This document shows, piece by piece, positions 1-64,000 of a stretch of DNA of 64,000 nucleotides; the first letter of the stretch is position 1, and the number at the start of each line of letters is the position of its first letter. Made by a program: the position numbers and the translations under genes. The notes under the pieces were generated by a model. It saw only the letters and a program-made list of their open reading frames with translations. It made no database searches and had not been told where the DNA came from. This DNA comes from Actinomycetes bacterium. Its GTDB lineage: Bacteria; Actinomycetota; Acidimicrobiia; Acidimicrobiales; RAAP-2. The stretch is from the NCBI GenBank assembly GCA_021778895.1, contig JAJYBR010000004.1, positions 62,001-126,000 on the forward strand, in the 5' to 3' direction.

Positions 1-32
1 ACAGCGCGGCCGGCCACGGAGGCGATGCGCAT
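1..32 (-). CDS. Start of a fumarylacetoacetate hydrolase-like gene (partial)
   Basis: Only the first ten codons are inside the window, reading MRIASVAGRA. This opening is typical of bacterial FAH-family hydrolases, but ten residues cannot prove the family. The start is well supported: an AGGAG ribosome binding site lies just upstream (reverse complement of about 35-41), and a TAAACT -10 box sits at 61-66. The gene is divergent from the Old Yellow Enzyme gene. Confidence 0.45.
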   Translation of the reverse strand, partial: MRIASVAGRA

Positions 33-60
33 GGCTACTCCTTGTCGCGAGTGTTGGACG

Positions 61-66
61 AGTTTA
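61..66 (-). promoter_or_regulatory. -10 box (TAAACT) for the FAH-like gene
   Basis: TAAACT reads on the minus strand about 28 nt upstream of the ATG at position 32. It fits the TANNNT pattern seen before many genes in this window. No clear -35 is visible. Confidence 0.4.
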
Positions 67-94
67 CCGAGGTGACCGACCCCCTTCGTGGCGC

Positions 95-107
95 GGGTAC
101 GCTACCC
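95..107 (+). promoter_or_regulatory. Inverted repeat over the -10 box of the OYE gene
   Basis: GGGTA-CGC-TACCC is a perfect 5+3+5 inverted repeat. It contains a TACGCT -10-like hexamer at 98-103, twenty bases before the ATG at 123. A repressor bound here would block the promoter; this is inference. Confidence 0.35.
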
Positions 108-122
108 CCTCTGGAGGTTGTG

Positions 123-1187
123 ATGTCTGCCCTATTTCGTTCCCTGCGCTTGCGTTCCCTGGAGATCCCGAACCGCTGCTGGGTCAGCCCGATGTGCCAG
201 TATTCGGCCGAGGACGGCGTCGTGGGCGCCTGGCACCGCATGCATCTGGGAGTGTTCGCCACCGGAGGCGCGGGCCTGATCATGGCCGAGGCGACGGGCA
301 TCGTGCCCGAGGGGCGCATCTCGATCTCGTGCCCGGGCCTGTGGAACGACGCGCAGGTCGCCGCGTGGCGTGACGTCGTGGACTTCGTGCACGCCCAGGG
401 CACGCTCATCGGCGTGCAGCTGTCCCACGCGGGCCGCAAGGGCTCCACCATGGCGCCGTGGGTCGACCACCTCATCGCCTCGCCCGCCGAGGGTGGGTGG
501 ACCACGGTCGCACCGAGCGCCGTCCCCTTCGGCACCTACCCGACGCCGCGGGCCCTCACCATCGAGGAACTCGACGAGCTGGTGGCCGCCTTCGCCGCCG
601 CGGCCCGCCGGGCCCTCGCGGCCGGCTTCGACTTGGTCGAGCTGCACGCGGCGCACGGCTACTTGCTGCACCAGTTCCTCTCGCCCGTGTCCAACCAGCG
701 CGACGACGAGTACGGCGGCAACCTCGGGAACCGCGCCCGCCTGCTGGTGCGCGCGGTGGACGCGGTGCGCGAGGCCATCGGCCCCGACGTGCCCCTCTTG
801 GTGCGCGTGTCGGCGACCGACTGGGTCGAGGGTGGCCTCGACGTAGAGCAGGTCGAGCAAGTCGGTCTCTGGCTCGGTGAGCACGGTGTCGACCTCATCG
901 ACGTGTCGAGCGGGGGCAACGTCGCCGACGCGCGGATCCCGGTCGGCCCGGGCTACCAGGTACCCTTCGCCGAGGGCGTGCGACAGGTGAGCGGCGTCCC
1001 CACCAGCGCCGTCGGCCTGATCACCGAGCCCGCGCAGGCCGAGGAGATCGTGGCCAGCGGCCGGGCCGACGCTGTGATGCTGGCCCGGGCCTTCCTGCGC
1101 AACCCGCGCTGGGCCCTCGGGGCCGCCGAGGCGCTCGGCGAGCGGATCGACTGGCCGAGCCAGCTGGAGCGCGCGCGCTCCTTGTAG
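123..1187 (+). CDS. Old Yellow Enzyme family NADH:flavin oxidoreductase (YqjM type)
   Basis: A 354-residue FMN-dependent ene-reductase-like protein forming one TIM barrel. Near the N terminus PMCQYS (Cys25, Tyr27) matches the flavin-tuning Cys and Tyr of YqjM-class enzymes. ELHAAHGYLLHQFLSP followed by NQRDDEYGG is the family signature around the substrate-binding region. The ATG at 123 is preferred over an upstream TTG at 42 because GGAGG lies at 113-117 and homologues begin near this point. Family members reduce alpha,beta-unsaturated carbonyls; the natural substrate cannot be read from sequence. It is divergent from the FAH-like gene, which may suggest a shared catabolic theme. Confidence 0.88.
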   Translation: MSALFRSLRLRSLEIPNRCWVSPMCQYSAEDGVVGAWHRMHLGVFATGGAGLIMAEATGIVPEGRISISCPGLWNDAQVAAWRDVVDFVHAQGTLIGVQLSHAGRKGSTMAPWVDHLIASPAEGGWTTVAPSAVPFGTYPTPRALTIEELDELVAAFAAAARRALAAGFDLVELHAAHGYLLHQFLSPVSNQRDDEYGGNLGNRARLLVRAVDAVREAIGPDVPLLVRVSATDWVEGGLDVEQVEQVGLWLGEHGVDLIDVSSGGNVADARIPVGPGYQVPFAEGVRQVSGVPTSAVGLITEPAQAEEIVASGRADAVMLARAFLRNPRWALGAAEALGERIDWPSQLERARSL

Positions 1188-1204
1188 GCCCGCGGGGCCC
1201 CCGG

Positions 1205-1210
1205 TAGCAT
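1205..1210 (+). promoter_or_regulatory. -10 box (TAGCAT) for the FAD oxidoreductase leader
   Basis: TAGCAT fits the local TANNNT pattern and lies about 95 bases before the ATG at 1306. This would give a leader of roughly 90 nt containing the two hairpins described next. Confidence 0.35.
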
Positions 1211-1223
1211 GGGGTCAGAGGCT

Positions 1224-1301
1224 GGTGGACACTGGCGTTCACCCGGGCACCGGGTGAAAGAGGCAGTTCCTAGAGAGGGTGAGTCCAACCGCAGGTTGGA
1301 G
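1224..1301 (+). promoter_or_regulatory. Structured 5' leader with a Shine-Dalgarno-sequestering hairpin
   Basis: Three elements are visible. A 9-bp hairpin with GCA loop spans 1238-1258 (arms TTCACCCGG and CCGGGTGAA). A 7-bp hairpin with the same GCA loop spans 1284-1300 (TCCAACC and GGTTGGA), and its 3' arm holds the ribosome binding site GGAG (1298-1301). GGTGGAC at 1224-1230 can pair with GTCCAACC at 1283-1290, with one bulged A, which would free the ribosome binding site. Two mutually exclusive folds around the site resemble a translational riboswitch. No known class is matched with confidence. Confidence 0.5.
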
Positions 1302-1305
1302 CGTC

Positions 1306-2718
1306 ATGGACCACAAGAGTCCGTCAGTCCTTCGTCACCTGGCCGATGTGCAGCCCCAACTGTGGTGGCTCGACAGCGATCCCCTGGAACCCGAGTCGCA
1401 CTCGGCCCTGATCGGCGAGATCGGTGCCGACCTGTGCGTCGTCGGTGCCGGCTACACCGGGCTGTGGACCGCGCTGATCGCCAAGGAGCGCGATCCGGAG
1501 CGTCAGGTCGTCGTGCTCGAGCAGTACGAGACCGGCGCCGGTGCCTCGGGCCGCAACGGCGGCTTCTGCTCGTACTCGCTGACCCACGGGTTCAGCAACG
1601 GTCGGCGCCGCTTCCCCGACGAGATGGAGACGATCGAGCGGCTCGGTCGCGAGAACTTGAACGCCATCGAGGAGACGATCGCTCGCTACGGGATCGAGTG
1701 CGACTGGGAACGCACCGGTGAGCTGCGCGCGGCCCTCGAGCCCTGGCAGATGCGCGACATGGAAGAGGAGGCCGCCCGGCGCAACGAGATGGGCGACCAC
1801 GTGGAGGTCCTGAGCGCCGAGAAGATCCGCGCGCGCGTCAACTCGCCGACCTACTGCGGAGGCATCTACGACGCCGACGGCACGGCCCTCGTGGACCCGG
1901 CCCGACTGGTGTGGGGACTCGAGCGTGCGTGCCTGAGCCTGGGCGTGCAGATCTTCGAGAACTCCAAGGTCGAGTGGCTTGAGGAGGTCGATGACGCCAT
2001 GCGCGTCCACACCCCCTACGGCGCCGTGACCGCTCCGCGCGTGGCCCTGGCCACCAACGTCTTCCCCTCCCTGCTGCACTCGGTGCGCAAGTACGTAGTG
2101 CCGGTGTACGACTACCAGCTGGTCACCGAGCCCCTCACCGACGAGCAGATCGCCCGGATCGGCTGGGCCGGCCGCGAGGGCGTCTCAGATGCCGGCAACC
2201 GCTTCCACTACTACCGCCTGACCGCGGACCGCAGCATCGTTTGGGGCGGGTGGGACGCCGTCTACAACCTGTGGGGCCGGGTGCGGCGCGAGCCCGAGTT
2301 CAATGCCGAGACCTACGCGACGCTGGCCAGCCACTTCCTGACGACGTTCCCCCAGCTGGCCGACGTCCGCTTCACCCACGCCTGGGGCGGGGCAATCGAC
2401 ACCTGCACGCGGTTCTCGCCGTTCTGGGGCACGGCCCACGACGGGAAGGTCGCCTACGCGATCGGCTACACCGGCCTCGGGGTGGGTGCGTCGCGCTTCG
2501 GTGCGGCGACGATGCTCGACCTGCTCGACGGGCTCGAGACCGAGCGCACGGGCCTGGCCATGGTGCGCCGGCGTCCGCTGCCCTTCCCGCCCGAGCCGCT
2601 GCGCTGGATCCTGATCCGCCTGACGCAGGCCGCCATCCGCCGCGCCGACGAGCACCAGGGCCGACGCAACCTCTGGCTGCGCCTGCTCGACCTGTTCGGC
2701 GTGGGCTTCGACTCCTGA
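1306..2718 (+). CDS. FAD-dependent oxidoreductase, DAO / gamma-glutamylputrescine oxidase-like
   Basis: A 470-residue flavoprotein of the D-amino-acid-oxidase fold. The Rossmann motif GAGYTG is at residues 47-52 and the ribose-binding acidic residue is Glu72 (VVVLEQ). The SGRNGGFC stretch around residues 81-88 is typical of the PuuB/YurR-like branch, which oxidises amines or amino acids. The ATG at 1306 has GGAG four bases upstream; an earlier in-frame GTG (1279) has no usable ribosome binding site. The exact substrate is unknown. The structured leader suggests control by a metabolite. The last 17 coding bases form the left arm of a terminator shared with acs. Confidence 0.8.
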   Translation: MDHKSPSVLRHLADVQPQLWWLDSDPLEPESHSALIGEIGADLCVVGAGYTGLWTALIAKERDPERQVVVLEQYETGAGASGRNGGFCSYSLTHGFSNGRRRFPDEMETIERLGRENLNAIEETIARYGIECDWERTGELRAALEPWQMRDMEEEAARRNEMGDHVEVLSAEKIRARVNSPTYCGGIYDADGTALVDPARLVWGLERACLSLGVQIFENSKVEWLEEVDDAMRVHTPYGAVTAPRVALATNVFPSLLHSVRKYVVPVYDYQLVTEPLTDEQIARIGWAGREGVSDAGNRFHYYRLTADRSIVWGGWDAVYNLWGRVRREPEFNAETYATLASHFLTTFPQLADVRFTHAWGGAIDTCTRFSPFWGTAHDGKVAYAIGYTGLGVGASRFGAATMLDLLDGLETERTGLAMVRRRPLPFPPEPLRWILIRLTQAAIRRADEHQGRRNLWLRLLDLFGVGFDS

Positions 2719-2744
2719 CCGATTAGCCAGGAGTCGAAGCCCAC
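2701..2744. terminator. Bidirectional terminator hairpin overlapping the oxidoreductase 3' end
   Basis: A perfect 17-bp inverted repeat: 2701-2717 pairs with 2728-2744 around a 10-base loop. The left arm is the final coding sequence of the oxidoreductase (VGFDS then the stop), and the right arm ends five bases before the acs stop. It serves both convergent genes. Confidence 0.75.
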
Positions 2745-2748
2745 CCGG

Positions 2749-4716
<1,968 letters not shown>

Positions 4717-4823
4717 GGATCCCCCAGTTGGAATGAAGTTGGTTGTTGAGGTTGTGTTGCTTACTGCATGAATTGGTTCGGATGATTCCGTTGTGCGCAC
4801 ACTAGGACGCCAGTCCCCAGAAT

Positions 4824-4862
4824 GCCAACAGCGCCCGAGCTGAAAGCCCGGGCGCTGTTGGC
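4824..4862 (-). terminator. Terminator hairpin after the acetate transporter gene
   Basis: A perfect 14-bp stem (4824-4837 with 4849-4862) around an 11-base loop in which GCT and AGC can pair further. It lies 38 bases downstream of the satP stop and 107 bases upstream of the acs start, so acs probably has its own promoter. No T-run follows. Confidence 0.6.
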
Positions 4863-4899
4863 GGTTGGGTCCGGTGGCAAGCCACCAGTGCCCAGTACC

Positions 4900-5457
4900 T
4901 TAGCCGCGCGGACCGACCGGAAGCACGACCTTCTTGAAGGTGTCGTTGATGACGCCCGCAGCCGATGCGTACCAAGCGGCCAGCGCTGTGATGATGCCCA
5001 GCCATCCGCCGATCTTCACCATGCCGACGTGGCCGGCGCCCCAGTTACCGATTGTCAGGAAGATGAACGTTGCCGTCAGGAACACGAAGATCGTGATCAG
5101 AGCGTTGTTCAACTTGAACGAGGCGATCAGCATGTAGGCGGTGAAGATGGTCCAGCACAGAAGGAAGACGCCCAGCGAGCTGGCGGCCTTCTGGAAGTTC
5201 AGCAAGGCGTACACGGATAGCCAGAACGCACCGTACGAACTGAACGCGAGCGCGCCAAAGGTGTTCTTGCGCACGAACTCCCACATCCCGGCGAACAACT
5301 GCGTCAACCCGCCGTAGAACAGCGCCATTGAAACTGCCGCGCTGGCTCCTGCTGCGCCCCACAGGTGCGCGTTAGCACTACTTAGCGCGAACGTCGTGGT
5401 GGCGAACGCTGCCAAGCCGAGCGGGCCCGGGTCAGCAACCTTGTGTTCGTCTGCCAT
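4900..5457 (-). CDS. satP: Acetate uptake transporter, GPR1/FUN34/YaaH (SatP) family
   Basis: A 185-residue protein with six hydrophobic helices, the usual size for the AceTr family. The N-terminal DPGPLGLAAFATTTFALSS matches the family signature (normally NPAPLGLxAFGxTT). It imports acetate, and succinate in some species, across the cytoplasmic membrane. The downstream acs gene on the same strand would activate the acetate. The ribosome binding site is an unusual GGGGG seven bases upstream, similar to that of acs. A palindrome about 110 bases upstream may be an operator. Confidence 0.88.
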   Translation of the reverse strand: MADEHKVADPGPLGLAAFATTTFALSSANAHLWGAAGASAAVSMALFYGGLTQLFAGMWEFVRKNTFGALAFSSYGAFWLSVYALLNFQKAASSLGVFLLCWTIFTAYMLIASFKLNNALITIFVFLTATFIFLTIGNWGAGHVGMVKIGGWLGIITALAAWYASAAGVINDTFKKVVLPVGPRG

Positions 5458-5485
5458 GGATTAACCCCCAATTTGTTTTCACGGC

Positions 5486-5508
5486 GAGCCGCCAGGTCTT
5501 GGCGGCTC
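5486..5508 (-). promoter_or_regulatory. Hairpin in the satP 5' leader
   Basis: A perfect 9-bp stem, GAGCCGCCA (5486-5494) with TGGCGGCTC (5500-5508), and a 5-base loop, about 30 bases upstream of the satP start. It may stabilise the leader or act in attenuation. Confidence 0.35.
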
Positions 5509-5564
5509 ACCTAGTCATTTATCACCGGGTCCCCCACCCGCTCGGTCTTTGCGGTGGCCCACAC

Positions 5565-5582
5565 TCGTGAACTTGTTCACGA
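5565..5582. promoter_or_regulatory. Palindromic operator candidate upstream of satP
   Basis: TCGTGAAC-TT-GTTCACGA is a perfect 8+2+8 inverted repeat, 108 bases upstream of the satP start. Its size and symmetry fit a dimeric repressor or activator site. The regulator is not identifiable here. Confidence 0.45.
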
Positions 5583-5648
5583 CCAAGAAACCTGGTCATA
5601 GGTGAAATTAGGGTCTAAAGTCCTACGGCCCAGAACTTTGCCGGACTT

Positions 5649-5666
5649 CGCGGTCAGTTGACCGCG
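5649..5666 (-). terminator. Hairpin overlapping the trpA stop codon
   Basis: CGCGGTC (5649-5655) pairs with GACCGCG (5660-5666) around a 4-base loop. The trpA stop codon (5654-5656) lies in the stem-loop. It is a short candidate terminator of the trpCFBA operon. Confidence 0.4.
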
Positions 5667-6410
5667 GCGCGAAAGGCCGCAGCGACCGACTCGAGTCCCG
5701 CGGGGTCGTCATCGCCGAGCACCTGGGCGACGAGGGCCGAGCCGACGATCGCTCCGTCGGCGACGGCGACCGCGGCGGCGGCGTCGGCGGGCGTCGAGAT
5801 CCCGATCCCGACGTAGACCGGCGTGTCCACGGCGGCCCGGATGGCGGCCACGACGCGGGGTGCGACTCCGGCATCGTCGGACCGTCCCGTCACCGCCATG
5901 CGCGCGGTCGCGTAGACGAATCCTTGGCTGGCCCTCGCCACGCGCGCCGCCCGTTCGGGGGGCGTCGCGGGCGCGACGAGGAGCACCGTCGCCAGGCCCG
6001 CGGCCGCACTGGCCTCGCGCCACGGCTCGAGCTCCTCTAAGGGCAGGTCGGGAACGATGGTGCCACCGATGCCCGCGTCGCCCAGGACCGTCGCGGCCCG
6101 CTCGAGGCCGAGGTGGTACAGGACGTTGTAGTAGGTCATCGCGATGAGGGGCACGCCGAGGTCGCGCCCGGCCAGGGCGTGGGCCGCGGTCTCGAGGGTC
6201 GTCCCGGCGGCCAGCGCCCGCAGCGCCGCCTCCTGGATCACCGGGCCGTCCATCATGGGATCCGAGAACGGCAGTCCGATCTCGAGGGCGTCGGCGCCCG
6301 CGGCCACCAGGGCGTCGAGGTGGTCGAGCCAACGCGGGCTGGCACCCGCCATCTGGTAGGGGACGAAGGCCCGGTGGCGCTCACGCACCGCGCGTAGCCG
6401 CACCTCCAGC

Positions 6411-6418
<8 letters not shown>
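5654..6418 (-). CDS. trpA: Tryptophan synthase alpha chain
   Basis: Cleaves indole-3-glycerol phosphate to indole and glyceraldehyde 3-phosphate; the indole passes to the beta chain. The 254-residue TIM barrel is normal in length. Catalytic acidic residues are Glu46 ([11 protein letters not shown]) and Asp57 (MMDGP). The C-terminal phosphate-binding part includes GIGISTP and GAIVGSALV. The ATG at 6418 lies within the end of trpB, overlapping by 8 nt, so the two subunits are probably made at coupled rates. Last gene of the trpC-F-B-A operon. Confidence 0.96.
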
Positions 6419-7588
<1,170 letters not shown>

Positions 7589-7592
<4 letters not shown>

Positions 7593-8227
7593 GAGCGCTC
7601 CGCCAGTCCCGCGCGTGCCGCGTCGACGAAGGCGTGGACCCGGGCCACGTCCTTGACCCCCGGGCTCGCCTCGACCCCGCTCGACACGTCGACGCCCCAC
7701 ACCCAGGGCAGGGCCGCAATCTCGCGCACCGAGCTCGAGGTCAGACCGCCCGCGGCGATGAGGGGACGGTTCCAGGGCCGCGACGTCGCCGCGCCGAAGT
7801 CGTGGGCCTCGCCGCTGCCCGGCCGGGCGCCATCGAGGAGGATCGCGTCGAAGGGCTCCTCGTCGAGGTCTTCGACCGACGGATCGCTGGCCGCGATGGC
7901 GCGCACGACCACGCGTCCGGCCGCACGCAGCTCGTCGAGCAGCGCGAGAGACGGCGGGTCGTGGAGCTGGACCGCGCGCGGCTGGACCAGCTCGGTGAGA
8001 GCCGCGATCTGTTCGGGCTCGACGTCGCGGTAGACCGCGACGCTGAGGGCCCGCTCCCCCACTTGGGCGACCAGCGTGGCCGCCAGCTCGGGGGTGAGGC
8101 GCCGGGTCGAGGGCGCGAGAACCAGTCCGATCGCCGTGGCCCCGGCGCCGAGGGCCATCTCGACGTCCAGGGCGCGCGTGATCCCGCAGATCTTGATCAG
8201 GGAGGGCCCGAGGCCGGCGTCAGCCAC
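7589..8227 (-). CDS. trpF: Phosphoribosylanthranilate isomerase
   Basis: Catalyses the Amadori rearrangement of phosphoribosylanthranilate to CdRP, the step between TrpD and TrpC. 212 residues forming a small TIM barrel. The KICGIT motif carries the catalytic Cys14, and [10 protein letters not shown] holds the catalytic Asp and phosphate loop. The GTG start overlaps the trpC stop by 8 nt. It is the third enzyme of the pathway and sits in pathway context. Confidence 0.93.
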
Positions 8228-9008
8228 GAGGGACCCTCGCGATGCCCGTGAGCGCCCGGACCGCGTCGACCCGACTGGAGGCGGTCACGACGCTCTCGCC
8301 CACCAGGACGGCATCGACGCCCGCCGCGGCGAGTGCCGCCACGTCGTCGCGTCCCCGGATCCCCGACTCGCCGACCAGGACCACCGCGGGATCGACCCGG
8401 CGGGCCAAGGCGGCGGCGCGCTCGGTGTCCACGTCGAAGGTGTGCAGGTCGCGCTGGTTGATGCCGACCAGGTCGGCCCCGGCATCGAGCGCTCGGGCGA
8501 GCTCGTCGGCGTCGTGCACCTCGACCAGCGGGTCGAGGCCGACCTCGCGCGCCAGCGTGACCAACTGTGCGAGCTCGGCCGGGTCCAGGGCGGCGACGAT
8601 CAGGAGCACGCCGCTCGCGCCGAAGGCCGCGGCGTCGAGGACGTCGTTCGGGCTGACGGCGAAGTCCTTGCGCAAGAGGGGAACCTCGACGGCGGCGGCC
8701 ACCGCGCCCAGGTCGGCCAGGGATCCTCCGAAGAACTCCTCGTCGGTGAGGACCGAGATCGCGGCCGCTCCCCCGTCGCGGTACGCGCGGGCCACGACGG
8801 CCGGGTCGAGGTCGGCGGCCAGTGCGCCGCGCGAGGGCGAGCGGCGCTTCACCTCTGCGATGACGGCGACGCTGCTCGTGCGCAGGGCCGCCCGCAGGCG
8901 CGGCGTACGCGGCACGGTCGCTTCGCGGCGCGCCCGCCAGTCGCGCTCGTCGCTCGCGGCCCGACGGCGGTGCGCGACGACGATCTCCTCGAGATAGCGC
9001 GTCGCCAT
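8220..9008 (-). CDS. trpC: Indole-3-glycerol phosphate synthase
   Basis: Closes the indole ring from CdRP. 262 residues, the normal size for a monofunctional Trp[13 protein letters not shown] holds the catalytic Lys and phosphate site, LLRKDF the second catalytic Lys, and [11 protein letters not shown] and LVGESVV the C-terminal phosphate loops. The ATG at 9008 is supported by a TACCAT -10 box at 9015-9020 placed six bases upstream, which predicts a leaderless mRNA; there is no ribosome binding site. First gene of the trpCFBA operon and divergent from trpD. Confidence 0.95.
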
Positions 9009-9014
9009 GCATGC

Positions 9015-9049
9015 ATGGTACTGGGGGTCCAGCGAGGCCCGAGTAGGGT
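9015..9049. promoter_or_regulatory. Back-to-back leaderless promoters of trpC and trpD
   Basis: Two TANNNT boxes face away from each other in a 47-bp gap. TACCAT (minus strand, 9015-9020) ends 6 nt before the trpC ATG. TAGGGT (plus strand, 9044-9049) ends 6 nt before the trpD ATG. Only 23 bases separate them, so the -35 regions must overlap and the two transcripts may compete or be co-regulated. Confidence 0.65.
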
Positions 9050-9055
9050 TGCTCC

Positions 9056-10117
9056 ATGACGAGCCCGGCCTCCTCGCCGCGCGCATCACTCGATGCGGCG
9101 AGCTTCAGTGCTCTGGTGCTCGCGCCCCTGGTGCGCCACCGCGACCTCGACCGCGAGTCCGCCCGACAAGCCCTCGCGGCGATCCTGCGCGGCGAGGTCG
9201 AGGCGATCCACATCGCGGCGTTCCTGACGGCCCTGACCGCGAAGGGTGAGACTCCCGAGGAGATGACCGGCTTCGTCGATGCCATGGTCGCGGCCGCGAC
9301 GACGTTCGAGCTCGAGGCCGACGCCCTCGACATCGTGGGCACCGGCGGGGACCAGCTGCACACCGTCAACCTGTCGACCATGGCCGCGCTGGCCGTGGCC
9401 GGGGTCGGGGTCCCGGTCGCCAAGCACGGCAATCGCGCCGCCTCCTCGTCGGTGGGCGCCGCCGACGTCCTCGAGGGTCTCGGGGTGCGCCTCGACGTCG
9501 CTCCGGCCACGATTCGCCGCTGCGTGCGCGAGGCCGGCATGGGCTTCATCTTCGCCCCCGTCTACCACCACGCCCTGGGCTACCTCACGCCGATCCGGCG
9601 CACCTTGAACTTCCGCACCATCTTCAACGTGCTGGGGCCGCTGGCCAACCCCGCCGGGGTCTCGCGACTGGTCGTCGGCGTGGCCCACCGCGACAACCTC
9701 GAGCCCATGGCGCAGGTGCTGCGCTCGCGCGGGATCACCAAGGCGATCCTGGTGTGCGCCGGCGACGGCATGGACGAGCTGACCCTTGGCGACGAGTCCG
9801 ACATCGTGACCGTCGACGCGGACGGCGTGCGCGTCGAGCGGCTCGACGCCGGTGGAGTCCTCGGCCGGCACCACAGCGTCGACGAGGTCCGCGGCGGCGA
9901 CATCGCTCACAACGTCGGGGTCGTCGAGAGGTTCCTCGGCGGCGCCGAGGACGCGGTCAGCGACGTCGCCCTGGCCAACGCCGCCCTCGCGCTGGTGGCG
10001 GCGGACCGGGTCGCCAGCCTGGCCGAGGGGTTCGAGCTGGCGCGCGACAGCGTGCGCAGCGGCAGCGCCGCGACGGTCCTCTCCCGCCTCGTCGAGCTGT
10101 CCAACGCCACCTCCTAG
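9056..10117 (+). CDS. trpD: Anthranilate phosphoribosyltransferase
   Basis: Transfers phosphoribose from PRPP to anthranilate, the step before TrpF. 353 residues. The PRPP/Mg loop GTGGD is at 95-99, [11 protein letters not shown] at about 122-130 is the second signature, and the Asp-Glu metal site lies near GDGMDELT. The ATG at 9056 follows a TAGGGT box by 6 nt and has no ribosome binding site, so a leaderless transcript is likely. It is divergent from the other trp genes; trpE and trpG are not in the window. Confidence 0.95.
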
Positions 10118-10123
10118 GGAGGT
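10109..10123. terminator. Short hairpin with the trpD stop codon in its loop
   Basis: ACCTCC-TAG-GGAGGT: a 6-bp stem whose three-base loop is the trpD stop. It lies in the 6-bp gap to the convergent carbonic anhydrase-like gene. It is weak as a terminator by itself. Confidence 0.3.
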
Positions 10124-10639
10124 CTAGAGCGTGCGCAGCTCGCTCTGGTAGCGGCGCGCGTTGGCGACGTAGAGGGCGACGGCCTCCGCGATGGCGGCCT
10201 GGTCGCTGAGCCCCTCCTTGATGACGGCGGGTACCCCGACGGCGAGCGCCCCCGGGGGCACGACGCCACGGTTGCGCACGACGGCGCCGGCAGCGACCGT
10301 GGCGCCGGTGTGCACGTGGGCGTGGTGGAGGACAACCGACCCGCTGCCCACCAGGGCGCCGTCGTGGATGACGCAGCCCTCCAGGTGCACGATGTGCCCG
10401 ATGACGCAGTCGGCACCGACGACGGTCGGGAACTCGGCCACGGCGTGCACCACGGTCCCGTCCTGGATCGAGGTCCGCTCACCCACGAGGATCGTCCCGT
10501 AGTCGCCGCGCAGCACGGCCCCGGGCCACACCGAGGCCTGCGCACCCACGTGGACGTCGCCAATGACCACGGCGTCGGGGTGGATGAAGGCATCGGGGTG
10601 GATCGTGGGGACGCGGTCCCCCAGGGCGTACACGGCCAT
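10124..10639 (-). CDS. Gamma-class carbonic anhydrase-like / left-handed beta-helix protein
   Basis: 171 residues made of hexapeptide repeats (DAVVIGDVHVGAQASVWPG and following), the left-handed beta helix of the gamma carbonic anhydrase / YrdA / PaaY family, which works as a trimer. Metal ligands at two positions are visible, His65 (VVHAVAEF) and His82 (IGHIVHLEGC). The third canonical His position is Glu87 here, with His85 nearby, so zinc binding and carbonic anhydrase activity are uncertain. The ATG at 10639 has a strong GGAGGAG site. It is convergent with trpD. Confidence 0.85.
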   Translation of the reverse strand: MAVYALGDRVPTIHPDAFIHPDAVVIGDVHVGAQASVWPGAVLRGDYGTILVGERTSIQDGTVVHAVAEFPTVVGADCVIGHIVHLEGCVIHDGALVGSGSVVLHHAHVHTGATVAAGAVVRNRGVVPPGALAVGVPAVIKEGLSDQAAIAEAVALYVANARRYQSELRTL

Positions 10640-10653
10640 GACTCCTCCTCGGA

Positions 10654-10836
10654 CTAGTGGGCCAGCCAGGAAATTAACTGATAGAGCCGGTAGCCAAGAT
10701 AGATCACCGACGCCACCAGGAAGAACTTCCAGCGTAGGGGAATCGGCTCGCGGACCGGCGCCTCGACGGGACGGCCGCACACATCGCACACGTCGCCTTC
10801 GACGGGCCGATCACAGTGCTCGCACCACGTCGCCAT
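10654..10836 (-). CDS. Small double-CxxC zinc-ribbon protein with one membrane helix
   Basis: A 60-residue protein. The N terminus has CEHC and CDVC spaced to bind one zinc ion, and the C terminus has one hydrophobic helix (about residues 37-55, FFLVASVIYLGYRLYQLI). Its ATG overlaps the der stop by one base (TGATG), so it is probably co-translated with der. It was found by this coupling and by the clear Cys pairs. Function unknown; a tail-anchored zinc ribbon next to a ribosome-assembly GTPase is suggestive only. Confidence 0.7.
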   Translation of the reverse strand: MATWCEHCDRPVEGDVCDVCGRPVEAPVREPIPLRWKFFLVASVIYLGYRLYQLISWLAH

Positions 10837-12152
10837 CACTCCACGCGCACCCGCAGTTTCACCGGCGTGCTCCCCAATTCGAAGCGCTCGCGCAGCCCGC
10901 GCTCCAAGTAGCGCAGGTAGGTCGCAGGCATGCGACCCGAGGCGAACAGGGTGATCGTGGGCGGTTCGGTCGCGCCCTGAACCGCGTAGCGCACCCGGCC
11001 CGTCGGCGAGTGGTGCCGCGCTTGGAGGTCGCGGATGGCCCGGTTCAGGGCCCCCGTCGGGATGCGCTTGCCGTAGTCGGTGGCCGAGGCGCGCAGCGCC
11101 GGCAGGAGGCGGTGGACGCCGCGGCCGAGGAGCGCCGACATCGTGAGGATGGGCGCGTCGCCGAGGAAGGCCAGCCGATGCTCGAGCGTGGCCAGCGTCG
11201 TCTGGCGATCCTCGGTCGCCACGAGCTCCCACTTGTTCACGACCACCACCGCCGGGCAGCCCGCCGCAGCGATGCGCTCGGCCAGGCGCTGATCCTGCCC
11301 CGTCGCTCCGATCGTCGCGTCCACGACGAGGACGGCGAGGTCGGCCCGGTCGAGGGCCTCCAGGCTGCGCAGCACGGCGTAGGTCTCGAGGCCCGCCTCG
11401 GTGCGCGCGCGGCGCCGCATGCCCGCCGTGTCGATGATCCGGATGGGCCCCTCGTCGGTGTCGATCAGGGTGTCGATGCTGTCGCGCGTCGTTCCGGGCA
11501 GGTCGTGGACGACCGAGCGCTCCTCGCCGACCAGGCGGTTGAAGAGGGTCGACTTGCCCACGTTGGGCCGGCCCACGATGGCGACGCGCAGCGCGCCGTC
11601 GTCGTCTTCCTCGTCGTCAGCGCTCTCGCCGGCCTCCGTCTCTCCCGGCTCGTCGGCCGGCGTCAGGCGGTCGACTAAGACATCGAGCAGGTCGCCGGCA
11701 CCGCGCCCGTGGAGGGCACTCACGGCGACGGGCTCGCCCAGCCCCAGGGTCAAGAACTCCCAGATCGCGGGCTCGTGGGTCGAGGCATCGACCTTGTTCG
11801 CCACGACGATGCAGGGGCGGCCGGAGCGCCGCACCCACTGGGCGACGGCCAGGTCCTCGTCGACGGGACCCGTGGCGGCGTCCACGACCACGAGGACCAG
11901 GTCGGCCTCGGCCAGGGCGCGAGACGACTGGGACGCCACCTTGCGCTCGAGGTCGGATCCGTGCTCGACCCAGCCACCGGTGTCGATGAGGTCGAAGGCC
12001 GCGCCGGCCCAGTCGACCGGGACGACCTTGCGGTCACGGGTCACGCCGCGGTGCTCCTCGACGACGGCGATGCGCCGTCCGGCCAGCCGGTTGACGAGCG
12101 AGCTCTTGCCCACGTTGGGCCGGCCCACGACCACGATCTGGGAACGCGTCAC
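10836..12152 (-). CDS. der: Ribosome biogenesis GTPase Der (EngA)
   Basis: A double-GTPase needed for 50S subunit assembly. 438 residues. Two Era-like G domains are each opened by GRPNVGKS (residues 9-16 and again in the second half), with NKVD and NKWE as the two G4 motifs, followed by a C-terminal KH-like domain (about 350-438). An acidic linker (GESADDEEDDDG) separates the G domains. The GTG start overlaps the stop of the upstream radical-SAM gene as GTGA. Confidence 0.95.
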   Translation of the reverse strand: MTRSQIVVVGRPNVGKSSLVNRLAGRRIAVVEEHRGVTRDRKVVPVDWAGAAFDLIDTGGWVEHGSDLERKVASQSSRALAEADLVLVVVDAATGPVDEDLAVAQWVRRSGRPCIVVANKVDASTHEPAIWEFLTLGLGEPVAVSALHGRGAGDLLDVLVDRLTPADEPGETEAGESADDEEDDDGALRVAIVGRPNVGKSTLFNRLVGEERSVVHDLPGTTRDSIDTLIDTDEGPIRIIDTAGMRRRARTEAGLETYAVLRSLEALDRADLAVLVVDATIGATGQDQRLAERIAAAGCPAVVVVNKWELVATEDRQTTLATLEHRLAFLGDAPILTMSALLGRGVHRLLPALRASATDYGKRIPTGALNRAIRDLQARHHSPTGRVRYAVQGATEPPTITLFASGRMPATYLRYLERGLRERFELGSTPVKLRVRVE

Positions 12153-13510
12153 GCGCTGGCCCCCACCAGCTCGTCGAGGACTTCGCGCAGCGCCAGCCCG
12201 GTCGTGGGCACGGTGCGCACCGGCCGGGGCAGGTCCGTCGGGCTCAGCCCGTCGAGGAACCGGCCCTCCGAGAGCGTGACGTCGGGCAGCACGTAGACCC
12301 CCTCGGCGGGCTGGGACGCCAAGACGGTGGTCAGATCCTCCCCGGTCAGCAGCCCGCTCACCTTGATGTTGCCCCCGAAGTGCGTGTTGGGCACCGAGAT
12401 CACCTCGCAGTCATACCCGTGGGCCGAAAGCAGCTCGCGCAGGAGCGGGGCCGCGTACTCACCCGTCAGGATGCGCACGGGTCCCGCGGCGCTGGAGGTC
12501 GCCTCCCCGCGCGCCGCCCGGTAGCCCCAGGCCGGTGCGCCGTCGACCGACTGGAAGAAGCCACTGCCGAGGGTCGCCATCGGGCGGCGCTCGGCGAAGC
12601 TGCGCGCGAACGCCGCGAACATGCCGATGCCGTTCTCGGCCTCGTCGAGCGATTCGTAGAAGTGGGCGGGGGGCAGCGGGGCGCCGGCGATCAAATAGAA
12701 CTCGTCGCTGGCGTAGAAGACCGGCCGCCCGAGGACCTCGGTCGCCACGTCACGGTAGGTGTCGAGGAGCGAGAGGACGTCGCGGGCCTCGTCGCGCGTG
12801 TGGCTGCGCAGGTCGGGTTCGCTCGAGAATCGGCTGATCCCGAGGGGCACCAAGGCGACGCTCGCCACCCGCGGGTACTGGCTGATGATGTCTTGGAGCG
12901 TGCGCTCGAGCGCGTCGCCGTCGTTCTGGCCGGGGCACACGACGACCTGCGCGTGCACGCTCACGCCAGCCCGCAAGAGCTCGTCGAGCCAGCGCAGGCT
13001 CGTCGCGCCGCGCGGATTGCGCAGCATCTTGGCCCGCAGGTGGGGGTCGGTGGTGTGGACCGACACGTAGAGCGGCGAGAGCCGCTCGTCGATGACGCGC
13101 TCCAGGTCGAGCTCGGTGAACCGGGTGAGGGTCGTGTAGTTGCCGTAGAGGAAGGACAGGCGGTAGTCGTCGTCCTTCACGTAGAGCGACCGGCGCATGC
13201 CCTTGGGCAGCTGGTAGATGAAGCAGAAGGTGCAGTGGTTGTCGCACGTGCGGATCCGGTCGAAGACCGCCGAGTCGATCGTGAGTCCCAGCGGTTCGCC
13301 GGGACCCTTGGTCACCCGCAGGCGCCGCGCCAGGGCCGCTCCCGCGGCGCGCACCACCAGCTGGACGTCGGGGCCGTCGATCAGCTGCTGGTACTCGATG
13401 ATGTCGGTCGGGGCCCGCCCATTGACGCTGATCAGCTCGTCGCCCACGCGCGCGCCCGCAAGATCTGCTGGGGAGCCCGGAAGCAACGTGGCAATACGGG
13501 CCGTCGTCAC
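12149..13510 (-). CDS. PDZ / radical-SAM / DUF512 protein
   Basis: 453 residues. An N-terminal PDZ domain (about 5-65, GSPADLAGARVGDELISVNG) is followed by a cysteine cluster CDNHCTFCF (Cys89, 93, 96) of the divergent radical-SAM type and a C-terminal DUF512 region (about 240-450). This architecture is conserved in cyanobacteria, clostridia and actinobacteria and is often next to der or engA. It may act in ribosome maturation or an unknown modification, but its reaction is not known to me. The GTG at 13510 follows TAGGCT by 6 nt, so a leaderless mRNA is predicted. It is divergent from ispH. Confidence 0.85.
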   Translation of the reverse strand: MTTARIATLLPGSPADLAGARVGDELISVNGRAPTDIIEYQQLIDGPDVQLVVRAAGAALARRLRVTKGPGEPLGLTIDSAVFDRIRTCDNHCTFCFIYQLPKGMRRSLYVKDDDYRLSFLYGNYTTLTRFTELDLERVIDERLSPLYVSVHTTDPHLRAKMLRNPRGATSLRWLDELLRAGVSVHAQVVVCPGQNDGDALERTLQDIISQYPRVASVALVPLGISRFSSEPDLRSHTRDEARDVLSLLDTYRDVATEVLGRPVFYASDEFYLIAGAPLPPAHFYESLDEAENGIGMFAAFARSFAERRPMATLGSGFFQSVDGAPAWGYRAARGEATSSAAGPVRILTGEYAAPLLRELLSAHGYDCEVISVPNTHFGGNIKVSGLLTGEDLTTVLASQPAEGVYVLPDVTLSEGRFLDGLSPTDLPRPVRTVPTTGLALREVLDELVGASA

Positions 13511-13516
13511 CGTGAC

Positions 13517-13566
13517 AGCCTAGTGGTGAGCCCGTCGGCGAGAGTCGAGAACCCGGTCGGTAGGCT
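13517..13566. promoter_or_regulatory. Back-to-back leaderless promoters of the DUF512 gene and ispH
   Basis: TAGGCT on the minus strand (13517-13522) ends 6 nt before the GTG at 13510. TAGGCT on the plus strand (13561-13566) ends 7 nt before the GTG at 13574. The same hexamer is used for both genes. Confidence 0.6.
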
Positions 13567-13573
13567 CCAGTCC

Positions 13574-14629
13574 GTGGCTGTCGATCGCGTCCTCCTGGCC
13601 GAGCCCCGGGGCTTCTGCGCGGGGGTCGAGAAGGCCATCAAGGCCCTCGACTGGATGGTGCGCATCTTCGAGCCGCCCGTCTACTGCTACCACGAGATCG
13701 TCCACAACCGCCACGTCGTGGCGCACTTCCGGGCCCTCGGAGTGGTCTTCGTCGACGACATCGCCGCCGTCCCGGCCGGGGCCCCGGTGATGCTGAGCGC
13801 CCACGGGTCTCCCCCCTCGGTCATCGAGGCCGCGCGCCTCGACCGGCGGGTCGTCGTCGACGCGGTGTGTCCCCTCGTCACCAAGGTCCACCACGAGCTC
13901 AAGGTCCGGGCCCGCAAGGGCTACACCGTCTTGTACGTCGGCCACAACGGCCACGAGGAGGCCGTGGGCACGATGGCTGTGGCGCCCGAGTCCGTGCGGC
14001 TCCTCGAGACCGTCGAGGACGTCGGTCGCCTCCCCGACCTCGAGGGCCCGCTGGCCCTGCTCAGCCAGACGACGCTCAGCCTCGACGAGTGGCAGGACGT
14101 GCGCGCCGCCATCACCGACCGGTTCCCCGACATCTGGGTCCCCAACCGCAGCGACCTGTGCTTCGCCACGACCAATCGCCAGGCGGCCCTGCGCGAGATC
14201 GCCCACCAGGCCGACGCCGTCGTGGTCATCGGCTCGGCGAACTCGTCGAACACCGTCGCCCTGACCAAGGTCGCCGCGGCCTCGGCGCGCCGGGTGCTGC
14301 GCGTGAACGGCGCCTCCGAGCTACCCGACGACCTCGAGGGCGTCGTCGCGGTGACCGCTGGCGCATCGGCGCCCGAGTACCTCGTCGACGAGGTGATCGC
14401 CACCCTGGCGCCTCTCCACGGGGTCGACGTGGTGCGCACGACCGAAGAGGATGAGTACTTCCCTCCCCCGCCCGAGCTGCGCGAGTTGGTGCGGGCTCTG
14501 GGCGCGTTCCTCGACGCGGCCTTCGACCAGCCCGTGGGCGACGGCGACTCGGCCTCGGACCGCCACGTCACGGCCGCCGAGGTCCTCGACCCGCGGCGAC
14601 GTTCCCGGGCGCCGGACCTGGCGAACTAG
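13574..14629 (+). CDS. ispH: 4-hydroxy-3-methylbut-2-enyl diphosphate reductase
   Basis: The last enzyme of the MEP isoprenoid pathway, making IPP and DMAPP with an iron-sulfur cluster. 351 residues. The three cluster cysteines are Cys15 (GFCAGV), Cys99 (DAVCPLVTKVH) and Cys196 (DLCFATTNRQ); the HEE motif and SANSSNT substrate loop are present. It ends with a longer, charged, non-conserved tail of about 45 residues. The GTG at 13574 is chosen by the TAGGCT box 7 nt upstream and the family N terminus. A TAGACT promoter for the next gene overlaps its stop. Confidence 0.95.
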   Translation: MAVDRVLLAEPRGFCAGVEKAIKALDWMVRIFEPPVYCYHEIVHNRHVVAHFRALGVVFVDDIAAVPAGAPVMLSAHGSPPSVIEAARLDRRVVVDAVCPLVTKVHHELKVRARKGYTVLYVGHNGHEEAVGTMAVAPESVRLLETVEDVGRLPDLEGPLALLSQTTLSLDEWQDVRAAITDRFPDIWVPNRSDLCFATTNRQAALREIAHQADAVVVIGSANSSNTVALTKVAAASARRVLRVNGASELPDDLEGVVAVTAGASAPEYLVDEVIATLAPLHGVDVVRTTEEDEYFPPPPELRELVRALGAFLDAAFDQPVGDGDSASDRHVTAAEVLDPRRRSRAPDLAN

Positions 14630-14662
14630 ACTGGGCGGTCGCGCCCTCGCTGCTCGGGCGCG
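14627..14662 (+). promoter_or_regulatory. Promoter and leader hairpin of the glycosyltransferase gene
   Basis: TAGACT at 14627-14632 overlaps the ispH stop codon. It is followed by a 7-bp hairpin, CGCGCCC (14640-14646) with GGGCGCG (14656-14662), and then a GAGGAG ribosome binding site before the ATG at 14679. Confidence 0.4.
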
Positions 14663-14678
14663 CACCGAGAGGAGAGCG

Positions 14679-15476
14679 ATGGCCCACGACCTGGAATCGA
14701 GGCGGCTCGCCGGACTGCGCGACTACGTCATCGCCCAGGCGCTGGCCCGCGCGAAGAGCGAGTACCCCGACGTCGTCGCCCAGCCCATCGTCGCGGCACT
14801 GGCCGCCTACGAGGAGGAGGGCGCCATCGGCGCGGTCCTCGAGAAGATGCCCGCCACGATCGATGGCCAGCCCTACACGACCCTGGTGGTCGTCGACGGC
14901 GGCCACGACCGCACCGCCGAGATCGCCCGCTCGTTTCCCGGCGTCGTCGTCATCGAGTTCCCCTCGAACCTGGGCCACGGGGTGGCCCTGTGGGTGACCT
15001 ACCGCTGGTGCATCGAGCGCCACGTCGACTACCTGGTCACCCTGGACTCCGACGGCCAGAACGACCCGGCCGAGATCCCCAACCTGCTCGTTCCCCTGAT
15101 GCGCGACGAGGCCGACCTCGTCGTGGCCTCGCGCCGCCTCGGGGTGGACGAGACCTCGGACCGCTTCCGCAAGCTCGGCGTGCGCTTCTTCTCCACCATC
15201 ATGAACGCCATGACCGGCGCCCACCTCACCGACACCTCGACGGGCTATCGCGCGCTGCGCGTGGCCATGCTGGCCGACGTCGTCGACCGGCTGCGCCAGG
15301 AGCAGTACCAGACGGCCGAGCTGCTCATCACCTGCCTCAAGCGGGGCTGGCGGGCCGCCGAGGTGCCGACGGTCTGGCACCCCCGCCAGGCGGGCCAGAC
15401 CAAGAAGGGCGCCAACTGGCTCTTCGGCGTCCGCTACACCCGCGTGGTTTTCGGCACCTGGTGGCGCGAGCGCTAG
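14679..15476 (+). CDS. Family 2 glycosyltransferase (dolichyl-phosphate-sugar synthase-like)
   Basis: 265 residues with a GT-A fold. The nucleotide-binding strand TLVVVDGGHDRTAE replaces the usual DDGSTD, and the metal-binding DxD is in TLDSDGQNDPAE. TDTSTGYRALR and the C-terminal EVPTVWHPR match polyprenyl-phosphate mannosyl- or glucosyltransferases. No membrane helices follow the catalytic domain, so it is a soluble or peripheral enzyme. The ATG has GAGGAG upstream. The donor and acceptor sugars are not known. The stop overlaps the plsC stop on the other strand. Confidence 0.82.
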   Translation: MAHDLESRRLAGLRDYVIAQALARAKSEYPDVVAQPIVAALAAYEEEGAIGAVLEKMPATIDGQPYTTLVVVDGGHDRTAEIARSFPGVVVIEFPSNLGHGVALWVTYRWCIERHVDYLVTLDSDGQNDPAEIPNLLVPLMRDEADLVVASRRLGVDETSDRFRKLGVRFFSTIMNAMTGAHLTDTSTGYRALRVAMLADVVDRLRQEQYQTAELLITCLKRGWRAAEVPTVWHPRQAGQTKKGANWLFGVRYTRVVFGTWWRER

Positions 15477-15481
15477 CTCGC
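15466..15481. terminator. Hairpin holding both convergent stop codons
   Basis: GCGAGC-GCTA-GCTCGC: a perfect 6-bp stem whose loop holds the overlapping stops of the glycosyltransferase (TAG, 15474-15476) and of plsC (TAG on the minus strand, 15473-15475). Confidence 0.5.
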
Positions 15482-16138
15482 CGCGCGCAAGGCCGCGTCG
15501 AGCGCTGACTGGAGACCCTCGCGGAGCTGCTCGGTGGCGGCCACGATCGCCGAGCGCGGCACCCGGCCTTCCGCGCGGGGAGGTTCGATCGCCGGACCGA
15601 CGACGAGGTGGATTCGCACGGGGCGCACCAGGCGCGAGTCCGCCGGCATCGCCCGGTCGCTCCCCGCGATCCCGACCGGCACGACGCGCGCCCCGGTGCG
15701 GCTGGCGATGAACATCGCCCCGTCGAGGATCTCGCCGATGCGCGGTCCCTCGCGTCGGGTCCCCTCGGGGAACATCACGAGCGCGTGACCGCGTCGCAGG
15801 ACCTCCTCAGCCAGGCGCAGCGACTCGCGGTCGGCACCCGCGCGGTTGACCGGGAAGGCCCCCAGGTGGCGCAAGACCGTCCCGAGGACCGGCACGCCGA
15901 AGAGCTCGGCCTTGGCCATGAAGAAGACCTTGCGCGGTGAGATGAACAAGGTCAGCATGAAGTCGAGGTTCGAGCGGTGCACCGGAGCCACCAGCACCGG
16001 GCCCGTCGCGGGGATGTTGGACGTGCCCGTGACGCTCGGGCGGAACAGGACGTGGCCGAGGATCGACAGCAGCCCGGACGCGAAGCGGTAGAGCGGCGTG
16101 CGCGCCGGATTCAGGATCAGTTCGACGTTCTCAGGCAC
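15473..16138 (-). CDS. plsC: 1-acyl-sn-glycerol-3-phosphate acyltransferase
   Basis: Adds the second acyl chain in phosphatidic acid synthesis at the inner membrane face. 221 residues. The catalytic HX4D is HRSNLD (His54, Asp59), and FPEGTRR is the glycerol-phosphate binding block. The GTG at 16138 has AGGAG seven bases upstream and lies 22 bases inside the end of cmk, so translation is coupled. The cmk-plsC order is common in actinobacteria. The C terminus overlaps the convergent glycosyltransferase stop. Confidence 0.9.
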   Translation of the reverse strand: MPENVELILNPARTPLYRFASGLLSILGHVLFRPSVTGTSNIPATGPVLVAPVHRSNLDFMLTLFISPRKVFFMAKAELFGVPVLGTVLRHLGAFPVNRAGADRESLRLAEEVLRRGHALVMFPEGTRREGPRIGEILDGAMFIASRTGARVVPVGIAGSDRAMPADSRLVRPVRIHLVVGPAIEPPRAEGRVPRSAIVAATEQLREGLQSALDAALRAAS

Positions 16139-16740
16139 GACAGGATCTCCTCGACGACGGCCTCGACGCTCAGGTTGGTGGTGTCGATCACCACGGCGTC
16201 GGCCGCTTGGACCAGGGGCGACACGGTGCGGGCGTGATCGGCGGTGTCCCGGCGTCCCAGGGCCTGGGCGCTCTCGTCCTCGCGCCGCCGCGCGCGCTCG
16301 GCGAACGACGCGGTCAGGTACACCTTGAGCGCGGCGTGCGGGAAGACGACGGTCGTGATGTCGCGCCCCTCGACCACGACGCCCCGGTCCTGGGCCGCGG
16401 CCCACGCCCGCTGGCGCTCCACCATGGCGACGCGCACGGCGGGGATCGCGGAGACCGCCGACACGTTGTCGTTCACCGGATCGGAGCGGATCTCATCGTT
16501 GACGTCGCGGCCATTGATGCTCACGTGCGGCGTCGTGGCGATGACGGCGGCAGCGGCCAGTGCGACCACGGCCTCCTCGTCGACGATCGAGATGCCCTCA
16601 GCGAGGACCTCGGCCGTCACCGCACGGTACATGGCGCCGGTGTCGAGGTACGCCCATCCCAGCCTCTCGGCGAGCGTGCGGGCGACCGTCGACTTGCCCG
16701 ACCCCCCAGGGCCGTCGATGGCGATGATGTCCTGGCTCAC
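16117..16740 (-). CDS. cmk: Cytidylate kinase
   Basis: Phosphorylates CMP and dCMP. 207 residues. The Walker A loop GPGGSGKST is at 10-18, the NMP-binding region is around LDTGAMYRAVT, and EGRDITTVVFP and the LID region RREDES are present. The GTG at 16740 overlaps the aroA stop as GTGA. Part of the aroH-tyrA-aroA-cmk-plsC run. Confidence 0.95.
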   Translation of the reverse strand: MSQDIIAIDGPGGSGKSTVARTLAERLGWAYLDTGAMYRAVTAEVLAEGISIVDEEAVVALAAAAVIATTPHVSINGRDVNDEIRSDPVNDNVSAVSAIPAVRVAMVERQRAWAAAQDRGVVVEGRDITTVVFPHAALKVYLTASFAERARRREDESAQALGRRDTADHARTVSPLVQAADAVVIDTTNLSVEAVVEEILSCLRTSN

Positions 16741-18008
16741 GCGAGTGCCTCCAGCCGCTCGAAGAAGGCGGGAAAGCTGGTGCTGACGGTCTCGGCACCC
16801 TCCACGCAGGCGCCCGCACCGGCCACTCCCGCGACCGCGGCCGCCATCACCATGCGGTGGTCGAGCCCGGCGTCGAGCTCGGCGCGCGCGAAGCGGTTGC
16901 TTCCCCCGAGGCCCTCGACGTAGAGGTCGTCCCCCTCGCCCCACGCTCGTGCGCCGAGCGCGCTCGCCAGGCCGATGCAGGCGGCGAAGCGGTCCGACTC
17001 CTTCACCCGCAGCTCTCCCACGTCGCGAAAGACCGTCGTGCCCGTGGCCGCAACCGCCGCGACGGTCAGCACGGGCACCTCGTCGACCGAAGGGATTTCG
17101 CGCGCGTCGACCTCGGTCGCGCACAGCGCCGAGGACACGGCGTGCAAGGAGGCGCGGCCCTCGTGGCGCCGGAGGGTCAGCGCCGCACCCATGCGCGTGA
17201 GCACCCCGACGAAGCCGAGGCGCTCGGGCTCGTCGGCCAGGTCCGGGACCTCGAGGGCGGCGTCGGGGTGGATGCTGGCGAGCACGGCGAAGAACGCCGC
17301 CTGGGAGGGGTCGGCCGGGATCCGCCAGTCGTGGGGGCGGGGGCGCGCGGGCCACACGCGTACCCGCCGGCCGAGCCCCTGCTCCTCGACCTCGACGCGC
17401 ACGCCCGCAGCATGCAGCATCGTCTCGGTCGTCGCCCGGGTGCGCACGGCCTCGGTGACGCTGGTCGGCCCGTCGCCCGCGAGGCCGGCGAGCAGGATGG
17501 CTGACTTGACCTGGGCGCTCGGCACCGGCACGACGTAGTCGAGAGCGGTGAGCACGTCGCGGCCGAGGACGGTCAGGGGGGCGGTGCAGCGCTCCCCCGT
17601 GCCCTCGAGCTGCGCGCCCATCGCGCGCAGCGGCACGGCGACCCGGTCCATCGGCCGGCGCGAGAGGGACGGGTCACCGACGAGCCGGTGCGTGCCGGCA
17701 ATGGTCGAAGCGAGCCCCGCGACCAGGCGCATCGTCGTGCCCGAGTTCCCGCACTCCAGGGCCGCGGCCGCGGGGGCGAGGCCCGCCGTCCCGTCGATGA
17801 CGGTCGTCGCACCCTCACGCTCGACGCTCGCGCCGAGCGCCTGGGCGATGGCGAGGGTCCGGGCGACGTCGTCTCCGAGCGAGAGCCGCTCGATGCGGCT
17901 CGGTCCCTCGCCCAAGGCTCCGAGCAGCACCGCCCGGTGCGATGCGCTCTTGTCTCCGGGCACCTCCACCGTCCCGCGCAGATGCGCCACCGGCTCGACG
18001 CAGCGCAT
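16737..18008 (-). CDS. aroA: 3-phosphoshikimate 1-carboxyvinyltransferase (EPSP synthase)
   Basis: The sixth step of the shikimate pathway. 423 residues in two similar domains. Visible blocks are PGDKSASHRA (about 18-27), LECGNSGTTMRL, the catalytic Asp in SVDEVPVL and ELRVKESDR. The phosphoenolpyruvate-site segment reads ECGNSGTTMRL with a short loop, as in class I-like enzymes. The ATG overlaps the tyrA stop by one base. Confidence 0.95.
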   Translation of the reverse strand: MRCVEPVAHLRGTVEVPGDKSASHRAVLLGALGEGPSRIERLSLGDDVARTLAIAQALGASVEREGATTVIDGTAGLAPAAAALECGNSGTTMRLVAGLASTIAGTHRLVGDPSLSRRPMDRVAVPLRAMGAQLEGTGERCTAPLTVLGRDVLTALDYVVPVPSAQVKSAILLAGLAGDGPTSVTEAVRTRATTETMLHAAGVRVEVEEQGLGRRVRVWPARPRPHDWRIPADPSQAAFFAVLASIHPDAALEVPDLADEPERLGFVGVLTRMGAALTLRRHEGRASLHAVSSALCATEVDAREIPSVDEVPVLTVAAVAATGTTVFRDVGELRVKESDRFAACIGLASALGARAWGEGDDLYVEGLGGSNRFARAELDAGLDHRMVMAAAVAGVAGAGACVEGAETVSTSFPAFFERLEALA

Positions 18009-19084
18009 CAGGAAGCCTCGCGCCCCACAGCGAACCCGCGGCGCGCCAGGTCGTCGGCCAGAAGCACCACCTGGTCGGCCTCGACCGCGAGCAGCAGCGT
18101 GCCGCGCACGCCCTCGATCCCGTGGGCGATCTCGATGTCGTAGATGTTGACGCCGAGCTCCGAGGCGGCCATCGTGATGGTGGCGAGCTCGCCGGGGCGG
18201 TCCGAGACCGGCACGCGCAGGTAGGCCAGCTGGTCGGCCCGCACGGCCCGGCCTGGCAGGTGGCGACGGGCGACGGCGGCCCGGCGCAGCGCGTCTTCGA
18301 GCCGGTCCCCGTCCCCGCGCTCGATCGTCTCGCGCAGGTCGCCCAGGCGCGCCAGGAGCGCGTCGAGGGCACCGACGACGGCGTCGCGGTTCTCGAAGAG
18401 CACGTCGGGCCAGATGCCGGGGTCCCCGGCGGCGATGCGGGTCATGTCGCGGAACCCCCCCGCGGCCAGTTGCAGCAGGACGACCTCCTCCTCGGCGACG
18501 GCGGACGCCTGGTTCATCAGGGCGCCCGCCACGAGGTGGGGAACGTGACTGGCGAGCGCGACGAGGCGGTCGTGGTCGTCGGGGGCCATGGCGATCACGT
18601 TGACGCCGAGCTCGCGCAGCACGCTGTGGACGCGGGTGTAGTGCTCGGGCGGCGTCACCGCGGTCGGAGTGAGCACCCACGTGCAGCCCGTGAACATGTC
18701 GCGGCGCGCCCCGGCCAGTCCCCGCTGCTCCGAGCCGGCCATCGGGTGGCCACCGACGAAGCGTGGATCGGCGATCGCGCCGACGATGCCGGTCTTGACG
18801 CCGGCCACGTCGGTGACGACGAGCGCCTCGCTGGCCAGGCGTCCGAGGATCTCGCGGGCGGCCCCGACGACGGAGCGCGCCGGGGTCGCGATCACCACGA
18901 GCTCGGTCTCGGGGACCGGCTCGTGCCCGGTGACGATGCCCTGGGACCGGGCGCTGTCGGCGGTCGACGCGTCGCGGTCGTCCCCCGTGACGATCCAGCC
19001 CCGCTCCCCCAGCGCCAGGGCGAGCGAGCCTCCGATCAGGCCCAGGCCGACGATGTGCGCGTGGCGGCTACTCGGGGAGGTCAT
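18008..19084 (-). CDS. tyrA: Prephenate dehydrogenase with C-terminal ACT domain
   Basis: Oxidises prephenate towards tyrosine. 358 residues. The NAD-binding motif GLGLIGGS is at 13-20, and the catalytic His lies in GGHPMAGSEQRG. The last about 70 residues (AYLRVPVSDRPGELATITM) form an ACT domain, which normally senses tyrosine. The start overlaps the end of aroH by 17 nt. With aroH and aroA it forms a prephenate and tyrosine supply module. Confidence 0.93.
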   Translation of the reverse strand: MTSPSSRHAHIVGLGLIGGSLALALGERGWIVTGDDRDASTADSARSQGIVTGHEPVPETELVVIATPARSVVGAAREILGRLASEALVVTDVAGVKTGIVGAIADPRFVGGHPMAGSEQRGLAGARRDMFTGCTWVLTPTAVTPPEHYTRVHSVLRELGVNVIAMAPDDHDRLVALASHVPHLVAGALMNQASAVAEEEVVLLQLAAGGFRDMTRIAAGDPGIWPDVLFENRDAVVGALDALLARLGDLRETIERGDGDRLEDALRRAAVARRHLPGRAVRADQLAYLRVPVSDRPGELATITMAASELGVNIYDIEIAHGIEGVRGTLLLAVEADQVVLLADDLARRGFAVGREAS

Positions 19085-19436
19085 CGCGCAGGGCCCGGGC
19101 GTCGTGCAGGTAGACGTGGTGGATCGGCACCGACGCGTCGGCGTAGACGTGCAGCAGGATCCGCACGCACCGGCGCATGGAGCCGGGCACGTCGATCTCG
19201 GACGCGCACAGCAGGGGCACGTCGCCGAAGCCGATGGTGCGCGCGGCGGTCGCCGGGAAAGCCGCGGTCAGGTCGGGCGACGTGGTGAAGATCACGCTGA
19301 CCACGTCGTCGTGGTCCAGCCGGTTGCGCTCCATCAGCTGGCTCAACAGCTCGGCGGTCACGACGCCGATCGCCTCCGCGGTGTTCTCGTCGCAGGTCGT
19401 CGCTCCCCGCACCGCCCGGAGCAGTCGTTCCCTCAT
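19068..19436 (-). CDS. aroH: Chorismate mutase, AroH class
   Basis: Converts chorismate to prephenate for tyrosine and phenylalanine. At 122 residues it has the normal length of the trimeric Bacillus-type enzyme. Active-site residues are recognisable: Arg in LRAVRGATTCDENT, and Glu and Arg in CASEIDVPGSMRRCVRIL. The ATG at 19436 overlaps the rluB stop as ATGA, which fixes the start. It feeds TyrA, which is encoded directly downstream. Confidence 0.93.
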   Translation of the reverse strand: MRERLLRAVRGATTCDENTAEAIGVVTAELLSQLMERNRLDHDDVVSVIFTTSPDLTAAFPATAARTIGFGDVPLLCASEIDVPGSMRRCVRILLHVYADASVPIHHVYLHDARALRDDLPE

Positions 19437-20170
19437 GGAGCGATCGTAGAAGGCTCGTCCCCACCCGGGCCAACCGACTCCACGAGGCGCCGCACCTCGA
19501 GGGCGCTCAGCGAGCGCCACGCGCCCGGGGCCAGCGAAACGTCGTGGATCGGCCCGATCCGCGTGCGCACCAAGCGCTGGACCTCGTGGCCGACGGCCCC
19601 GCACATCCGGCGGACCTGCCGGTTGCGGCCCTCGTGGATGACGATGCGCAAGACGCCGGGGGCGACGCGGCTGACCTGGGCCGGGCTGGTCATGCCGTCT
19701 TCCAGCTCGACGCCCTCGCGCAGCCGGCGAATGGCAGCGGGCGCCGGGTCGCCGCTCACCTGCACCAGGTACTCCTTGGGCACGTGGCTGCTCGGGTGCG
19801 TGAGGAGGTGCGCGAGGCGTCCGTCGTTCGTCAACAGGAGCAGGCCCTCGGTCGCCCGGTCGAGCCGCCCGACGGGGAAGACCCGCACCGGGCTCGAGAT
19901 CAGGTCGAGCACCGTCTGGCGCCCCTGGGGGTCCATCGCGGTCGTGACCACGCCGACCGGCTTGTTGAGCAGCAAGTACACGGACTCCTGGTCCATCAAC
20001 ACGATGCGCCCGTCGACGCGCAGCTCCTCGCGGGTGCCGTCGACGCGGTCGCCGAGCACCGCGACGCGCGAGTCGATCGTGACGCGTCCCGCACTGATCA
20101 GGAGCTCACAGGCTCGACGCGAGCCATATCCGGCGCGCGCCAGGGCCCGCTGGACGCGCTCCTCGGCCAC
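19433..20170 (-). CDS. rluB: 23S rRNA pseudouridine synthase (RsuA/RluB family)
   Basis: 245 residues. An N-terminal S4 RNA-binding domain (about 3-60, RVQRALARAGYGSRRACELLI) is followed by the synthase domain with catalytic Asp in GRLDRATEGLLLLTND and the HEGRNRQVRRM motif. It probably makes pseudouridine 2605 in 23S rRNA, judging from the scpA-scpB-rluB gene order. The GTG overlaps the scpB stop by one base. Confidence 0.92.
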   Translation of the reverse strand: MAEERVQRALARAGYGSRRACELLISAGRVTIDSRVAVLGDRVDGTREELRVDGRIVLMDQESVYLLLNKPVGVVTTAMDPQGRQTVLDLISSPVRVFPVGRLDRATEGLLLLTNDGRLAHLLTHPSSHVPKEYLVQVSGDPAPAAIRRLREGVELEDGMTSPAQVSRVAPGVLRIVIHEGRNRQVRRMCGAVGHEVQRLVRTRIGPIHDVSLAPGAWRSLSALEVRRLVESVGPGGDEPSTIAP

Positions 20171-20742
20171 TACGACGCCCCGGGCAGGCCCTCGTCGGCG
20201 AGCTCGTCGGCCGCCGACAGGGGCACGAGGAACTGCTCGATCGGCGGCAGCTGGTCGAGCGAGGAGAGGCCCAGGCGGTCGAGGAAGTGGTCAGTCGTGC
20301 CGTAAAGGATCGACTGGCCCGGACCGGCCACGCGGCCGTGCTCCTCGATGTAGCCGCGCTGCTCGAGCAGGCGCGTCACGCCGTCGACGTTCACCCCGCG
20401 CAGGGCGGAGATCTGGGAGCGGCTGATGGGCTGGCGGTAGGCGATGATCGCCAGGGTCTCCAGGGCCGCCGAGCTGAGGCGGGTCGTGAGTCCCCGCGAG
20501 GCGAAGCGCGAGACCCACGGCGCCATCTCGGGGGCTGACGCCATCACCCAGCCGCTGGCCAGGTGGGTGAGGACGAAGCCGCGGCGCTCGCCCGCGTACT
20601 GGCGCGCCAGGTCCTCGAGGACCTCGAGGACCTCGGGGGCGTCGGCGCCTACGACGTCGGCCAGCTCCTCGGTGCTCACCGGCTCGATGGCCACGCACAC
20701 CAGGGCCTCCAGGCGCTGCTCGAGCGAGTCCTCATCCCTCAT
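20170..20742 (-). CDS. scpB: Segregation and condensation protein B
   Basis: A winged-helix kite protein of the SMC-ScpAB condensin. 190 residues with two winged-helix domains; ETLAIIAYRQPISRSQISALRGVN is the most conserved part. The ATG lies 11 nt inside the end of scpA. It works with ScpA and SMC in chromosome organisation. Confidence 0.94.
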   Translation of the reverse strand: MRDEDSLEQRLEALVCVAIEPVSTEELADVVGADAPEVLEVLEDLARQYAGERRGFVLTHLASGWVMASAPEMAPWVSRFASRGLTTRLSSAALETLAIIAYRQPISRSQISALRGVNVDGVTRLLEQRGYIEEHGRVAGPGQSILYGTTDHFLDRLGLSSLDQLPPIEQFLVPLSAADELADEGLPGAS

Positions 20743-21508
20743 AGACGTCGATCCCTCCCAGGTCCACGGTGCCCGTCCCCCCGATCCAGGTCACATCCAG
20801 GTCACCGAAGGTGTGCCCCTGACCGAGGTCGACGAGTCCCAACTTGCACAGCTCGAGCAGCGCCAGGAAGTGCACGATCAGCTCGATGCGTGTGCCCAGA
20901 CCCCGGGTGAGCTCCCGGAACGATTGGTGGGGCTGGCTGGGGAGCCGCTCGGCGAGCACCGCCACCGTCTCGGCGACGGTCACGGCGTCCACGGTGACGT
21001 GGTCGAGGGCCACCAGGATGCTGGGCTTCTCCTCCAGGGCGCGCAGGAACGCCCGGGCGAGGTCGGCGGGCCGCACCCCGGCCAGCAGGTCCGGGGGCTC
21101 GGCGACGAAGCCGTCGTCGAGGCCGCGCTGGCGGCGCACCGACTGGTCGGCGTGGGCCATCAGCCCGTAGAGGTGGTCGGCGGCCGACGCGTAGGTGCGC
21201 AGCTCCAGCAGGCGCGCCAGCAGCACGTCGCGCTCGTCCCAGCCGATGAGCTCCTCGTCGAGGTCGGGCTCGTCCGCGGTCGGCAGCAGCTGGCGGCTCT
21301 TCAGCTCGACGAGGATCGAGGCCAGGAGCAGGAACTCGGAGAGGTCGTTCGGGTCGATCACCGTGTCCGGGTCCAGCAGCTGGGCGACGAAGTCGTCGAC
21401 CACCGGGGCCAGGGGCACGTCCAGGATGTCGACCTCGTGTCGGGCGACGATCTGCACCAGCAAATCCAGGGGACCGCTGAACGACGGCGTCGTCACGACG
21501 TAAGTCAC
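20732..21508 (-). CDS. scpA: Segregation and condensation protein A
   Basis: The kleisin bridging the SMC heads. 258 residues. The N terminus FSGPLDLLVQIVARHEVDILDVPLA is the SMC-binding part, and the C-terminal helices form the winged helix. The GTG at 21508 follows a TAGTGT box by 6 nt, so a leaderless mRNA is predicted. It is divergent from trpS. Confidence 0.94.
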   Translation of the reverse strand: MTYVVTTPSFSGPLDLLVQIVARHEVDILDVPLAPVVDDFVAQLLDPDTVIDPNDLSEFLLLASILVELKSRQLLPTADEPDLDEELIGWDERDVLLARLLELRTYASAADHLYGLMAHADQSVRRQRGLDDGFVAEPPDLLAGVRPADLARAFLRALEEKPSILVALDHVTVDAVTVAETVAVLAERLPSQPHQSFRELTRGLGTRIELIVHFLALLELCKLGLVDLGQGHTFGDLDVTWIGGTGTVDLGGIDVYEG

Positions 21509-21514
21509 GGCGAA

Positions 21515-21552
21515 ACACTACCGGAGGTCGCCTCGGCGCACCTCTCTAGACT
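21515..21552. promoter_or_regulatory. Back-to-back leaderless promoters of scpA and trpS
   Basis: TAGTGT on the minus strand (21515-21520) ends 6 nt before the scpA GTG. TAGACT on the plus strand (21547-21552) ends 6 nt before the trpS ATG. The whole intergenic gap is 50 bp. Confidence 0.65.
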
Positions 21553-21558
21553 TGGCCG

Positions 21559-22536
21559 ATGCGCGTGTTCTCCGGCATCCAGCCCTCCGGCGACCTGCAC
21601 GTCGGCAACTACCTCGGCGCCCTCAAGCAGTTCGTTCGCGCCCAGTCGCCCGACGCCTTCTACTGCGTCGTCGACCTCCACGCCTTGACCCTGGAGGTCG
21701 AGCCCGTCACGCTGCGCGAGCGCACGACCGAGCTGGCCGCCGCGATGATCGCCTCGGGCCTCGATCCCGAGAACTGCACCCTGTTCGTGCAGAGCCACGT
21801 CCCCTACCACGCGCAGCTGTCCTGGCTCCTCGAGTGCGTCGCCGGCTTCGGCGAGCTCACGCGGATGACGCAGTTCAAGGAGAAGTCGGACCGCGCCCAC
21901 GGCGTGCGGGCGGGCCTGCTCACCTATCCCGTCCTGATGGCGGCCGACATCTTGCTCTACGACACCGAAGAAGTGCCTGTCGGCGACGACCAGCGCCAGC
22001 ACCTCGAGCTGGCCCGCAACCTGGCCGAGCGCTTCAACAACCGCTACGGGGACACCTTCGTCGTCCCCCGCACGGTGACGCCGCCTTCAGCCGCCCGGGT
22101 GATGGATCTCCAGCAGCCCACGCGCAAGATGTCCAAGTCCGTCGCCAGCGAGCTCGGCACGATCTACCTGCTGGACTCCCCCGACGCCATCGCGCGCAAG
22201 ATCGCCAAGGCCGTCACCGACACCGACGGCGAGATGGCCTTCGACTGGGAGCGCAAGCCCGGCCTGGCCAACCTGCTCGAGATGTTCGCCGGGTTCACCG
22301 ACGAGGACCCCCGGGCCATCGCCGCGCGCTACCAGCGCTACGGGGACCTGAAGCGCGACCTGGCCGAGGCCATGGTCGAGGCGCTGAGCCCCATCGCCGA
22401 GCGCTACCGCGCCCTGCGCGAGGATCCGGCGCACCTGGCGGGTCTGCTGGCGACTGGTGCGACGCGGGCGTCGGCGGTGGCCGCGGCCACCTACCAGCGC
22501 GCGGCCGACGCGATCGGGCTCACCCGACCCCTCTGA
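21559..22536 (+). CDS. trpS: Tryptophanyl-tRNA synthetase
   Basis: Charges tRNA-Trp. 325 residues, a class I synthetase. The HIGH-like motif is GDLHVGNYLGA near residues 11-21 and the KMSKS loop is in TRKMSKSVASE. The ATG follows TAGACT by 6 nt. It is convergent with the site-2 protease gene, and the stops of both lie in one hairpin. Confidence 0.96.
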   Translation: MRVFSGIQPSGDLHVGNYLGALKQFVRAQSPDAFYCVVDLHALTLEVEPVTLRERTTELAAAMIASGLDPENCTLFVQSHVPYHAQLSWLLECVAGFGELTRMTQFKEKSDRAHGVRAGLLTYPVLMAADILLYDTEEVPVGDDQRQHLELARNLAERFNNRYGDTFVVPRTVTPPSAARVMDLQQPTRKMSKSVASELGTIYLLDSPDAIARKIAKAVTDTDGEMAFDWERKPGLANLLEMFAGFTDEDPRAIAARYQRYGDLKRDLAEAMVEALSPIAERYRALREDPAHLAGLLATGATRASAVAAATYQRAADAIGLTRPL

Positions 22537-22549
22537 GCACCCACTCAGA
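22532..22549. terminator. Hairpin spanning the trpS and M50 protease stop codons
   Basis: TCTGAG (22532-22537) pairs with CTCAGA (22544-22549). The trpS stop (22534-22536) and the protease stop (22545-22547, minus strand) are both in the stem. Confidence 0.4.
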
Positions 22550-23165
22550 ACAGCAGGTGCAGCCACCAGTTCTGCAGGTCGACCAGCGCGTTCGTCCCGA
22601 TGTGGAAGACGAAGGAGTCGAGCAGGATCAGGACGATGACGATCGGCAGCGCCCGGGCCCGCAGGCGGTAGTAGTTGGGCAGATGGCGACGCGGGACGAA
22701 CTGCTCGATGATCGCCGAGCCGTCCAGGGGCGGGATCGGCAGCAGGTTGAAGACGGCGAGGATCAGGTTGACGAGTCCCAGGTACTCGCCGAGGTCGAAC
22801 TGCCACACCTGCTGGGTGACGTGGATGGCGAGCTCGCAGAGTCCCCACCCGATCGCCGACAGCACGATATTCATGGCCGGGCCGGCCAACGAGACGTAGA
22901 GCGTGTCGCGGCGCGGGTTGCGCAGGCGCGAGACGTTCACCGGCACGGGCTTGGCGTACCCGAAGGCCGGCAACCCCGTGATGATGAGCAAGAACGGCAG
23001 CAGCACGGTGCCGAAGGGGTCGATGTGGCGCAGCGGGTTGAGAGTCAGGCGGTGGTTGTCCTTGGCCGTGGGATCGCCGAAGAAGTTCGCGACGTACCCG
23101 TGGCTCACCTCGTGCAGCGTGATCGAGGGGATCACGGCGATGAGGAAGTACAGGTAGGACGACAC
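22545..23165 (-). CDS. Site-2 protease family (M50) membrane metalloprotease
   Basis: 206 residues with about six hydrophobic segments. The zinc site is H18-E-V-S-H22 in the first half, with the third ligand Asp148 in NLLPIPPLDGS. This matches compact S2P-like proteases (YwhC/Rip3-like without extra domains). Substrates are probably membrane-anchored regulators, but none is identified here. The GTG at 23165 has AGGAG five bases upstream, inside the xerD 3' end. Confidence 0.87.
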   Translation of the reverse strand: MSSYLYFLIAVIPSITLHEVSHGYVANFFGDPTAKDNHRLTLNPLRHIDPFGTVLLPFLLIITGLPAFGYAKPVPVNVSRLRNPRRDTLYVSLAGPAMNIVLSAIGWGLCELAIHVTQQVWQFDLGEYLGLVNLILAVFNLLPIPPLDGSAIIEQFVPRRHLPNYYRLRARALPIVIVLILLDSFVFHIGTNALVDLQNWWLHLLF

Positions 23166-23166
23166 G

Positions 23167-24049
23167 CTACTCCTGGGCTCTGGGGTGGGCGCGAGCGTAC
23201 ACGTCGCGCAGCGACCGGTTGGACACGGCCGTGTAGATCTGCGTCGTCGCAACGCTCGCGTGGCCCAGGAGCTCCTGGACGACGCGGATGTCGGCCCCGT
23301 GCTCGAGCATGTGCGTGGCACAGCTGTGGCGCAGCACGTGCGCGCTCACGGTGTGTCGCGGGATCCCCGCCACCAGCGCGCGCCGCGCGATCACCACGTC
23401 GACACCCTGGCGGGTCAGCGGCCCGCCCCGGCTGTTGAGCAAGAGATGCGTCTCGCGCGTCGAGCGGGCGAGTTCCGATCGGCCGCCCGGGGCGAGATAG
23501 TGGTCGAGCGCCGTGGCGAGCGCGGCGCCGAGCGGCACCAGACGCTGGCGATCCCCCTTGCCGATCACCGTGATGAGGCGCTCGGCCCGGTCGAGGTCCT
23601 CCAGGCGCACGCCGACCGCCTCGGAGACCCGGCACCCGGTGCCGTAGAGCAGCTCGAGCAGGACCCGGTCGCGCCGGTCCCGCGGGGTCGCGTCGGGCAC
23701 CGCGTCGATGAGGCGGGCGACCTCGGCCTCGCCGAGCGGCTTGGGCAGTGAGGCGGCCCGGCGCAGGCCGCGCAGGTAGTCGGTCGGGTCGCTCGCCAGC
23801 ACCCGCTCGGCCACGAGGAACCCGAACCAGCCGCGCAGCGAGGCGATCGCCCGGGCGACCGAGGCCGGCGCGCGGGTCGCGCGCAGGGTCGCGACGTAGT
23901 TCGTCAGGTCCTCCGCGGTGACGTCCTCGATCCCCCGCGGGGCCACGTGGGCCAGGAACTGCTCCAGGTCGCGCCGGTAGGCCGCGACGGTGGCCCGGCT
24001 CCGGCCCCGCTCCACGGTCAGCCAGACGACGTACTCCTCGAGGGCGCCC

Positions 24050-24057
<8 letters not shown>
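23167..24057 (-). CDS. xerD: Site-specific tyrosine recombinase XerD
   Basis: Resolves chromosome dimers at dif together with a XerC partner. 296 residues. The SAM-like core-binding domain covers about 1-90, and the catalytic set Arg143, Lys168, His240, Arg243, His266 and Tyr275 is complete. The ATG overlaps the end of the Nudix gene by 8 nt. Its place between pyrG-Nudix and the scp genes is the usual chromosomal location, so it is not an element integrase. Confidence 0.93.
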
Positions 24058-26268
<2,211 letters not shown>

Positions 26269-26270
26269 TC

Positions 26271-26276
26271 AGTTTA
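26271..26276 (-). promoter_or_regulatory. -10 box (TAAACT) for pyrG
   Basis: TAAACT on the minus strand ends 8 nt before the GTG at 26262, in the 43-bp gap to recN. Confidence 0.45.
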
Positions 26277-26305
26277 GCGGTGGCTCCACCCTGGCCCGAC
26301 CACCC

Positions 26306-27886
26306 TCAGGCACCACTCAGCAACCGGCGGGCCAGAGCCCGGGACTCGCTCGGTGCCCCGGATCCCGCCAGCATCCGGGCGATCTCCTCGACGCGCTCCT
26401 CACCTTCGACCGCCCGGACCGTGGTCACCGCCCGACCGTTCCGGGTCTCCTTTTCGACGACGAAGTGGCGCTGGGCCCGCACGGCGACCGATGCCAGGTG
26501 GGTCACGACCAGCACCTGGCGCCCCTCGGCGACCTGGGCCAGGCACTCGCCGATCTGCTCGGCGACGGCCCCTCCCAGCCCCGCGTCGATCTCGTCGAAC
26601 ACCGCGACGGCGTCCTCGGTACCCGACACCAGGGCCACCGCGAGCAGCAGGCGGCTGAGCTCTCCCCCGCTGGCGATGTCCTCGACGGGACCTTCTGCTC
26701 GGCCCGGGTTCGTGCGCACGAGCAGTCGCACGCCGGAGCCGTCGTCGCCGTCGATCTCGACGCGCACGGTCCCACCGGCCAGGGCGACGCGGGCCAGCTG
26801 CGCGGTGACCGCCGCGGCCAAGCGCGCCCCAGCGTCCTCGCGCAGCTCCCGCACCCGCGCGCTGGCCTGCCGTTCGGCTTCCGACGCGGCAGCCAGTGCG
26901 GCGTCGAGGGTCTCCAGGTCGTCTTCGGCGGCCCCCAGGCGCTCGAGGTCGGCGGCCAGCCGCTCACGGGTCTCGAGGGCTGCACCCAGCGAGCCCCCGT
27001 AGCGCCGAGCGACCCGACTCAGGGTGCCGACCCGCTCCTCGAGCTCGGCGGCCTGCGCCTCGTCCAGGTCCTCGGCGTCGAGCAGCGCCCGTAGTTCGTG
27101 GCCGGCGTCGCGGGCCATCTCCAGCGCGGCGCGCAGCTGGGTCGACAGCTGCGAGGACTCACCGGCACCCTCGACGAGCGCGGCGATCCGCGCGATCTCG
27201 CCCAGCGCGGTCATCTCGCGGTCTCCGTCGAGGCGCTCGACGGCCTCGAGCAGGGCGCTGCGCCGCGCGGCGCGGCGTTGCCAGCGCTCCAGGGTGCCCA
27301 AGGCCTGGTCGAGCTCGTCGGGAGCCGTCAGGTCGGCCGCGCGCAGCTCGGCCAGCTCGAACTCGGCCAGGGCCCGCGCCCGGGTGCGCTCCTCGCGATC
27401 GCCACCGAGGTCGCTGCGCCGGCGGCGCAGGTCGCGCTGACGTGCGCGCAGCTCCTCGAGCTCGCTCGTGTCGACGCCCCCGAAGTTGTCGATCAGGGCG
27501 AGCACCGACGCCGCACTGCGCAGGCGCAGCGAGGACCGCTGTCCGTAGATCTCGACCAGGGAGTCGGCGACGCGGCGCAGACCCTCCGCACTCGTCACCT
27601 GACCGTCGAGCACGCTGCGCAGGCGCCCGGTTCCCGTCAGTTCGCGAGCGAGCACGCGCTCCTCTCCTCGCGCGTCCTGCCACACCGTGGCCACGCGGAG
27701 ATCGTCTCCCACCTCGCCGACGGGTGACTCGCCGCCCAGGCACAGCGTCAGCGCCCCGACGAGCAGCGTCTTTCCCGCCCCGGTCTCGCCGGTCACGACG
27801 TTGAGTCCGGAGGCGAACTCGAGCGCCGCCTCGTCGATCAGCGCCAGTCCTTGGGCGTGCAGCTCGAGGAGCTGCACCTTAGGCAT
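26306..27886 (-). CDS. recN: DNA repair protein RecN
   Basis: An SMC-like ATPase of double-strand break repair. 526 residues. Walker A GETGAGKT lies near residue 35, a long central coiled coil (about 150-370, rich in Arg, Glu and Ala) follows, and the C-terminal head carries the signature SGGELSRLLLA and Walker B AVFDEIDAGLGG. The ATG overlaps the nadK end by 8 nt. The nadK-recN pair is common in actinobacteria. Confidence 0.94.
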   Translation of the reverse strand: MPKVQLLELHAQGLALIDEAALEFASGLNVVTGETGAGKTLLVGALTLCLGGESPVGEVGDDLRVATVWQDARGEERVLARELTGTGRLRSVLDGQVTSAEGLRRVADSLVEIYGQRSSLRLRSAASVLALIDNFGGVDTSELEELRARQRDLRRRRSDLGGDREERTRARALAEFELAELRAADLTAPDELDQALGTLERWQRRAARRSALLEAVERLDGDREMTALGEIARIAALVEGAGESSQLSTQLRAALEMARDAGHELRALLDAEDLDEAQAAELEERVGTLSRVARRYGGSLGAALETRERLAADLERLGAAEDDLETLDAALAAASEAERQASARVRELREDAGARLAAAVTAQLARVALAGGTVRVEIDGDDGSGVRLLVRTNPGRAEGPVEDIASGGELSRLLLAVALVSGTEDAVAVFDEIDAGLGGAVAEQIGECLAQVAEGRQVLVVTHLASVAVRAQRHFVVEKETRNGRAVTTVRAVEGEERVEEIARMLAGSGAPSESRALARRLLSGA

Positions 27887-28694
27887 GGCCCTCGCGCAGC
27901 CCCTCCCGCAGGCGGTCACCCAGTCGGTACCGGTGTGAGTCCTCGACCCGGACGGGCTCGGCACTCGGGCGCACCAGGACGGACTCCCCCGCCGCGAGCG
28001 ACCCGATGGATCGCCCGTCGGCTACGACCACCGCACCGCGACTCTGGGAGACGAGCCGGATCGTGCGCTGCCCACTCACCACGATCGAGCGGTCGATCGT
28101 GAAGTGCGGGGCGATCGGCGTGAGCACCATCACGCTGAGCTCGCGGTCGACGACCGGACCGCCGGCCGAGAAGTTGTATCCCGTCGACCCGGTCGGCGAG
28201 GCGACCAGTACCCCGTCAGCCGAGTACGTCAGGAACTCCTCGTCATCGACGTAGCAGCGCACGCGCACCATGTGGCCGACCGAGGCGCGCTCGACCACCA
28301 CCTCATTGAGGGCGAACTGACCGGCCCCGTCGTTGGGCAAGACGATCTCCAGGGCCAGGCGCTCCACCGTCGAGGGCGCCACGAGCGCCCGCCGCACGTC
28401 GTCGAGGACCTCGGAGGAGGGCACGGACAGCAGGAATCCCAGGCGTCCCAGGTTCACGGCCAGGATGCGCGCGCCGTGGGCGTGGGCCAGGCGCGCCGAC
28501 TTGAGGAACGTGCCGTCGCCCCCGAGGCTCACGACGAGGGTGGTCGCGTCGATCGGTGGAGCGAGCTCGACGTCGTCGTCGAGGAGCCGCACCGCAGTCG
28601 TGTAGCCCTCGTGGCGAAGCTGGCGCGATACCTCGTCCGCCAGCACGATCGCGTCGGACCGGTTCTTGAAAGTCGTGAAGACAAGGTCCGCCAC
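27879..28694 (-). CDS. nadK: NAD kinase
   Basis: Phosphorylates NAD to NADP. 271 residues. The GGDG motif lies in VVSLGGDGTFLKSA, and the SPTGSTGYNFSAGGP loop contacts NAD. The GTG at 28694 is chosen over an ATG at 28712 because GAGGAGG is four bases upstream and the upstream ATG would overlap the TACCAT -10 box. Confidence 0.93.
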   Translation of the reverse strand: MADLVFTTFKNRSDAIVLADEVSRQLRHEGYTTAVRLLDDDVELAPPIDATTLVVSLGGDGTFLKSARLAHAHGARILAVNLGRLGFLLSVPSSEVLDDVRRALVAPSTVERLALEIVLPNDGAGQFALNEVVVERASVGHMVRVRCYVDDEEFLTYSADGVLVASPTGSTGYNFSAGGPVVDRELSVMVLTPIAPHFTIDRSIVVSGQRTIRLVSQSRGAVVVADGRSIGSLAAGESVLVRPSAEPVRVEDSHRYRLGDRLREGLREGHA

Positions 28695-28710
28695 GGTCCT
28701 CCTCGGCACC

Positions 28711-28716
28711 ATGGTA
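28711..28716 (-). promoter_or_regulatory. -10 box (TACCAT) for nadK
   Basis: TACCAT on the minus strand is 16 nt upstream of the nadK GTG, leaving room for the GAGGAGG site. This gene is leadered, unlike many neighbours. Confidence 0.4.
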
Positions 28717-28790
28717 GACAACCGGCGCCAGGAGCCCCGTCACTGGCCTACCGGTGACGCAGGTCCCGTATCTGTCGAGGTCGCCGTGCC

Positions 28791-28796
28791 TATCAT
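28791..28796 (+). promoter_or_regulatory. -10 box (TATCAT) for the TetR gene
   Basis: TATCAT ends 6 nt before the GTG at 28803, predicting a leaderless transcript. Confidence 0.55.
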
Positions 28797-28802
28797 CGGC
28801 GC

Positions 28803-29405
28803 GTGCCGACCGGTGGCCGTGCTCCCACACCTCCCTCGCGCCGTCGAGACGCGAGTCGCAACCACCAGGCGATCCTGGCGGCGGCCCGCCGCCTCTACGC
28901 CGAACAACCGAGTGCCCCGCTCTACGAAGTGGCTCACCTGGCCGGCCTCGGCCAGGCAACTCTCTACCGCCACTTCCCCGATCGGCCCACACTCATCGGC
29001 GCCTTGGCCACCGAGGCACTGGACGATCTGATGTCGCGTCTCCTCGAGAGCACCGCTCCCCCGCTCTCGACAGCCCAGCAGCTCGCCCTCGTCGCGCAGG
29101 CCCTCGCCGCCTCTCCTCCACTCGTCGAGACGCTGCGCGGCGAGCTCGCTCCGTCCACGGCGAACCCTGACGACGTGTCCTTGCGGGTGGTGCCCCGCTT
29201 GCGCAATGCCCTGTCCCGCCGGAGCACTCGGGAGATCGGGACGCCAGACCCAGATCTCACCACCGGCGAAGACGTCGACATCGTGCTGGCGATGCTCTGC
29301 GGTGCCTTCGACGCGGCGGGTGCGGATGGGTTGGCGCGCGAGCAGATCGCCCGTCGCGCCGTCGAGATCCTCGCCGGGACGGTCCTCGTCGACGCACCCG
29401 TCTGA
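28803..29405 (+). CDS. TetR family transcriptional regulator
   Basis: 200 residues. The N-terminal helix-turn-helix is at about 20-65 (AILAAARRLYAEQP, then YEVAHLAGLGQATLYRHFPDRPTLIGAL). The C-terminal ligand domain is variable and gives no ligand. It is divergent from nadK and convergent with the thiamine-linked kinase-like gene. The GTG follows a TATCAT box by 6 nt. The target is unknown. Confidence 0.85.
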   Translation: MPTGGRAPTPPSRRRDASRNHQAILAAARRLYAEQPSAPLYEVAHLAGLGQATLYRHFPDRPTLIGALATEALDDLMSRLLESTAPPLSTAQQLALVAQALAASPPLVETLRGELAPSTANPDDVSLRVVPRLRNALSRRSTREIGTPDPDLTTGEDVDIVLAMLCGAFDAAGADGLAREQIARRAVEILAGTVLVDAPV

Positions 29406-29568
29406 ACCCTCCACCGGCGCCAAAGCGCGATCCCCGTCGGATGCACTCGTGCGGCTTCAACGAGTACCGGTCGTGCAAGAACGGGGCGGCACTGGATGAC
29501 AACCGCTCTCGCGTCGATCCGATACAGCACCCCCCCCCAGCGGGAGGGTTCACCATTTCTGCTGATGC

Positions 29569-29619
29569 ACCCCGGGCGGAAAGCTGGCACGCCAGACAGA
29601 CGACGACACCGCCCGGGGT
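29569..29619. terminator. Branched hairpin between tetR and the phosphotransferase gene
   Basis: An 11-bp perfect stem, ACCCCGGGCGG (29569-29579) with CCGCCCGGGGT (29609-29619), encloses a small CTGG/CCAG hairpin (29584-29595). It is the best terminator candidate for both convergent genes. The rest of 29406-29646 shows no convincing gene. Confidence 0.5.
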
Positions 29620-29646
29620 CGCCGCCGTCTTGCGGGAGACCCAGGC

Positions 29647-30771
29647 CTAGCCCGACTCGCGGATGCGCGCGAGCAGATCGCGGCCGACGGGTGTCGAGAA
29701 GAAGGCCACGTGTCCCAGGAGATAGCCGCGGTAGGCGAGGTCGCGGTTGGTCGCGTCACTGAGCACATCACCGAAGTACTCGACCTCCGAGAGCGCGAAC
29801 TCCACGTGCGCGACGGGCAGTATGGCGGCAAGAGCCCACCGGTCCTCCACGCTCAAAGGGATCACCTCGTGGTAGCCAGCGAGCAGCGCGTCCAGGCTCG
29901 CCAGGTCAGCCCGCACCTCGCCTTGCCCGCCCACGTCGAGCCAGTCGACGACAGCGCGCTCGATGGCAATGGCCACGTCGTGGAGCGCGAAGGTCCGGTT
30001 GGCCAGTCCCAGGTCGAACACGCTGACGACCTGCCCGTTCGAGGGATCCCAGGTCAGGTTGGAGGGATGCCAGTCCCCGTGCGTCCACTGGCGGGTGAGT
30101 GCGTGCGTGGCCGCGAACGCCTCGGCCAGTGGCTCGACCAGCACGTCTCGCAGGTCATCACGGTGCCCGTAGGGCGCGAGGGCCCGCTCGAGCCCCGGAC
30201 GGGTGGCCAGACGTCGAGTCCAGGCGCGCTCGGGATCGGCGGCACTCACGAGGTCCACGTCGTCAAGCAGGACATCGGGTGCACTGGCGGGCTCGCCAAA
30301 GGAGGCTGCCGCCCGGTGGAAGCGCGCCAGGGCGGCCCCGGCTCGTCGAGCATGCTCGGGCTTCCGGTAGGGAAACCACGAGGGCACGTCGCGGTAGAGG
30401 TCCTCGCCGCTCGCCAGCTCGAAGACCTCGTAGTGGTACGGGCCCACACTGGCCACGCTGCGGCCGTCAGGCCCGCGGAGACATCGGGGTGTGCTGACTC
30501 CGTGCGCGCGGAGGTGATCCCCGAAGCGGTGCTCGAGGTCCAGGCGCGCCGCCGAGCGCACCAACTCGTAGTGGCGCTTGACGATGAGTTGTTGACCACC
30601 GGCGAGCACCCGGCTCGCGGCCGACATCGGGCGCGGACTGTGCCACAGCACGCGCAGGGGATCGGCCGCGAGCCCGAGCTCGGTCAGGGGGGCGACCAGC
30701 TCGTCTTCGACCAGAGGAGCCCAGTCGGGTGATGCGACCTCGAGACCCATGCCGTGGACGCGGTGGCTCAC
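29647..30771 (-). CDS. APH/choline-kinase-fold phosphotransferase, TPP-riboswitch operon
   Basis: 374 residues with the small-molecule kinase fold. The catalytic loop HGDWHPSN and the metal-binding FDLGL are present, so the enzyme should be active. It resembles homoserine kinase II / aminoglycoside phosphotransferases, which are broad families. The GTG at 30771 overlaps the permease stop as GTGA, so it is co-translated with a TPP-riboswitch-controlled transporter. From that context it may phosphorylate a thiamine precursor or thiamine itself (inference). An ATG at 30750 is an alternative start. Confidence 0.78.
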   Translation of the reverse strand: MSHRVHGMGLEVASPDWAPLVEDELVAPLTELGLAADPLRVLWHSPRPMSAASRVLAGGQQLIVKRHYELVRSAARLDLEHRFGDHLRAHGVSTPRCLRGPDGRSVASVGPYHYEVFELASGEDLYRDVPSWFPYRKPEHARRAGAALARFHRAAASFGEPASAPDVLLDDVDLVSAADPERAWTRRLATRPGLERALAPYGHRDDLRDVLVEPLAEAFAATHALTRQWTHGDWHPSNLTWDPSNGQVVSVFDLGLANRTFALHDVAIAIERAVVDWLDVGGQGEVRADLASLDALLAGYHEVIPLSVEDRWALAAILPVAHVEFALSEVEYFGDVLSDATNRDLAYRGYLLGHVAFFSTPVGRDLLARIRESG

Positions 30772-32135
30772 GGCCGTGCTGGTGACGGGCGTCGCCGTGC
30801 GCGCCCCTCCAGCCTCCCCAGAGAGAACGTTGCCACGACCGAGACCAGAAACGAGATCAGCGATGCCGACATCGACGCCTGGTCCCGCAGGTGGACCCAG
30901 CCATCGACCCGTGTCCAGAGCGACACCCACCAGCCGATGTAGCCAGGGTTGATGAGCTGGAAGGCGACAAAGCCGAGCAGCCAGGCCGTCACCATCGCCG
31001 GTCGGCGCGCCAGCGCCGCCCCGGCGGAGCGTCGGCGCTCGAGAACGAAGAAGTCGACCAGGAACACCGCCGTGAGGGGGACGAAGATCGATCCCAGCAG
31101 GATCAGGAAGTTCTCGTAGTCCGAGATGTTGATCGTCAGGGCCAGGACCGTGATCACGATGGTCACCACGGCTCCCAGGACGCGCCGATCCCACCGGGGA
31201 CGCGCATTCTGGATCGAGACGACGCTCGAGTACACGTCGGCAAAGGACTGGTCGAGCTCGCGGGCCGCCAAGATCGCGAAGCCCACCGCGCCCAGGGGAA
31301 CGGCCACGAACGCCCCGTAGATGTCAGAGGGATTGCGGGCCACGGTCACCAGCGCCAGCAGGCCGATGGCGTAGCACAGCACCTGGGTCACGCCGTAGCC
31401 CACGAGGGCACCCCAGAAGCTGGCGCGCGCCGAGCGCGAGTGGCGTGTGTAGTCGGCCGCCAGCGGTGCGAAGGAGACCGCCGCGCCCACGACCGTGTCG
31501 GTGGCGACCCAGAAGCCCGACCACGACCCGTGAGTCAGGTTCGGCAGCGGGTGACGGAGCAGCTCGAGGGACAGATAGGCCAGAACCACGACGACCGCCG
31601 GTGTCGCCACGCGCCGCAGGATCCGCACAGCGCCCAAGGGCCGCAGCGTCAGCAGACCGGTGAGCACTCCGGCCACCAGGATGTACAGCCAGCGCGGCAC
31701 GCTGGGCGCGACGACGTGCGCCGCGGTCGCGATCGTGACGAGCTCGAAGATGCCCCAGCCGAGCAGCTGGACGACGTTGAGCACGGTCGGCAGGTAGGAG
31801 AGGCGCGGGCCGAGCAGCCGGCGCAGGAGCACCATCGCCGGAGCACCGGTGCGCGCCCCGGAGACCCCGCAGGCCGCGATGGCCAGGGTTCCCAGCACCG
31901 TGCCCAGCACGATCGAGAGGAACGCGCCGGCCACCGGGAGCGCCCCGGCCGCCGTGCCGGTGGGTTCTAAGACGTACATCGCACCCGTGAAGCCGAGCAG
32001 GCTCACCCCGAGGTTGCCCCACAGGCCGAACTGGTCGACCACCCCGAGGGCCTGGGGGACCGGCTCGACGAGGGTGCGTCCGACCTCCGAGTGGGCGTCG
32101 CCAGAAACCACGGTGAATGACGTGAGATCGTCCAT
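30768..32135 (-). CDS. cytX: NCS1-family permease, CytX-like (hydroxymethylpyrimidine uptake)
   Basis: 455 residues with about twelve membrane helices and the NCS1 nucleobase/cation symporter pattern (FGLWGNLGVSLLGFTGAMYV, SFAPLAADYTRHS). A TPP riboswitch directly upstream marks it as the CytX branch, proposed to import the thiamine precursor HMP. The ATG at 32135 has a strong GGAGGAG that is part of the riboswitch expression platform. It is followed by the co-translated kinase-like gene. Confidence 0.85.
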   Translation of the reverse strand: MDDLTSFTVVSGDAHSEVGRTLVEPVPQALGVVDQFGLWGNLGVSLLGFTGAMYVLEPTGTAAGALPVAGAFLSIVLGTVLGTLAIAACGVSGARTGAPAMVLLRRLLGPRLSYLPTVLNVVQLLGWGIFELVTIATAAHVVAPSVPRWLYILVAGVLTGLLTLRPLGAVRILRRVATPAVVVVLAYLSLELLRHPLPNLTHGSWSGFWVATDTVVGAAVSFAPLAADYTRHSRSARASFWGALVGYGVTQVLCYAIGLLALVTVARNPSDIYGAFVAVPLGAVGFAILAARELDQSFADVYSSVVSIQNARPRWDRRVLGAVVTIVITVLALTINISDYENFLILLGSIFVPLTAVFLVDFFVLERRRSAGAALARRPAMVTAWLLGFVAFQLINPGYIGWWVSLWTRVDGWVHLRDQASMSASLISFLVSVVATFSLGRLEGRARRRPSPARP

Positions 32136-32140
32136 GCTCC

Positions 32141-32238
32141 TCCTTACGCCGGCATTACCCGGACAAGTTCGTCGGTCGGTGATGGAGCGGACACTCCGCG
32201 CGATCACCCTCTCAGCCCGGTTCACCCGAGCTCCCGAT
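32141..32238 (-). promoter_or_regulatory. TPP riboswitch (THI element)
   Basis: Reading the minus strand, the two conserved blocks of the thiamine pyrophosphate aptamer are intact: CTGAGAGGG in the pyrimidine-binding arm, and CCGGGTAATGCCGGCG in the pyrophosphate arm after GACGAACTTG. The ribosome binding site GGAGGAG follows within six bases, so control is probably at translation initiation. The limits are approximate. Confidence 0.93.
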
Positions 32239-32250
32239 ACAGCTCCCTGC

Positions 32251-32256
32251 ACTGTA
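32251..32256 (-). promoter_or_regulatory. -10 box (TACAGT) for the TPP riboswitch transcript
   Basis: TACAGT on the minus strand would start RNA near 32244, just before the aptamer. Positions 32257-32514 show no gene that I can support. Confidence 0.4.
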
Positions 32257-32514
32257 GTACCGGCCACGCGCGCCCACCGCGGCACCGGCTCGAGAGGCGT
32301 CCGCGTGTCACCCAGTCGCACGTGGCGAGGATCTCGAGCCACGTCAGCGCGTCGAGGCAGTGGGAAAGCACTCCCAGCCCCGTGCGACGCGTCACTGACC
32401 GCTCGAGCGCTCCTCGGTCCTCTACCCAGGCTCGACGGGCGCGAGCGCGCTGGCCCTCACCAAGAACTGCGCACCGTCGTCAGCCACCACGTCGGGGCCG
32501 TGCGCCGATCGGTG

Positions 32515-32940
32515 TCACTCGACGACGGTGTCGACGATGAGGACGGAGCTTCCCGCGGCGTGCGCCACCGAGTTCGGCGTGCTCCCGAGGACTCGCCGCA
32601 TCCCCTTCATGCCGCGGTTCCCCACCACGATGAGATCGGCGTCGACATCTTCAGCAACTCGCAGGAGGACGTCGGCCGGCTCGCCCCGGTGAGAGTGCAA
32701 CACGGGTGTCAGGCCTCGGTTCGATGCGACGTAGGACAGTGACTGCAAGAGGGCATCCACCTCTCCCTCGGAGTAGATGAAGGGATGCTCCACCGAGGTC
32801 GATGACTGCACATGGCGCGGCTCGTAAGCCGACACAATGTGCACCGTTGCCGCGTACATCGTCGCTATGTCCACCGCCGCATCGACAGCGCGCCGCGCCG
32901 TAGTCGAACCGTCGGCACCCACAAGGATATTTCTAAACAT
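32515..32940 (-). CDS. Universal stress protein (UspA family)
   Basis: 141 residues, a single Usp domain. The N-terminal ILVGADGSTTA and the ATP-binding GNRGMKGMRRVLGSTPNSVA (GxxGxxG-x9-S/T) are clear, so it belongs to the ATP-binding branch. A weak AGGTG site precedes the ATG. Its role in stress or hypoxia is a family-level inference. Confidence 0.9.
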   Translation of the reverse strand: MFRNILVGADGSTTARRAVDAAVDIATMYAATVHIVSAYEPRHVQSSTSVEHPFIYSEGEVDALLQSLSYVASNRGLTPVLHSHRGEPADVLLRVAEDVDADLIVVGNRGMKGMRRVLGSTPNSVAHAAGSSVLIVDTVVE

Positions 32941-33708
32941 CGCACACCTCTCAATTGCTACTGACCTGACGGTACTGCCACGTTCAGGCTTTTGTGAACA
33001 TCACAACCCGGACATAGCGCTTATAACGATCCCCATATCTGAGGGCGTTCTTCTCGACGTCACTTCTCCCCGTCTCATGATCCTGGACGCGCATCGCCCA
33101 CCGTCGCGCTCGACGAGGGGCACCACGGACGAAGACGCGTGATGACGAGCGATGCCGAACGAATCCGCAGCTCGTCGTCACGCCATCGCACGGCTCGCTC
33201 CAGCAGCATTGCGACGCGGCTGCCCGGGCGGTCACCCCGGAGACAGTCGGTGCGGGTCTGCCCGGCGGGCAACCCTGTTCTGCCCGCACACCTCGGCAGC
33301 GGCACCCCCACCACCCTGGCGCTCGATCCAAACTCCGCCAGCGCGGCCCGAACGCGCTGCCGTCGCCCCGCACCCCGTGACTCAGCACAATGTCGGCGTG
33401 GATGGGCATTGTGCCAGGTCACAACACTTACCGTGAGCCGCAGCAGTGAGCCAGCGGTCCGACCGCTCCGTTTCATTCTGTGAGGGGAGCTCACCACACC
33501 CGGTCGATCCGCGGTGCCGATGTCTCACCGTCCCCTCCGGGGCTCCCGGTGTCGTCCCTCATGCGAGCGCCCGTTCGTCCGCGCGCCACGGCGCCTCGCG
33601 CGCCGGGTGGCAGACGTCGGGCCGCGAGCTCGTTCGAACGCATCGACCGCGGCCGCGCCCGCACACGAGTCAGCTGCGACATCGAGGTCGCGGCACTAGC
33701 CGCCAGCG
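32941..33708. other. Gene-free region
   Basis: No open frame here looks like a real gene by composition or homology. It marks the start of the accessory region. One feature is visible: an 8-bp inverted repeat, GCACAATG (33385-33392) and CATTGTGC (33407-33414), separated by 14 bases. Confidence 0.5.
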
Positions 33709-36651
33709 GTGTCCCATTCGGAGGATTGGCTCGGCATTACTGACATTCCATTCACTGCATATTCGTTACCTACTACGGACTTTCTAAGGAAGCCCTCAGC
33801 GGACGAGACTTGCACCACTTCGCGTTCGTATGCATATGCTCCCGACATCGCCACATTGACCTTCCTTTTCACTGATATTGAGTCGTCCACGTCGACACTC
33901 CGGCGACTTGGAGACGAGCGCTATGCGCGCGTTCTCGATGCGCACAATTCTTTGGTGACCGAGGGCATTGTGATGCACGACGGTGACATCCAGGGAAACA
34001 CCGGCGACTCATTCTTCGCGGTGTTCGACTCGGCCAAGGCCAGTGTCTCCGCGGCAGTCCATATCCAGCGCCTCCTGCGCGACTACTCCTGGCCGATCGA
34101 CACGGCGCCTCGCGTACGCAGGGGACTTCATACGGGCGAGGCGACGACCGCACCGACCGGTCTCGTCGGGTACCAGGTCCACCGCGCCGCCCGCATCGCA
34201 GCTGTCGGTCACGGCGGCCAGATCCTGCTCTCCTCGGCGACAACGGCCATCGTCGAGGAGTCGATCGACGACGGCATCCACTTTCGAGACCTCGGTCTGC
34301 ACCGCCTGAAGGACTTAGGCCGACCGGAGCGACTGACGCAGGTCGTTGTCGCCGACTTGCCGAGCGAGTTCCCCCCCGTGCGCTCGTTGAGCAATCCCGA
34401 GCTTGCGAACAACCTCCCCACGTCGCTGAGTCCGTTCGTCGGCCGGCGACGAGAGATCGGTGAGATTCGCCGACTCATCAGGGACCAACGCCTCGTGACA
34501 CTCGCGGGACCTGGAGGCGCCGGCAAGACGCGCCTGGCCCTGCAGGTCGCCGCCGAGCTCCTGGACGGCACCGGGGACGGCGTGTGGCTCGTCGACTTGG
34601 CACCCGTGATCGATCCCACCCAAGTTCCCCTCACGGTCCTGGCGGCACTCGGCATCGCGCCAGGGGACATCGCGACTGCCCGCGATGCGTTGCTCGGGAT
34701 TCTCGCGGGACAGAACTGCCTCCTCGTGCTGGACAACTGCGAGCACGTGCTCGACGAGGTGGCGCACTTGACCGAGTCCATCATGCGCTTCTGTCCCCAC
34801 GTGCACCTCATCATGACGTCTCGCGAGCCGCTCGGCATTGACGGCGAGGACGTGTACCGCGTTCGCTCTCTGTCCACGCCGAGCGATGACGCCGAGACGC
34901 GCTTGGACCTCATCGGCAGCGATGCCGTGGAGCTCTTCTGCCAGAGGGCCCGCGCACTGGACAAGTCGTTTGAGCTCACCGATGCCAACGCCGCCATCGT
35001 GGCCTCGATCTGCCGCAATCTGGACGGCATTCCGCTCGCCGTGGAGCTCGCAGCGGCGCGTCTGGCCACCCTCTCCATCGTCGACCTGCATGACCGCCTC
35101 GACCAGCGCTTCCGCCTCCTGACGGGCGGACGGTCCGCTATTCCTCGACACCAGACGTTGGGCGCCATGGTGGAGTGGTCCCACCACCTTCTCAGTCCGA
35201 TGGAACAGGCCGTCCTCCAACGACTCTCGATCTTCGTCGGTGGATTCGACCTCGCGGCCGCCGAAGCGGTCTGCACGGACAGCGACCTACCCGTCGCCGC
35301 GGTCGCCGACGCCCTCTCGTCGCTCGTCAACAAGAGCTTCGTCGTCGCTGAGCGTTCGGCGATACGCCTGCACTATCGCCTGCTCGAAACGATTCGGCAG
35401 TACGCCGCGCAGCGGCTCGCGGCCCCGGGCAACGACTCCCAACTCCATGACGTGCGAGAGGCTCACGCGCACTACTTCCTCGAGCTCTCGCGACGAGCTC
35501 GCGTGGGACTCTACGGCCCTCGGCAGGTCGAGTGGTTGGCGCACCTCGACGAGGCGCACGAGAACATCTCGGCCGCCCTCGCCTACCTCGCCACGGAGCC
35601 CGATGGCGATGCCGCCGTCCTCGAGCTGATCGCGAATCTGCACCTATTTGTGGTCACGCGAGGACGTCTCGACTGGTCACTCACGCTCTGCGAGACGTGG
35701 CGGCGCGACGTCGTCCTCCCGCGAGTGGTCGAAGCCAACGCGCTCTGCTGCCTGGGAGAGTTGCAGCGCCTCGATCTCTTGCCCACAGAGGTTCTCCTGC
35801 GGCGCGACCTGGTGCGGCGCGTGCTCGATGTCACGCGCGACTGTGACGATGTCTTCGTTCTCGTGAACGGGCTGGCGACGGCTGCCTATGTGGCCTGGGA
35901 GTCCGGTTCAACGAGCGGCGCAGCTCTCGCCGACACCGCTCTCCGCGTGGCACGCGAGAGCCGCGATCCGTGCCTCGAGGGTCTGGCCCTGCTAGCGCGA
36001 TCTCAGGTCGTCGGCTCATCAGCGTGTGAACGCGATCCATCGCTCACATTGCCGGAAGCGCGAACCCTCCTCACCGAGGCTGCCGAATGTTTCCGTCGCG
36101 CGGGCACGCCTGTCTTCTTGAGCAGCGTGCTGCTCAAGCTGGCGGTGACGGACTGGCAGACACTCGACGACGTCAGCGCCTCTCGCGAATTCCTGCGGGA
36201 AGCCAGCAACCTGCCCGACGTGGTCGGACCAGTGCAAACCTCGGCGATGCATCTGAACTATGCCCTGGCACTGGCGATCACCCGCAACTTCCCGTTGGCT
36301 CAGTCCAATCTGGCCATCGCATTCCGCGCCGCCCGACACATCCCGCGACATCTCAACCAGCAGCTGGGGGTCTTCACGTTTGCCCTATCACTCATTGAGT
36401 CGCAGATCGGCGACGCCGAACGCGCCGGTCTCCTTATGGGAGCACTCGAGCACTTCAGACCTGCCGATCCCCCGTCCTCGACCTTGGTCTGGAGCCCCTG
36501 CGAAGTGGAAGCTCTCCGAAACGCCCGCGAGCGTCTCGAGCAACTCATCGGGAGCGACACGGTGAGCGCTCAAGTGATCCGCGGTGCATCTCTCACCGAA
36601 ACGGAGTTGGTGGCGCACCTGCGTGGAGCTCTGTCGGGTGCGACGCACTAG
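33709..36651 (+). CDS. Class III cyclase-like domain / NB-ARC STAND ATPase / TPR protein
   Basis: 980 residues. A nucleotide-cyclase domain (about 50-215) has LTFLFTDIESST (metal Asp56) and GDSFFAVF (metal Asp100), but the usual substrate-specifying Lys is Gly96 and the transition-state Asn position reads His in YQVHRAARIA. A STAND/NB-ARC ATPase follows (P-loop GPGGAGKT about 267-274, LLVLDNCEHV about 337-346), then a winged helix and TPR-like repeats to the end. No LuxR-type DNA-binding domain is present, unlike many mycobacterial relatives. The GTG at 33709 is the first possible start after an in-frame stop at 33697, but the first about 45 residues are not family-like, so the true start is uncertain. 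Confidence 0.82.
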   Translation: MSHSEDWLGITDIPFTAYSLPTTDFLRKPSADETCTTSRSYAYAPDIATLTFLFTDIESSTSTLRRLGDERYARVLDAHNSLVTEGIVMHDGDIQGNTGDSFFAVFDSAKASVSAAVHIQRLLRDYSWPIDTAPRVRRGLHTGEATTAPTGLVGYQVHRAARIAAVGHGGQILLSSATTAIVEESIDDGIHFRDLGLHRLKDLGRPERLTQVVVADLPSEFPPVRSLSNPELANNLPTSLSPFVGRRREIGEIRRLIRDQRLVTLAGPGGAGKTRLALQVAAELLDGTGDGVWLVDLAPVIDPTQVPLTVLAALGIAPGDIATARDALLGILAGQNCLLVLDNCEHVLDEVAHLTESIMRFCPHVHLIMTSREPLGIDGEDVYRVRSLSTPSDDAETRLDLIGSDAVELFCQRARALDKSFELTDANAAIVASICRNLDGIPLAVELAAARLATLSIVDLHDRLDQRFRLLTGGRSAIPRHQTLGAMVEWSHHLLSPMEQAVLQRLSIFVGGFDLAAAEAVCTDSDLPVAAVADALSSLVNKSFVVAERSAIRLHYRLLETIRQYAAQRLAAPGNDSQLHDVREAHAHYFLELSRRARVGLYGPRQVEWLAHLDEAHENISAALAYLATEPDGDAAVLELIANLHLFVVTRGRLDWSLTLCETWRRDVVLPRVVEANALCCLGELQRLDLLPTEVLLRRDLVRRVLDVTRDCDDVFVLVNGLATAAYVAWESGSTSGAALADTALRVARESRDPCLEGLALLARSQVVGSSACERDPSLTLPEARTLLTEAAECFRRAGTPVFLSSVLLKLAVTDWQTLDDVSASREFLREASNLPDVVGPVQTSAMHLNYALALAITRNFPLAQSNLAIAFRAARHIPRHLNQQLGVFTFALSLIESQIGDAERAGLLMGALEHFRPADPPSSTLVWSPCEVEALRNARERLEQLIGSDTVSAQVIRGASLTETELVAHLRGALSGATH

Positions 36652-36892
36652 GAACTCCACTGGCCCGGGCTCTCCAGGGACGCTCGGCGAGCAGGGAAAC
36701 GGCCGAGGCGTGATGAACGCGATGGTCTCACGAAAGTCGATCCACGGCGCGAGTGGAGTGCCATCCAGAAACCGTGACGCACCGCCAGCGGGTCACTACC
36801 TGGCGCCTCGAGCCGGAACACCGGCGACACCCGGACGACACTGGGCCCGTGATCAAGCGCACGGCCCGTGTCTTCCGCCCTCCCGCGAATAC

Positions 36893-37513
36893 TCAGGTGT
36901 TTGCCTGAGACCTTCGAGTCGCCGCCCGCGATGGCAGAGGTTGCGAGCGCCCTTCGACGGGTGTTATCTGTACGAGATCGCGTGCCGCACAGCCATCGAA
37001 CCGCACGGGAAACTCGTAGGAAAAGAGACTCGACAGCCGCGCGGGCAGTCGAACGTCGATCAAGGAAGCCTGGCAGCTCCCTGGCTCGGCTCCGAGACGG
37101 ACGATGCCGTAGCGGTAGCTGACGGCAAATGACGCGACACTTTCAGGCCGCAGGATCACCCGCTGGGGCTGGGGCTGCGCATACAACGCAGTTGCCTGGT
37201 GGGTGACTGTCACCCTCAGTTCTCGCCCCGTTGAGCGCGAGAAGATGACCTCGTGCGGATACCCCTGCATCTGGCACGCCACGCGACCGATGTTCACGAC
37301 CAGGAACGTGTAGCCGTACGTCTCCGGCACGGGGCCAGCGAGCCCGCCGCCTTGCTCCATCGCCACTTGCAGCTGACCTTGGATGCACGACGCCACAGAG
37401 GCAGACCCTGGCGGAGGACTGCCGATGGCAGTCGAGGACGTGATCACCAGTTGCGTCGCGACCACTGCCGCCGCGATTGCCGCCAAAGTGGCAGCACGCC
37501 GAATTGCGCCCAT
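36893..37513 (-). CDS. Secreted DUF4232-like protein
   Basis: 206 residues. The ATG at 37513 (MGAIRRAATLAAIAAAVV) is chosen because GTGGAG lies six bases upstream and gives a proper signal peptide of about 35 residues. The mature part has SCIQGQLQV, NIGRVACQMQGYP and two further cysteines, the pattern of DUF4232 extracellular proteins with a beta sandwich. Function unknown. The 241 bases between it and the cyclase/ATPase gene show nothing. Confidence 0.6.
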   Translation of the reverse strand: MGAIRRAATLAAIAAAVVATQLVITSSTAIGSPPPGSASVASCIQGQLQVAMEQGGGLAGPVPETYGYTFLVVNIGRVACQMQGYPHEVIFSRSTGRELRVTVTHQATALYAQPQPQRVILRPESVASFAVSYRYGIVRLGAEPGSCQASLIDVRLPARLSSLFSYEFPVRFDGCAARDLVQITPVEGRSQPLPSRAATRRSQANT

Positions 37514-37632
37514 GTGCATCTCCACCATCCCTCGATCGCGCGGACCAACCACCACTCGCGCAACTCCACCGTAACGAGTTGCCGGAAGTGCGCCACGTCC
37601 GCACATCAGTCAAGACCTGCGGCGTGATCTCT

Positions 37633-38020
37633 GCCGACAGACAACTGCCCATATCTGCAGTCGCAGATGCGCTCTATTTCGTCGTCAATACGAAGCTCGT
37701 CGTTGCCGAGCGCTCACCTCTGCGCCTGCACTGCCACCCCCTTGGAGACTATCCGTCAGTCGGCGCCGAGCGGCTCACGGCCCCGGGCAAGCACCCGCAA
37801 GTGCTTACCATCCGCGGGGCCCCCACTCTCCCTAGCGCCCTCGCGCCTGGATGGTGTCGCGCTCGACGGCTCACAGCAGGTTCAATGGACCGCATTTCTG
37901 GATAGCACCCACCAGCAGATTCCGGCCGCCGTCGCCAACTTCGCTATGTCGCCAGCGGGCAAGCCCGCGGTTCTCGAACCAATCGCGTATCGGATAGCAA
38001 TAGCATCGCGATATGTGGAA
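37633..38020 (+). pseudogene. Decayed fragment of a cyclase/STAND ATPase gene
   Basis: In one frame, DRQLPISAVADALYFVVN and VVAERSPLRLHCHPL align with the intact protein at SDLPVAAVADALSSLVN and VVAERSAIRLHYRLL. About 37840 the similarity moves to another frame, where QVQWTAFLDSTHQQIPAAVA matches QVEWLAHLDEAHENISAALA and AVLEPIAYRI matches AVLELIANLH. It is a partial copy with at least one frameshift, derived from a paralogue of the gene at 33709. Confidence 0.75.
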
Positions 38021-38091
38021 ATGACCTCTGCTGTGATGATCGAGGACTCCTGCGGCGAGCCCTCAATCACCACAACCCACCAGTCGTTAAC

Positions 38092-39159
38092 TCACGAAGT
38101 CACAGTGACGGTTACGCAGTTTGACGTGGCTCCTGCAGAGGTTGCCATCAGGTACCAAGTACCAACATTCCCGGCCACTGTATCTGAGTTCGGTCCCCAC
38201 ACATAGTTACCTGACCCATCCGTTGTAGCCACATTCGAGAAGGAGCCTACTATGTTCCCAGCACAACCACCGTTGACGCTGCCGTAGAGGTTCACACTTA
38301 CTTGCGAATTAGGTAGGCCGACACCATTGTAGGTTAGCGTTCCTGAGTACTCGATGCTGCTACCTGATGTGACGGTATCGGACGTAATTCCGTTGACCAG
38401 AAGCGTCATGGCGTAGTTTGGCAACTCCGTGAGATTGAGGCAGGGGGATACGGCGTACTTCGTGGATGCTTGAATCGAGTAGGTCCCAACGCCAGCGTTT
38501 CCCGCGAAGTAGCTGTAGGTCCCCGTTAAGTTGGTTGTGGCCTGCACCGTCCATGAAGAACCTGTACACCCGTGCTCGCCCCACAACGTCAGAGTTACCG
38601 GATCGTTGGTCACTGGTTGCGAACCGTTAGTCTCGCTACCGGAATACGTAACGCTCTGTCCATTGTACGAGACGCCACTGCTCGATCCGTTGGCTAGCAC
38701 CGTGAGTACGAACGGATACGCGTAGTACACGCAGACGTTGTAGACATTCCTGTCGATGAAATAGCCGCTGGTGGCGCTTCCGCCAAGTGATTCATTGTTG
38801 TTCCACCACGTGAAACTGGGAATGATGGTGGATTGATCGCAGGCCGGGTTGGCGACGGGTAATCCAAGGCCAGACGGGCCAGTCAGGGGGCGAAACTGCA
38901 GCCACACGTCGAAAGTCGACCACGGGTTCTGCGAGCCACCCAAGAGATTCACCCGATTGGTCTCGTTGATGATGCCGCTGGCGGACCGCACAAATTGTGC
39001 CGACGTGGCGCCACCATCGAAATTTACCGTTGACGCTGGAGTTGCCGTGATGCCGGTGCCACCACCACCCGGGGAAGCCCCTGCCACAGTGATCGGCGCG
39101 AGAATCAGTGCCACTGTGCCTACCAGGGCTGTGATGAGAGTCTTGTGTCGCGAAGCCAT
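38092..39159 (-). CDS. Secreted protein with two tandem Ig-like domains
   Basis: 355 residues, visibly less GC-rich than its neighbours. A signal peptide (MASRHKTLITALVGTVALIL, cleavage near AGAS) is followed by a Ser/Thr/Asn/Gly-rich region and two similar domains of about 95 residues (from VLTVLANGSSSGVSYNG and from MTLLVNGITSDTVTSG), each with a Cys pair. They resemble bacterial Ig-like adhesin or surface modules. No anchor is seen. The ATG at 39159 has GGAGG upstream. Probably acquired; function unknown. Confidence 0.7.
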   Translation of the reverse strand: MASRHKTLITALVGTVALILAPITVAGASPGGGGTGITATPASTVNFDGGATSAQFVRSASGIINETNRVNLLGGSQNPWSTFDVWLQFRPLTGPSGLGLPVANPACDQSTIIPSFTWWNNNESLGGSATSGYFIDRNVYNVCVYYAYPFVLTVLANGSSSGVSYNGQSVTYSGSETNGSQPVTNDPVTLTLWGEHGCTGSSWTVQATTNLTGTYSYFAGNAGVGTYSIQASTKYAVSPCLNLTELPNYAMTLLVNGITSDTVTSGSSIEYSGTLTYNGVGLPNSQVSVNLYGSVNGGCAGNIVGSFSNVATTDGSGNYVWGPNSDTVAGNVGTWYLMATSAGATSNCVTVTVTS

Positions 39160-39713
39160 GCTTCCTCCCAAGAGTCACGAAGCGCCGGTTTCGCCATTCG
39201 CTCTTCGCGGACTGCTAGGCGACCAATGGGAGCCCGCGAGTCAATGCTTCACATCCGGTCCAGAACCATTCTGAACGATACCGGTATACACCCCATTTCC
39301 GCGAGCGACAACTTGGGTCATGCCGACCAAAGCGCAGACTGGCCAGTAATGACTAGCGCGAGCCAGCGCTATCGCCTCCTTACTGCTTTGGGGAACATCG
39401 ACGTGTATCACAAGACGCAGTGCAGATCCGCGTCGCGGATGTCGCGCCCAAGCCTTGTGTGAGCGACGGACCGTTTGGCTTCAAACAAATCGACTCCGGT
39501 GAAGACCCGGCCCAGTCCTGTGTGACGAGTGAAATACTGTTTCTTCTTCTCTGGCATCTCTCCGTCATTGCTGCCAAGCTACGAAGTCGCCGGGAGACCT
39601 GGACCGAAGTCGGCGACACCACTCGTCCGGTCGCGGATCACGAACGGGATCACTCCCCAGGGCAGCCGCAGCCGCGGATTCTGCGCGCGTTGCTCGTGAC
39701 ACCAGGTCGACAG
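39160..39713. other. Gene-free region upstream of the membrane-Nudix gene
   Basis: Several short frames occur but none is recognisable or supported by a ribosome binding site or -10 box. The sequence has a mixed, lower-GC composition typical of accessory DNA. Confidence 0.45.
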
Positions 39714-39719
39714 TACGCT
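39714..39719 (+). promoter_or_regulatory. -10 box (TACGCT) for the membrane-Nudix gene
   Basis: TACGCT ends 7 nt before the ATG at 39727, fitting the leaderless pattern of this genome. Confidence 0.5.
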
Positions 39720-39726
39720 CGGCGCA

Positions 39727-41133
39727 ATGGCAAGCGAGGGTCAGACGTCGAGCGCGGTCCAAGCGCTTGCAGGCATCTTCGCGGGCGCCGGTTTTTCCCT
39801 CGCCCTCACGTCTCGCACCCTCGTACCGCGCTCTGCGGGATTTGTACTGTTCCTCCTGGGTACGGCCAGGCTGACGCTCGAGGTCTACGTCGGGCGGGGC
39901 AACCGACGGGCCCTGCGACTTACGGGAGTTCTCCGTCGCGCCCAGTTCAGGCTTGGGGTGCTCCTGCACCTCAGAAACGAGGACTACCGGACTCGTCTCG
40001 ATGCTCCGACACAGCAACGCCCTCACGAAGCACCTCCAAGGTACATCGGCCCTGTCTATTCCCCCGAGTCGGAGTACGAAGCTGTCGACACTCTCCGAGC
40101 CAAGGTTCACTGCGCGACACTCGTGGGGACGTCAACGCACTGCCAGTTCTACCCGCGGGATTCCTGGGGCCCGACCAACTACCGTCCGACCTTCTACTGC
40201 GATGAAAGTCAGGTGGAGCGACCCCACCTCGTAAGGGCATCGGTTGACGATAGCGTCCCGCTACCTGTCACCCCCGAGGTCTTCCTCGCCGAGCTCGAAT
40301 CACTGAGCCAGAGTCCTGAACTCAAGCCAGTGCAGGCCGCTCTCGCAGCCAACGTCTTGGAGGACGTTATTCAACACGGGATGAATGGCTACCCGCGCTA
40401 CGTTGGACTGCCGACCGTCGTGAGGGGTGATCTCGTGATTCCTCTCGCCCGTAATTTCTACGGAGTTCACCAGCTCGCCACGCGGGGACTCATGATCCCG
40501 AGTTGGCCACAAGATTCCTCTCCGTTCTCGCTTGGAGTCCGCGTCGCCGTGACGTACCGCCGCGCCGGTCGGACCTTCGCACTCTTTCATCAGCGCTCAA
40601 CGGAGAATGGCGACTACGCCTACGCATGGGACATCGGGGCTGCGGGCTATCTCAACCCCGACGAGAAGCAACCCGATGTCACCATGCCTGACGGCCTCCT
40701 CTCACCCTTCGCTCAGGCACAGCACGAGTGCTTCGAAGAGCTGGGCTTCCCATCCATCGGCACCGGGAGCAATCCAGAGATGATGGAGTTCTTTGGCGTC
40801 ACTCGAGATACGCGGCTCGGCACCACCACGTTGTGTGGGGAGTGGAGGATGCCGTCATCACTTCCGCCACCAGACCTCGAGGCCCTTAATGGCGGACGCC
40901 TATCGCGAAAGGTGCGTGAGATCCGCGAGTGCGAGCTGACTCCGGACGCCTTCGCGCGGTTCATCACCGAGCTCGAACCGGGTCCCGGCGGTCGGCCGCG
41001 CATGGTGGCGGAGGCCCTTCTGTTGACCGTCTTGGTTCTCAGTTCGCACTCCTTCGATTGGTCCGACATCGAAGACGTGTTCGACTTCTTCGGGGTCATG
41101 AAGAGAGTGGACCTTCAACCTTCGGTGGCCTAA
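39727..41133 (+). CDS. N-terminal two-helix membrane / C-terminal Nudix-like protein
   Basis: 468 residues. Two hydrophobic segments near the N terminus (about 10-30 and 35-55: ALAGIFAGAGFSLAL, AGFVLFLLGTARLTLEVYV) precede a long cytosolic part. At about 295-345, AWDIGAAGYLNPDE and AQHECFEELGFP resemble a Nudix box in which the usual Arg of REUXEEXGU is His333. The middle part (about 100-250) is unassigned. A membrane anchor fused to a nucleotide-diphosphate hydrolase fold fits conflict-system effectors, but this is inference. No partner gene is directly adjacent. Confidence 0.6.
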   Translation: MASEGQTSSAVQALAGIFAGAGFSLALTSRTLVPRSAGFVLFLLGTARLTLEVYVGRGNRRALRLTGVLRRAQFRLGVLLHLRNEDYRTRLDAPTQQRPHEAPPRYIGPVYSPESEYEAVDTLRAKVHCATLVGTSTHCQFYPRDSWGPTNYRPTFYCDESQVERPHLVRASVDDSVPLPVTPEVFLAELESLSQSPELKPVQAALAANVLEDVIQHGMNGYPRYVGLPTVVRGDLVIPLARNFYGVHQLATRGLMIPSWPQDSSPFSLGVRVAVTYRRAGRTFALFHQRSTENGDYAYAWDIGAAGYLNPDEKQPDVTMPDGLLSPFAQAQHECFEELGFPSIGTGSNPEMMEFFGVTRDTRLGTTTLCGEWRMPSSLPPPDLEALNGGRLSRKVREIRECELTPDAFARFITELEPGPGGRPRMVAEALLLTVLVLSSHSFDWSDIEDVFDFFGVMKRVDLQPSVA

Positions 41134-41560
41134 GTCGCTCACGTCGAGCCAGCATGGCGTAGGAGCCACCGAAGTAGACGTGCTCCAATAGCCGAGCCCA
41201 CATGCCGTCCGCTGGCTGTGAGTCCCGCGCCGCAACTTCAGGTCCTCACTGCAACATCTGGCCCCGTTTCAGCCGTCGCACTCGTCCGCGGCGTCGCCCA
41301 GGTTGCGGTACCAGGAGGGGGACGTACCGTCAGGAAGGCGAGGTCAATCCCAGGCGGCCGCGCAGAGCGCGATGGCGGACGATGAGTCGCGGCGGTGTCG
41401 GTGTCGTCGCCGCGACATTCGATGTGCCAGTTGCCCGCGCATTCCCGCCACCACGGGCGGTCAACGGGCTTGAGGGCGTTAGGTCGATTTCAGCGGCCAG
41501 CGCTAGCGTCGGCACCGCCGACGTCGAACGGACGAGAATCGAAGCAGTCTTCCCACTGGG
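41134..41560. other. Gene-free region left of the integrative element
   Basis: Nothing recognisable. It ends at the left copy of the 12-bp repeat, so it is the chromosomal (or older-element) flank. Confidence 0.4.
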
Positions 41561-41572
41561 TGGTGTCGGAGG
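41561..41572 (+). repeat. Left attachment-site candidate
   Basis: TGGTGTCGGAGG, identical to 46142-46153 at the tRNA-Leu 3' end. The flanking bases differ on both sides, so the identity is exactly 12 bp. Confidence 0.55.
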
Positions 41573-41625
41573 TCCGAGTCACACGATGTTCGACTGGAGA
41601 ATCAGCGCTTGGACAAAGTTGCCGA

Positions 41626-42147
41626 CTATTGGGAGTCGCCAGGAGTGATTTCCCTGTATTGGACTCCGTAGTCTGCATTGAAGTAGTCCCGCGCCAATGT
41701 GGCACCCTTCAATCCCGTCACGAGTTCTGGCGCGTCTGTCGAAACTCGAACTAGAAACTGGGACACCACGCACATCACGTCGCCCGTGATGAGAAGCGAA
41801 GGCCATCCAGGAAACTCGACATGCCGACGCCGCGTGAGATGAGCTAAGCGTTTGTGGATTTCGGGTAGACGCCTCCTCAGGCGCTCCGTCTCGTCGCCCT
41901 GTGGAGCCCATTCGCCGTGGAGAAAGTCGCTGATCACAATGTCATCTGGCTGAGCAGCGGTCTCAAGAAGAAACTCGCTGAGCACCCGAGTATGGATGAG
42001 ATGGCTCTCCACTAGTGCGTTGGCATAGACGACTTCCCAGTCTGCGCGTACTCCTTCCGTGGGTAACTCATGCAGGTGATGAAGCAGAACGTAGAGCATT
42101 TTCACTTCGTAACTAATTGCGTCGCAGTCCTCAAGTGTGGCCCTCAT
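41626..42147 (-). CDS. Helical cargo protein of unknown function (cargo gene 3)
   Basis: 173 residues, mostly alpha-helical by eye. The ATG at 42147 is chosen because GAGGAA lies seven bases upstream; an upstream start (42267) would add 40 Pro-rich residues and overlap the previous gene by 65 nt. The segment YANALVESHLIHTRVLSEFLL recalls helical HEPN-like or immunity proteins, but no catalytic motif can be claimed. It is last in the operon and closest to the left repeat. Confidence 0.6.
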   Translation of the reverse strand: MRATLEDCDAISYEVKMLYVLLHHLHELPTEGVRADWEVVYANALVESHLIHTRVLSEFLLETAAQPDDIVISDFLHGEWAPQGDETERLRRRLPEIHKRLAHLTRRRHVEFPGWPSLLITGDVMCVVSQFLVRVSTDAPELVTGLKGATLARDYFNADYGVQYREITPGDSQ

Positions 42148-42202
42148 ATAATTCCTCGTTGGTTGGGTACTCTTGGAGTTGGGTACTTCGGGTCGGGGCG
42201 AC

Positions 42203-42643
42203 TCAAGATCTGGAGGTTGCGGCATTCCAGACTCGTCGTGCCCAATTGGCGCCAGAGTCGGTTCCACGATTCGCTTCCGTGGCTCGGTCTCGAATGGTCC
42301 TCGCGGTTTGCGCTACGCGACGGAGCCCGACCATAAACATGACCAAGCAGAGAATGGCGATTAGCCCTGTTGATACTGCCACTCCTGCGAATACTCCGGT
42401 GGAGTCTGCGGAAAGCGACTGGGTTTCGAGAGTGGTAATGCAGCCACCGAACGCCCCGACCGCGATCCCGAAGAAGGTGAGAGAGACCGTTGGGCCTATT
42501 CCTCTTAGTGCCGAGATCTCCTCGTCAGTCACTTGATGCATTACGACGGTTCGGGTCGGGTAGAGAATTTGAGCGGGCTGGAACTGCTCAGCAGTTTGCG
42601 GAGGAATTACCCCGGAAGCGGTGACGTTTCTATGTTCGCTCAC
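42203..42643 (-). CDS. Two-helix membrane protein (cargo gene 2)
   Basis: 146 residues. Two membrane helices (about 53-73, LTFFGIAVGAFGGCITTL; about 83-106, GVFAGVAVSTGLIAILCLVMFMVG) are followed by a basic cytosolic tail. The ATG overlaps the stop of cargo gene 1 as ATGA. It could be a pore or anchor subunit of the cargo operon. No family recognised. Confidence 0.65.
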   Translation of the reverse strand: MSEHRNVTASGVIPPQTAEQFQPAQILYPTRTVVMHQVTDEEISALRGIGPTVSLTFFGIAVGAFGGCITTLETQSLSADSTGVFAGVAVSTGLIAILCLVMFMVGLRRVAQTARTIRDRATEANRGTDSGANWARRVWNAATSRS

Positions 42644-42969
42644 TTGAAGATCCTCGCGAGTCCTTCATCTGGATATGGTCCAGAACTGATTAACGGCAAG
42701 AGGCCCAAGACAGCGGCATTGAAGAACATCGAGTATCCACAGACCTTGCATATGAAGGCGAATTGGGGAGATACACCTCTGTTCGAAGATCCAGCCCAGA
42801 AGGGCGCGTCACCCGTCGGGATCACAGCCGCGGCCGTGTCAATGAGAAATACCCACTGGGCAAGGAAGAACTCGGACTTCGAACACACAGGACACGGCTT
42901 GAGTTCTCCGCCTGCAAGTTCCAAAACCTTGTCTATGACCTGCTGCTGAACTTCGAGAGAAAGGACCAT
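42640..42969 (-). CDS. Zinc-ribbon protein (cargo gene 1)
   Basis: 109 residues. CPVC (about 26-29) and CKVC (about 75-78) form a likely zinc ribbon around a hydrophobic middle, with FFNAAVLG after the second pair. Small zinc ribbons of this type (CPVC...C..CGY..FFN) occur next to membrane genes in mobile DNA. The ATG at 42969 follows a TAACAT box by 6 nt, so the operon starts as a leaderless mRNA. First gene of three. Confidence 0.7.
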   Translation of the reverse strand: MVLSLEVQQQVIDKVLELAGGELKPCPVCSKSEFFLAQWVFLIDTAAAVIPTGDAPFWAGSSNRGVSPQFAFICKVCGYSMFFNAAVLGLLPLISSGPYPDEGLARIFK

Positions 42970-42975
42970 GGGCCA

Positions 42976-42981
42976 ATGTTA
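42976..42981 (-). promoter_or_regulatory. -10 box (TAACAT) of the cargo operon
   Basis: TAACAT on the minus strand ends 6 nt before the ATG at 42969, so the mobile cargo uses the same promoter geometry as the host genes. Confidence 0.55.
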
Positions 42982-43121
42982 CGACGGCGCAATGAAGTCT
43001 GGTAAGGCTTTCAAGAGGCGATCGGGGTGCGCGATCTGTATCACAGCACCCGGAAACTGCAGATGGAACAATTATCTTTGTACGAGTACGGAGTTCCACG
43101 GTGTCGCGTAGCGCCACTCGC

Positions 43122-43127
43122 TAGGCT
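43122..43127 (+). promoter_or_regulatory. -10 box (TAGGCT) for the HTH gene
   Basis: TAGGCT ends 6 nt before the GTG at 43134. The same hexamer precedes ispH and the DUF512 gene. Confidence 0.55.
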
Positions 43128-43133
43128 GCGAGT

Positions 43134-43517
43134 GTGTCTGAAGACTTTCGCTCCGCACCGATGGCTTCTCCTGAGGGCGAGGGTCGAGCAAAGCGGGCGT
43201 GGAAGGCGTACGTCAAGGCAGTCGATCGGCACACCCCACCATTTGTTCGTCGAGGTACCGATGAGCTTGTGGGGCCCGTGGCGCGGCAGGCCGTCGAGGA
43301 TGCGATTGGCTTCTGGGTCACGTGGCACCTCTATGGTGGATTTGAGGGCCTTCAGGAGTTCGGGCTGCACCAGTCGACGATCTGGCGCAAGGTGGCGCGC
43401 TTCCGGAACATGACCGGCGTCCACCCTGACGTGTTCGAGATGCCTGGCGTCGCCATTGACGCCGCCGCCTACTGGGCCGCAGCGGGAACGAAAGTTGGCC
43501 GTCCCCCTCGCCGCTGA
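43134..43517 (+). CDS. Small helix-turn-helix protein of the element
   Basis: 127 residues. A helix-turn-helix is visible at about 68-92 (GGFEGLQEFGLHQSTIWRKVA then RFRNMTGVHPDVF). Such proteins occur next to Rep and integrase genes in actinobacterial elements and probably regulate them. The GTG is supported by the leaderless TAGGCT box. Inverted repeats just downstream, before the rep gene, are possible binding sites. Confidence 0.65.
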   Translation: MSEDFRSAPMASPEGEGRAKRAWKAYVKAVDRHTPPFVRRGTDELVGPVARQAVEDAIGFWVTWHLYGGFEGLQEFGLHQSTIWRKVARFRNMTGVHPDVFEMPGVAIDAAAYWAAAGTKVGRPPRR

Positions 43518-43530
43518 GCATCTGCGGGAG

Positions 43531-43563
43531 ACTCGCAATAGTGCGAGTATTACATCAATGTAA
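43531..43563. promoter_or_regulatory. Two inverted repeats upstream of the rep gene
   Basis: ACTCGCA-ATAG-TGCGAGT (43531-43548) and TTACAT-CA-ATGTAA (43550-43563) are both perfect and lie directly before the TATACT -10 box. TGCGAGTAT recurs at the rep start codon (43579-43587). They may be operators for the HTH protein. Confidence 0.45.
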
Positions 43564-43564
43564 C

Positions 43565-43570
43565 TATACT
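43565..43570 (+). promoter_or_regulatory. -10 box (TATACT) for the rep gene
   Basis: TATACT ends 7 nt before the ATG at 43578 and touches the palindrome on its left, so a bound repressor would cover it. Confidence 0.55.
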
Positions 43571-43577
43571 TGCCATT

Positions 43578-44636
43578 ATGCGAGTATCTCCGCTCACAGA
43601 GTTGGCCTCCGGCATCGACGCCCTGTACCTGTCGGGTCGAGCATCCGTGCCAGAGTCGCTCCTCGCTGCGTTGCAGGAACATCGCATTGTTGCTGAGACT
43701 CAGTCAAGGGCAATCCCCTTCGTGCTGGGAGAGGAGGAGTTTGAGCTTCTTCCTCATGGATGGAAGAAATACCGTTACTGCCTAGAGCATCCCTTCGGAC
43801 GCCTTGGAGTATCGCCCGGTCAGCACTTGCCCTCTGTGCGCATCCAGCCGCGGGCGTGGTATTTGCACGCCCAAGATCCCATCGAGGCTGTCAATTGGTA
43901 TCGTGCCGTTCTCGAAGCGGCACTCGGTCCGGTCCTGCTTTCTGTTAACCGCGTGGACCTCTTTGCCGACTTCCAGGGCTGGACGCCTTGCGGTGACGAT
44001 CGGCAAGACTTCGTGGGTCGAGCAATGAGTCTCACTACCTTCGAGGAGGGAAGCTCACTTACCGGCCTGCAATTTGGTCGACGCACTTCGGGCACCGTCA
44101 GCGCCCGTCTGTACGACAAGACTCGCGAGATCGCTTCTGGCGATGGCCAGTATTGGCCGGAGATCTGGGGAGGCGAGTTCGACAAGTCCAAGGCAGTGCT
44201 GTGAGTCGAATTCGAGGTGGCGCGAGAGGCCCTCCGGCAGTTCGGCGTTGCAACGCCCGACGAGGTGGTGGGTGCCGCCGGAGCAATGTGGGCCAACCTC
44301 ACTGAGGAGTGGCTCACTCATCGTGTGCGCAGTGGTGACGGCACGAAGTCTCGTTGGGCGGTATCCCCGGTCTGGCGAGACATCCAGCACGCAACGCTCC
44401 GCGGTGACTCGATAGGGCTTGCGCGAACGTATCGAGCCCAGCGATTGGGATATCTCGATGGGATAACCCCCCAGACGGTGGGCTACCTCGCCAGAGTTGC
44501 CGCGTATACGAATGCGGCCGGTCTGCGCGAAGTTCTCCCGGAACTCGTGAACCTGGTTCACCGCTACGAGGAGCGCACAGGGGTTACGTTCACGGAGCGA
44601 GTCACGGACAAGCGCCGAGAGAAGCATCTGCTATGA
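43578..44636 (+). pseudogene. Rep_trans-like replication initiation gene with an in-frame TGA
   Basis: One continuous frame of 352 codons interrupted once, by TGA at 44202-44204. The first part (208 residues) has NRVDLFADFQGW and RLYDKTREI, the pattern of replication initiation factors of the Rep_trans type. After the stop the frame continues with VEFEVAREALRQFGVATPDE, where relatives read W-R-[VI]-E-F-E; TGA stands where CGA (Arg) is expected, a single C-to-T change. Either the gene is inactivated or the base is a sequencing error. It lies between the HTH and integrase genes. Confidence 0.7.
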
Positions 44637-44726
44637 CCGTGTTACCGGATCTCGATCAAGTCGCGACCGTGCTCGTGGCCATCGCGATTCGCATGACGGG
44701 AGGTAACGATCCAGGAGGGGGTCTCC

Positions 44727-46163
44727 ATGCTGACGCTGGCGTACTGCCGAGTCTCGACGGAGGAGCAAGCCGAGGAGGGCTACTCGATCGAGGGTCAGGC
44801 GGACAAGTTGCGCGACTACGCGAGACTTCGCGGACTTGGCGACGTTCTCGTCGTCACCGATCCTGGTAAGTCCGGCAAGAACCTCAACCGTCCGGGCCTC
44901 CAACAGGTGTTGGCCGCAATAGAGGCGGGTCACGTTTCGCACGTGCTGGTGTGGCGTCTGGACCGGCTCTCGCGCAATCTTGCTGACTTGATTCTGCTTG
45001 CCGACACGTTCGGCGAGCAGGCCGTCGCACTCCACTCGGTCAGTGAGAATCTGGACCTCTCCTCGGCGGCGGGGCGCATGTTCTACAACATCCTCGGTAC
45101 GTTCGCGCAGTACTTCCGGGAGTCCCTAGTGGAGAACGTGAAACTCGGAAACGAGCGTGCAATCAAGGAAGGCCGTCACATCAACCGTGCGAAGCTCGGG
45201 TACAGCATGGTCGATGGACGCTTGGTCCCCAACTCCGATGCGGTGATGGTGCGAGAGATCTTCAGCCTCCGATCGGATGGGTTGAGCTACCGGCAGATCG
45301 AGGAACGGACGGGTGTGCTCTATTCGACCGTGAGTTCGGTCCTGCACTCTCGCGTATACCTTGGCGAGATCCCCCACAACGGCAAGTGGTTCCCCGGCAT
45401 CCATGACCCGATAATTACGGCGGCGGAGTTCCACGCAGCGCACCGCGGCTTTGGACAAGGTGTGCGTCGGGTCAGTGACGTTCTCTCCGGGAAGGTTGTC
45501 TGTGGTCTCTGTGAGCGGCGAATGGCGGTCAATCAGAATGGCCAGGGCTCACGTCAATACAAGTGCCGTAGTCGAGGCCAGGGCTGCGCGCAGCCTGCGC
45601 GCAGCACGGCAGGCTTAACGCGGGCCGCCGTACTTGGTCTGGCTTTGATTGGCGATAATGCGGAACTGCAGGAGGCCATTCGCCGGTACCTGCGGAGCGG
45701 AGGCTCGGACGACCCCCGCAAGGGGGGCACCGAGTCCCGCCGCGCAGGTGCGGCGCGGCGGCTAAAGCAGTTGAGCGACCAGCGTTTCAAGCTCCTCCAG
45801 CTCTATTACCGAGACAGAATCTCGGAGGAGTTGTTCACGCAGGATGAATCTCGGATCACGCGGGAGATTGCTTGTGCGCGCGATGAATTACAAGAGGCCG
45901 ACGGTGATGAAACCAAGCGGACTGACCTGGAAGCACGCTTCGAGCAAGTAGCGGCCATTCTCCGTGAACTTGACGTGGCGGCGATGTGGCAAGCGGCTAC
46001 GGAACCGGAGCGACGCTTGCTCATCGAGGAGATGATCGAGTCTGTTCGCGTGTTTCCTGACCATCTTGAGGTTCAGGTATCAGGCGCACCTGCCCTAAAC
46101 GTCCTACCCGGCGAGGTGGGCCTCAAGCAGTCGGAGGTTGTTGGTGTCGGAGGCGGGACTTGA
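44727..46163 (+). CDS. Large serine recombinase / integrase
   Basis: 478 residues. The N-terminal resolvase domain has the nucleophile Ser in YCRVSTEEQAEEGYSI and RLDRLSRN. A recombinase domain (about 150-250) and a zinc ribbon with CGLCERRM and YKCRSRGQGC follow, then a coiled coil (about 340-430). The ATG has AGGAGGGGG upstream. Its last seven codons and its TGA stop lie inside the tRNA-Leu gene, which is the attachment site. It catalyses integration and, with a directionality factor, excision. No directionality factor is recognised. Confidence 0.92.
   Translation: MLTLAYCRVSTEEQAEEGYSIEGQADKLRDYARLRGLGDVLVVTDPGKSGKNLNRPGLQQVLAAIEAGHVSHVLVWRLDRLSRNLADLILLADTFGEQAVALHSVSENLDLSSAAGRMFYNILGTFAQYFRESLVENVKLGNERAIKEGRHINRAKLGYSMVDGRLVPNSDAVMVREIFSLRSDGLSYRQIEERTGVLYSTVSSVLHSRVYLGEIPHNGKWFPGIHDPIITAAEFHAAHRGFGQGVRRVSDVLSGKVVCGLCERRMAVNQNGQGSRQYKCRSRGQGCAQPARSTAGLTRAAVLGLALIGDNAELQEAIRRYLRSGGSDDPRKGGTESRRAGAARRLKQLSDQRFKLLQLYYRDRISEELFTQDESRITREIACARDELQEADGDETKRTDLEARFEQVAAILRELDVAAMWQAATEPERRLLIEEMIESVRVFPDHLEVQVSGAPALNVLPGEVGLKQSEVVGVGGGT
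46142..46153 (+). repeat. Right attachment-site candidate
   Basis: TGGTGTCGGAGG, covering the encoded CCA end, the discriminator base and the 3' acceptor strand of tRNA-Leu. Identical to 41561-41572. Confidence 0.55.
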
Positions 46164-46228
46164 ACCCGCACGCCCCAAAGGGCACCAGCCCCTCAAGCTG
46201 GCGCGTCTGCCTATTCCGCCACTCCGAC
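46142..46228 (-). tRNA. tRNA-Leu (anticodon GAG)
   Basis: Read on the minus strand: a 7-bp acceptor stem GTCGGAG/CTCCGAC, anticodon stem CCAGC/GCTGG with loop TTGAGGG (anticodon GAG), a long class II variable arm, T arm GCGGG/CCCGC with loop TTCAAGT, discriminator A and an encoded CCA end (46142-46144). The 3' end is the integration site of the adjacent element and stays intact. Confidence 0.95.
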
Positions 46229-46236
46229 GCGGCGAC

Positions 46237-47943
46237 TCAGTGTACCCGACGCCCGCGAGCTGACTCGCGCACAGTAGTGGTCGTTGACGTCGGCGCGGCG
46301 TAGGACCAGGAGGGAATCTGGTCAACGAGCTCGACCAGTGTGTCCGACGCCACAACGCCGCCGAGGTCAGGCGACCACGTCTCAAGGGACGGCGGCGTGA
46401 ACAGCGGGCGTACCCAGAAGCTGGCCATGAGGAGATGGTCGATCTGGTCCCAGACGCTGCGAGCGGTCACCGCGTTGAACGTGTCGAGTGCCCGGTGGTA
46501 CAGGGCGGGGACGCCGGCGACGACGATGCCCGTTGCGTAGGCATCGGGATACGCCGGACCCACGAAGGCCCGTACCATCGTCGCGGGCGAGAGGCCCGTC
46601 TGGCGCTCCACGACGGCGACGTCCGCCCGCGACGTCGCGACCTCGCTGACGGCCTGGCGCTCGCTGTGCGTGGCCTCGAGCGACGTCGAGACGCCGAGGG
46701 CCGCCCACTGGGTGGCGAGCAGATTCGCCGTCGCGCGGTCGAGGTCGCTCGGCCCGTACGCGACGACCAGGTGGACGCGTGCTCCCTGCGGGGAGAGCAG
46801 GCCGGCGGGCGTACGCCGATAGCCCGCCGTGCGCAGCACCGCGCGCGCGCAGGTCACGCAGTCGGCGAGCGACGCCTGTCCTCCCGGCGTCGTGGTCGAC
46901 GTCACGGGGGGCACCGTCGAGGTGGTGGACGAGGTCGTCGGGACGTGCCCGACTCCCCCGGGATACTCCGGATCACCCTGGGAGTAGAGGGCTGAGGCGG
47001 CGACCGAGGGCGAGAAGGTCACTCGACCCCACAGCGTCGTCAGCATCGCCGTGCGATCCATTCCGATGCTCAGCGCCTCGCGCAGAGGCAATGTGCGCGT
47101 CAGGGGCCGCCGTGGCGCGTAGAGGACCTCCTCGAGCCCATTCGAAGCGCCTAGATGGCTGAGGTCGGTCGCGTGGGCGCTCAGCGCGTCGACCTGGGCG
47201 CGGTCAACGGTCAAGGAGTAGGACGCGTACGTCGAGGTGGGCTGCGCGGGCAGCGGCGCGTTGACGAGCGCCACGATCCGCGAGGGATCCTGACGGTCGA
47301 CGGGCCAGTTGGCGTTGCGCACCAGGACGACCCGGTCCGGCGACGCCGCGACGACCCGGTAGGGCCCGAGGGACGGCTCAGCCGCGAGTCCCCCCTTGGG
47401 ACAGGTCACGGGCACGCCGCGGTACCCGACGTCGTGGAAGAGCAGGGCCCAGGGACTGTAGGGATGGGCGAAGGTCGCGGTCACCTGGGTGCCACCGGCC
47501 CCGATGCGCAGGCGCGTGATGGCGCGGTAGCCGTCACTGGCGACGCTCGGCTGGGCCCGCGCCGCCCGCCACCAGTCCACCAGGTCCTGGGCCCGCCAGG
47601 GGTGCCCGTTGCTCCAGCGCAGGTTGCCCGCGAGCGTGTAGACGACGGTCTGGGGGCTGAGCGAGATCAGCTCGGCCGAGGTGATCGCGCCCTGGGAGCC
47701 CGCGAGGACCCCCGTCGGCGACGTGAGGAAGGCCGACGGGCGCACCAGGTCCAGGAGTGTGCGCAGCGACGGGGACGACGCGGGGTCGAGCACCGAGCAC
47801 CCGACCAGGGCGTCCGGCAGGGACAGGGTCAGCGTGTAGCGCGGTGAGGTCGCTGTGGCGCCACCGGTGGCCACCGGGACCGCGAGGACTGCTCCCAGGG
47901 CGAGGACGGCGACCAGCCGCAGCGCGCGGCCCGCTCCACGCAC
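46237..47943 (-). CDS. ABC-type solute-binding protein, family 5 (peptide/nickel type)
   Basis: 568 residues. A signal peptide of about 30 residues (RALRLVAVLALGAVLAVPVA) without a lipobox Cys is followed by SBP_bac_5 elements (VYTLAGNLRWSNGHPWRAQDLVDWW, LGPYRVVAASPDRVVLVRN). A Thr/Ser/Pro-rich linker (about 325-345) interrupts the second lobe. No permease or ATPase genes are adjacent, so the partner transporter is elsewhere. The GTG overlaps the secG stop by one base. Confidence 0.75.
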   Translation of the reverse strand: MRGAGRALRLVAVLALGAVLAVPVATGGATATSPRYTLTLSLPDALVGCSVLDPASSPSLRTLLDLVRPSAFLTSPTGVLAGSQGAITSAELISLSPQTVVYTLAGNLRWSNGHPWRAQDLVDWWRAARAQPSVASDGYRAITRLRIGAGGTQVTATFAHPYSPWALLFHDVGYRGVPVTCPKGGLAAEPSLGPYRVVAASPDRVVLVRNANWPVDRQDPSRIVALVNAPLPAQPTSTYASYSLTVDRAQVDALSAHATDLSHLGASNGLEEVLYAPRRPLTRTLPLREALSIGMDRTAMLTTLWGRVTFSPSVAASALYSQGDPEYPGGVGHVPTTSSTTSTVPPVTSTTTPGGQASLADCVTCARAVLRTAGYRRTPAGLLSPQGARVHLVVAYGPSDLDRATANLLATQWAALGVSTSLEATHSERQAVSEVATSRADVAVVERQTGLSPATMVRAFVGPAYPDAYATGIVVAGVPALYHRALDTFNAVTARSVWDQIDHLLMASFWVRPLFTPPSLETWSPDLGGVVASDTLVELVDQIPSWSYAAPTSTTTTVRESARGRRVH

Positions 47944-48173
47944 TACTGCAGGCGCAGATCGAGCGTCAAGGTGGCGAAGGTGAAGACCAGGGCCATCGCG
48001 ACCGTGATCCGGTCAAGGTTCTTCTCCACGACGGTCGAACCCGCCGCTGTCGCGCCCAGACTGCCACCCATGAGGTCGGAGATCCCCCCTCCCCGGCCGG
48101 AGTGCAGCAGGACCAGGAAGATCAGAGAGATCGCGGATACCGCCTCGATGATGATGAACGTCCAGGTGAACAC
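47943..48173 (-). CDS. secG: Preprotein translocase subunit SecG
   Basis: 76 residues with two membrane helices and the conserved loop LLHSGRGGGISDLMGG between them. Accessory subunit of the SecYEG channel. It follows tpiA as in other actinobacteria. Confidence 0.92.
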   Translation of the reverse strand: MFTWTFIIIEAVSAISLIFLVLLHSGRGGGISDLMGGSLGATAAGSTVVEKNLDRITVAMALVFTFATLTLDLRLQ

Positions 48174-48185
48174 CGCAACCTCCGC

Positions 48186-48956
48186 TTAGCGCCCGCCAGC
48201 GTAGCAGGACTCACCCGCGGCCACGATGGCGGCAAAGCTCTCGGCGCGCAGGCTGGCCCCTCCGACCAGGAATCCATCGACGTCGGCCGCGAACAGTTCC
48301 GCGGCGTTGTCCGCCGTGACCGAGCCCCCGTAGAGGACGCGCACCCCGCGCACGCCGGTGGCCGCGACGGCGGCGCGGATCACCTCGGTCATCTCGGCCA
48401 CGTCGGCGACCGACGCCGTGCGCCCGGTGCCGATGGCCCAGATCGGCTCGTAGGCGACGACGACGTCGCCCTCGGGAGCGCTCAGGCCGCTCAGCGCCGC
48501 CAGCACCTGGGCCTCGACGAATCCGCGGTGCTCGCCGCGGGCGCGGACGTCCTCGTCCTCACCCACGCACACGATGGCCCGCAGGCCTCCGGCGACCGCG
48601 GCCCGCGCGGTCTCGGCGACGACCTGGTCGTCCATCCCGTAGTGGGTGCGGCGCTCCGAGTGGCCCACGATCACCCAGCGAACTCGCAGCCGGGTGAGCA
48701 TCGGGACGGCGATCTCCCCGGTGTGGGCCCCGGCGGGACGCGGGTTCACGTGCTGGGCCGCCACCTCGAGGACGCTGTGCTCGGCCTCGATCACCGAGGT
48801 CACCGAGCGCAGGTCGACGAAGGGCGGAGCCACGACGACGTCGACGTGCTCGGCCGGCCGGCTGGCCAGGATCACGGCCAGCTGCTGGGTCAGGTGCACG
48901 GCCTCGACGTGGTCGAGGTTCATCTTCCAGTTCCCGACGACCAGGGCGCGCCTCAC
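48186..48956 (-). CDS. tpiA: Triosephosphate isomerase
   Basis: Interconverts DHAP and glyceraldehyde 3-phosphate. 256 residues. Catalytic residues are the Lys in GNWKMNL, the His in VGHSERR and the Glu in AYEPIWAIGTG, with the phosphate loop GGSVT. The GTG overlaps the pgk stop as GTGA. Confidence 0.96.
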   Translation of the reverse strand: MRRALVVGNWKMNLDHVEAVHLTQQLAVILASRPAEHVDVVVAPPFVDLRSVTSVIEAEHSVLEVAAQHVNPRPAGAHTGEIAVPMLTRLRVRWVIVGHSERRTHYGMDDQVVAETARAAVAGGLRAIVCVGEDEDVRARGEHRGFVEAQVLAALSGLSAPEGDVVVAYEPIWAIGTGRTASVADVAEMTEVIRAAVAATGVRGVRVLYGGSVTADNAAELFAADVDGFLVGGASLRAESFAAIVAAGESCYAGGR

Positions 48957-50092
48957 GCGCGGCGCCCCTCGCGCAGGGCCCGCAGGCCGGGCAGGTCGCC
49001 GAACTCCAGCAGCTCCAGGGAGGCCCCGCCCCCGCTGGACACGAAGTCGATCTGGTCGCTCAGGCCGAAGCGCGCCAGGGCGGCCGCCGAGTCTCCCCCG
49101 CCCACGATGCTGAGCGCCGGGGACCCGGCCACCAGCCGGGCGATGGCCTCGGTGCCCACGGCGAAGCGCGGGTCCTCGAAGAAGCCCAGTGGGCCGTTCC
49201 AGAACACGGTCTGGGCGCCGTCGAGCACCTCGGCGAACCGGGCCAGGGAGCCCGCGCCGACGTCGAAGCCCTCGAAGCCGTCGGGGATGTCGGCACCGAA
49301 GTCGACCGGCTCGTCGGGACCACCGTCGTCGCCAAAGGCCTGACCGACGGCGAGCCCGCGGGTGTCGAGGGGGATGACGACCTTGCCCGAGGCGAGCAGC
49401 TCCCGGCAGTCCTCCAGGTGCCCGGGGTCGACGAGCGACGACCCGATCCCGCGCCCCAGCGCCGCCTCGAAGGTGTAGGCCATGGCGCCCCCGACGATGA
49501 CGGTGTCGGCCCGCTCCACCAGGGCCCGGACCACGCCGAGCTTGTCGGCGACCTTGGCCCCCCCGACGATCGCCACGAACGGCCGGGCCGGTGCCGTCAG
49601 GGCGTCGAGCAGGAACCCGACCTCGCGGCGCAGGTTCGGCCCGGCGGCACTGGGCACCAAGGTCGGGGGCACCATCACCGAGGCGTGCGCCCGGTGCGAG
49701 GCGCCGAAGGCCTCGTTGACGTAGTAGTCACGACCGGCGACGAGCGAGGCGCCGAAGGCCGGGTCGTTCGCCTCCTCACCGGGATCGAAGCGCAGGTTCT
49801 CCAGCAGCTCGACACCGGGGCTCAGCTCGGCCAGGCGCTGGCGGATCGGACCGACGTCGTAGCGGGCGTCGACCTTCCCGTGCGGTCGACCGAAGTGCGT
49901 GGCCGCGACCACGCGGGCGCCCCCGGCCTGCAGCTGGGCGAACAGCGGCAGCGCGGTGCGGATGCGAAAGTCGTCGGCGACCTCGGGGCCGTTGGGACCG
50001 GCGATCACCGGCACGTTGAAGTCGACCCGGACGAGGACCGTCCGGCCCTCGAGGGCCCAACCGTCGAGGGCCGGCAGGTCCGCCGCGCTCAC
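48953..50092 (-). CDS. pgk: Phosphoglycerate kinase
   Basis: 379 residues, normal length. RVDFNVPV near the N terminus, the substrate-binding VVAATHFGRPHGK, and the C-terminal nucleotide site GGGDSAAAL are visible. The GTG at 50092 overlaps the gap stop as GTGA. Member of the gap-pgk-tpiA glycolytic operon. Confidence 0.95.
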   Translation of the reverse strand: MSAADLPALDGWALEGRTVLVRVDFNVPVIAGPNGPEVADDFRIRTALPLFAQLQAGGARVVAATHFGRPHGKVDARYDVGPIRQRLAELSPGVELLENLRFDPGEEANDPAFGASLVAGRDYYVNEAFGASHRAHASVMVPPTLVPSAAGPNLRREVGFLLDALTAPARPFVAIVGGAKVADKLGVVRALVERADTVIVGGAMAYTFEAALGRGIGSSLVDPGHLEDCRELLASGKVVIPLDTRGLAVGQAFGDDGGPDEPVDFGADIPDGFEGFDVGAGSLARFAEVLDGAQTVFWNGPLGFFEDPRFAVGTEAIARLVAGSPALSIVGGGDSAAALARFGLSDQIDFVSSGGGASLELLEFGDLPGLRALREGRRA

Positions 50093-51099
50093 GAGCGGCC
50101 GACGATGGCGGCCAGGTCCACCAGTCGGTTCGCGTAGCCCCACTCGTTGTCGTACCAGCCAAAGACCTTGACCAGGCTGGTGTCACCGTCGAGGGGCTGG
50201 ACCATGGTCAGTAGCGAGTCGAAGGTGCACGAGGCCGGCGAGCCCACGATGTCCGAGGACACGATCGGCTCGTCGCTGTAGACGAGGACGTGGGAGAGCG
50301 CCCCGGCGGCCGCGGCGGCGAAGGCCGCGTTGACCTCCTCGATACTGGTCGTGCGCACCACCGCCGTGAAGTCCGTGATCGAGCCGTCCGGGACCGGGAC
50401 CCGGAGCGACGTGCCGTCCAGGCGGCCCTTCATCGCGGCCAGCACCAGGCTCGTCGCACGGGCGGCGCCCGTCGAGGACGGGACGATGTTGATGGCGGCC
50501 GCGCGCGCCCGACGCAGGTCCTTGTGGGGCAGGTCGAGCAGGTTCTGGTCGTTGGTGTAGGCGTGGACGGTGGTCATGAGACCGGCCCGCACGCCGAGGG
50601 CGTCGTCGAGCACCTTGACCATGGGGACGAAGCAGTTCGTCGTGCACGACGCGTTCGACACGACGTGGTGGCGTGCCGGGTCGTAGTCCCCCTCGTTGAC
50701 GCCCACGACGAAGGTCGCATCGGCATCCCCCGAGGGGGCCGAGATGACCACCTTGGGCGCACCGGCCTCCAGGTGGGCGGCGGCCGCAGCCCGGGTGGTG
50801 AAGCGCCCGGTCGACTCGATCACCACGTCGACGCCGAGCTCGCCCCAGGGCAGCTGGGCCGGCTCGCGCTCGGCCAGGACCCGGATGGTGCGATCGCCGA
50901 CCTGGAAGGCCTCGCCGGTCACGCGGACCGGCACCCCGAGGCGCCCCTGGGTCGAGTCGTGGGCCAGCAGGTGGGCGTTGACCTCGGGCGAGGTCAGGTC
51001 GTTCACGGCGACGACGTCGATGTCCTCGCGGTCGAGGACCGCGCGCACGAAGCCGCGCCCGATTCGGCCGAACCCGTTGATTCCCACACGAATGCTCAT
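50089..51099 (-). CDS. gap: Glyceraldehyde-3-phosphate dehydrogenase
   Basis: 336 residues. NAD site GINGFGRIGR near the N terminus, catalytic Cys in SNASCTTNC, and WYDNEWGYANRLVDL at the C terminus. The ATG at 51099 overlaps the yvcK stop as ATGA, leaving no room for whiA, which usually sits here in actinobacteria. Confidence 0.96.
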   Translation of the reverse strand: MSIRVGINGFGRIGRGFVRAVLDREDIDVVAVNDLTSPEVNAHLLAHDSTQGRLGVPVRVTGEAFQVGDRTIRVLAEREPAQLPWGELGVDVVIESTGRFTTRAAAAAHLEAGAPKVVISAPSGDADATFVVGVNEGDYDPARHHVVSNASCTTNCFVPMVKVLDDALGVRAGLMTTVHAYTNDQNLLDLPHKDLRRARAAAINIVPSSTGAARATSLVLAAMKGRLDGTSLRVPVPDGSITDFTAVVRTTSIEEVNAAFAAAAAGALSHVLVYSDEPIVSSDIVGSPASCTFDSLLTMVQPLDGDTSLVKVFGWYDNEWGYANRLVDLAAIVGRS

Positions 51100-51977
51100 C
51101 CCACAACCTTTCGTCCATCGGCCTCGACAATGCGCCCTACGGCGCGTGCCAAGTCTTGCACACGGTGTACGTAGGGATTCCGTCCACTCAGGCGCGTTCG
51201 CACCGTGGGCCGCGAGCACGCATCCTGCCCGAGCGGGCTGTGCAGGTCCACCAGGACGACGTCGGGGACGACCCCGTGCGCCTCCAGCGCGTCGATGTGG
51301 TCCTGCAGGCTGTAGCCGGCGGTCTCGGGGACCTCGGGGCGCAGGTTGGCCACGTAGATGCGGGTGGCTCGCGATCCCGCGAGCGCCTGGGCGACCCCCG
51401 GCACGACGGCCGCGGCGAGCACGCTGGTGTAGAGCGAGCCCGGCCCCACCAGGACGACGTCGGCGCTCTCGATGGCCTCGACCGCGGCGATCGGGGCCGG
51501 CGGATACGGCGGGTCGAGGACCACCCGCCGGATCGCGTGCTGGCGGTGGACCTCGGTCTGCCCGCGCGCAGGGCCCGTGTCGGTCGAGGCGCACAGGACC
51601 ACGCGCTCGCGCGTGGCCGGCAGGATGCGCCCCGTCACCCCGAGCACCTCGGCCACCGCGCTGATCGCTCCCTCGAGGTCTCCCGTCGCGTCGATCAGGC
51701 CGACCAGCAGCAGGTTGCCCACCGTGTGCCCGGCCAGCTCGCCCACGGAGAAGCGGTGCTCGAAGGACTCGGCGACCGGGTTGTGCGGGTCGGCGAGCGC
51801 CCCGAGGCACTTGCGCAGGTCCCCGACGGCCGGCACGCTGAGCAGGGCCCGCAGGCGGCCCGTCGAGCCGCCGTCGTCGGCGACCGACACCACGCCGGTG
51901 ACGTCGCTCGTCAGGCGCCGCAGGGCGCGCAGCGACACCGCGGTCCCGTGGCCACCCCCGATGGCGACGGCTCTCAT
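51096..51977 (-). CDS. yvcK: Gluconeogenesis factor YvcK/CofD-like protein
   Basis: 293 residues. The N-terminal GGGHGTAVSLRALR and VVSVADDGGSTGRLR form the CofD-like nucleotide-binding core. YvcK binds UDP-GlcNAc and affects carbon metabolism and cell wall synthesis in Gram-positive bacteria. The ATG overlaps the rapZ stop as ATGA. Confidence 0.92.
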   Translation of the reverse strand: MRAVAIGGGHGTAVSLRALRRLTSDVTGVVSVADDGGSTGRLRALLSVPAVGDLRKCLGALADPHNPVAESFEHRFSVGELAGHTVGNLLLVGLIDATGDLEGAISAVAEVLGVTGRILPATRERVVLCASTDTGPARGQTEVHRQHAIRRVVLDPPYPPAPIAAVEAIESADVVLVGPGSLYTSVLAAAVVPGVAQALAGSRATRIYVANLRPEVPETAGYSLQDHIDALEAHGVVPDVVLVDLHSPLGQDACSRPTVRTRLSGRNPYVHRVQDLARAVGRIVEADGRKVVG

Positions 51978-52813
51978 CGAGCGATGTCGCGGTGGTAGAC
52001 GGTCGCGGCGACCGGCAGGCGCCGGGCGATCTCCTCGGCCACCGCCACGGATCGGTGCCGCCCGCCGGTACAGCCGACAGCGACGCTCAAGTAGGCCTTG
52101 CCCTCGCGCGCGAAGGCCGGCAACTGCCAGCCGAGCATGGCGACGATGTCGCTGATCAGGTGCTGGGCCGGTTCCTGGGTGAGGACGTAGTCGGCGACCG
52201 GTTCGTCGAGCCCGGTCAGGGGACGCAGCTCGTCGATCCAGTGCGGGTTGGGCAGGAACCGGCAGTCGAAGACCAGGTCGACGTCGCGCGGCATCCCGTG
52301 GGTGAACCCGAAGGACACCACCGACACGCGCATGCTGGTGCCCTCACGGGTCGAGAAGTACTCCTGGATCCGCGAGCGCAGCTGGTTGGGATTGGTCGTC
52401 GAGGTGTCGATCACCAGGTCGGCCGCGTTGCGCAGGACCTGGACGGCCGCCCGCTCCCCCGAGATGGCGTCGGCCAGACTTTGCGCCGGGTAGGGGTGGC
52501 GGCGCCGGCTGGACTCGTAGCGCTGGATCAGGACCTCGTCGGGCGCGTCGAGGAACAAGATGCGCACGCCGCCCTGGCGCGAGCGCAGGTCCTCGACGAC
52601 CGCGAGGACCGCCTCGGCCGGCACGCGGCCGCCCCGGCCGACGACCAGGGCCACTCCGGGGTACTCCACCCCACCGCCGGCCAGGTCGCTCACGCGGCCG
52701 ACCAGCTCCAGGGGCAGGTTGTCGATCACGAACCAGCCCAGGTCCTCCAGGGCCGCCGAGGCCGTCGACCGGCCCGCCCCCGACATGCCCGTCACCAGGA
52801 CGATCTCACTCAT
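51974..52813 (-). CDS. rapZ: RNase adapter RapZ / nucleotide-binding protein YvcJ
   Basis: 279 residues. Walker A GMSGAGRST at residues 9-17 and the C-terminal GCTGGRHRSVAVAEE with the phosphate-binding site are conserved. The ATG at 52813 has GAGAGGG upstream; a GTG two codons earlier is too close to that site. Overlaps the uvrC end by 8 nt. Confidence 0.92.
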   Translation of the reverse strand: MSEIVLVTGMSGAGRSTASAALEDLGWFVIDNLPLELVGRVSDLAGGGVEYPGVALVVGRGGRVPAEAVLAVVEDLRSRQGGVRILFLDAPDEVLIQRYESSRRRHPYPAQSLADAISGERAAVQVLRNAADLVIDTSTTNPNQLRSRIQEYFSTREGTSMRVSVVSFGFTHGMPRDVDLVFDCRFLPNPHWIDELRPLTGLDEPVADYVLTQEPAQHLISDIVAMLGWQLPAFAREGKAYLSVAVGCTGGRHRSVAVAEEIARRLPVAATVYHRDIAR

Positions 52814-54643
52814 CGTCACGCCCTCTCGCGCCGCTCAGCCCGTGCACGTGATCGTAGAGGCTGCGCCCCACGCGCTGGGGCAGGCCGGGGACGCCCTCGA
52901 GCTCCTCGCGCGTAGCCGCGCGCACCCGGTCGAGGGACCCGAAGTGCGCGAGCAGCCCCTCGCGCCGGGCCGGGCCGAGTCCCGGCACCCCGTCGAGGGC
53001 CGAGGCGACCATGGCCCGCCCACGCGTCGAGCGGTGGAACGTGATGGCGAAGCGGTGCGCCTCGTCGCGCACCCGCTGGACCAGGTAGAGCTCCTCGCTC
53101 CCGCGCGGCAGGACCACCGGCGCGCTGGTGCCGGGCCGAAAGAGCAGCTCTTCCCGCTTGGCCAGGGCCGCCAGCTCGATCCCGGTGAGGCCCATCTCGG
53201 CGACGACCGCCTCCACGGCGTGGAGCTGGCCGAGACCCCCGTCCAGGATCACCAGGTTGGCCGGGGCGAAGCGCGGGTCGCCGGCCACCGCGCGGGCCAG
53301 ACGCCGGCGCAGCACCTCGGCCATCGCCCCCACGTCGTCGTTGCCCGCCACTTCCCGCACGTGGAAGCGCCGGTAGGCCGACTTCGCCGGCAGCCCGTCC
53401 TCGAAGACCACCATGGAGCCCACGTAGTTGGTCCCTTGCAGGTGGCTCATGTCGAAGCACTCGATCCGGTAGGGCGGCGCGGCAAGTCGCAGGGCCCGGC
53501 CCAGACCCTCCAGGGCGGCACTGCGCGTCAGGTGGTCGTGCTCGCGGCGCACCATGTCGCGCTGGAGGACGGAGCGCGCGTCCGAGCGGGCCATCTCGAG
53601 CGCCCGCTGGCGCCGACCGCGCTGCACGGTGCGCACCCGTACGGCGCGGCCCCGCTGCTCGGCGAGGAACTGGGCGGCCAGCGCCGAGGTCTCCTCGCTG
53701 ACGACGACCTCGGGCGGCACCTCCTCGCCCTCCCCGTAGAGGTGGGAGAGCGCCGCCTCGATGACCTCCCCGCCGCTCTCGGGCGCGGCCCCCTCGACTA
53801 GGGTGACGCCCCGGCCGACCACCCGCCCCCCGCGCACCCGGAAGCGGACGACCGCCGCGCGGCCCCCGTCGGTGGCCACAGCCACCACGTCGAGGTCGGA
53901 GTGGTCGTCGAGGACCACGCTCTGGTGCTGGGCCGCGCGCTCCAGGGCCGCCAGGGAGTCACGCGCGCGCGCCGCCGCCTCGAAGTCCAGGGCCGCCGAG
54001 GCCTGGTCCATCTGCGAGGTGAGCCGCGTGCGCAGCGGGGCGACGCGCCCCTCGAAGAACGACGACCACGCCTCGACCTGCTCGGCGTACTCGTCCGGCG
54101 TGATCAGCCCCGCGCAGGGCCCGGGGCAGCGCCCGATGTCGTAGAGGAGGCACGGGCGCCCGAGGCGCTCGTGGTACTGGAACTTGTGGCGCGTGCAGGT
54201 GCGCAGGGGGAAGGCCTGGGCCAGCTCGTCGAGCACCCGGCGCACCGAGCCGACGTCGGCGAAGGGCCCGAAGTAGCGCACCCCGCGCACGTGGCGCGAG
54301 CGCGTCAGCGACGGCACTGGGTACGGCGTGCGCAGGTCGATGGCCACGTAGGGGAAGCTCTTGTCGTCCTTCAGCACGAGGTTGTAGCGCGGCTGGTTCT
54401 GCTTGATCAGCTCGTTCTCGAGGATCAGCGCATCGACCTCGTTCGGGGTGAGGATCCACTCGACGCTCGCGGCCTCGTCCATGAGCGCCTGGGTCTTCAC
54501 GTCCAGAACCTCGCGGCGCTGGAAGTAGTTGGCCAGGCGCTGGGCCAGCGAGACGGCCTTGCCAACGTAGATCACCGTGCCGTGCGCGTCGCGGAACAGG
54601 TAGCACCCGCTGGCCCGCGGGATCCCGACGGGCCGCGCCAGGG

Positions 54644-54647
<4 letters not shown>
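52806..54647 (-). CDS. uvrC: Excinuclease ABC subunit C
   Basis: Makes the two incisions in nucleotide excision repair. 613 residues. N-terminal GIY-YIG nuclease ([18 protein letters not shown]), a UVR motif at about 200-235, the RNase H-like C-terminal nuclease ([30 protein letters not shown]), and a helix-hairpin-helix end. Overlaps the uvrA stop as ATGA. Confidence 0.95.
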
Positions 54648-57478
<2,831 letters not shown>

Positions 57479-57484
57479 GTGGAG

Positions 57485-57490
57485 AATCTA
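57485..57490 (-). promoter_or_regulatory. -10 box (TAGATT) for uvrA
   Basis: TAGATT on the minus strand ends 6 nt before the uvrA GTG, in the 16-bp gap after the uvrB stop. The -35 must lie inside uvrB. Confidence 0.6.
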
Positions 57491-57494
57491 CCGG

Positions 57495-59507
57495 TCACGC
57501 CTCGCCGGCGGGCGCGGGCTCGACCTCGAGCCCCGGTCGGCGCAGGCTGTAGAGCACGTCGCGCAGGGCCGCCGCCTCCTCGAAGCGCAGGTCGCGGGCC
57601 GCCTCGAGCATGGCGGCCTCGATGCGGGCGATCTCGGCCGCGTCGGCGGGGGCCGGCGGCTCCTCGAGCACCGGGGCGGCCGCGCGGCGCCTCTCGCGCG
57701 ACTCGGGCTCGCTGCGCAGGCGGCTCAGCAGGTCGGTGACCGACTTGGTGATGGTGCGCGGCTCGATCCCGCGCTCGAGGTTGTGGGCCAGCTGGCGCTG
57801 GCGGCGGTGCTCGGTGACGGCCATCGCCTCGCGGATCGAGTCGGTCAGCTGGTCCCCGTAGAGGACGGCCTGGCCGTTGGCGTTGCGCGCGGCCCGCCCG
57901 ATCGTCTGGATCAGGGCGCTGCGCGAGCGCAGGAACCCCTCCTTGTCGGCATCCAGGATCGCCACCAGGGAGACCTCGGGCAGGTCGAGGCCCTCGCGCA
58001 GCAGGTTGATGCCCACGAGAACGTCGAAGGCCCCGGTGCGCAGGTCGCGCAGGATCTCGATGCGCGCGATGGTGTCGATGTCGCTGTGCAAATACTGGAC
58101 CCGGTAGCCGGCCTTGGAGAGGAAGGCCGTCAGGTCCTCGGCCATCTTCTTGGTCAAGGTGGTCACGAGGGCCCGCTCGCCGCGCGCGATGACCTCGTCG
58201 AGGCGGCCGCGCAGGTCGTCGATCTGGTTCCGGGTGGGCATCAACAGCACCTCGGGGTCGACTAGGCCCGTCGGGCGGATCACCTGCTCGACCACCTGGT
58301 CACTGACCTCGAGCTCGTAGGGGCCCGGAGTCGCCGAGACGAAGATCACCTGGGGCACCAGCTCGATGAACTCGTCGAAGTTGAGCGGCCGGTTGTCGAG
58401 CGCACTCGGCAGCCGGAATCCGTGCTCGACCAGGACGTCCTTGCGCGAGCGGTCGCCGGCGAACTGGCCGCGCACCTGGGGGACGGCCACGTGGGACTCG
58501 TCGATCACGACGAGGAAGTCGTCGGGGAAGTAGTCGAGCAGCGTGTAGGGACGTTCCCCCGCGGCGCGCCCGTCGAGGTGGCGGGCGTAGTTCTCCACGC
58601 CCGAGCACATGCCGGTCTGCTCGAGCATCTCCAGGTCGTACTCGGTGCGCTGGCGCAGGCGCTGGGCCTCGAGGAGGCGCCCCTGCGCGGTGAGCTCGGC
58701 CAGGCGGACCCCGAGCTCCTCCTCGATCGAGCGGCACGCGCGCTCCAGGGTCTCGGCACCGGTCGCGTAGTGGGAGGCGGCGAAGATCGTCGTCTCGTCC
58801 ACCCGCCCCCGGCCCGCGCCGGTCAGGGGGTCGAAGAAGGCGATCGACTCGATCTCGTCGAACAGGGTCGAGATCCGCACGGCCTCGTTGGTGTAGGCCG
58901 GCTGCACCTCGATGGTGTCGCCGTGGACCCGGAAGGTCCCGCGCTGGAGGGTCAGCTCGTTTCGCGTGTACTGCATCTCGATCAGGCGGCGCAGCGTGGC
59001 GCGCTGGTCGATGGGGTCGCCGACCCGCAGGGGCAGCATGCGGTCCCGGTACTCCAGCGGGCTGCCCAGGCCGTAGATGCACGACACCGAGGCCACGACG
59101 ATCGTGTCGCGCCGCGTGAGCAGCGCCGAGGTCGACGCGTGGCGCAGCCGGTCGATCTCCTCGTTGATCGAGCTGTCCTTCTCGATGTAGGTGTCGGTCC
59201 GGGGGATGTAGGCCTCGGGCTGGTAGTAGTCGTAGTAGGAGACGAAGAACTCCACCCGGTTTCCCGGCATCATGTCGCGCAGCTCGGCCGCCAGCTGGGC
59301 GGCCAGCGACTTGTTGGGCTCCAGGATCAAGGTCGGGCGTTGCACCTTCTCGACCAGCCAGGCGATCGTGGCCGTCTTGCCGCTCCCGGTGATCCCCTCG
59401 AGGGTCTGGAAGCGCAGGCCGCTCGAGACGCCGCGCGTCAGGGCCTCGATGGCGGCGGGCTGGTCCCCCGCGGGCGCGAAGGGGGACTCGACGCGAAAGT
59501 CGCTCAC
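57495..59507 (-). CDS. uvrB: Excinuclease ABC subunit B
   Basis: Helicase-like subunit of nucleotide excision repair. 670 residues. Walker [14 protein letters not shown], the beta-hairpin [16 protein letters not shown] box, helicase motifs in the second half ([22 protein letters not shown]), and a C-terminal UVR motif. The GTG at 59507 overlaps the coaE stop as GTGA. Confidence 0.96.
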
Positions 59508-60094
59508 GCGTCGACCAGCTCGGCGAGCGCCCGATCGACGGCGGCGCGCAGCTCGCTGATCGATCCGTCGTTGGCGATCACCACGTCGGCCCAGGCCTCG
59601 CGCACGTCGTTGCCCACCTGGGCCTCCAGGCGCCTCCGCGCGTCGTCCTCGGACATGGCACGGCTCGTGACCAGGCGTTGCAGGGCGACGGCGGGATCGG
59701 CCACCACCGCCCAGACGACCGACGCCCCGAGGAGCTCGCGCAGCTCGGGACGGTAGAGGGGCACCGCCGCGAAGGCCCACGGGCCCGCGGCCGCCGCGAG
59801 CTGCTCGCGCAGCCGCTGCAGGATCGCCGGGTGCGTGATCGCCTCGAGGCGCCGACGCGCCGAGGCGTCGCGGAAGACCACCCCGGCCAGGAACGCGCGG
59901 TCGAGTGTCCCGTCTCCTGCCAGGGCGGCCGTCCCGAACGCGTCCACGACCGCGGTCCACACGGGGCCGCCCGGCTCGGCGGTCTCGCGGGCCGCGTCGT
60001 CCGCGTCCACCACGAGGTAGCCGCGCTTTTCCAGGTACGCACCGACCGTGCTCTTGCCGGCTCCGATGCCGCCGCTCACGATGACGACGCCCAT
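59504..60094 (-). CDS. coaE: Dephospho-CoA kinase
   Basis: The last step of coenzyme A synthesis. 196 residues. Walker [11 protein letters not shown] at the N terminus and VVDADDAAR for the substrate. The ATG at 60094 is preferred to the overlapping GTG at 60097 because TACGGT lies exactly 6 nt upstream of the ATG. The coaE-uvrB order is standard in actinobacteria. Confidence 0.94.
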
Positions 60095-60100
60095 CACCTC

Positions 60101-60106
60101 ACCGTA
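60101..60106 (-). promoter_or_regulatory. -10 box (TACGGT) for coaE-uvrB
   Basis: TACGGT on the minus strand ends 6 nt before the coaE ATG, in the 48-bp gap after rpsA. Confidence 0.6.
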
Positions 60107-60142
60107 GCGACCGTCGGCCCGCCAGCCGCGGGTCGCCCACTC

Positions 60143-61489
60143 CTACTCCTCGGTGGCGTCGTCGCTCTGCGCGTCCTCGGTGTCGTCCTCTGCCTGCGGG
60201 GCCTCGGTGGCGTACTCCGCCCAGGCCGCCTGGGCCTCGGTCTCGGGCGTGAAGTCGCCGTAGTCGATGCCCCCGATGTAGTTGCCCTCGGCGTCGTAGG
60301 CGTGCTCGCCGAACGCCTCGCGGTACTCGGCCGAGACCTCGCCGCCCTCCAGGGCCTGCTTGATCGAGAGGCTGATCCGCCGGCGTCCGGTGTCCAACTC
60401 GATGATCTTGACCCACAGCTCCTCACCGGGTGAGACCACCTGGTCGGGCGAGTCCACGTGGTGCGTGGCCATCTCGGAGATGTGCACCAGGCCCTCGATG
60501 CCGTCGCCGACCTGCACGAACGCGCCGAAGGGCACCAGCTTGGTGACCCGGCCGTAGACCAGCTGGTCGACCGCGTGGCCCTCGGCGAAGACCTGCCAGG
60601 GGTCCATCTGCGTCGCCTTGAGCGACAGCGAGATGCGCTCCTTGGAGTAGTCGACGTCCAGCACCTCGACCTCGACCTCGTCGCCCACGGTGACGACCTG
60701 GCTCGGGTGGTCGATGTGCTTCCAGGACAGCTCGGACACGTGGATCAGGCCGTCCATGCCACCCAAGTCCACGAAGGCGCCGAAGTTGACGACCGACGAC
60801 ACGATGCCCTTGCGCCGCTCTCCCGGCTTGAGGTTGTTGAGGAAGTCGCCGCGCTGCTCCTTCTGGGTCTCCTCCAGCCACGCGCGACGCGACAGCACGA
60901 CGTTGTTGCGGTTGCGGTCGAGCTCGATGATCTTGGCCTCGACGGTCTTGCCGATGTAGGGCTGCAGCTCGCGCACGCGGCGCAGTTCGACCAGGGAGGC
61001 GGGCAGGAAGCCGCGCAGGCCGATGTCGACGATCAGGCCGCCCTTGACGACCTCGATGACCACGCCCTTGACGACCTCGTTGCGGGTCTTCAGGTCCTCG
61101 ATGGTGGCCCAGGCCTTCTCGTACTGGGCGCGCTTCTTGGACAGGACGAGCCGCCCCTCCTTGTCCTCCTTCTGGAGAACCAGGCACTCGACGCGCTCAC
61201 CCAGGGACACGACCTCGTGGGGGTCGACGTCGTTGCGGATCGACAGCTCCCGGGCCGGGATCACGCCTTCGGACTTGAAGCCGATGTCGAGGAGCACCTC
61301 GTCGCGGTCGATCTTGACCACCGTGCCGATCACCAGGTCCCCGTCGTCGAACTCGAGCACCGTCGAGCCCACCAGGTCGGCCAGGTCGGTGCCGACCAAG
61401 TTGTCTTCGGTGATCACGCGGGGGGTGTAGTTGCCCTCGGCGTCGAAGGTGCCCATCGGGGCACCGGAAAGGAGAGAACTCTCCGACAT
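60143..61489 (-). CDS. rpsA: 30S ribosomal protein S1
   Basis: 448 residues with four S1 RNA-binding domains (approximately 35-105, 120-190, 205-275, 290-360), ending in an acidic tail (AEDDTEDAQSDDATEE), as in other actinobacteria. It helps the ribosome load structured mRNAs. The ATG at 61489 has AAAGG about nine bases upstream; a GTG two codons earlier is too close. A TAGGAT box (minus strand, 61569-61574) may be the promoter, giving a leader of about 75 nt with a GGGCCA/TGGCCC hairpin. Confidence 0.95.
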   Translation of the reverse strand: MSESSLLSGAPMGTFDAEGNYTPRVITEDNLVGTDLADLVGSTVLEFDDGDLVIGTVVKIDRDEVLLDIGFKSEGVIPARELSIRNDVDPHEVVSLGERVECLVLQKEDKEGRLVLSKKRAQYEKAWATIEDLKTRNEVVKGVVIEVVKGGLIVDIGLRGFLPASLVELRRVRELQPYIGKTVEAKIIELDRNRNNVVLSRRAWLEETQKEQRGDFLNNLKPGERRKGIVSSVVNFGAFVDLGGMDGLIHVSELSWKHIDHPSQVVTVGDEVEVEVLDVDYSKERISLSLKATQMDPWQVFAEGHAVDQLVYGRVTKLVPFGAFVQVGDGIEGLVHISEMATHHVDSPDQVVSPGEELWVKIIELDTGRRRISLSIKQALEGGEVSAEYREAFGEHAYDAEGNYIGGIDYGDFTPETEAQAAWAEYATEAPQAEDDTEDAQSDDATEE

Positions 61490-61591
61490 GCGCACTGCCT
61501 TTTTCGCGACCGCACCGGGATCTGACTAGACGACACGGGAGGGGCCACCGGTGCTGGCCCGACGGACGATCCTAGCGCACCGGGCGCCCGC

Positions 61592-64000
61592 TCAGCCTTT
61601 GGCGCTCGCCCAGTCCCGGCCCCAGCGCAGCGAGATCTCCAGGGGCACGCTGAGGGTCGCCGCCTCGGTGAGCGCCACCGTGATCACCTCGCCCACGGCG
61701 TCGCGCTCGTCCTCGGGCACCTCGACGACCACCTCGTCGTGGACCTGCAGCACCAGGCGCGAGCGCCAGGGCCCCGCCGCCAGGGCCTGGTCGAGGCGCA
61801 CCAGGGCCGACTTGAAGACGTCGGCCGCCATGCCCTGGATCCCGGCGTTCATCGCCTGGCGCTCGGCGGCGGCCCGCGGGGCCCCGGTCGCGGTCGCCAG
61901 ATCCGGGAAGGGGCGGATGCGGCCGAACTCGGTGCGCGAGTAGCCCCGCTCGCGGATCTCGGCCACGGTGCGATCCATGTAGTCGCGCACGGTGGGAAAG
62001 GTCGCGAAGTAGCGGTCCATGACCTCGCGGGCGTGCACCACCGGCAGTCCCAGGCGCTGGCTGAGCCCGAAGGACTCCATGCCGTAGGCCAGCCCGTACG
62101 AGACCGCCTTGGCCTGTTCGCGCTGCTCGTGGTTCACCTCGTCGGGCGCCAGGCCGAAGACCAGCGCGGCGATCTGGCGGTGGACGTCCTGGCCCGCGGC
62201 GAAGGCGGCCAGCAGCCCGTGGTCCTGGGACAGGTGCGCCAGGATGCGCAGCTCGATCTGGTTGTAGTCGGCCACGCCCAGCCACCACCCGGGTGGGGGC
62301 ACGAAGGCCGTGCGCAGGCGGCGGCCCTCGGCGCTGCGCACGGGGATGTTGTGCAGGTTGGGCGCTTCTGAGGAGATCCGCCCGGTGCGGGCCACCATCT
62401 GGTTGAAGACGGCGTGGATCCGACCGTCGGGACCGACGCTGTCGATCAGCGAGCTCCCGTAGGTGCTGCGCAGCTTCTCGACCTCCCGGTAGCGCAGCAG
62501 CCGCTCGATGATGGGGTGCTGGTCGACCATCGCTTCGAGGCTCGCCGCGTCGGTGGAGAAGCCGGTCTTGATCTTGCGCACCGGGCGCAGGCCCAGTTCG
62601 GTGAACAGGACCGTCTGGATCTGGAGCGACGAGTTGACGTTGAAGGGGTGGCCCGCGAGCTCCTGGATCTCTGAGTCCAGGCGGGCGGCCTCGGCCGCGA
62701 ACTCGTCGGAGATCGACCGCAACACCGCGGTGTCGACGCCGACACCGATCATCTCCATGCGCGCCAGCGCGTTGACCAGGGGCAGCTCGATCCCCTCGTA
62801 GACGGCCCCCAACTCCCAGGTGTCGATCTCGCGACGCAGCGCCTCGCGCACGGCGGCGACGCGCGACACCTCCTCGACCAGAGCCGACCCGGCGCCGTCG
62901 TCGAAGAGCTGGCCCGACGTCGTCGGTGGCGCCAACCCGACGAACCGCTCGGCCACCGCGTCGAGGTCGTAGCGTCCGCTCGCCGAGTCCACCAGGTACG
63001 CCATCAGCGCGCTGTCGTCGCGCGGGGTCGGCACGTCGTGCCCGGCCTCCAGCAGCTCGCGCACCAGCCCCTTCACGTCGTGGCCCGCGAGGGGCCATCC
63101 GTCGTAGTTCGCGACCCACTGGGTCCGGGGCACCACGGCGACGCGGGCGCTGGGCACGTCGAGCACCGCCACCTCGCCGCCGCGCGCCGCGACCACCCGT
63201 CCCGCAGCGCCCGCCAGCTCGGCCAGGTCGACGAGACGCACCGTGGGCGCTGCCGGCGAGCCTGAGGGTGTGGGAACGGACCCGCCGTCGGCCCCCGGGC
63301 CCAGCAGACCCTCGTCGAGCAGCTGGCCGAAGCGCCGCCGCATGGTCGCCATGTCGAAGCGGTCGAAGAAGGTCTCGACCGCGCTGCGGTGCCAGCCGCC
63401 CATCTCCAGGTCCTCGACGTCGACCTGTAGCGGGACGTCGCGCACCAGCAGCATCACGTCGGCGTTGTGCAGGGCGCGCTCCTGGTGCGTGGCCAGGTTC
63501 TCGCGCAGCTTCGGCGTCAGCTCGTCGAGATGGGCGAAGATGCCGGGCAGGTCGCCGAACTGCGTGAGCAACCGCGCGGCGGTCTTCTCCCCCACGCCCG
63601 GCACGCCCGGCAGGTTGTCGCTGGCGTCACCGCGCAACGCGGCGAGCAGCCGGTAGCGCGCCGGCTCGACGCCGCAGCGCGCCACGATGCCCGCCTCGTC
63701 GTAGAGGTCGTAGTCCGACACGCCCCGCCGGTTGTAGAGGACGCGCACGTAGGGGTCCTCGACTAGCTGGAAGGTGTCGCGGTCCCCCGACACCACCACG
63801 ACCTCGTGCTGGCGGTCGCGGGCCTCGGTCGCCAGCGTCGCCAGCACGTCGTCGGCCTCGTAGTCGGGCACGCCGATCACCGGGATGGCCAGCGCCTCGC
63901 AGAGCGCGCGGATGAAGTCGAACTGGGGCTCGAGGGCCGGCGGCGTCTCGGCGCGACCGCCCTTGTAGTCCTCGGCGATGCGATTGCGGAACGATCCACC
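61592..64000 (-). CDS. polA: DNA polymerase I (N terminus outside the window)
   Basis: 802 residues seen; the gene continues past the window edge, where the frame reads GGSFRNRIAEDYKGGRAETP. The 5'-3' exonuclease domain is partly present (VIGVPDYEADDVLATLA, VSGDRDTFQLV). The 3'-5' exonuclease region is short and has no DxE motif, so no proofreading is expected. Polymerase motifs are intact: A (VADYNQIELRILAHLS), B (REQAKAVSYGLAYGM) and C (LVLQVHDEVVVEV). The polA-rpsA order is standard in actinobacteria. Confidence 0.95.
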   Translation of the reverse strand, partial: GGSFRNRIAEDYKGGRAETPPALEPQFDFIRALCEALAIPVIGVPDYEADDVLATLATEARDRQHEVVVVSGDRDTFQLVEDPYVRVLYNRRGVSDYDLYDEAGIVARCGVEPARYRLLAALRGDASDNLPGVPGVGEKTAARLLTQFGDLPGIFAHLDELTPKLRENLATHQERALHNADVMLLVRDVPLQVDVEDLEMGGWHRSAVETFFDRFDMATMRRRFGQLLDEGLLGPGADGGSVPTPSGSPAAPTVRLVDLAELAGAAGRVVAARGGEVAVLDVPSARVAVVPRTQWVANYDGWPLAGHDVKGLVRELLEAGHDVPTPRDDSALMAYLVDSASGRYDLDAVAERFVGLAPPTTSGQLFDDGAGSALVEEVSRVAAVREALRREIDTWELGAVYEGIELPLVNALARMEMIGVGVDTAVLRSISDEFAAEAARLDSEIQELAGHPFNVNSSLQIQTVLFTELGLRPVRKIKTGFSTDAASLEAMVDQHPIIERLLRYREVEKLRSTYGSSLIDSVGPDGRIHAVFNQMVARTGRISSEAPNLHNIPVRSAEGRRLRTAFVPPPGWWLGVADYNQIELRILAHLSQDHGLLAAFAAGQDVHRQIAALVFGLAPDEVNHEQREQAKAVSYGLAYGMESFGLSQRLGLPVVHAREVMDRYFATFPTVRDYMDRTVAEIRERGYSRTEFGRIRPFPDLATATGAPRAAAERQAMNAGIQGMAADVFKSALVRLDQALAAGPWRSRLVLQVHDEVVVEVPEDERDAVGEVITVALTEAATLSVPLEISLRWGRDWASAKG

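Follow-up and report, generated by a model that had tools for sequence, protein, structure and literature searches.

The window analysed here, a 64,000-nucleotide stretch of contig JAJYBR010000004.1 from an Actinomycetes bacterium, contains three small genes which an initial annotation singled out as a candidate conflict system: a zinc ribbon, a membrane protein and a helical protein. Do these three genes form one system, and what might it do? The trio is not a recurrent system, while the pair formed by genes 1 and 2 is; two of the three genes can thus be identified as belonging together. Relatives are designated below by locus or contig (L) and genome (G) numbers.

Organization of the locus

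Gene 1 (42640–42969, minus strand) specifies a 109-aa zinc ribbon protein (ZnR; CPVC-x44-CKVC-GYSMFFNA), gene 2 (42203–42643, minus strand) a 146-aa membrane protein whose two hydrophobic segments begin at residues 51 and 80, and gene 3 (41626–42147, minus strand) a 173-aa helical protein with an ATG start. Initiation of gene 3 at an upstream GTG (42267) would give a product of 213 aa; the ATG is preferred since the homology of its relatives begins near this codon, which is preceded by AGGA. The co-oriented arrangement noted initially, with 55 bp between genes 2 and 3, is borne out, all three ORFs lying on the minus strand. The ATGA overlap ascribed to genes 1 and 2 is in fact GTGA, 4 bases long. 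Nor was the leaderless promoter with which the genes had been credited recovered: a sigma-70 scan found 0 promoters (shuffled sequences, 0.5), and there is only a TAACAT, read from the sequence 6 bases before the gene 1 ATG, which is compatible with such a promoter.

Since ZnR and gene 3 have homologs in other genomes, genes 1 and 3 are coding and not chance ORFs; the evidence that gene 2 is coding is weaker (E 2e-4). The GC3 of genes 2 and 3 (0.58–0.59, against approximately 0.9 in the conserved flanking genes) is as expected of imported DNA. The initial annotation recognized no function in these genes, and the libraries agree. Neither Pfam nor NCBIfam assigns any of the three proteins to a family above cutoff, they hit 0 families among the PADLOC models at E ≤ 1, and nothing below E 0.04 was obtained in PADLOC with the ZnR, two-transmembrane (2TM) and gene 3 proteins that were tested. 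A Pfam match of gene 2 to Herpes_glycop fell below cutoff and was rejected.

The host element and its attachment site

Genes 1–3 form one end of an element of approximately 4.6 kb lying between two exact 12-bp repeats. The right repeat (46142–46153) is the 3′ end of a tRNA-Leu (gag) gene (46142–46228, minus strand, ARAGORN), the integration target; the left repeat (TGGTGTCGGAGG, 41561–41572) is an exact copy of it and probably represents the attachment core at the distal end of the element. Beside the tRNA lies a gene for a serine recombinase, the integrase (44727–46163, plus strand), the 3′ end of which runs into the tRNA. It has Pfam matches to Resolvase (E 2.2e-38), Recombinase and Zn_ribbon_recom and matches phrog_95 [integrase, E 3.5e-86]. 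Direct repeats at both ends, one of them in a tRNA 3′ end, together with an adjoining integrase identify a tRNA-integrated element, and the earlier description of the three genes as cargo next to an attachment site, inside the left repeat, therefore stands.

The remaining plus-strand ORFs, one at 43134–43517 (Pfam and PHROGs searches) and two at 43578–44204 and 44217–44636, have no family match. With their neighbouring frames the latter two (43578–44636) look by eye like one replication-initiator gene split by a frame change, which could reflect either a decayed element or an assembly error. No known defence gene was found inside the element.

That the repeat arose by chance is disfavoured in the window's own assembly (1.8 Mb, 94% complete), where the exact 12-mer occurs at these two places only; a 13-mer with one mismatch allowed occurs at ten places, two of which contain the full 12-mer. 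Other same-genus genomes were compared at this site. G041 is 90% identical to the window over 15.6 kb, the match ending exactly at 46142, and in G030 and G035 a homolog of the window recombinase (72% and 70% DNA identity, respectively) adjoins this tRNA. In five of six such genomes (G030, G048, G021, G076 and G041) at least one further 12-mer is present on the tRNA contig, the sixth, G035, having one copy there and 1 on another contig. Copies also occur on other contigs of G048 (1, coinciding with a second match to the tRNA query), G041 (3), G076 (1) and G021 (1), with none in G030, so that the 12-mer alone is no proof in G048, G041, G076, G021 or G035. Recombinase-like ORFs lie between the 12-mer copies in G030, G048 and G021 (Pfam test: G030). 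A search for an empty integration site with both flanks found none.

In its size and its position at a tRNA 3′ end the element resembles the pSAM2-like integrative elements of actinobacteria, and G030 has at this tRNA a sister element which carries, before its recombinase, RepSA [PF20199, E 5.8e-116, “replication initiator protein, pSAM2”]. It differs from pSAM2, the integrase of which is a tyrosine integrase, in its serine recombinase and in Rep-like ORFs which match no family. The G030 contig (L114, 621–11246) contains five 12-mers in a row, two recombinase-like ORFs and the pSAM2-type RepSA, apparently a set of stacked elements.

Two genes outside the element deserve mention. That at 39727–41133, just beyond the left repeat, specifies 468 aa, hydrophobic towards the N-terminus; to the eye the second half holds something like a Nudix motif, for which there is no Pfam support; a Pfam NfeD match of the same protein was below cutoff and was rejected. 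The 980-aa product of 33709–36651 resembles cyclases at its N-terminus (Guanylate_cyc, E 1.6e-4, narrowly missing the cutoff; PADLOC PycC, E 3.6e-6) and also contains an NTPase region of the NB-ARC/STAND kind (NB-ARC, E 2.4e-5).

The zinc ribbon family

We define the ZnR family by the pattern C-P-x-C … C-x-x-C-G … N-A. The gene 1 product has both CxxC pairs, the NA motif and a profile match: aligned (hhalign) with a profile of seven other ZnR proteins it gave a probability of 97.5% (E 8.5e-12), and a profile which includes the window's own row returned it at E 1.3e-23. The protein presumably binds zinc.

Single-protein and two-row queries were too weak, finding no relatives in plasmids or viral contigs; query A1 recovered only the window from 298 genomes of the order, and the L014 ZnR as query found nothing in phages. 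When 396 genomes of the phylum were first searched with a profile, 11 had matches at E ≤ 0.01; one was the window's own, and the others contain the weak, unpaired relatives described below. The relative in the same-genus genome G061 (E 8e-4) adjoins, with a 4-base overlap, a two-helix membrane gene of its own. With the G061 protein as query we reached a 90-aa protein (E 7e-3) which E. coli and Salmonella carry on mobilizable plasmids of 2.7 kb; after this ZnR, too, comes a gene for a two-helix membrane protein, overlapping it by 4 bases. Further scans added ZnR proteins from viral contigs and from Peptococcaceae and Lentisphaeria genomes, a scan of genome contigs with a narrow pattern returning 20 stretches and 3 relatives.

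Part of the family coincides with phrog_4293, for which no function is recorded. It matches the ZnR of the window (E 1.4e-5) and, over a range of E 3e-6 to 6e-3, those of the window, L012, L014, L029, L030, L037 and L077; with the ZnR proteins of L034 and L065 there was no match at E 0.01. When ZnR was compared with PDB sequences, the best E values were 0.43 and 0.55. Of the structural searches proposed in the initial annotation, Foldseek found no match at E ≤ 0.001 for the model of either ZnR or gene 3. For the ZnR model VIA-align listed nothing above Z 3.6, and the predicted fold says only “zinc ribbon.”

A group of weak ZnR-like proteins in Actinomycetota (L017–L025 and L027, mostly from family f77) is without a membrane neighbour, and several have FDAE or AAVP where the NA motif is expected.

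A recurrent pair of genes

At 14 distinct places the gene directly after ZnR encodes a membrane protein. Ten of these are the window, L012, L014, L028, L029, L034, L035, L065, L077 and L078. The other four (L127, L129, L130 and L131) came from a last scan whose query, A17, consists of five paired ZnR proteins and thus favours the paired branch; among eight contigs matched, all four that had not been seen before carry the pair. Their partners overlap ZnR and match the partner profile A14, described below, at E 9e-24 to 8e-10. Repeated loci were counted once each (L028/L036/L126, L029/L075/L124, L035/L125, L034/L128, L012/L007/L076/L122, and the plasmid records).

In the first nine pairs the gap between the genes is −4 (five cases), 3, 6, 7 or 21, and seven of the nine partners possess two hydrophobic segments. 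Such proteins make up 11 of 109 ORFs of 80–250 aa in a baseline drawn from the nine pair loci and four others, partners included. The two exceptions have one segment by a simple measure: the L035 partner, yet it matches a Pfam 2-transmembrane domain, and that of L078, in a reading frame which ends early. Of the later partners, that of L131 shows one hydrophobic segment by this measure, and for L129 the start codons of the ORFs are ambiguous.

The association is not obligatory. Among 34 distinct, strongly matching ZnR proteins in the loci collected before the last scan, 10 are followed by a membrane ORF (L065 adding the tenth; eight of the ORFs have two segments), six by an ORF of at least 80 aa without a membrane segment, and 18 by no such ORF. 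All 24 partnerless proteins are specified by viral contigs, and none is followed by an ORF of at least 40 aa with a hydrophobic segment. The ten weaker actinobacterial ZnR-like proteins, left out of the count of 34, have no membrane gene within 60 bp. ZnR therefore exists without gene 2.

Searches of open-licence PMC papers listed no recognizable description of the pair. It is not named in any family library searched, where part of the ZnR family appears as phrog_4293, “unknown function.”

The membrane partners

Profile A14 was built from five other 2TM partners, with the window left out. Against 6,847 ORFs its distinct matches at E ≤ 0.01, beyond the family rows and a near-copy plasmid, are the L078 partner (E 4e-12) and window gene 2, the latter a weak match (E 2e-4) which shared hydrophobicity could explain. 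Comparison of window gene 2 with the 2TM partner profile by hhalign gave a probability of 73.7% (E 2.9e-5), again with a possible hydrophobic bias. The L065 partner resembles it faintly (22% identity, E 0.001 for a single comparison), and BLASTP shows no significant similarity to the partner in L028. These values weakly suggest that window gene 2 is a distant member of the 2TM family.

In L028 and L035 the gene 2 position is occupied by a different protein, matching CyanoTRADDas_TM [PF20712, E 3.7e-11 and E 1.3e-11, respectively], according to Pfam a 2-transmembrane domain associated with TRADD-N; these two do not match A14, and window gene 2 has no Pfam match to PF20712. Partner types, the A14 family on the one hand and PF20712 on the other, are thus exchangeable while ZnR is kept. 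The SLATT-type effectors are likewise small 2TM proteins; Pfam holds SLATT models, and none was among the Pfam matches of the 2TM proteins here. PMC7159879 counts the TRADD-N systems of bacteria as conflict systems and proposes that SLATT 2TM proteins, next to other conflict genes, are pore-forming effectors.

A protein similar to the L028 partner occurs in Rhodococcus plasmid NZ_CP042916.1 (L081), near genes whose annotations name the Fic family and an AbiGi-type antitoxin; the 8.3 kb examined around it contains no ZnR.

Genomic settings

The pair occupies a tRNA-integrated element in the window, plasmids in E. coli and Salmonella, and viral contigs. In the approximately 2.7-kb mobilizable plasmids (15 PLSDB records) the pair, Rep, Rop and MobA are all the annotated genes in the two records viewed. 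A DNA search, which would miss remote versions, located the pair in 14 of 5,426 E. coli genomes at 15 places, all on plasmids and 0 chromosomal. In three viral contigs (L028, L029 and L035) the pair lies directly before the small-terminase gene, in L029 also after the Rz lysis gene; in L034 it is approximately 2.7 kb from the small-terminase gene, on the other strand. The viral contigs which carry the pair are probably prophages. In L077 the pair is one gene away from a Replic_Relax gene.

Occurrence is sporadic, ZnR being found in two of 172 genomes of the window's family and in one of 113 in the class of the Peptococcaceae genome. By its spread the pair is horizontally moved, accessory DNA. 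The conflict-type layout perceived in the initial annotation accordingly survives in part: genes 1 and 2 recur as a pair on different mobile DNA, the three-gene system does not.

Three contigs with a solitary ZnR, examined ORF by ORF, may be virulent phages. L071 encodes ThyX, a helicase and a PDDEXK-type protein and L030 an AAA protein, along with many small ORFs. Within the set L030–L074 the solitary ZnR genes lie in runs of small ORFs, with start and end modules that look shared and interchangeable, and the L071 ThyX carries an intein and an HNH domain.

Possible functions of the pair

Neither two-helix effectors nor zinc-ribbon sensors are a new idea. Here a zinc ribbon is coupled to two-helix membrane proteins of several kinds, and the elements that carry them compete for the same cells; the simplest reading of this is a sensor or regulator joined to a membrane effector. 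We therefore lean, with somewhat less than even confidence, towards genes 1 and 2 being a sensor/regulator and membrane-effector module whose task would be to exclude phages or to give abortive defence. ZnR would read a signal or hold its membrane partner in check; the two-helix hairpin of gene 2 would be the effector, permeabilizing or blocking the inner membrane; and by exclusion or abortive death the pair would protect the host, hence the element, against a phage or element that competes with it. The division of sensing and acting between the partners, the membrane target and the anti-phage role are inferred. A role in either defence or addiction would explain why the pair takes up a quarter of a 2.7-kb plasmid and a sixth of a 4.6-kb element, and the version on E. 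coli plasmids (L014, 228–901) lets function be tested quickly.

The main rival, which we regard as a reasonable possibility of the second rank, is a toxin–antitoxin pair. ZnR, encoded first, would be the antitoxin and the 2TM protein a membrane toxin, the pair serving to maintain its plasmid or element, and the solitary ZnR proteins of phages, as in viral contig L071, would be antidotes. Overlap of the first and second gene is typical of such pairs, and by layout alone, two small overlapping genes with the putative antitoxin first, the locus looks like a type II system. The pair is, moreover, the main cargo of tiny plasmids, and the L028 ZnR weakly resembles, below cutoff, zinc fingers of the MqsA type [TIGR03831, E 0.0079]. 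Against this, ZnR has no recognized DNA-binding domain, and addiction alone leaves unexplained why three viral contigs should have the pair immediately before the small-terminase gene.

Pure superinfection exclusion, in which a constitutive ZnR–2TM membrane complex would block the entry of related phage or plasmid DNA and kill no cells, appears unlikely. A small membrane protein carried by plasmids and at what are probably prophage cargo sites would suit it; ZnR, lacking a membrane signal, has no obvious role in blocking entry, and neither Pfam nor PHROGs gave a significant match to a named exclusion protein.

The position next to the terminase invites comparison with Rip1, “ring interacting pore 1” (PDB 9oox), which gp37 of phage HK446 matches over 162 residues. 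Rip1 is likewise phage-encoded, and its C-terminal CAQC…CHRC segment is zinc-ribbon-like. In a conference report (PMC12908700) RIP1, presumably the 9oox protein from its name and its link to terminase, is a prophage protein which caps the phage terminase ring, and a pore-based defence is suggested. The three pairs placed directly before small-terminase genes parallel this, with the difference that Rip1 is a single protein of 164 aa whereas here ZnR and the membrane part are specified by two genes. Homology to the pair was not found (hhalign probability 0.7%), and the ZnR model aligns with 9oox at Z 2.6 (46 residues, rmsd 3.2), among many zinc ribbons to which it is unrelated. Rip1 serves as an analogy only. 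One could imagine, as a rather doubtful extension, that the pair is a split counterpart of Rip1, a minimal two-gene immune module in which ZnR, on recognizing a late phage protein such as the terminase or another ring, would arm an exchangeable 2TM pore. The solitary ZnR proteins of virulent phages would then be antidotes or decoys, and the plasmids, prophages and actinobacterial element would carry versions with different targets.

Gene 3 and the extent of the system

That the three genes are one system, with gene 3 a needed partner, is improbable. Their common orientation and the 55-bp gap would allow it, and two gene 3 relatives have suggestive neighbours, the one in L011 overlapping a 1-TM ORF and the one in L080 (1–2402) lying between HNH endonuclease and C5 DNA methylase genes. 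Judged by the refuting condition which the initial annotation itself set, absence of co-occurrence elsewhere, the pair holds up and the trio does not: hmmsearch of 6,847 ORFs and the four later loci found no gene 3 homolog in the DNA examined around the 13 other pairs, nor, among the same 6,847 ORFs, a ZnR near any gene 3 homolog. Probably gene 3 is a separate piece of cargo that shares their transcript.

Hardly any weight is left for the view that mobile elements carry these as ordinary accessory genes, connected with the membrane, stress or replication, which have no part in conflict, for even though ZnR also occurs alone and the function of the pair is read from sequence, the different 2TM types, PF20712 included, and the spread over unrelated kinds of element speak against it.

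Gene 3 belongs to a separate family, with homologs in L009, L010, L011 and L080; used as a query in plasmids it found nothing. The five aligned rows share E47, H52, R54, D68, D69, W80, H103 and R108. Its AlphaFold2 model is weak (mean pLDDT 62) and gave only E ≥ 0.4 in Foldseek. In VIA-align the top rows are the HEPN toxins 7ae6 (Z 10.0, rmsd 3.5, 123 aligned residues) and 7ae8 (Z 9.5), with unrelated chains reaching 9.0, and lower rows include 1jog (HI0074, Z 8.2) and a HEPN–MNT complex (8xeh, Z 7.4); the program warns that in helical bundles a Z below about 13 can arise from the arrangement of helices alone. The R-x4-6-H motif of HEPN proteins is not conserved, an Arg standing 5 to 7 residues before the invariant H103 in one of the five rows (L080). 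On the modelled fold, gene 3 perhaps specifies a HEPN-like protein.
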